Notes under the pieces: model-generated | Told to the model about the DNA's origin: nothing | The model's database searches: none | The model's input: the letters and a program-made list of their open reading frames with translations, nothing else | IMG/VR virus record: IMGVR_UViG_3300038309_000017 | Location: 1 to 23,961 of that record | Length of the DNA: 23,961 nucleotides | Strand: one strand, 5' to 3' | Source of the DNA: a virus | Translations under genes and position numbers: made by a program | Shown: in pieces, positions 1 to 23,961 of the stretch | Layout of the letters: each line of letters starts with the position of its first letter | Numbering within the stretch: position 1 is the stretch's first letter

Positions 1-72
1 TATCGATGGCAAAGACGGGGCGCCGGGCGCGGACGGTAAAGACGGCGCTCCAGGTATCGATGGCAAAGACGG
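1..72 (+). repeat. Direct repeat encoding Gly-X-Y triplets
   Basis: An 18-base sequence (TATCGATGGCAAAGACGG) occurs at 1-18 and again at 55-72. The period is 54 bases, equal to 18 codons or six collagen triplets. It lies inside the collagen-like gene and probably arose by in-frame duplication. Such repeats can change copy number between isolates. Confidence 0.8.
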
Positions 73-478
73 TAAGGACGCCCTGGAGCAGATAGAATTT
101 ATACCGGATATCGATTGGGGTAAATCATACCCCCGCGGCGTTTATGGTCATAGCGGCGGGAGCGTATACCGGTCGTACACAAAAACCGACGGGACCCGGG
201 GGTGGGACTTGTTCCTGGCCGGGCTACCAGAGCTCCACATAGACCAGCCAGACGAGCGTACAGTTCGTCTGACGAGTGGCGCCCAGACTAAGGATCTCCA
301 GCTCCCGGTTATGATCTATCGTGGCGTATGGTCTGCCGATAAGTCCTACGAGGTTGGGGACGTCGTAACCCTGCGCGGGAGTACTTGGCACTGTGACAAA
401 GCGGGGAACGCCGAGAGGCCGAATGGCCCGGACAGCGGGTGGACTATGCAGACTAAAGCCGGGAAGGATGCCTCATAA
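2..478 (+). CDS. Collagen-like phage fibre/decoration protein, C-terminal part (5' truncated)
   Basis: The reading frame is open from the window edge and ends at a TAA that overlaps the next start codon. The visible 158 residues begin with about eight Gly-X-Y triplets (GKD, GAP, GAD, GID types), as in phage collagen-like stalks that form trimeric fibres. A non-repetitive segment follows. Near the C-terminus is a stretch containing WSADKSYEVGDVV and a Trp-His-Cys, resembling the small carbohydrate-binding modules (CBM5/12-like) found on phage fibres. The protein then ends with another short GKD-like tail. Its place just upstream of head-tail connector genes suggests a head-decoration or head-fibre protein, but a neck or tail fibre is possible. 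The N-terminus lies outside the window, so length and attachment domain are unknown. Confidence 0.75.
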   Translation: MDGKDGAPGADGKDGAPGIDGKDGKDALEQIEFIPDIDWGKSYPRGVYGHSGGSVYRSYTKTDGTRGWDLFLAGLPELHIDQPDERTVRLTSGAQTKDLQLPVMIYRGVWSADKSYEVGDVVTLRGSTWHCDKAGNAERPNGPDSGWTMQTKAGKDAS

Positions 479-855
479 TGAGCCTACAATACGTGACCCT
501 TACCGAGCAGAAAAACTACTCCCAGATACTCCATACCGGACGGGACGATACTATAACTCTGCTTATTCAGGCGGCGTCCTCCCAGGTCAAGGAGTATCTA
601 AAAAATTTCTCCCCATACGAGGGGGAGAGGAACTCCGACGACGACTACTACCTCGACTCGAATTTCGAACCGGAGATAGCCCTGGACTCTAACGGATCCC
701 AGGCCATACAGCCGAGGGTAAAGCTGGCGGTCATGATGCTTGTAGATATCCAGTTATGGCCAGAACGACACCCTAAACCGATCGAAGGCCAGGGCCGACT
801 ACCTACCGCAGTAGAAACCCTGCTCTATCCACTCCGGGATCCTGCGCTAAAATGA
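478..855 (+). CDS. Head-tail connector protein, HK97 gp6-like
   Basis: This 125-residue protein has the size and pattern of HK97 gp6-type adaptors. These form a ring under the portal and link the filled head to the tail. The N-terminus has the typical start with a helix (TLTEQKNYSQILHTGRDDT), followed by a helical segment ITLLIQAASSQVKEYLKNF. The C-terminal half holds the helix RVKLAVMMLVDIQLWPERHP. The C-terminal stretch AVETLLYPLRDP matches the usual 'val.~LL~PyR' ending of the family. The ATG overlaps the upstream stop (TAATG) and the gene's own stop overlaps the next ATG, so it is translationally coupled to both neighbours. Confidence 0.82.
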   Translation: MSLQYVTLTEQKNYSQILHTGRDDTITLLIQAASSQVKEYLKNFSPYEGERNSDDDYYLDSNFEPEIALDSNGSQAIQPRVKLAVMMLVDIQLWPERHPKPIEGQGRLPTAVETLLYPLRDPALK

Positions 856-1193
856 TGAATCATCTAGTGCGAATAGACCGGAGGGTTAACTCTCAGGACC
901 CGACGAGCGGAGCCATAACGGAGACTTGGACTACGTATCTAGCCGCGGTCCCCTGTGAGATTAAACCGCTATCTGTAAGTGCATACATCCAGTCTAGGGC
1001 CCAGCAGTCGGATATATCAGTGCGCGTTAAGTTCCCTTACATAGATGGGCTCGACGATACTATGCGGTTCGTAGGGCTATGCGAGTGCCATCTCGGTAAA
1101 GTATATAATCCGGACGGGATTCTGGAGGACGACATAACAGGAAGACAGCACATAACGGTACCCTGTAGCCAGGGCGTTAATGAGGGCGCGTGA
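852..1193 (+). CDS. Head closure / head-tail adaptor, SPP1 gp16-like (phage_H_T_join)
   Basis: The 113-residue product fits the head-closure family (SPP1 gp16, lambda FII-type stopper role). It is a small beta-rich protein opening with a basic strand (LVRIDRRVN), then a 'T-G-A-I-T-E-T-W' turn and a strand reading AAVPCEIKP. Family members characteristically have 'G...~W...~~~w a~v~P~~g'. It binds below the connector ring and closes the head before tail joining. The start ATG overlaps the stop of the gp6-like gene (ATGA). Its stop is overlapped by the GTG start of the first cassette gene, so no gap separates the structural gene from the glycosyltransferase-like genes. Confidence 0.75.
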   Translation: MMNHLVRIDRRVNSQDPTSGAITETWTTYLAAVPCEIKPLSVSAYIQSRAQQSDISVRVKFPYIDGLDDTMRFVGLCECHLGKVYNPDGILEDDITGRQHITVPCSQGVNEGA

Positions 1194-1789
1194 AGTACAA
1201 GGTCAAGAAACAGAAGCCGGACGAGGACTGGAGCTCCCAGGCCTGCTGTGTTATGGCCTCAGGCCCTTCCCTTGGTTGGGATGATTACGCAGATGTCAGA
1301 ACAATAGAACAGACAGGACTGAAAACCATAGCAGTAAATAGCACGTGGTCGGTAGCTAGGTTCTGTTCGATCATATACGCTGGAGATAACAACTGGTGGC
1401 GTTATAACGCTAAGGCGATAGACATAAAAGCGGAACGGTGGAGTAGCTCCAAGTCGAGTACGATCCCTTTCGGAACAAAATACCGTAACCATAAAACACG
1501 GCCAGGATACAATTCTGGAGCTAACGCTATTGAGTTGGCCGCCAATGTAATGCACTCTCCTATTATCATCCTGTTAGGGTTTGATGGGTCTGTTACGAAA
1601 GGAACCCACCACCACGGAGACCATAAGCGTACATCTAACCCGACCCCCGATAGGTGTAAGAAATGGCAGGCACAATACGCCGACGTTCTACGGCTTTGTC
1701 CTGATACTAAAATAATAAACTGCTCAAGGTATACTGAAATAAAATGCTTTGAGCGGATGACGCTTGCGGAGGCATTAAAACACGTATGA
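1190..1789 (+). CDS. DUF115/GT42-like (sialyltransferase-fold) phage protein
   Basis: The start is a GTG overlapping the preceding TGA. The 199-residue protein has CCVMASGPSL (residues about 19-28), a GPS-type nucleotide-sugar loop. It is followed by TIAVNSTW and YAGDNNWW, then GYNSGANAIELAANV and IILLGFDGS with a cluster THHHGDH. This order is typical of a large phage and bacterial family related to DUF115 motility-accessory proteins and GT42 sialyltransferases, which use CMP-activated sugars. It is often annotated in phages without a proven role. It opens the cassette inserted between head-closure and gp10-like genes. A glycosyltransferase role is inferred from fold-level motifs and neighbours; the donor and acceptor cannot be read from sequence. 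Confidence 0.62.
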   Translation: MKYKVKKQKPDEDWSSQACCVMASGPSLGWDDYADVRTIEQTGLKTIAVNSTWSVARFCSIIYAGDNNWWRYNAKAIDIKAERWSSSKSSTIPFGTKYRNHKTRPGYNSGANAIELAANVMHSPIIILLGFDGSVTKGTHHHGDHKRTSNPTPDRCKKWQAQYADVLRLCPDTKIINCSRYTEIKCFERMTLAEALKHV

Positions 1790-2517
1790 AAACCGCATAT
1801 GTAAATCTAAGGTATACGAACGACGAAAGGGCCGCACTGTTTCACGAAGGGCTTAGACGGCTCGGATATAAAGTATCTCTTAAGGTCCCCTTAGGGCCGA
1901 AAAACCACGACGACATATTCGTAACCTGGAACCGGATAGGCAAGGCGGCCGACATTGCCTCCAGGTTTACCAAATCGGGTTGTACAGTCCTGGTAGCAGA
2001 AAACGCTACTTGGGGCAATACGTTCGCAGGGGAGAACTGGTACCACATAGCCAGGACGTACCATAACACTGCCGATACGTTCGACTACGAAGGCCCAGAG
2101 CGTTTCGACTCCCTCGGGGTCGGTCTTAAGCCGTTCAAGGATCCGGACGGCTCTGTGATCATACTGTTACAGCGAGGTATAGGCTCCCCTCCGGTCAGAG
2201 CTCCACTAAGGTTTAAACTGGATGCTATAAAAGACTATCCCGGGGCGTACCTACGTAAGCATCCAGGGAACTACAAGCCTGCCCGTCCGTTATCCGAGGA
2301 CCTGGAGCGGTACACTAAGGCGGTAACATGGGGTAGCGGAGCAGCCATAGCGGCCAGTATCGAAGGCCTGGAGGTCGTGTCATATATGCCCAAGTGGATA
2401 GGCGCCCATGAACCGACGGAGTTGAGCAGATTGGTTATGCTGAGACGTTTAGCGTGGGCCCAGTGGCGGTACTCGGAGATAGAGTCCGGTGAGGCGTTTA
2501 AGAGGCTCATAGCGTGA
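1786..2517 (+). CDS. GT-B-like glycosyltransferase-related protein (first paralogue)
   Basis: The 243-residue protein starts at an ATG overlapping the previous stop. It begins with a Rossmann-like strand (KTAYVNLRYTNDERAALF), then has DDIFVTWNR and a central strand reading SVIILLQRG. The C-terminal lobe contains YLRKHPGNY, then WGSGAAIAASIEGLEVVSY. This resembles the nucleotide-sugar end of GT-B enzymes, where a conserved S/G-S-x-A-I-x-A-x-x-x-G-x-P/E-V-V segment sits. The tail RRLAWAQWRYSEIESG is a signature of phage proteins annotated as capsular-polysaccharide or glycosyltransferase-like. The gene at 3334-4170 shows the same order of motifs, so the two are probably paralogues. No catalytic residue can be assigned with confidence. 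Confidence 0.6.
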   Translation: MKTAYVNLRYTNDERAALFHEGLRRLGYKVSLKVPLGPKNHDDIFVTWNRIGKAADIASRFTKSGCTVLVAENATWGNTFAGENWYHIARTYHNTADTFDYEGPERFDSLGVGLKPFKDPDGSVIILLQRGIGSPPVRAPLRFKLDAIKDYPGAYLRKHPGNYKPARPLSEDLERYTKAVTWGSGAAIAASIEGLEVVSYMPKWIGAHEPTELSRLVMLRRLAWAQWRYSEIESGEAFKRLIA

Positions 2518-3356
2518 AGATACTAACGACCGGAAAAGGCGGTAAGGCAGGGAGCTGGGAAGTACGAGGCGTTCAGCTAGGATCCCGTGTCGGGGACGTT
2601 ATCCCCCGGGCCTCCGTGTCCGATATGCGTAAGTACGACGTAGTAGTAGCGGTTAAACGATTAAGTCCAGGGCTAATCGGGGAGCTGCAGAGGTCCGGTA
2701 TACCATGGATATGGGATTTAGTGGACTTCTACCCCCAGCCTACCTGTACTAAGTGGGACAGGTCCCAGGCCATAAAGTGGGCAAGACACCAGATACAGTC
2801 CGCGTCTCCGGACTCCGTTATATACCCAAACGACCGAATGGCCCAAGACATAGGAATACCCGGAACGGTCGTATACCACCATGCACGGCCGGCGCTACAC
2901 GTACGCCCTGTTAAGCATAAAGTCGAGGTAGTAGGGTATGAAGGGGACCGGCGGTACCTCGGCCCATGGCGTAAGTATATACAGAGGGAGTGCAGGGCCC
3001 GTGGCTGGGTATTCGAGGAGGGACTTACTCCTGATAACTACGACATAGTGGTAGCGTTCCGCGGCCCAGACTTCGGAGGGTATACACAGCGTAACTGGAA
3101 GTCTAACGTTAAATTGGCTAACGCCCAGGGAGCGGGGGTGCCGTTCGTCGGGCAGCCGGACCCGGGGTATCTTGAGACGTCCGTATTCGGGTGCGAGCAT
3201 TGGGTAGATACCGTCCCGCAGCTTACTTTGTCGTTCGACAGGCTTACGCCATACGAGACGAGGCGAGACATACAGGTACGGTCCTGGAAGGGACGGGTAA
3301 CCCTGGCCCAATGCGCAGAGGAGGTGCGGCGCCATGCTGGACTACTTATTCCTTGA
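2514..3356 (+). CDS. Putative GT-B glycosyltransferase
   Basis: The start is a GTG overlapping the preceding stop. The 280-residue protein begins with the strand-loop MKILTTGKGGKAGSWEVRG, similar to the glycine-rich N-terminal loop of GT4-type enzymes. It has YDVVVAVKR, then a PWIWDLVDFYPQP motif that recalls the 'D..D' region of GT4 acceptor domains. The C-terminal lobe carries VVGYEGDRRYLG and NYDIVVAFRG. The segment KSNVKLANAQGAGVPFVG corresponds in position to the 'sNvkl~~A~a~G~PvI' helix that faces the donor sugar nucleotide. Family assignment rests on this layout rather than on a diagnostic catalytic motif. The 3' end overlaps the next gene by 23 bases. Confidence 0.6.
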   Translation: MKILTTGKGGKAGSWEVRGVQLGSRVGDVIPRASVSDMRKYDVVVAVKRLSPGLIGELQRSGIPWIWDLVDFYPQPTCTKWDRSQAIKWARHQIQSASPDSVIYPNDRMAQDIGIPGTVVYHHARPALHVRPVKHKVEVVGYEGDRRYLGPWRKYIQRECRARGWVFEEGLTPDNYDIVVAFRGPDFGGYTQRNWKSNVKLANAQGAGVPFVGQPDPGYLETSVFGCEHWVDTVPQLTLSFDRLTPYETRRDIQVRSWKGRVTLAQCAEEVRRHAGLLIP

Positions 3357-4170
3357 AGGGCAGAGAATGCCTAAAAAGTCCATACGGTTTTTTAACGCAC
3401 TGTACCAGACGGCTAGGGCCATAGGTTTACGGTGCCATAAGTCCACCACCTACCAGCCTTGTAAGGCCCTGGTGGTGTATGGCCCAGGAGGTCCGGACAG
3501 GTTCCCGGCCGTACAAGAACAAATCAAGTTAGGTAGAGCCGCACTCCTGTTCGATATCGGGTACTGGGACAGGGCGGGGTACCACCGTAAGTACAGGTTC
3601 TCCCTTAACGACCTCCACCCCCTCCCGGAGTACCTCCTGGCCGGGCCGAGTCCGGGCGCTAAGCGGTACGAGCAGTCCGGCCTTACTATCCACCAGAGCG
3701 CCCCTGTCAGCGACAAAAAACGAGTATTACTGGTGGGTAACGCCCCTAAGGCCTGCGCAGTCGGGGCCCGTGGGTGGACTTCCAAGAAGGCCCGGGAGAT
3801 TCGGGTCCTTATGCCAGATTACAGCATAGCCTGGAGGCCTAAGCCTGGGAGACCGCGGGAGGCCCGAGTGGAACACGATAGCGTATCTACCGAGAATATA
3901 GTCCGAGCGGTTCAAGGGTCTGCTCTGGTAGTATGTAAGCATAGTAACGTAGCTATAGACGCCTGCGTCCAGGGAGTCCCGGTAGTATGCGATAACGGGG
4001 CCGCCTCTGCGATATATCCGTCCAAGCTGCAGGAGTGGGAGCTCCAGCCCTCCTTCGAGGAGCGCAGGGAGTTCCTGCATAGACTGGCATACTGGCAATG
4101 GTCACAGCATGAAACTAACGACTTTTGGGGGTGGTTTTTCCGAACCTTTCCCGCATACGATTATAGATAA
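3334..4170 (+). CDS. GT-B-like glycosyltransferase-related protein (second paralogue)
   Basis: The ATG at 3334 is preceded by a strong ribosome-binding site, AGAGGAGG at 3317-3324, inside the end of the previous gene. The 278-residue product contains CKALVVYGPGG, a central strand RVLLVGN, a WRPKPGRP segment, then ALVVCKHSNVAIDACVQGVPVV and a C-terminal HRLAYWQWSQHE. The last three elements line up with KHPGN, the WGSGAAIAASIEG segment and RRLAWAQW of the gene at 1786-2517. The SNVAIDA-x-x-x-G-V-P-V-V segment is the usual donor-binding helix of capsule or lipopolysaccharide GT-B enzymes. The last 62 bases overlap the oxygenase gene in another frame. Substrate is unknown. Confidence 0.6.
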   Translation: MLDYLFLEGQRMPKKSIRFFNALYQTARAIGLRCHKSTTYQPCKALVVYGPGGPDRFPAVQEQIKLGRAALLFDIGYWDRAGYHRKYRFSLNDLHPLPEYLLAGPSPGAKRYEQSGLTIHQSAPVSDKKRVLLVGNAPKACAVGARGWTSKKAREIRVLMPDYSIAWRPKPGRPREARVEHDSVSTENIVRAVQGSALVVCKHSNVAIDACVQGVPVVCDNGAASAIYPSKLQEWELQPSFEERREFLHRLAYWQWSQHETNDFWGWFFRTFPAYDYR

Positions 4171-4726
4171 TTTCATAGGGCGCGAACTTGTAGCCGCAGT
4201 AAACGGGGAGTGGCCCTTACATAAACTATTCGACAAGGAGGACGGAGTCGGGCAGCGTAAATGGAACTGCCGGAGACTCCCTCCCCTTACCCAGCTCATA
4301 GTCGACGCCATAACTCCACGAGTGGTCGAGGAGATAACCGGCCTATCCGGACTCATAGCGGACCCGGTATTGTTCGGGGCGGGACTGCATGAGATACCCC
4401 GAGGTGGGTTCCTTAAAATGCACTGCGATTTTAACCGCCACCCCTGCGGCATGCGGCGGGCCGTTAACCTGCTGCTATATCTTAACGAGTACTGGGAGGA
4501 GGACTGGGGCGGGGGCCTGATACTGTCCAAGGACGGCTACAGCGTGGACGCCTGCATAAGCCCTATAGGTGGCCGGGCCGTCGTATTCGAGACGAACGAC
4601 CGTACGTGGCACGGACACCCTAAACCACTTAACACTCCTGAGGGTATCACTCGTCGGTCACTTGCGTTATATTTCTATATTGACGAACTGGTAAACGACC
4701 CTAAGACTACGGTGTATAAAAAGTGA
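4109..4726 (+). CDS. 2-oxoglutarate/Fe(II)-dependent oxygenase (prolyl-4-hydroxylase-like)
   Basis: This 205-residue enzyme has a complete set of residues for a 2OG/Fe(II) dioxygenase. The HxD iron motif is H105-C-D107 (in FLKMHCDFNRHP). The distal iron histidine is H168 in TWHGHPKPL, and the 2OG-binding arginine is R182 or R183 in ITRRSLALYFY. Between them lies the double-stranded beta-helix segment AVNLLLYLNEYWEEDWGGGL. The N-terminus (FSEPFPHTIIDNFI) is the usual entry to the P4H-like fold. This subfamily (PF13640-like) hydroxylates proteins or small molecules and often sits in sugar gene clusters. The ATG lies 62 bases inside the previous gene, and both reading frames look real. Collagen-like prolines upstream are one possible substrate; a glycan or amino-sugar is another. 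Confidence 0.82.
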   Translation: MKLTTFGGGFSEPFPHTIIDNFIGRELVAAVNGEWPLHKLFDKEDGVGQRKWNCRRLPPLTQLIVDAITPRVVEEITGLSGLIADPVLFGAGLHEIPRGGFLKMHCDFNRHPCGMRRAVNLLLYLNEYWEEDWGGGLILSKDGYSVDACISPIGGRAVVFETNDRTWHGHPKPLNTPEGITRRSLALYFYIDELVNDPKTTVYKK

Positions 4727-5241
4727 AACTAAATATAGCCTGCGGTAAGCAGACCTGGAACGGGTACTTCTGCGTAGACGCAGTGGCCCACCCTAAGGCC
4801 ACCAGACCCCCGGACCTTCTGCACGCCTTCACGTTCGACAAGGACGGGGCGCTACTGAATCCTCTACCCCTCCCCGATAACTGCGCAGACGAGCTCTGCA
4901 ACTTCCACTTTATAGAACACGTATACGCCTGGGAGGCCCCGGCTATAGTCTCGGAGTTCCGACGGCTACTTAAGCCTGGAGGCCGTCTGGTTATGGAGCT
5001 CCCTGATATCAATAAGGCGGCCAATAACCTGCTACACGGGGGCAAAGATCAGCTCTGTATGTGGCCCCTGTACGGAGACCCGGGAACCAAGGACCCGTAT
5101 ATGTGCCATCGGTGGGGGTACACCCCTAAGACTATCAAGCAACTCCTGGAGCAGGGAGGGTTTATTAAGGTACATATACTCCCGCCAAAAACTCACGGAG
5201 CCAGAGGTAATCGGGATATGCGAGTGGAGGCGGTACGGTGA
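4723..5241 (+). CDS. SAM-dependent class I methyltransferase
   Basis: The gene starts at a GTG overlapping the oxygenase stop and encodes 172 residues. The N-terminal KLNIACGKQTWNGYFCVDA is the shortened motif I plus acidic motif II of Methyltransf_11-type enzymes. It is followed by PLPDNCADELCNFHFIEHV and FRRLLKPGGRLVMELPDI, the classic post-motif strands. The C-terminal part ends with a Trp-Gly-Tyr-Thr segment (HRWGYTPKTIKQLLEQGGF), which closes the Rossmann fold. Such compact methyltransferases are very common in O-antigen, capsule and phage sugar clusters, where they methylate sugars, but protein substrates cannot be excluded. There is no DNA-methylase target-recognition domain and no (D/N)PPY motif, so DNA methylation is unlikely. 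Confidence 0.8.
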   Translation: MKLNIACGKQTWNGYFCVDAVAHPKATRPPDLLHAFTFDKDGALLNPLPLPDNCADELCNFHFIEHVYAWEAPAIVSEFRRLLKPGGRLVMELPDINKAANNLLHGGKDQLCMWPLYGDPGTKDPYMCHRWGYTPKTIKQLLEQGGFIKVHILPPKTHGARGNRDMRVEAVR

Positions 5242-5924
5242 GGGTCTATATCGGGTACGATCCTGTGGAGGACAAGGCCTACGAGGTCGCTAAGCATACT
5301 CTCCTGGCGCGGGACGACTGCCACCAGTGCATACCATTGAAGGCCGACGAACTCCGGGCCCGCGGTTTGTATTGGCGGGACGTCGACAAACGAGGCCAGC
5401 CGTATGACCTCCCGAGTCAGGCCCCCTGTAGTACCGAGTTCTCCTCCTCCCGGTTCCTTACCCCGATACTGGAGCAGGAGGGGTGGGTCCTGTTCACGGA
5501 CTGCGACGTACTGTTCCTGGATGACCCGGCCGAGATACTGTCCGAGATAACCCCAGGTAAGGCGGTCTATGTAGTTAAGCACGTACACCACGGAGCTGGT
5601 ACGAAGATGGGCGGATTAATCCAGACGGCCTATGACCGTAAGAACTGGTCCAGCGTTATGCTATTCGACTGCAGCCACCCAGCGAACCGACGGTTAACTC
5701 TTAACGACGTAAACGTCCGTCCAGGCCGGGACCTTCACCGGTTCTACTGGTTACACGATACCGAGATAGGGCAACTACACCCCCGGTGGAATTGGCTAGT
5801 AAACGTACAGGACAAACCAGAGGTACCGGGTATAGCCCACTTTACAAACGGGGGCCCATGGCTGGATAATTGGGATCCATCCCCTTACGACGAGTTATGG
5901 CTTGAGCATGCAAATAGCCGGTAA
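5238..5924 (+). CDS. GT-A glycosyltransferase with DxD motif (GT8-like)
   Basis: Starting at a GTG overlapping the methyltransferase stop, this 228-residue protein begins with VYIGYDPVEDKAYEVAKHTL. That is the typical opening of phage and bacterial GT8/GT24-like transferases. The metal- and nucleotide-sugar-binding motif is FTDCDVLFLDDP, with a D-C-D triad near residues 93-95. NWSSVMLFDC follows, matching the 'f~sGvmlfn~' strand of GT8 enzymes, and a late HFTNGGPW matches the 'H~~g~~KPW' end. This is the best supported transferase in the cassette. The last 17 bases overlap the gp10-like gene, so expression is tied to the structural operon. The sugar and acceptor are unknown. Confidence 0.8.
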   Translation: MRVYIGYDPVEDKAYEVAKHTLLARDDCHQCIPLKADELRARGLYWRDVDKRGQPYDLPSQAPCSTEFSSSRFLTPILEQEGWVLFTDCDVLFLDDPAEILSEITPGKAVYVVKHVHHGAGTKMGGLIQTAYDRKNWSSVMLFDCSHPANRRLTLNDVNVRPGRDLHRFYWLHDTEIGQLHPRWNWLVNVQDKPEVPGIAHFTNGGPWLDNWDPSPYDELWLEHANSR

Positions 5925-6459
5925 CATAGAAGGCCTGGAGGCCATAAACGCTAAGCTTGCCCAGCTTGCGGATGACTCCCGTAACAAGCCGGCTAAGTTC
6001 GCGTTGTTGAAGGCGGCCCAGCTCGTACGAGACGCCGCCAGAGCGAACGCCGCGGCCGTTAACGATCCTAAAACTCCTGAGGAGATAGCTAAGAACGTTA
6101 CCGTAAGGTTCTCCACCAAACTATACCGACAGTCCGGCCTTATCCAATACCGCGTAGGTATCCTGGGAGGGGCCCGCTCTACCTCCCGTAGCGCCGAGTA
6201 CTCCCGCAGAGCCCGTGCCCGTCGCGGCGTGCCGTCACTAGGAGACCTGGGCGAGATAGAAGGAAAGGGTAAGGGTAATCCCGGAGGAGATACGTTCTAT
6301 TGGCGGTTCCTGGAGTTCGGGACAGAGAAGCAGAAGGCCCAGCCGTTCCTACGTCGGGCTCTGGAGCGTAACGTGGGCCGTGCTATTGCTGAGTTCACAA
6401 AGCACTATGATAAGGCGATAACCCGCGCTATTAAACGACAGAGCAAAGGTAAGAAATAA
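5908..6459 (+). CDS. HK97 gp10-like neck/tail-joining protein
   Basis: The product starts MQIAGNIEGLEAINAKLAQL and runs 183 residues. The opening 'i~G~~el~~~L~~L' followed by ALLKAAQLVRDAARANA is the hallmark of the HK97 gp10 family (PF04883). Late features also fit: FYWRFLEFGTEKQKAQPFLRRALE contains the conserved 'E(F/Y)GT~~~~a~PFlrPA' signature. These proteins sit at the neck and help connect head and tail. An in-frame TTG at 5902 would add two residues (MS-). I prefer the ATG at 5908, although neither has a clear Shine-Dalgarno sequence. A low-complexity, Arg/Gly-rich loop (residues about 90-125) is longer than in many members. Confidence 0.85.
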   Translation: MQIAGNIEGLEAINAKLAQLADDSRNKPAKFALLKAAQLVRDAARANAAAVNDPKTPEEIAKNVTVRFSTKLYRQSGLIQYRVGILGGARSTSRSAEYSRRARARRGVPSLGDLGEIEGKGKGNPGGDTFYWRFLEFGTEKQKAQPFLRRALERNVGRAIAEFTKHYDKAITRAIKRQSKGKK

Positions 6460-6839
6460 TGTACCCGCCAATATTCGCAGTATGCGCAGCTAACGCCACG
6501 GTTACAGGTCTCCTCGGACTAGCGCCAGTACGACTCTACCCGGCAGGAGAGGCCCCTCCTAAACCTACTAAACCTTATGCGGTTTGGCAGATGGTAGACG
6601 GTACTCCGGAAAACTATTTAGGTACTTTACCGGATATCGACTCCTGGTCTGTACAACTGGACGTATATGCGGATACACTAGAGGAGGCCCGGGACGTAGC
6701 TGAGGCTTTACGAGATGCTATAGAACCGGTAGCGCACGTTACCCGATTCTCTACGGAGGGACGGGACCCGGATACGAATAACTACCGGTACAGTATGGAC
6801 TCGGACTGGTGGCTGGATAGGCCGGTTAATTCGAGTTAA
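6459..6839 (+). CDS. Tail terminator/completion protein (DUF3168)
   Basis: The 126-residue protein begins at an ATG overlapping the previous stop (TAATG). It has the DUF3168 layout: an N-terminal helix with 'v~~llg~~rlyp~~aPp' (LLGLAPVRLYPAGEAPPKPTKPYAVWQMV), then a beta-strand pair with SWSVQLDVYADTLEEARDVAEAL. That second part is the 'vqiDvya~~~~~a~~la~~v' signature. Family members (SPP1 gp17-like, lambda U-like in role) form the ring that ends tail-tube growth and joins the tail to the head. It lies directly before the tail tube gene, the usual position. Confidence 0.82.
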   Translation: MYPPIFAVCAANATVTGLLGLAPVRLYPAGEAPPKPTKPYAVWQMVDGTPENYLGTLPDIDSWSVQLDVYADTLEEARDVAEALRDAIEPVAHVTRFSTEGRDPDTNNYRYSMDSDWWLDRPVNSS

Positions 6840-6868
6840 ACTATAGGCTTTTAATTGAGGATTGAATA

Positions 6869-7333
6869 ATGGCAATTGCTACGCAGGGTACCTACTTATA
6901 CGCCATAGACCCGGACGACGAGTCTATTATCAATGTAGCGTGTATTACCTCTCTGGATGGTGTCGACGTTACCAACGAACAGATCGAGACTACCTGTCTC
7001 CAGGCCCTGGTTCGTACATATCAGGCAGGATTAGGTACTCCTGGACAAGCTTCATTCGGACTTAATTTCGATACTACGGAAGCTACCCATACGCGCCTCT
7101 TCGCACTTAAAAAAGCTGGTACTACTCTTAACTGGGCGATTGGTTTCTCCGACGGTACCGCGGATCCTACAGTCGATACTGGTGGTACGTTCGACCTACC
7201 CACTACCCGGTCGTTTATCCGGTTCCAAGGGTTTATGACAAACTTCCCTTTCAACTTCGCGCAGAACTCCGTAATTCAGACCACTGTAAGTATCCAAATC
7301 AGTGGGGACCCGGAGCTACACGCTAAAGCCTAA
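6869..7333 (+). CDS. Major tail tube protein
   Basis: The 154-residue product begins MAIATQGTYLYAIDPDDESI and continues with a beta-rich sequence of even composition, typical of lambda gpV/HK97-type tube proteins. It would form the hexameric rings of the tail. The start has the clearest Shine-Dalgarno sequence of the tail genes (TTGAGG at 6855-6860, eight bases before ATG). It is one of the few late genes with an intergenic gap upstream (29 bases), as expected for a highly expressed protein. Its place between a terminator protein and the G/GT chaperones is diagnostic. No C-terminal Ig-like decoration domain is present. Confidence 0.82.
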   Translation: MAIATQGTYLYAIDPDDESIINVACITSLDGVDVTNEQIETTCLQALVRTYQAGLGTPGQASFGLNFDTTEATHTRLFALKKAGTTLNWAIGFSDGTADPTVDTGGTFDLPTTRSFIRFQGFMTNFPFNFAQNSVIQTTVSIQISGDPELHAKA

Positions 7334-7343
7334 ACGGTGATAC

Positions 7344-7733
7344 ATGAAACTGACCAGAGAAGCAGTTAAGGAACGCGGGGGCCATATCGGCCCCCCGATA
7401 AAACGGAAGGTAGAGTGGACAGACGGCAATACAGGAGAGTTAGTAGAGGCGGACGTATGGGTCCGTAGACTGTCTTACTACTCCCTTGTTACCGACTCCC
7501 AACACGTAACAAAGCAGGATAAGGGCGGCATTATCGCGTCTCGTATCGCTACTGCTATTGTGGACGAGGAGGGGTGGCCCATCTTTACCGAGGGCGATAT
7601 CCTCGGGATAGACGACGAGGGTAACCCGACCCCGGATGGGCCTATAAGCTCCGAGCTCGCCGGGAATTTATACCGCCTCGTGCATGAGGTATCCAAGCTG
7701 GGAAAGTTGCCGAGTCCGGCCAACTCGGAATAG
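7344..7733 (+). CDS. Tail assembly chaperone G-like protein (unshifted product)
   Basis: The 129-residue protein follows the tail tube gene and precedes the tape measure, where lambda G lies. It is acidic, with DEEGWPIFTEGDILGIDDEGNP near the middle, and ends in a helix (ELAGNLYRLVHEVSKLG) like other phage tail chaperones. These proteins bind the tape measure and bring tube subunits to it but are not part of the finished virion. A slippery heptamer near its 3' end allows a minority of ribosomes to continue into the T frame. No other function is suggested. Confidence 0.78.
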   Translation: MKLTREAVKERGGHIGPPIKRKVEWTDGNTGELVEADVWVRRLSYYSLVTDSQHVTKQDKGGIIASRIATAIVDEEGWPIFTEGDILGIDDEGNPTPDGPISSELAGNLYRLVHEVSKLGKLPSPANSE

Positions 7734-8053
7734 AGGACGAGTTCTGGCACGAACTGGTTCTTAACGGCATAGGCGGTCGTACAGTCGAGGAGGCGCAGCG
7801 TAATATGTCCTACTCGGAGTTTCTCGACTGGATAGCGTTCCGTAACTCCCGGGGGCCTCTCGATGGATCCCTGAGGATCGAGAAAACCCTCGCGCTGATT
7901 GCTACTATTTTCGCAACTGGTACACTACATAAGAAAGGTGCCGGTAAGTGGACTATGGACGACTTTACCGTCTATACCGCTCCAGAAGTCGAAAAGGAGT
8001 TAACGCCTGAGGCGGCGCTCCAATTACTCAAAGGGCTATCGCGTGGCAAGTAG
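7344..8053 (+). CDS. Tail assembly chaperone GT-like fusion made by -1 frameshift
   Basis: The reading frame starting at 7344 is followed, in the -1 frame, by an open stretch from 7688 to the TAG at 8053. A shift at 7700-7706 would join 121 residues of the G part to 115 residues beginning VAESGQLGIEDEFWHEL, giving 236 residues. The T part contains ELVLNGIGGRTVEEAQRNMSYSEFLDWIAF, the pattern of phage gpT-type (DUF4035) domains. No independent start with a good ribosome-binding site is seen for this part; the ATG at 7805 would cut through the gpT-like segment. The end overlaps the tape measure gene by 11 bases. In lambda the T domain contacts the tube protein and the G domain contacts the tape measure. 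Confidence 0.8.
7700..7706 (+). promoter_or_regulatory. Programmed -1 ribosomal frameshift site GGGAAAG
   Basis: The heptamer GGGAAAG fits X-XXY-YYZ in the G reading frame (codons GGA at 7701 and AAG at 7704). It lies nine codons before the G stop codon. The -1 frame is blocked by a TGA at 7685 but open from 7688 to 8053, so only a shift in this short window makes the fusion. The same heptamer is used in lambda G/GT. No obvious downstream pseudoknot was worked out. Confidence 0.85.
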
Positions 8054-10367
8054 AAGCTTAGGAACTCTTACCCTTGATCTGGTCGCTAAAACTGCGGCGT
8101 ATGCGGAGGGTCTGAGTCAGGCAGAGCGTAAAACCCAGAAGTGGCGTAAACAGGTAGAGAAAGACGCCAAGGCAGTGGGTACAGCTTTCGGGGCGTTTAC
8201 CGCGGCGGCCGTAACAGGTTTGGGTGCGCTAGCAGTCAAGGCACTAGACGACGCCAAGGAACTTAAGAACCTATCGACTGTAGCCGGCGTTACCGCCGAG
8301 AGTTTCCAGTCCATAGCCTACGCGGCTGGACGGTTCGGAATAGAGCAGGACAAAGTAGCCGACATACTCAAGGATACTAACGATAGGGTGGGGGACTTTC
8401 TGCAAACTGGTGGAGGGGCCCTAGCCGACTACTTCGAGAACATAGCGCCCCTGGTAGGCCAGACCGCGGAGCAGTTCCGTAACTTATCAGGGACCGACGC
8501 CCTCCAGCTTTATGTCGACGGGCTGGAAAAGGCTAACCTATCTCAGAACGAGATGACGTTCTATATGGAGGCCATAGCGTCCGGCGCTACCCTCCTCCTC
8601 CCCCTTCTTAAAAACAATGGCCAGGAGCTGGGCAGACTATCTAAGCAGGCGGACGAGTTCGGCGCGGTATTGGACGACTTGGAGGTGCAGCAGCTCCTGG
8701 AGGTCAATAAGGCCGTAAGCGAACTTAAGGGCCTTTACCAGGGCGTAACGAACCAAGTAGTAGCGTCCACCCTGCCGGCTATCAAGGAGCTTACCGACGT
8801 CCTGTCCGACCCAGCTACCATAGAGGCCGCCAAGGCGTTAGGCGGTGCCGTCGTTACGGCGTTTACTGCCGCTACAGAGGCGATTACTACCACCATAAAT
8901 ACGGCTAAGTTCTTGGGCGAGGAGTTCGCGGTAGCATTCGGCGGCCTGGGAGTAGCGGCAGACGACATAGGGCGTCTTGAAAGGGAAGCGGCCAAACTGG
9001 AGAAGGCGCTGGAGGGGGGCCTAGGGTCCCTTAATGAGAAACTAACCTTTTTTGGCAGGGATGGTATAGTCTCCTATCAGACCGACGAGGAGCTACAGGC
9101 CGAGCTGGACAAGGTTAAGGCGGCTATCCAGGCCTATTATGCCAACGAGAGCAACAAGCCTACCATTGTCCCTAAAGTCGAGCCTCCTGTGGCTGATGCG
9201 CCCGCATCCAACGTAGTCCCTCTGAGGCCTGATGACGCCACGGCTAAGCGTTACATAGCGGAACTCCAGCAGGAGGTCGAGCTCCTGGGCAAGACTAAAA
9301 ACGCTGCTAAACTCTACGCCGCGGAACTCAATAACGCCACGGACGCCCAGAAGGCCGAGGCCGCCGCCCTCGTCGAGACTCTGGACGCCTACGACAAGAA
9401 ACAGAAGGCGATAGAGGCGGCCGCGGAGGCCCAGAAGTCTATCAACGACGAAGCGGAGAACATACGGCATGCACTCCGGACGGAGGAGGAGGCCATACAG
9501 GAGAGTTACGAAAAACGCCGACAGATAGTCCTGGACAATACAAAGATAACAGGGGAGGCCCGTAAGGAACTCCTGGCCCGACTGGATGAGGAACGGAACG
9601 CAGCGCTGGACGGCCCTACCCAAGCCGAGAGTAATATCGAGGCCATACGCCAGAGCCTGCTTACCGAGGAGGAGGCAATCAAGGAGAGTTACGCCCGTCG
9701 TCGGGATACTATCCTGGAGTCGGCCGTCGAGACCGGGGAGAATTATACGGACCTTCTGCTGGCTCTGGAGGAGGACCGTAACAAGCAGCTAGCCGAGCTG
9801 GAAGCTAAACGCCAGATAACTCAACTCCAGAACTACGAGACGTTATTCGGGGGATTAGCGTCCATAGCCAAACAGTTTAAAGGGGAACAATCTTCTGCGT
9901 ACCGCGCGTTATTCGCCCTGGAAAAGGCGGCGGCCGTGGCGCGCTCTGTCGTCGCAATTCAAACCGGTATAGCTAACGCATTTACTCTCCCCTTCCCCGC
10001 CAATTTAGGGGCCGCCGCCACAGTGGCAGCGGAGACGGCGAGCATAGTCGGGACCATACAAGGTACTAATCTGTCTGGATCCGCGCACGACGGTATGATG
10101 AGCGTCCCAGAGACTGGTAGTTATTATCTGAAAAAAGGCGAACGAGTAACCACCGAAAAGACCTCCGCTAAGCTCGACCAGACGCTGGACCAAGTTAAAC
10201 AGGGCGAGGGCGATAAGGGGTCTGGCGGAAATGTGCAGATAAATAACGTCATTGACCCGTCCTTTGTCGGAGACTATATGTCTAGCCCTGAGGGACAAAG
10301 GGTCATAGACAATTATATAACCCGTAATCAAACCCGGATAAAGTCCATCGCTAACGGGGGCCGATAA
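8043..10367 (+). CDS. Tape measure protein
   Basis: This 774-residue protein is the longest gene between chaperones and minor tail genes. The GTG start overlaps the T-frame stop. It begins LGTLTLDLVAKTAAYAEGLSQAERKTQKW, the standard opening of lambda H-type tape measures, followed by a hydrophobic stretch (about residues 47-65: AFGAFTAAAVTGLGALAV). The segment ELKNLSTVAGVTAESFQSIAYA is a conserved tape-measure signature. A long alpha-helical region with two tandem 61-residue repeats follows (about residues 472-585). A second Ala-rich hydrophobic zone (about 625-680) precedes a basic C-terminus. It sets tail length and probably enters the host envelope at infection. No peptidase or lysozyme motif is visible. 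Confidence 0.92.
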   Translation: MASRSLGTLTLDLVAKTAAYAEGLSQAERKTQKWRKQVEKDAKAVGTAFGAFTAAAVTGLGALAVKALDDAKELKNLSTVAGVTAESFQSIAYAAGRFGIEQDKVADILKDTNDRVGDFLQTGGGALADYFENIAPLVGQTAEQFRNLSGTDALQLYVDGLEKANLSQNEMTFYMEAIASGATLLLPLLKNNGQELGRLSKQADEFGAVLDDLEVQQLLEVNKAVSELKGLYQGVTNQVVASTLPAIKELTDVLSDPATIEAAKALGGAVVTAFTAATEAITTTINTAKFLGEEFAVAFGGLGVAADDIGRLEREAAKLEKALEGGLGSLNEKLTFFGRDGIVSYQTDEELQAELDKVKAAIQAYYANESNKPTIVPKVEPPVADAPASNVVPLRPDDATAKRYIAELQQEVELLGKTKNAAKLYAAELNNATDAQKAEAAALVETLDAYDKKQKAIEAAAEAQKSINDEAENIRHALRTEEEAIQESYEKRRQIVLDNTKITGEARKELLARLDEERNAALDGPTQAESNIEAIRQSLLTEEEAIKESYARRRDTILESAVETGENYTDLLLALEEDRNKQLAELEAKRQITQLQNYETLFGGLASIAKQFKGEQSSAYRALFALEKAAAVARSVVAIQTGIANAFTLPFPANLGAAATVAAETASIVGTIQGTNLSGSAHDGMMSVPETGSYYLKKGERVTTEKTSAKLDQTLDQVKQGEGDKGSGGNVQINNVIDPSFVGDYMSSPEGQRVIDNYITRNQTRIKSIANGGR
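9456..9797 (+). repeat. Tandem coiled-coil repeat inside the tape measure
   Basis: Two copies of a segment with R-T-E-E-E-A-I-Q-E-S-Y-E-K-R-R (residues about 479-493) and L-T-E-E-E-A-I-K-E-S-Y-A-R-R-R (about 540-554) are set 61 residues apart. Each is followed by a related helix ending in L-D-E-E-R-N or L-E-E-D-R-N. The DNA copies have diverged at many third positions, so the duplication is not recent. Tape-measure repeats of this kind lengthen the tail. Confidence 0.75.
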
Positions 10368-11494
10368 TGCCGCAGGTATGGCCGTTCCCTGTCCGTAATA
10401 CGCTACGAGAGTCCAACGAGTGGCTTACCGACGTTATTAGGTCGAGAACAGCGGAGCAAAGGTTCGCCCAGAGGGGACGACCCCGGCAGACTATGCTGTT
10501 CACCCATACGCTTAGCGACTACCAGTATCAAGGCGCCAGGGCCCTCATCCGAAGCGCAACCGATGGGCGGTTCTTAATCCCGGACTGGCCCCTGGCCATA
10601 AACGTCGGCGCCGTATCGTCAGGCAGTCATGTATCCGTAGATTACGGCAGTCCTTATGCTGAGCTTACCGACGGAGACTTGGCGCTGCTATGGGAGTCAG
10701 TCGACAAGTATGAGCCCGTCGTAATTGAGTCTGCGGATAGTGCGGACGGCTTCGTGTTGGACAGTTCGGCGGCATCCTATGAGTCCGCGTATCTTATTCC
10801 TTTACGGGAGGCCATAGCGCCGGATGGGCTGGATACGGACAGGGCAGCAGGGCCGGTACTCCAGAGTTCCATCGAGTTCATACTCACGGATTCTACAGAC
10901 CAGGGACAGAGCTCCTACCCCAAGTATCTTGGGGACGATATCATAGACGATTGTCCCGTTATCGCATCGGCCACTTTCTCGGAGCCAATCCAGTACGAGT
11001 TCGATGAAGTGGACCCCGGAGTCGGATATCCTTCGTTGTTTAGGAGCCGTACTCCATCTTTAGAAAAATTTTCGATGAGGTGGCACGTATTCACCCCCGC
11101 AGACGTGTATACCCTCCGTAGGTTCGTACATTCCCGGAGAGGGAAGTGGAAAGCGTTCTGGTTGCCTAGTTATCGTCCCGACCTACAGCTTGCACAATCC
11201 ATAGGGCCTTCTGATACGAGCCTTACCGTATACGCCCCTGCTGGGGTTACAGACCTGGGGGACGATACGTTCGACGTCCAGATAGCCGGGCTCTACAACA
11301 AGCGCATAACGTCCTACTCGGTCTCCGGAGGTACCTTGATTCTTAATTTCTCCGGATCCCTAGGGGTATCACTTGGCACATCCGCTAAGGTATCCTACCT
11401 ACGTAAAGTCCGTTTTGATGCGGACCGTATCGAGTTCAACCATTCAGCTAACGCGGGGGTTATATGCTCCGTCCCGTGCGTTGAGGTACCTTAA
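10367..11494 (+). CDS. Minor tail protein (distal tail, gpM-position)
   Basis: The 375-residue protein starts at an ATG in a TAATG overlap. Its N-terminus has the pattern W-x-T-D-V-I-R-S-R-T-A-E-Q-R-F-A-Q-R-G-R-P-R. This matches the 'tdv~~~~~GtEqR~a~R~~PR' opening of minor tail proteins that sit under the tape measure in many Gram-negative siphoviruses. A later core (SMRWHVFTPADVYTLRRFVHSRRGKWKAFWLPSY) is the second half of that domain and is followed by a small beta-rich C-terminal domain (about 280-375). It probably forms the distal tail ring or a platform for the L- and J-like proteins. The detailed homologue is not recognised. Confidence 0.7.
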   Translation: MPQVWPFPVRNTLRESNEWLTDVIRSRTAEQRFAQRGRPRQTMLFTHTLSDYQYQGARALIRSATDGRFLIPDWPLAINVGAVSSGSHVSVDYGSPYAELTDGDLALLWESVDKYEPVVIESADSADGFVLDSSAASYESAYLIPLREAIAPDGLDTDRAAGPVLQSSIEFILTDSTDQGQSSYPKYLGDDIIDDCPVIASATFSEPIQYEFDEVDPGVGYPSLFRSRTPSLEKFSMRWHVFTPADVYTLRRFVHSRRGKWKAFWLPSYRPDLQLAQSIGPSDTSLTVYAPAGVTDLGDDTFDVQIAGLYNKRITSYSVSGGTLILNFSGSLGVSLGTSAKVSYLRKVRFDADRIEFNHSANAGVICSVPCVEVP

Positions 11495-12315
11495 TGGCAG
11501 ACTACACGACGCAGGATACCAGCGTACAAGATGGGAGCCCTATCCACCTGTTCCAGTTCCTATTGGACGGCATGTACTACCGGTATACGAACCGGCCGGA
11601 GGGCATAACGGCCATGGGGTACTCTTGGGAGTATTCTAACTTAGATATGGGGGAGGTAGAGGTAGACGAGGATATCAATCGTAACGATATACCCCTCAAG
11701 CTACCCCGTGATAACCAATTGGCGGAGATATTCTTCACGGACATACAGGACTCTGTCTGCGGGGTTACTATTTTTCGGGGGTACGAGGACGCTCTGTCCG
11801 ACTTTATAACGTACTGGAAGGGGCGCGTAGCATCATTCAATATAATGAAGAACACAGTAGATCTTAAATGCGAGTCGATATTTACCTCAATGAAGCGGCC
11901 CGGCCTGGGGGAGAAAATGTCGAAGAACTGCCCCCACGTTCTTTACGGCCGGGGGTGCAATCTTGACGCGACTGACTCCGCTACTGATGCCCTGTATATC
12001 GAGGACATAGTCTCCGACATATCGTCCGACGGTCTTACGCTTACTATCGCGTCGGCAGGGCTACAGGCTGACGGATACTATCGAGGGGGAATGGTGCAGG
12101 CCCCGGACGGGGTATTCCGGTATATCAGGGACCATGTAGGCGAGCAGGTAACTCTGTCCATAATCCACGACGGGTTTGTTAGCTCCGACTACGTGCGTCT
12201 GTTTCCTGGTTGCGACAGAACGACGACGACCTGTAGTACGGTGTTCAATAATCTTGATAATCACGGCGGGGCTCCCTACACGAATATAAACCCGTTCAAC
12301 GGTAAGAGGATATAA
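11494..12315 (+). CDS. Minor tail protein L-like with [4Fe-4S] cysteine pattern (DUF2163/BR0599)
   Basis: The 273-residue protein has an N-terminal beta domain opening with HLFQFLLDGMYYRYTNRPEGI, as in DUF2163. Its C-terminal domain carries four cysteines: C146 and C155 in CPHVLYGRGC, and C240 and C247 in GCDRTTTTC. The spacings C-x8-C and C-x6-C are those described for the iron-sulfur-binding C-terminal domain of lambda gpL. The ending C-S-T-V-F-N-N-x-x-N-H-G-G, then P-F-N-G-K, fits the BR0599 family. The protein links the distal tail ring to the tip protein that follows two bases downstream. Confidence 0.85.
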   Translation: MADYTTQDTSVQDGSPIHLFQFLLDGMYYRYTNRPEGITAMGYSWEYSNLDMGEVEVDEDINRNDIPLKLPRDNQLAEIFFTDIQDSVCGVTIFRGYEDALSDFITYWKGRVASFNIMKNTVDLKCESIFTSMKRPGLGEKMSKNCPHVLYGRGCNLDATDSATDALYIEDIVSDISSDGLTLTIASAGLQADGYYRGGMVQAPDGVFRYIRDHVGEQVTLSIIHDGFVSSDYVRLFPGCDRTTTTCSTVFNNLDNHGGAPYTNINPFNGKRI

Positions 12316-12316
12316 T

Positions 12317-15300
12317 ATGTGGCAATTCATAGCAGTACTGGTTATCGCCGCCTATGCCTATTCGAGGATCCCGAAGCCGCAGGGGCCTAAACGTCCGGGC
12401 CTTGGAGATATCCAAGCTCCTACAGCAGACCCATCCAGAGACAAGCCGGTAGTATTCGGGACTGTAGATATTAAGGCGCCTAATACTACTTGGATAGGAG
12501 GATTTACTACCGAGCCTATAAAGCAAAAACAAAAGCAGCTATTTGGTAGTAAGAAGATAACTATAGGATACCGGATCCTTCTGGGGTTTGAGTTGTGGTT
12601 ATGCAGGGGCCCAGTCGACGCCCTCGTCCGTATCCGCTTCGATGATAAGGAGGCGTGGACGGGAGAGGCCATCGACAGTCAGATATACGTTAACGCCCCA
12701 GGCCTATTTGGCGGAGACCAGGAGGAGGGAGGAGTACAGGGGTATTTCGATATCCGAAACGGGGAGGATACACAGGAGCCGAACGACTATCTACTGGCCC
12801 AGATAGGGACTGATATCCCTGCGTCGAGGGGGATGCTTTCGGTAGTATCGAGAGGCGCGTACGTGGGTACGTCACGATATCTCAAGTCTCCCGATTTTAA
12901 GGTCCGACGGGTCCGCGTACGGCAGAACGGGATAGAGCAGTGGTATGTAGTAAAGGCCCCAATAGGCGCGGTAGCGATAACGGAGTCCTATTCGGGTCCA
13001 TACTCGATTGGGTTGACTACTACGGAGGATATGGCCTACGGGGCGTCTACGTGGGTAGCCGTGGGTTTTAGTTCGGGTGCGGCCATACGTTACAGCACCG
13101 ACGACGGGCAGACCTGGAACGCTGCTAGCGGCCCTACCAATGAGACCGTGTGGGAGGTAGTGTACGGCAGCGGAGTGTTCGTCGCTACGGCAGATAGAGG
13201 ACGCTGCTACAGTTCCTCCGACGGGCAGACCTGGACGCTCGAAGCCACCCTTAGCGGGGCCATATCCGGAGGCCTTGCATACGGTGCGGGATTATTCATA
13301 GCGGGGGGCCAGAACGGTAATCTGTTCAAGCGTACGTCTGCCGGAGCTTGGTCTACTCAGCTCCTAGGGTCTCCGGGTACCGGATTCGTAGACATAACTT
13401 ACTCGAATGGAGTATGGCTGGCATTATATGCGGACCAGAGCATATTCCGATCGACGGACGGCGGGGTTATGTGGGCGAATATAGACATAGCAGACCTTAT
13501 AGACCCTCCAGTCGTATCTAACGTATGGGCCGCCATCAGACTTGGCGGATCGCTCGGGGTGCTTACCAGCGATACAGGTCTAGTAGCTGTAACCCAGGAC
13601 GCCGGCCTAACTTGGACGCAGGACGGAGTGTCCCTCCCTGCCACTATTGCCCCGACGGATGACCTCGGGAATATATGGTACGACGCAGGGCTATTCATAG
13701 TAGTGTCAGACGAGGCTAATACACTGATGTACAGCTATGACGTCCTTACCTGGACGAACATAGACGTAGTTCCTAGCGGTCTACTGGCATTGGCTACCAA
13801 CGACGACGACCTGCTTATAGTCGCTAGCCTGACGCAGGCTTATACGCTACCTCTGACACGAGACCCTCAGGTAGATCTCAACCCTGCCCACCTCATTAGG
13901 GAATGTCTTACTGACCCAGACTGGGGCATGGGGTACGACGAAGGGGACATAGACGACGTAGCGTTTATGCAGGCGGCCGACACCCTGTACGAGGAAGGGC
14001 TGGGTATGTCGCTCATATGGGACGCCAAAAAGGAGATGGGAGAGTTTATCCTCGACGTCCTCGAACACATAGACGGGTCATTATACGTCGATAAGTCTAC
14101 AGGGAAATTCGTCCTTACGCTGGTACGAGCTGACTATGTTGTCGCGTCTCTTACGTCTCTCGATGAGAGTAACGTGGTGTCCGTATCGGACTACACCAGG
14201 GTTACATTCGGAGAGCAGATTAATACCGTATCTGTTACCTATAACGACTACCTTACTGTTAGCGAGCAGAGCCAAACCGTAAGCGATATCGCACTGGTAC
14301 AGCAACAAGGAGTCCGCATAGAGACCGACCGATCGTATCCTGGAATCCGTCGGGCGGACGTAGCAGCCCGGCTGGCCGAGCGTGATCTGTTGAGCTTATC
14401 CAGGCCGCTAGTGTCGTGTACTGTCGTGGCTAACCGAGATGCAGCAGGCCTTAACATAGGGGATCCATTCAAGCTTACGTGGCCCGAGTTACAGATATCC
14501 GCCCTCGTAATGCGAGTGCAGAGCATAGCGTACGGCGACGGACGGTCGAACCGTATCAAGATAAATTGTGTCCAGGACGTATTCGATACTCCGACTACGT
14601 CGGCCAGAGGGACGGTTACCGAGACGCTACCTACCGTAAGCGCCGACGCCGAGGATATCGAGTACCTCAGGACGTTCGAACTACCTTACTACCTCCTGGC
14701 AGAGCTCTACGGGGTTGGGCAGGCAGACAGCCTGCTATCGTCGGCGCCTACCGATGGGTATCTGGCAGTTGTGGCAGGCCGACCTAACGTTCAGACTATT
14801 CTTGGCACGCTTTACACGAGTACTGACGGGGTCACCTATACATCAGACGTCGAAGTCGATTTCACTCCTGTGGCTACTATCGAAGGAGACTCTAACGGGG
14901 TATTGACTCGCACGGATACGACCGTAGTACTCACCCCCATTATAGATATGTCAGGCATAGAGCTACCCGCTATAGGTATGATAGGGGAGGAACTCGTCTA
15001 TATTACGGCTCTGGAACTTGGGACAGACGACCAATATACCGCTACCATAGGCCGGGCGTATCTCGATACGGTTCCAACTGAGCTGGACTTCGATAGCTCC
15101 GTTACTTATTTTTTCGTGGTAAGCGAAGGGACCACAGAGTCTCCAGGGGCGTATGCCTACGGGGACTTGGCATACGTCAAGGTTACGTCGAGCACTAGTA
15201 GTGACGAAACCGACGTAAGTGCGGTAACCGCATATACTCAGAAATTCAAAGGACGAGCCATACGACCTTATCCTCCAGGGAACCTGCAGGTTAATGGTAG

Positions 15301-16324
15301 TTACTATCCAGAATACATAACGGACGCTCTGAGCTTGACGTGGGCTCACAGGGACCGTATAGATCAACTCACTGATACCGACGTGGTATTCACTACAGGA
15401 GATGTCGGGCCTGAGGCAGGGACGACTTATACAGTCCGTATATACGATGAGGTCGACGCCCTCCTACACGAAGAGACCGGGATAACCGATACGGGGTACG
15501 ACTACAGTATCTCCGATGAGCTAACCGATACCGGGGGTAACGGAGACTTGTACTACGACGACGTCTCCTGCCTCCTGCACTGTGATGGGTCTAATGGCTC
15601 CACGACGATGACAGACGACGGTCCTAACTCCCTGTCGTTTACAGTTTCCGGGTCTGGGGCCCTGTCTACGGCACAGATGCGATTCGGTACAGCATCATAT
15701 CTCCCCGGAGCCTCTGGCCTTGCCAGAACCACTACCTTGACACCGTTCCAGTTCGGGTCCGGAGACTTCACTATCCAGGCGTCGGTCTACCCTACTTCGT
15801 TCCCTGCTACAGGGGCCATAGCGGCGTACTGGGCGGTGGGTGACCTGGGGTGGTTCTTCGGGATTAATTCCTCTGGACAGCTCGTCATGTTCTACAGCAC
15901 AGACGGAACTACCGGCGTGTTCCCGGCGTCCAGTTCCTCGTTAACCCTCAACCAATGGAACGACGTAGCCGTAGTACGGAGCGGGTCAACTCTCACATTC
16001 TACCTGGACGGGTCCTCTATCGGGACTTATGCCATAGGGACTGACAGCATATTTAGCTCTACGTCTCCGTTTACGGTAGGATCCGATAGCGGTACGGCTA
16101 ATCAGCAGTTCCCCGGATATATAGACGAAGTACGAGTAACGAAGGGGGTGGCGCGTACCATAATCCCGCTTACCCAGGCGTTCTATAACGCAGGCCCACT
16201 GGGACACCTTAACTCCAGACTCCGATTCGAACTGGAGAGTGTAAGGGATGGGTATACGAGTTACTATGTGCATAACGTCGTGGTGTTAAGGGATACCGAC
16301 AGTATCGGGTCCGCCAGTGTCTGA
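12317..16324 (+). CDS. J-like tail-tip/receptor protein with Asp-box propeller and LamG domain
   Basis: The ATG has a good ribosome-binding site (AAGAGGA at 12304-12310). The 1335-residue protein starts with a hydrophobic helix (FIAVLVIAAYAY) and a hub segment up to about residue 210, containing PVVFGTVDIKAP. Residues about 225-510 hold five S-x-D-x-G-x-T-W-like Asp boxes or relics with tryptophans at 267, 306, 386, 433 and 479. This predicts a sialidase- or BNR-like beta-propeller. Residues about 520-740 match the phage tail_3/TipJ hub domain (LIRECLTDPDWGMGY, then LDESNVVS). A LamG/concanavalin-like domain (about 1078-1285) reads LLHCDGSNGSTTMTDDG and GSGDFTIQASVYP. It is probably the central tip fibre. 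Sugar binding by propeller and LamG is inferred; no catalytic Arg triad was established. Confidence 0.85.
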   Translation: MWQFIAVLVIAAYAYSRIPKPQGPKRPGLGDIQAPTADPSRDKPVVFGTVDIKAPNTTWIGGFTTEPIKQKQKQLFGSKKITIGYRILLGFELWLCRGPVDALVRIRFDDKEAWTGEAIDSQIYVNAPGLFGGDQEEGGVQGYFDIRNGEDTQEPNDYLLAQIGTDIPASRGMLSVVSRGAYVGTSRYLKSPDFKVRRVRVRQNGIEQWYVVKAPIGAVAITESYSGPYSIGLTTTEDMAYGASTWVAVGFSSGAAIRYSTDDGQTWNAASGPTNETVWEVVYGSGVFVATADRGRCYSSSDGQTWTLEATLSGAISGGLAYGAGLFIAGGQNGNLFKRTSAGAWSTQLLGSPGTGFVDITYSNGVWLALYADQSIFRSTDGGVMWANIDIADLIDPPVVSNVWAAIRLGGSLGVLTSDTGLVAVTQDAGLTWTQDGVSLPATIAPTDDLGNIWYDAGLFIVVSDEANTLMYSYDVLTWTNIDVVPSGLLALATNDDDLLIVASLTQAYTLPLTRDPQVDLNPAHLIRECLTDPDWGMGYDEGDIDDVAFMQAADTLYEEGLGMSLIWDAKKEMGEFILDVLEHIDGSLYVDKSTGKFVLTLVRADYVVASLTSLDESNVVSVSDYTRVTFGEQINTVSVTYNDYLTVSEQSQTVSDIALVQQQGVRIETDRSYPGIRRADVAARLAERDLLSLSRPLVSCTVVANRDAAGLNIGDPFKLTWPELQISALVMRVQSIAYGDGRSNRIKINCVQDVFDTPTTSARGTVTETLPTVSADAEDIEYLRTFELPYYLLAELYGVGQADSLLSSAPTDGYLAVVAGRPNVQTILGTLYTSTDGVTYTSDVEVDFTPVATIEGDSNGVLTRTDTTVVLTPIIDMSGIELPAIGMIGEELVYITALELGTDDQYTATIGRAYLDTVPTELDFDSSVTYFFVVSEGTTESPGAYAYGDLAYVKVTSSTSSDETDVSAVTAYTQKFKGRAIRPYPPGNLQVNGSYYPEYITDALSLTWAHRDRIDQLTDTDVVFTTGDVGPEAGTTYTVRIYDEVDALLHEETGITDTGYDYSISDELTDTGGNGDLYYDDVSCLLHCDGSNGSTTMTDDGPNSLSFTVSGSGALSTAQMRFGTASYLPGASGLARTTTLTPFQFGSGDFTIQASVYPTSFPATGAIAAYWAVGDLGWFFGINSSGQLVMFYSTDGTTGVFPASSSSLTLNQWNDVAVVRSGSTLTFYLDGSSIGTYAIGTDSIFSSTSPFTVGSDSGTANQQFPGYIDEVRVTKGVARTIIPLTQAFYNAGPLGHLNSRLRFELESVRDGYTSYYVHNVVVLRDTDSIGSASV

Positions 16325-16642
16325 TAGCAGGTCCTGCTCGTATAATCGGATCTTATCTCTTAAATCCTGGTATTCTGCAGGAGTTAGCGTCTGCTTGAAG
16401 TGTTCGAGTGCTTTTCGTACCTGCGTAAGGTTCCCCCCAGGTCTTACGTGTTCGGCGTCTATCAGCAGTCGGGCCAGGGTACGCGCAGTCTCGTTCAGTC
16501 GCTCCAGAGTCTCCTGCTCCTCCAGGTTCGCATCCTCGATTATCTTGCAGGCGCGGGTTAACTGGTCGCAGTCCTCCCGGCCACTATTTACGTATTTCCA
16601 CAAGTGGTACCATACCCGGTCCTTTCTCTCTACAGACTCCAT
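16286..16642 (-). CDS. Small helical hypothetical protein, end of the minus-strand operon
   Basis: I do not recognise this 118-residue protein. It is rich in Glu, Leu and Arg and is predicted to be largely helical, with a probable coiled coil around residues 30-65 (IIEDANLEEQETLERLNETARTL). The ATG at 16642 lies within the end of the upstream kinase-like gene and has a ribosome-binding site TTGAGGG about seven bases upstream. The 3' end overlaps the end of the tail-tip gene by 39 bases in the convergent direction. A plus-strand reading frame over the same bases is Ser/Arg-rich and looks like a shadow, so the minus-strand call is preferred. Confidence 0.7.
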   Translation of the reverse strand: MESVERKDRVWYHLWKYVNSGREDCDQLTRACKIIEDANLEEQETLERLNETARTLARLLIDAEHVRPGGNLTQVRKALEHFKQTLTPAEYQDLRDKIRLYEQDLLSDTGGPDTVGIP

Positions 16643-17235
16643 ATAACGTCCCTCAAGTCGTCCAGGCTCCCGTAGTTCGGGATAATCTCCATACCCTCGT
16701 CGAACTCTATGTCCATACTTTCGTCCAGGGGCTGGCGTGGATTCTCTACCCAGAATATCCGATCGAACAGGCTGCGGGACTCCTTGAATTCCTGCTTACT
16801 GCGCATACCGTCGTAGCCGTCCGCCAAGGATAAGACTAACTGAGATAGGGCAGTTTTATCCGGAGTATTGTAGAGGAGGATTAGTTCCTTAAGAAGGATC
16901 CTGTGCTCGGCCTTACGTTCATATAGCGAGAGGTCCGACTCCTCCGACCCGATAGCAGCTCTCCAGGCCGGTGCGATGAACGGCAGGGCAGCCTTGCTGG
17001 AGCTCATAGTCTTAACGCCGAACCGCTCCTCCAGCAGCCTACAGGCTGTCGTCTTGCCGTGGCCAGCGTGGCCCAGGACCAGGAACTTAGTACGGCGGTA
17101 TATCGGGTAGGCGTAGTGGCCGGCCCCGTACCCCGTAATGCCTCTTAGTTCCCGGTAGCCGGTGTCCGGGGTATCCCCTATCGTAACGAGGTCTCCCGGT
17201 TTTACTATTTCATGCGGTTCTAGTTGTCTTATCAC
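16630..17235 (-). CDS. P-loop kinase-like protein (possible deoxynucleoside monophosphate kinase) with N-terminal extension
   Basis: I chose the GTG at 17235. It has AGGAGGTC seven bases upstream and forms a GTGA overlap with the preceding stop, whereas an in-frame TTG at 17265 lacks such a site. The 201 residues begin with a 48-residue segment (EIVKPGDLVTIG...YPIYRR) that resembles small stand-alone phage proteins. FLVLGHAGHGKTTACRLLEERFG follows, with Walker A at G55-T63, in the style of adenylate/dNMP kinases. Then come KTMSSSKAALPFIAPAW and a helical lid-like region. A role in supplying nucleotides for replication is plausible, given the polymerase nearby, but other P-loop functions are possible. 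The C-terminal third is acidic. Confidence 0.65.
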   Translation of the reverse strand: MIRQLEPHEIVKPGDLVTIGDTPDTGYRELRGITGYGAGHYAYPIYRRTKFLVLGHAGHGKTTACRLLEERFGVKTMSSSKAALPFIAPAWRAAIGSEESDLSLYERKAEHRILLKELILLYNTPDKTALSQLVLSLADGYDGMRSKQEFKESRSLFDRIFWVENPRQPLDESMDIEFDEGMEIIPNYGSLDDLRDVIWSL

Positions 17236-17480
17236 GACTTGACCTCCTGTAATTCGAATACCCAAAACGCGGCAGGAGGAGTAGGCGCCTCCTGTAGACG
17301 CTCTGTAGGGATATGCAGCGTAAGGGCCGGCCGCTCGTAGTGGACCTCACCGCCAGTTATCAGGTACGACTTGCGCACCCCTCCGACCTCTATGGTGGTG
17401 GGTTCTTTATTGCACATAAAGTTAAGCAGGTGCTCTGCCTGGGACCGGTCGTATGTCTTAAAGCTTATCTCTGTACTCAT
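17232..17480 (-). CDS. Hypothetical protein, 82 residues
   Basis: This unrecognised protein starts at an ATG with GAGGTGG about five bases upstream, located in the end of the previous gene (ATGA overlap). Its own stop overlaps the GTG of the kinase-like gene. The sequence appears mixed alpha/beta (TYDRSQAEHLLNFM helix, then strands around YLITGGEVHYERPALTLHI). There is no membrane segment and no motif I can name. Clean coupling to both neighbours is the main evidence that it is real. Confidence 0.7.
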   Translation of the reverse strand: MSTEISFKTYDRSQAEHLLNFMCNKEPTTIEVGGVRKSYLITGGEVHYERPALTLHIPTERLQEAPTPPAAFWVFELQEVKS

Positions 17481-17689
17481 GTTTCCACCTCGTTTGCGGC
17501 GGCTTCTACCGTAAAGGTCCAGGATACTGCGCCGAGCTCATACTGGGACGACCCGCTTACTACTCTGGCCGGCGTGTCCATTCCTAACTCCTGTACGTAC
17601 ACTATGCTTTGCTCCCACATAGCTACATTCAAAGCGTAGGCTAGTCCTGGATCCTCTGTGGTTACGGTCTTTTTCCGTTCGGATATCAT
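17477..17689 (-). CDS. Hypothetical protein, 70 residues
   Basis: The protein is not recognised. It runs MISERKKTVTTEDPGLAYA to a C-terminal AVSWTFTVEAAANEVET and looks soluble and acidic at the end. ATG at 17689 overlaps the stop of a 31-residue reading frame upstream, and its TGA overlaps the ATG of the 82-residue gene. It sits in a run of very small coupled genes typical of phage accessory early regions. Confidence 0.65.
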   Translation of the reverse strand: MISERKKTVTTEDPGLAYALNVAMWEQSIVYVQELGMDTPARVVSGSSQYELGAVSWTFTVEAAANEVET

Positions 17690-17781
17690 GCCGCGTTACC
17701 TAACGCTCTCATAGCTCGGAGCTCTGCCAGTAGGGCTAGGGCCCGGTTAATGTGCATGTTTGCTCGTTGTAAGTCTGTCAT
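17686..17781 (-). CDS. Small hypothetical protein, 31 residues
   Basis: A reading frame of 31 codons reads MTDLQRANMHINRALALLAE and then LRAMRALGNAA, predicted as one amphipathic helix. The ATG at 17781 lies six bases after the previous small gene's stop and has a weak AGGT site eight bases upstream. The TGA overlaps the ATG of the 70-residue gene. The coupling on both sides supports translation; no function is suggested by sequence. Confidence 0.5.
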   Translation of the reverse strand: MTDLQRANMHINRALALLAELRAMRALGNAA

Positions 17782-17787
17782 AGTCGT

Positions 17788-17880
17788 TTACCTAAAGAGT
17801 GAGATTCCGAACAGAGCCCGGGCCAGTCCCAGGCCTGTTAGTACGATACCGATTATTAAGATTGTCATACCTGCGTCCAT
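17788..17880 (-). CDS. Small single-pass membrane protein, 30 residues
   Basis: The frame from ATG 17880 reads MDAGMTILIIGIVLTGLGLA and then RALFGISLFR, one hydrophobic helix of about 18 residues with basic residues after it. The ribosome-binding site is weak (CGGAAA), and an internal ATG at codon 5 preceded by GCAGGT is an alternative start. It is the first gene downstream of a candidate promoter at 17915-17943. Holin-type, inhibitor-type or superinfection roles are all possible; nothing in the sequence decides. Confidence 0.5.
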   Translation of the reverse strand: MDAGMTILIIGIVLTGLGLARALFGISLFR

Positions 17881-17914
17881 TTGTTTCCGTGCTCTCGTTT
17901 GTTTGTATGGTTTA

Positions 17915-17943
17915 AATATACGCCTGTATAACCGGTTACACAA
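17915..17943 (-). promoter_or_regulatory. Candidate sigma70-type promoter for the small-gene block
   Basis: On the minus strand TTGTGT (17943-17938) and TATATT (17920-17915) are separated by 17 bases. The -10 box matches the consensus at five of six positions; the -35 box matches only TTG plus spacing. It lies in the 94-base AT-rich gap after the polymerase gene, the only long gap in the minus-strand genes up to 23079, and points at the 30-residue membrane protein gene. Confidence 0.45.
17926..17941. promoter_or_regulatory. Palindrome GTATAACCGGTTACAC, candidate operator
   Basis: A 16-base inverted repeat with one mismatched pair and a perfect 10-base core (TAACCGGTTA) lies across the spacer and -35 box of the candidate promoter at 17915-17943. 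It has the size and place of a repressor or activator half-site pair. No repressor gene is seen in the window and no second copy was found by eye. Confidence 0.4.
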
Positions 17944-17974
17944 GTAATACTTTAGTTAACTATGTCACAGAATT

Positions 17975-19945
17975 TTAATCCTTCGTATATCGTTTGGTTA
18001 TAAATCCAGCAGCGCCAAGCCAAAGGTCTGGCGCCCAGGAGGGGGGCTGCGTCATGAGGTGCTTAAGGAGCTCCAGCTCGGCCGGGGCGAACTCCTCGAA
18101 CGACTCTACTACCGGCTCGTCATGTACGTGGAGGATAACGTCCAGGCCTGCATGGTACGCCCTGGATATGCCCATCCACAGTATGTCCGAGGCGATACTC
18201 TGGACTATGTTCTCTGTAACTCCTCCGGCGTGGGCGGTTATTCGGAGCCATTTACGTTTTTCGTCCATGCCCATGTAGGAGAAGTTATCTATAAGTTTCT
18301 CCGGATCCCACGGGGCGGGCGTTTTGATTATCAGAGGTTTGAAGTAGCTAAGGGCCCGGCCACTCGGTAGGACGATACGCAGGAACTCGGCGTCCCGTTC
18401 TATCCGGAGGTGGTACCCTTCGACCGAGGCCCCAGAAATGGTCACGTAGGCCAACACATCGTCCAGCCAATACCACAAACCTACAATTTCAGGATACATA
18501 CGACGGAAGGTTTCCACCGCTCTCCGAGCCTCGTCCTCCGACATCATAACCCCCATACCTTCTGCGTATTTTATCAAACCGATCCACCCAAGTCGGTAAG
18601 AACATCCAAGTACAGGGGGTTTACAGAATGTTCGTTGGTCCTTCGTTACTTGGTCGTATGGAATACCGTAATATTCAGTCGCGAACACTTTATAACTATC
18701 CTTGCCCGAACGGAAGATGGTATTGATGCCGTCGCAGTAGGTGAGCCAACCAACCACTACTGACTCGATAGAGCTCCAGTCCGCCACCGTAAGGACCTTA
18801 CCTGGAGGGGCGCATATAACGTGCCGTACGGAGCTCCCCAGGGCCTCGGATACGCCGGTCTTAGTAACGTCCTTAAGTCCCTCGATATCCATACGCTTAA
18901 CGGCGTCGACTATCTGGTCTATCTGTTCTGAGTTATTGGCTATAGGGCGTTTAAGGTTCTGTAACTGCAGGCGCCGGCCTCCTACCCGGTCGGTACGGCT
19001 GGCTCCCTTGTACTGGAACATGCCACGGGCCCTGCCGTCCTCGCTAACGCAATTACCTACCGCGGCGTACTTCGTGGCGGCCTTCGCTTCCTTCTGGGCC
19101 CAGATATCCAGCGCCCCGTCGACGTACGGAGGCAGGTTATCGTGTAGCCTTCTGGACGCTATGTCGTCCTTACGTAGGGTCGTCAGGGGCCTCTCTAAGT
19201 ATTGGTTAATGTGATCCTTGAACGGCCCCGGCGTTACGAGAGGTAGGCCGGTCATTTGCTTGAGTTGCTCTGTCAGGGCGTTACGTTCTTTATGCCAGAT
19301 ATTAATGGCCGCAGACGCGAACTCTGAGTCCACAGGGACTCCGCGGTCGTTTATCCTCTGGTCTATGAACCACTGTTCCCAGTCCCACGGCGGGATCCCA
19401 GGGTACTGGTCTAACCAATGACCCAGGGCCCGCTCGACCTCTACGTCCCGGATACAATACTCACAGAACGCCTGCCAGTCCTCCGGGGCGTTACGCCAAT
19501 CGTACCAGTCGGCCTTGTGAGTTTTCGCAGCAGGGCTACAGAACTTGTTTATAAGCTGGCCGCCCCGGGGGTCCTTGCGCTGCAGGCCTATCTGTTCGAG
19601 GATCATATCCAGGCTACCTGCAAAGCCGAGGTAATACGCCCGTACCAGCGTACACCTCATACGCTCATAGGCTATCGATATACCCAGCTTATAGTAGGTT
19701 ATCAGACGTTCGAATCCTGCGTTAGCGGCCTCCACCAGTACCGACGGCTCCATAAGGCCCTCGATAAGCCGCGGGGGTGGCATAAATTGCTTATGAGGCT
19801 CCCACAGTTGGACCGGCTCGTCATTGAAGGCCCAGCCTAACATTAGAATACGGGTAGAGCGGTGGGCCGCGTATACGTGCATACCGGCCGTTTTAATGTT
19901 TATCTCTGACGCCGTTTCGTAGTCGAGGTGGAGTATATCGGTCAT
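17975..19945 (-). CDS. Family A DNA polymerase with 3'-5' proofreading domain
   Basis: The 656-residue enzyme starts at an ATG overlapping the stop of a small membrane-protein gene, with AGGTGG about nine bases upstream. The N-terminal exonuclease domain shows Exo I (HLDYETA: D8, E10) and later CIRDVEVERALG (Exo III-like). The polymerase domain has motif A VADWSSIESVVVGWL (D389), motif B R438-x3-K442-x3-L446-G-x2-Y450, and motif C HVHDEP (H608, D609, E610). There is no 5' nuclease domain, as usual in phage PolA enzymes. The O-helix position that is Phe in E. coli Pol I is Leu here (L446), and Tyr450 is followed by Arg instead of Gly. It is the replicative polymerase of the phage, working with the nearby SSB, nuclease and helicase. 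Confidence 0.93.
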   Translation of the reverse strand: MTDILHLDYETASEINIKTAGMHVYAAHRSTRILMLGWAFNDEPVQLWEPHKQFMPPPRLIEGLMEPSVLVEAANAGFERLITYYKLGISIAYERMRCTLVRAYYLGFAGSLDMILEQIGLQRKDPRGGQLINKFCSPAAKTHKADWYDWRNAPEDWQAFCEYCIRDVEVERALGHWLDQYPGIPPWDWEQWFIDQRINDRGVPVDSEFASAAINIWHKERNALTEQLKQMTGLPLVTPGPFKDHINQYLERPLTTLRKDDIASRRLHDNLPPYVDGALDIWAQKEAKAATKYAAVGNCVSEDGRARGMFQYKGASRTDRVGGRRLQLQNLKRPIANNSEQIDQIVDAVKRMDIEGLKDVTKTGVSEALGSSVRHVICAPPGKVLTVADWSSIESVVVGWLTYCDGINTIFRSGKDSYKVFATEYYGIPYDQVTKDQRTFCKPPVLGCSYRLGWIGLIKYAEGMGVMMSEDEARRAVETFRRMYPEIVGLWYWLDDVLAYVTISGASVEGYHLRIERDAEFLRIVLPSGRALSYFKPLIIKTPAPWDPEKLIDNFSYMGMDEKRKWLRITAHAGGVTENIVQSIASDILWMGISRAYHAGLDVILHVHDEPVVESFEEFAPAELELLKHLMTQPPSWAPDLWLGAAGFITKRYTKD

Positions 19946-20097
19946 TTAAGACGGCCACCTATGGACGCCGATATCAGTAGGCCCACTATCAGGAACGCGA
20001 ACCCCTGTACTCCTCCGATATGGAAACAGCCGGCCAGGACCGCTACGTCCGCTACGGTATACTGTTCCTTAACGAATATTGTCCGGATTATCTTCAT
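19942..20097 (-). CDS. Small membrane protein, 51 residues
   Basis: The frame from ATG 20097 begins MKIIRTIFVKEQYTVADVAV. Its second half is strongly hydrophobic (GVQGFAFLIVGLLISASIGG) and would span the membrane once or fold as a hairpin with the preceding VAVLAGCFHIG. The TGA overlaps the polymerase ATG (ATGA), so translation of the two is coupled. Upstream is a modest ribosome-binding site (AAGGCGGG). No family is recognised. A membrane protein directly coupled to a replicative polymerase is unusual. Confidence 0.6.
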   Translation of the reverse strand: MKIIRTIFVKEQYTVADVAVLAGCFHIGGVQGFAFLIVGLLISASIGGRLK

Positions 20098-20239
20098 ATT
20101 CCCGCCTTAGCTTTTCTAATTGAATGGCTTGCAGAGTTTCCCGCCGACTCCAGGCGCGAACCTGGAGACGACGGAGGGACCGAGCCATACGGGCCCGGTG
20201 GACTTTACGGCTAAGCCTGCGGTAATGCTTGGATAGCAT
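20069..20239 (-). CDS. Small highly basic protein, 56 residues
   Basis: The frame from ATG 20239 reads MLSKHYRRLSRKVHRARMAR and continues SLRRLQVRAWSRRETLQAIQ, with an acidic tail EYEDNPDNIR. Basic helix content suggests nucleic-acid binding, but no family is recognised. It overlaps the SSB gene end by 29 bases and the small membrane-protein gene by 29 bases. No Shine-Dalgarno sequence is visible before ATG 20239, so the start is uncertain; coupling to SSB translation is possible. The same frame extends upstream through the SSB gene, but that part is low-complexity shadow. Confidence 0.5.
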   Translation of the reverse strand: MLSKHYRRLSRKVHRARMARSLRRLQVRAWSRRETLQAIQLEKLRREYEDNPDNIR

Positions 20240-21107
20240 GGTCGGGCCAGCCGGAGTTACGGAGTTCTGCTGCAGTGAATACGCCACCCTGCGGGGTGCG
20301 GTAGCGTGGCTCCTGCTCAGAAGGGGACGTCGTCGCACCATAGGCAGGTGCTTGGGTCGACCCATTGTTCGGGTCTTGATATCCTGGCGCCGCACCCCCC
20401 GCAGCGCCACTCCCGTTTGGGAGGAAGTTAGCCTGCTGTTGAGGGGCCGCAGTCTGTGCATTCTGTCCATACTGAGCAGGGGCGCCCTGGTTTGGCTGCT
20501 GTTGCGCAGGCTGATAGCCGGCCCCCGCAGTCTGGGCATTTTGTCCCGCGTGGGCCCCTCCACCAAAAGCCGCGGAGGTGTCGTATCCTCCCAGGTTCAA
20601 CTTGGTAGCATTCGCGGACACGATAATGTCGATAGCGTCCAGGCCTCCGGAGATCCCCTTGTTACCGGCTGCGTCGTACTCATAGCAGTGCGCCAGAACA
20701 TCTACCTTCTGCCCTGTGAAAAGGAATTGAGGGAGTTGCATAGGGTCGATAGTCTTAGGGCCGTTAACCGCGGAGTCCATATAGACGTCCGGTATTTTCA
20801 GAGTAGACTTAAAACTAATTTCGAACCAGCCGTCGAACATACCATCGTACTTGCCCTGCTGTACAGGGCTAATAGGCATACGACCACCAGGAGGCAGGAC
20901 GCCGCGGAACTTGGACGACTGTAAGGCCTGCTGGGCGAGCTGGTCATAGACGCCGAGGTCGGGACAGGTAGGAGGGAATACCGCCTTAAGCGTATACTTG
21001 TTCTTACCGGCCTGCTGGCCCTGGGTTACCTGTTCGGGCTGAGTTACTCCGTCCCATACGACGATACCGCCTTGTAGTTTTACATGATCTTTATCAATTT
21101 GTGGCAT
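20211..21107 (-). CDS. Single-stranded DNA-binding protein (DUF2815-like) with disordered tail
   Basis: The 298-residue protein has an N-terminal OB-fold type domain (residues about 1-170) with the DUF2815-like course KYTLKAVFPPTCPDLGVYDQ, MFDGWFEISFKS and KVDVLAHCYEYDAAGNKG. YDTSAAFGG follows at 175-183, then a long Gln/Gly/Ala/Pro-rich linker (about 184-265). It ends with FTAAELRNSGWPDHAIQALP, which resembles the 'L~~~GWtd~~I/L' end motif of other phage SSBs rather than the acidic tip of bacterial SSB. It protects template strands and probably recruits the polymerase and nuclease. It lies two bases downstream of the nuclease gene. Confidence 0.78.
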   Translation of the reverse strand: MPQIDKDHVKLQGGIVVWDGVTQPEQVTQGQQAGKNKYTLKAVFPPTCPDLGVYDQLAQQALQSSKFRGVLPPGGRMPISPVQQGKYDGMFDGWFEISFKSTLKIPDVYMDSAVNGPKTIDPMQLPQFLFTGQKVDVLAHCYEYDAAGNKGISGGLDAIDIIVSANATKLNLGGYDTSAAFGGGAHAGQNAQTAGAGYQPAQQQPNQGAPAQYGQNAQTAAPQQQANFLPNGSGAAGGAAPGYQDPNNGSTQAPAYGATTSPSEQEPRYRTPQGGVFTAAELRNSGWPDHAIQALPQA

Positions 21108-21109
21108 GT

Positions 21110-22291
21110 TTATTGCTCCGTTTTCTTTTGAAAGGCCCGAGCGTTACGAGATTCTGGCACGGGAATTAGTTTTACAGAATTGTTTACCTTAGTGAATTTA
21201 GACAGAATGGCCTCTAACATGGGCCGCACTGCTGCCGGTGCTTTTTTGAGTGATTGTTTAGGGGTTAGCAGACCCTCCGTAGTTATGTCGACTCCGAACG
21301 AACTGAACAGCGCCTTAGCCTGGGCGTGGGGTACGTTCCAGTTCTCCCGTCCCGGTACCGCCTCGATAGTTAACGGGCTATCTGGGGCGCCGTTCCGGAT
21401 CCGGTGTATAAGTTCCAGCTCTATGGCCTCCTTACGCTCCTTCGCTATGGCGATACCCACCTCCAGGATACCCAGCTCCACGGCCATATCACGAGGGGAC
21501 ATATCGTCTATCTCGTATGGCGCCTGGACTAACTCTATGAAGTTGTACCGGGCCTGTCGGGTCGCACTGCAGCGGCCGAGGGCCTTACAGTAGCGGCAAT
21601 GAGGGCCGGTAGTCAGAGTCGGGTTATGGTCCGTCTCGTGGGCCGTATTGTGTAGCTTGTTCCAGAACGGCCGCAAGTCGGTGGCCAGGACGTCCCATAT
21701 CCGGGTAGTACCGCGGACGTAGTAGCAGAACGGCTGGACTACCCGAATAGACACCCGGAGGTGCTGCTGGGTATACCCGTCTACGTTGTAGTGGTTGAAT
21801 ACGCCCTTCGTGTAGTCGATGAGCTGCAGATTCTCCTTAGCGTCGACATGCCCGTGTCCGTTCTTATAGTCCCATATGAACAGGAGACCGAGCTCCGGCA
21901 GATACAGGCAAGCGTCCAGGGTACCCCAGTTATCGGGGTGGATATCAGGCATATATACCCGGAACTCCACCAGCAGACGGTCCAGGGAGTCGTACTTACG
22001 GCATACCGCCAGCACCTCGTCTACGAACTCCTGGGCCCCCTCGGCCATAGTCTCGTCGATAACTACTCCGTTAGGAGCTATCGCTCCGACGAACAGCCGG
22101 CAGTCTGCCGGGGCGCCATGGTCCCGAACCAGAGTAAGCACCTCCGAGCAGACCCAGTGCGTAGCGGTACCTATCCGGGCCGGTTCGGTCTCTACGTCCG
22201 GTATATGCCGTACCGCCAGGGGCTGGCCGCTGCAGTTACCCCAGTGTTCCGCAGAACTTGGGGGCCTGGGGGCGTGCTGCAGCCCTGTCAC
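21110..22291 (-). CDS. PD-(D/E)XK nuclease, DUF2800/Cas4-like
   Basis: The 393-residue protein starts at a GTG in a GTGA overlap with the upstream gene. It opens PSSAEHWGNCSGQPLAV, the usual DUF2800 start with an early Cys. GTATHWVCSEVL and GTLDACLYLPELGLLFIWDYKNGHG follow, which give the nuclease acidic residues and the D-x-K motif. A CRYCKALGRC cluster downstream may, with the earlier Cys, hold an iron-sulfur cluster as in Cas4/AddB-type enzymes. The C-terminal 130 residues are helical. The family is thought to process DNA ends in phage recombination or replication. Nearby SSB and helicase genes support a recombination/replication role. Confidence 0.83.
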   Translation of the reverse strand: MTGLQHAPRPPSSAEHWGNCSGQPLAVRHIPDVETEPARIGTATHWVCSEVLTLVRDHGAPADCRLFVGAIAPNGVVIDETMAEGAQEFVDEVLAVCRKYDSLDRLLVEFRVYMPDIHPDNWGTLDACLYLPELGLLFIWDYKNGHGHVDAKENLQLIDYTKGVFNHYNVDGYTQQHLRVSIRVVQPFCYYVRGTTRIWDVLATDLRPFWNKLHNTAHETDHNPTLTTGPHCRYCKALGRCSATRQARYNFIELVQAPYEIDDMSPRDMAVELGILEVGIAIAKERKEAIELELIHRIRNGAPDSPLTIEAVPGRENWNVPHAQAKALFSSFGVDITTEGLLTPKQSLKKAPAAVRPMLEAILSKFTKVNNSVKLIPVPESRNARAFQKKTEQ

Positions 22292-23079
22292 TTAGTCAAC
22301 TCCGCGTAGACTTTGGATACGTTCATAGCGATAACCGCTGCGTCCCCTGCGAATAGGTCCCCCATTTGCAGACCGACCTTAGGGAACGCGGCCATAAACT
22401 GCTCCTGGGTAAGCGACCCGTCGGCTTGCTTGGCAGATACCCAGGTCATAAGGTCCCCTGCAGTAGTCGGGGCCTGTTCGGCCGCTTGCGTCTGGGCCCC
22501 TCCGAACGCTGCAGAGGTATCATACGGGGGTGCAGACGCACCTTCCGATTCCGAGTAGGTAGTAGTCTCCTGTACCTCCGCAGTATTGGCAGACTTTCCC
22601 AGCTCCTCCAGGTACCACTTGTCGTATACCGCCCAGTCTACCTTGCGGGCCTTTTTCCACTGGCCGGCCCTGGCGTTACCTTCGCCATAGAACGGCTCGG
22701 CTGCCTTGGCGCATAGTACAGGGTTAAACTTAACGCCCTTCTCGTCCACATCCGCAGGGGAGCCTGTCTGGTTGTCGCCCGAATCCGTTGAACCCTCCGA
22801 GGCCGCACCGTCCGCACTCCCATCGAATAGGCCTCCCGGGTATTCCTTTGGGGGTTCGTTCGGCTCCTCGTACTTTGGGGCCCGGCCGTCGTCAGCCTGT
22901 TGCGGTAGGTCGGCTTTAGGACCTGCCAGCCTGTTTTCCTCCTCGGTAGCTTTGTACTCCGTCGAGTTATTAACGACCGTAGTAGCCCCGGCACTCTCAT
23001 AGCCGGCCAGCGCCAGGAGCGCCTCCCCGAACGCCTTCGCGGCCCGCTTATTGTCGGCCGGGAACTTGATTTCTATCAT
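22288..23079 (-). CDS. Phage replication-region protein of unknown function
   Basis: The 263-residue protein is the first gene of the minus-strand operon; ATG 23079 has GGAG upstream. Residues about 1-35 look folded (IEIKFPADNKRAAKAFGEAL), then a long Pro/Glu/Gly/Ser-rich linker follows. VDEKGVKFNPVLCAKAAE...GQWKKARKVD (about 113-150) resembles the 'GlpWd~rIH~~~k...G~WkkrRgvd' motif found in many phage proteins next to SSB and nuclease genes. YDTSAAFGG occurs at 186-194, identical to a segment of the SSB. A C-terminal helical domain (TAGDLMTWVSAKQADGSLTQ) follows. The function is not known; a scaffold or recombination accessory role would fit the place. Confidence 0.7.
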   Translation of the reverse strand: MIEIKFPADNKRAAKAFGEALLALAGYESAGATTVVNNSTEYKATEEENRLAGPKADLPQQADDGRAPKYEEPNEPPKEYPGGLFDGSADGAASEGSTDSGDNQTGSPADVDEKGVKFNPVLCAKAAEPFYGEGNARAGQWKKARKVDWAVYDKWYLEELGKSANTAEVQETTTYSESEGASAPPYDTSAAFGGAQTQAAEQAPTTAGDLMTWVSAKQADGSLTQEQFMAAFPKVGLQMGDLFAGDAAVIAMNVSKVYAELTK

Positions 23080-23103
23080 GCTGTAATCTCCGTTAGTTTC
23101 TTA

Positions 23104-23132
23104 TTTACGAGTTGGTCAGTATATGCTAATTT
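23104..23132 (+). promoter_or_regulatory. Candidate extended -10 promoter for the helicase gene
   Basis: On the plus strand TTTACG (23104-23109) and TAATTT (23127-23132) are 17 bases apart, and the -10 is preceded by TGC as in extended -10 promoters. The match is weak (four of six each). It overlaps the opposite-strand candidate promoter, so the two would compete for polymerase. Confidence 0.3.
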
Positions 23133-23145
23133 ACCATCACGTCAA
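23118..23145 (-). promoter_or_regulatory. Candidate sigma70-type promoter for the replication operon
   Basis: On the minus strand TTGACG (23145-23140) and TATACT (23123-23118) are 16 bases apart, each matching the consensus at five of six positions. They lie 39 bases before the ATG of the first replication gene. The 98-base gap at 23080-23177 is the only divergent gap in the window. Confidence 0.6.
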
Positions 23146-23177
23146 TAACCCAGGATTAAAAACATGGAATCTGATAC

Positions 23178-23961
23178 GTGATAAAGCTTCGAGACTACCA
23201 GCAGAAGTTCGTAGCGGCTATACAATCCGCTTTTACCTACCATAATTCGGTATTGGGCGTACTCCCTACCGGTGCCGGGAAGTGCCTGGGCAAGGACACT
23301 CCAGTATTGATGGCTAACGGGTCCACAAAGAAAGTGCAGGACGTGACCCCAGGTGACCTTCTACTAGGGCCGGACGGGACTCCGAGGCTCGTAATGAGCG
23401 TATGCTCAGGGATGGAGCCTCTGTACCGGATAGTACCCACGAAAGGAGACCCTTACGTCGTTAATGAGTCACACATATTAAGCCTACAAATATCGGGCAG
23501 AGACGCCGTTAAGTCTGCGGGGGGAACTCGGTACACACCTGGCGCCATAGCTAACTTGTCGGTCCAGGAATGGATCCATTCCTCTAAAACTTTCAAACAT
23601 GTAGCGAAAGGCTGGAGGGCGCCTGCTGTTCGTTTTTGGGGAGGAAATCGGCACATACCTATACCTCCGTATATCTTGGGGGTTTGGCTGGGGGACGGAA
23701 ACTCGCGAACAGCTAGCATATGTAACGTTGACCTTGAGGTAGTAGATTCGTGGCGGTCGTATGCAAAGTGCATAGGTCACAAAGTGACGTCCGAAGGGAC
23801 TCCTTCCTCTCCGGAATACCGAATAGCCGCTCCGGATGACTCTGCGTGCGGGAGAGGTTATAGAAGTAATTACGTACTGAATACCTTAAGGAAACTGGAC
23901 TTAATACAAAATAAACACATACCGCTCCGATATAAGTCCTCGTCTGTGCACGACCGTAGAG
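23178..23961 (+). CDS. Superfamily 2 DNA helicase interrupted by an intein (3' truncated)
   Basis: The GTG at 23178 is the only possible start, since an in-frame TGA lies two codons upstream. The first residues MIKLRDYQQKFVAAIQSAF are the Q-motif-like opening of SF2 helicases. GVLPTGAGK is the Walker A (P30-K35). Directly after the lysine comes Cys36, the first residue of an intein, so the helicase sequence stops at residue 35 and would resume past the window edge. The full protein probably unwinds DNA for replication or recombination, as it diverges from the SSB/nuclease/polymerase operon. The helicase is identified from only 35 extein residues, but the placement is typical of inteins in phage SF2 helicases. 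Confidence 0.82.
   Translation, partial: MIKLRDYQQKFVAAIQSAFTYHNSVLGVLPTGAGKCLGKDTPVLMANGSTKKVQDVTPGDLLLGPDGTPRLVMSVCSGMEPLYRIVPTKGDPYVVNESHILSLQISGRDAVKSAGGTRYTPGAIANLSVQEWIHSSKTFKHVAKGWRAPAVRFWGGNRHIPIPPYILGVWLGDGNSRTASICNVDLEVVDSWRSYAKCIGHKVTSEGTPSSPEYRIAAPDDSACGRGYRSNYVLNTLRKLDLIQNKHIPLRYKSSSVHDRR
23283..23961 (+). mobile_element. Intein with LAGLIDADG homing endonuclease domain (3' truncated)
   Basis: The insertion begins with Cys1 (codon 23283) in CLGKDTPVLMANGSTKKV, a typical block A. LLLGPDGTPR follows, and then block B reads NESHIL, where the N-x-x-H histidine (intein residue 64) assists the N-S acyl shift. From intein residue 131, ILGVWLGDGNSR is a first LAGLIDADG motif (block C) with the catalytic aspartate at 138, so a homing endonuclease is embedded. 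The second LAGLIDADG motif and blocks F/G with the terminal His-Asn lie outside the window. The element splices at protein level and can spread by cutting intein-less copies of the same helicase gene. Confidence 0.88.

Follow-up and report, generated by a model that had tools for sequence, protein, structure and literature searches.

A seven-gene glycosyltransferase and methyltransferase cassette among phage head-tail connector genes that may decorate the virion

Why would a phage carry seven genes for sugar transfer, methylation and oxygenation between two genes that build its head-tail junction? The question is raised by the window, the whole stretch of 23,961 nt that we analyzed (IMG/VR record IMGVR_UViG_3300038309_000017, positions 1-23,961), in which seven overlapping genes, G1 to G7, occupy positions 1190-5924 between Hc1 and Ne1 (Table 1). 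An initial annotation had read them as a coupled cassette that might, for example, build a methylated, hydroxylated glycan for attachment to virion proteins. The open reading frames lie where it had placed them and the identities of the flanking genes Ad1, Hc1 and Ne1 hold. Its interpretation stands for a coupled glycosyltransferase, methyltransferase and oxygenase cassette at the head-tail junction, and is refined in that hydroxylation is optional. We consider it probable that the cassette encodes a late-expressed cytosolic pathway that equips a virion protein with a methylated glycan.

Table 1. Genes of the cassette and its flanks in the window, with the matches or models behind each assignment
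Feature	Position	Strand	Assignment	Evidence
Col	2..478	+	Collagen-like with CBM5/12-like C-terminus; truncated by window start	PF02839 2.9e-5, PF01391 0.0012, phrog_1289
Ad1	478..855	+	Head-tail adaptor	phrog_40 3.9e-10
Hc1	852..1193	+	Head closure; left edge of insertion site	PF05521 1.2e-15, phrog_25 9.6e-19
G1	1190..1789	+	GT42/alpha-2,3-sialyltransferase-like	phrog_4603 6.5e-43
G2	1786..2517	+	Putative GT-B, distant relative of WbbB (retaining Kdo transferase)	Profile match to WbbB 0.0033
G3	2514..3356	+	Predicted GT-B glycosyltransferase, GT4 type	AlphaFold, Foldseek, VIA-align
G4	3334..4170	+	Predicted GT-B, fold of KpsC/WbbB/KrkA Kdo transferases	AlphaFold, Foldseek
G5	4109..4726	+	2OG-Fe(II) oxygenase	PF13640 1.5e-16 (61.6 bits, cut-off 27)
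G6	4723..5241	+	Class I SAM-dependent methyltransferase	PF08241 1.4e-6
G7	5238..5924	+	GT8-type GT-A glycosyltransferase	phrog_28018 1.4e-45, PF01501 in family
Ne1	5902..6459	+	HK97-gp10/Neck1; right edge of site	PF04883 9.4e-5, phrog_5 3e-21
Tail terminator	6459..6839	+	Flank	phrog_78 5e-19
Major tail protein	6869..7333	+	Flank; query of prophage survey	phrog_158 1.2e-27

The arrangement of the genes points to when they are expressed. As had been claimed, every junction from Hc1 to Ne1 overlaps (8 of 8; by 4, 4, 4, 23, 62, 4, 4 and 17-23 bp), the start of Ne1 being more likely ATG 5908 than TTG 5902. Since promoter- and terminator-like matches are in addition no commoner than in shuffled sequence, the cassette is probably expressed with the virion genes. 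The coupling to the late virion operon proposed at the outset is thus in keeping with the sequence, and predicts late co-expression with connector and tail genes.

The conserved core of the cassette consists of G1-G4, G6 and G7. Seventeen distinct phage lineages, counting the window and at least 16 others that are all uncultured viruses, carry at least five of these six families, and the core sits among head-tail connector genes in every one of the 17: between Hc1 and Ne1 in nine, upstream of Ad1/Hc1 in seven and split around Ad1-MTP in one. They were found with enzyme or tail proteins as queries, independently of gene position. Two head types carry the module in the connector block, either following the gene for the major capsid protein (L209, L221 and L217) or following Col (L214, L225 and L228), and a related module in L002 lies beside replication genes, outside the virion genes. 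Comparison of gene order, which the initial annotation had suggested, shows the cassette to come and go as one unit among related phages; the site is empty, for example, in Stenotrophomonas phage SOVA965, where Hc1 runs into Ne1 with an overlap of 4 bp. That these two genes are normally close neighbors was borne out by a survey of bacterial genomes with the major tail protein as an unbiased query, in which they overlap or lie at most 333 bp apart in 43 of 45 assessable prophages.

Alignment queries were required to reach these relatives: single-protein queries with G1, G3 and G5 found none among viral contigs, and a first genome scan with a single tail protein gave no match. For GT42, no part of the alignment was sufficiently conserved to serve as a scan query. 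Near DNA relatives of the window were found neither among deposited phages nor on plasmids, G3 and G4 matched nothing among 50,697 deposited phage records, and a scan of the remaining 368 genomes sampled from the host's class yielded nothing for G3 at E 1e-10. The cassette is so far known almost only from uncultured viruses.

Presence/absence polymorphism and mosaic histories across phages could also mean that polysaccharide genes of the host were inserted as a selfish or mosaic element and are useless to the phage. Against this, dN/dS values of 0.11-0.29 indicate purifying selection, the gene set is conserved in nearly constant order although core identity averages only 44%, and catalytic residues are preserved; we regard such an origin as barely credible. 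Because every gene has homologs in the same cassette elsewhere and dN/dS is in this range, the gene set is not a chance assembly.

The enzyme classes assigned initially hold, with one refinement: the three proteins described as GT-B-like are of two kinds. The first glycosyltransferase, G1, matches phrog_4603 as a whole-length profile (residues 23-197 aligned) and is 40% identical to gp10 of phage PAJU2, encoded at the same site. Its family profile aligns with residues 4-188 of the characterized GT42 enzyme CstII, weakly (E 0.14), and G1 itself scores 14.5 bits (E 0.031) against the Maf family PF01973, below the cut-off of 34.6; genes for CMP-sialate synthesis were not seen in the window. G2 can be assigned to GT-B from its homology to WbbB. 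It has the conserved motifs QRGIG and RxHPG, in which RGIG and residues R157, H159 and P160 are invariant (17 of 17), and its RxHP motif aligns with VRAHPG of WbbB. The catalytic Asp nucleophile of this family (D232 in WbbB, D160 in KpsC) is replaced in all 17 by a Gly within RGIG. G4, which is related to G2, likewise lacks an Asp in the corresponding stretch (GNAPKA, placed by analogy with G2) and keeps the RxHP motif only in part. With this Asp missing, we do not class either protein as a Kdo transferase.

Structure prediction, also suggested initially, gave confident AlphaFold models for G3 and G4, both GT-B. The G3 model (pLDDT 89.6, pTM 0.87) is predicted to be a complete GT-B fold (Foldseek 1e-7; VIA-align Z 20.8, rmsd 3.3 over 261 of 280 residues); it would be of GT4 type, other GT-B families being also compatible with the Foldseek and VIA lists. 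The G4 model (pLDDT 90.1, pTM 0.88) has KpsC as its top Foldseek match (2.8e-7), with a best structural match of Z 13.6 (rmsd 4.3, 241 residues). It compares with KpsC, WbbB and KrkA at Z 13.6-10.4 and with other GT-B proteins at 9.6 or less, which suggests a GT-B with the Kdo-transferase fold. Finally, all 21 cassette members share both Asp residues of the G7 DxD motif (D88, D90). PF01501 (GT8) matches 10 of 16 members of its family (best 4.9e-9) and the window protein at 11.3 bits, under the cut-off of 24.3, so that G7 is GT8-type and no certified member.

The methyltransferase G6 is 50-67% identical to its counterparts in four other cassettes, and a second methyltransferase is optional, being present in most relatives of the window cassette. 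The oxygenase G5 has an invariant iron triad (H105-D107-H168) and an invariant 2OG-binding R182, and its closest solved structures are prolyl-hydroxylase-like (E 0.0004 at best). It is an optional member of the cassette, found in 5 of 17 lineages and missing from 12; hydroxylation is therefore not an essential feature of the product. The same oxygenase family neighbors glycosyltransferase and methyltransferase genes in Streptomyces phages too. A role in anti-phage defense was considered and rejected: a PADLOC search of the cassette proteins gave no telling match, only hits that reflect generic domains (a CRISPR-associated "2OG" model at 3e-12 and a weak "mad2" methyltransferase).

Two further readings depend on the oxygenase. 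A 2OG oxygenase combined with glycosyltransferases is the makeup of known DNA hypermodification pathways. The cassette could thus produce a hydroxylated, glycosylated and methylated base that protects the phage genome, and there are known examples of glycosyltransferases that hypermodify the DNA of viruses (cited in PMC12619734). This is very improbable, as G5 is a member of PF13640, a prolyl-hydroxylase-like family, most lineages lack the oxygenase, the genes sit in the late virion operon, and no base- or nucleotide-modifying enzyme is found in the cassette or among the visible replication genes (DNA polymerase, ssDNA-binding protein and exonuclease). Alternatively, G5 might hydroxylate the collagen-like repeats of Col for subsequent glycosylation, as in mimivirus L230, since Col carries 8 GXY repeats and is encoded two genes before the cassette, in which oxygenase and glycosyltransferase genes are co-located. 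The distributions of oxygenase and repeats do not match, however. The longest repeats (33, 28 and 21 GXY) belong to L214, L225 and L206, which have no oxygenase; SOVA965 has 26 GXY repeats and no oxygenase match in its whole record; L119 and L123, which do encode the oxygenase, have repeat runs of just 4; and in L091, also oxygenase-positive, Col is missing from that place. We rejected collagen hydroxylation by G5 on these grounds and give it very little chance.

How does the cassette compare with known systems? Virion glycosylation, for which the initial annotation had cited mycobacteriophages as precedent, is documented there, e.g. in cluster F1 phage Che8 (PMC11256854, PMC12619734), with glycans reported on capsid and tail-tube subunits (PMC12619734). 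By its published description, cluster O phage Corndog resembles the window in having methyltransferase and glycosyltransferase genes (gp35-gp38) in its virion structural operon, a trait shared by all 17 cassette lineages, and differs in gene number, site and its mycobacterial host. Its O-methyltransferase and three glycosyltransferases are encoded between portal and protease; the enzymes are made in infected cells and were not detected when virions were analyzed by SDS-PAGE, and a role in modifying the capsid was proposed (PMC4351075).

Reduced versions of the cassette are found in the Pseudomonas Detreviruses PAJU2 and D3. PAJU2 has the same virion backbone and an orthologous GT42 in the order Hc1-[GT42, gp11, methyltransferase]-Ne1; in D3 the GT42 lies upstream of Ad1 and the other two genes between Hc1 and Ne1; and another cultured phage, Psp6, has a reduced module similar to that of PAJU2. 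Unlike the window, the PAJU2/D3 module has three genes only and no G2-G7, and PAJU2 gp11 and gp12 matched none of the window's cassette proteins. The hosts of L091, PAJU2 and D3 are Gram-negative. In the giant Caulobacter phage CcrBL9 (Bertelyvirus), gp527-gp522 read GT42-G2-G2-like-G7-MT-GT9 directly after the tail genes; this module differs in lacking G3 and the oxygenase, in its added GT9 and in its site between tail genes and endolysin rather than among connectors. Phage P1, of another type and without G2-G6, shares GT42-like genes and a glycosyltransferase gene in pmgO-pmgP-ppp-pmgQ, with pmgO homologous and the label putatively morphogenetic only. Its pmgO, pmgP and pmgQ are dispensable for plaques (PMC10695390), as expected for decoration. 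Maf (PF01973) and CstII (GT42) belong to a CstII-like sugar-transferase fold family to which G1 shows weak similarity; Maf enzymes attach O-glycans to a structural protein before its assembly into a filament (PMC11339370).

The GT42, GT4 and GT8 proteins are also common LPS enzymes. The main rival to virion decoration is a late modification of the host LPS core or capsule, for instance blocking re-adsorption to debris or the entry of other phages. Host LPS and capsule are made by the same enzyme families, and a host-surface target therefore has to be weighed: G2 and G4 are similar to the Kdo transferases that act in capsule and LPS assembly, CcrBL9 adds a GT9 heptosyltransferase-like gene, known hosts are Gram-negative (L091, PAJU2 and D3), and the L002 module lies by replication genes. 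The enzyme families and the L002 module also count against the virion reading. On the other hand, linkage to connector genes is strict in all 17 lineages; the cassette proteins lack hydrophobic segments of the membrane-anchor type, and the cassette encodes neither a flippase nor a polymerase, ligase or acyltransferase; expression in the late operon would not change the lysogen, unlike known seroconversion genes; and the oxygenase family accompanies glycosyltransferase and methyltransferase genes in phages of Streptomyces, which has no LPS. We therefore think a host-surface target rather unlikely.

Decoration of the virion is favored by the linkage to the connector block in two head types, the empty sites and reduced forms, the lack of a membrane anchor, the dN/dS values and the Corndog precedent. 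The recurrence of one enzyme set at a virion-gene position in at least 16 other viruses makes it likely that these phages coat part of their particle with a custom methylated sugar. From this we infer the synthesis of the glycan, its virion acceptor, the order of the steps and the benefit, as follows. The seven genes would be translated late, together with connector and tail genes, and soluble cytosolic glycosyltransferases would add sugars in sequence to at least one virion protein before or during assembly, the donors probably being host nucleotide-sugars. G7 might make the first transfer to protein, or G1 in the manner of Maf on flagellin, and the remaining glycosyltransferases would extend the chain. 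G6, with the second methyltransferase in most relatives, would methylate the sugar and the oxygenase, where encoded, may hydroxylate the sugar or an acceptor residue. The decorated particle would have an altered surface chemistry, affecting adsorption, stability or recognition. Col, a homolog of PAJU2 gp07, is a candidate acceptor in the window; its absence upstream in L091, L209, L221 and L217 excludes it as a universal one. No obvious Ser/Thr-rich extension was seen in those major capsid and tail proteins that we inspected.

Mycobacteriophages such as Corndog provide a precedent for the idea of a virion glycan. If this idea is true here, virion glycosylation extends to temperate phages of Gram-negative bacteria. 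A conserved multi-enzyme locus can now be named, and the cultured phages PAJU2, D3 and CcrBL9 carry reduced or related versions amenable to mass spectrometry. More speculatively, the cassette could be a phage "glycotype" locus: a fixed enzyme set, including a GT-B family with an invariant RGIG in place of the Kdo-transferase Asp, that builds a methylated particle glycan, possibly with CMP-activated ulosonic acids, and whose individual enzymes phages would swap with one another as a means of varying the glycan, in the manner of bacterial O-antigen loci. If such swapping does vary the glycan, the surface chemistry of the particle would be a diversifying trait for adsorption and particle recognition.

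The initial annotation described a seven-gene sugar/oxygenase/methyltransferase cassette within the head-tail operon, and this arrangement is confirmed: the ORFs fill the interval between the head-closure gene (Hc1) and the HK97-gp10/Neck1 gene (Ne1), each overlapping the next, and it extends to relatives. Five of the eight junctions from Hc1 to Ne1 are 4-base ATGA/GTGA overlaps, the remainder measuring 23, 62 and 17-23 bases. Promoter-like and terminator-like matches across the region showed no excess over shuffled sequence (4 vs 5.9 and 7 vs 6.1 expected, respectively), which, together with the gene layout, suggests that the cassette would be co-expressed late with the virion genes. The IMG/VR virus record, 23,961 bases long, is probably a fragment.

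The site is usually empty. When an alignment of the major tail protein was run against bacterial genomes, 63 loci emerged, most of them from Pseudomonas and other gammaproteobacteria; the Hc1-Ne1 site was readable in 45, with 43 empty and 2 filled. Addition of phage records and enzyme-query viral contigs gave 49 empty and 7 filled, an enlarged set that is not an unbiased frequency. Three "empty" loci (Psp6, L064 and L093) carry GT42 genes upstream of the head-tail adaptor gene Ad1. In Stenotrophomonas phage SOVA965, the deposited phage with the tail protein most similar to that of the window, Hc1 overlaps Ne1 by 4 bases; the cultured Pseudomonas phage PAJU2 has a GT42 gene, gp11 and a methyltransferase gene at the same site.

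Features of the window and of compared loci
Feature	Locus	Coordinates	Remarks
Seven cassette ORFs	window	1190-5924	between Hc1 and Ne1; overlap at every junction
Col-type gene	window	2-478	upstream of Ad1; collagen-like, CBM5/12-like C-terminus; also in L214, L225, L206
Col-type gene	SOVA965 (L047)	6503-7414	as above
Tail-tip protein	window	12317-16324	C-terminal Laminin-G-like domain (PF13385, 7.2e-22)
Small protein	L091	1911-2306	between major capsid and GT42 genes; Pro/Ala/Ser/Thr-rich tail
GT42 genes (two)	L091	2333-2722; 8545-9123	one truncated, upstream of Ad1 as in cultured Pseudomonas phage D3
HNH-like ORF	L091	7029-7844	between methyltransferase and G7
Integrase-like ORF	L202 (L119 contig)	534-1529	identified by eye
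Oxygenase-GT-methyltransferase-GT row	Streptomyces phage Zuko (L052)	3823-6315	
Oxygenase-GT-methyltransferase-GT row	Streptomyces phage KimJongPhill (L053)	3959-6432	

The matches bear out an enzyme cassette of glycosyltransferases, a methyltransferase and an oxygenase. G1 matched the alpha-2,3-sialyltransferase-like phrog_4603 (6.5e-43), and matches to PF13640 (1.5e-16) and PF08241 (1.4e-6) identify G5 as a predicted 2OG-Fe(II) oxygenase and G6 as a predicted methyltransferase. The window's G7 alone matched no family above the cut-off; 10 of 16 members of its family matched GT8 (best 4.9e-9), and its DxD motif is invariant. G2, G3 and G4 had no family in Pfam, PHROG or NCBIfam. By its predicted model (pLDDT 89.6; Z 20.8 in structure comparison), G3 is a complete GT4-type GT-B protein. 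The G4 model (pLDDT 90.1) has its best structural matches in KpsC, WbbB and KrkA, all retaining Kdo transferases (Z 13.6 to 10.4); GT-B proteins of other kinds score 9.6 and below. G2 is related to G4 and to WbbB (0.0033) and retains the RxHP motif. G2 and G4 resemble Kdo transferases without being classed as such, because G2 has a glycine where WbbB has its nucleophile D232, within an RGIG motif invariant in 17/17. In L016, L018, L023, L024, L027-L030 and others, G7 is naturally fused to a G2/G4-like GT-B as a single protein of ~560 residues, which suggests a functional link between the two enzymes.

All seven families occur at the same site in the gammaproteobacterial prophage L091, with 39-67% identity to the window. 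Scans with oxygenase and methyltransferase alignments found further cassettes; after lineages were collapsed at 90% methyltransferase identity, 17, window included, had at least five of six core families (GT42, G2, G3, G4, MT and G7), and 14 had all six. The connector block houses the cassette in every one: between Hc1 and Ne1 in nine, upstream of Ad1/Hc1 in seven, and split in L206 (GT42 before Hc1, the remainder after a tail-tube-like gene). Incomplete contigs (L122, L204, L207, L208, L210 and L218) are consistent with this pattern. The order of the genes hardly varies: GT42 stands at one end or the other, and G3 swaps positions with a second methyltransferase (11/17 lineages). G3 and G4 had no match among 50,697 deposited phage records. 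The integrase-like ORF suggests that carrier phages may be temperate, like L091. The oxygenase is present in only 5/17 lineages. DNA hypermodification by these enzymes is unlikely because the oxygenase is thus optional and no base-modifying partner lies among the genes in view. Relatives of G5 occur in large phage sugar clusters (L055, marine virus AG-345-L05, and L054), the cyanophage-like L055 cluster having, by eye, NeuB-like, cytidylyltransferase-like, epimerase and fucosyltransferase-like genes; the Zuko and KimJongPhill oxygenases, from phages of Gram-positive hosts, are 37% identical to G5.

dN/dS was 0.11-0.29 in pairs with usable divergence, dS being saturated in some. Across 11 lineages the core enzymes (G2, G3, G4, MT, G7) averaged 44% identity vs 33% for neighbouring virion proteins, with the core ahead in 52 of 55 pairs; these figures, like the correlations, are descriptive because pairs are non-independent. 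Virion genes correlate among themselves (r 0.40-0.77), indicating a common history; G3, G4 and MT intercorrelate (0.30-0.44) and are uncorrelated with virion genes, G7 tracks neither group, and G2 and GT42 partly track virion genes. Judged from these comparisons, the cassette is a mosaic in which individual enzymes are exchanged and the set retained.

GXY runs in Col-type proteins range from none (PAJU2) to 33 (L214). The PHROG label "portal" given to this gene is apparently an error, because in PAJU2 and SOVA965 the portal is encoded by a separate gene. Action of the oxygenase on Col was rejected, the longest repeats lying in oxygenase-less loci. A BNR/sortilin-like repeat insert (~residues 215-510) apparently interrupts the conserved core of the window's tail-tip protein; this and the apparent Laminin-G-like domain at its C-terminus are possible carbohydrate-binding parts. 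The L091 small-protein tail is of a type often O-glycosylated, and none was seen in other cassettes examined.

GT and methyltransferase genes inside a virion operon are of an already known kind; the present Gram-negative version, which is conserved and mosaic and includes an unusual GT-B family, appears to be undescribed in the literature searched, which included few subscription papers. Late modification of the host surface, the main rival, draws on enzyme families that also serve LPS and capsule synthesis, but we give it a small chance: the cassette is strictly linked to connector genes, lacks membrane components, and belongs to a late operon, which is silent in lysogens. Corndog is the closest precedent for virion decoration: its O-methyltransferase and three GTs, encoded between portal and protease, were detected in infected cells, were not detected in virions on gels, and were proposed to modify the capsid (PMC4351075). 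Glycans affecting antibody binding are reported on mycobacteriophage capsid and tail-tube subunits (PMC11256854, PMC12619734). Plaque formation by P1 does not require the GT42-like pmgO or the adjacent pmgP and pmgQ (PMC10695390), as decoration predicts. Maf proteins, with a CstII-like central domain, glycosylate flagellin (PMC11339370) and therefore offer a model in which a structural protein is modified by a CstII-like enzyme; G1 resembles both Maf and CstII only weakly. The virion glycosylation suggested in the initial annotation is partly supported; the GT/methyltransferase set is kept among connector genes in 17/17 lineages. The simplest reading is probably a soluble enzyme pathway that would be produced together with the particle proteins and would decorate one of them.
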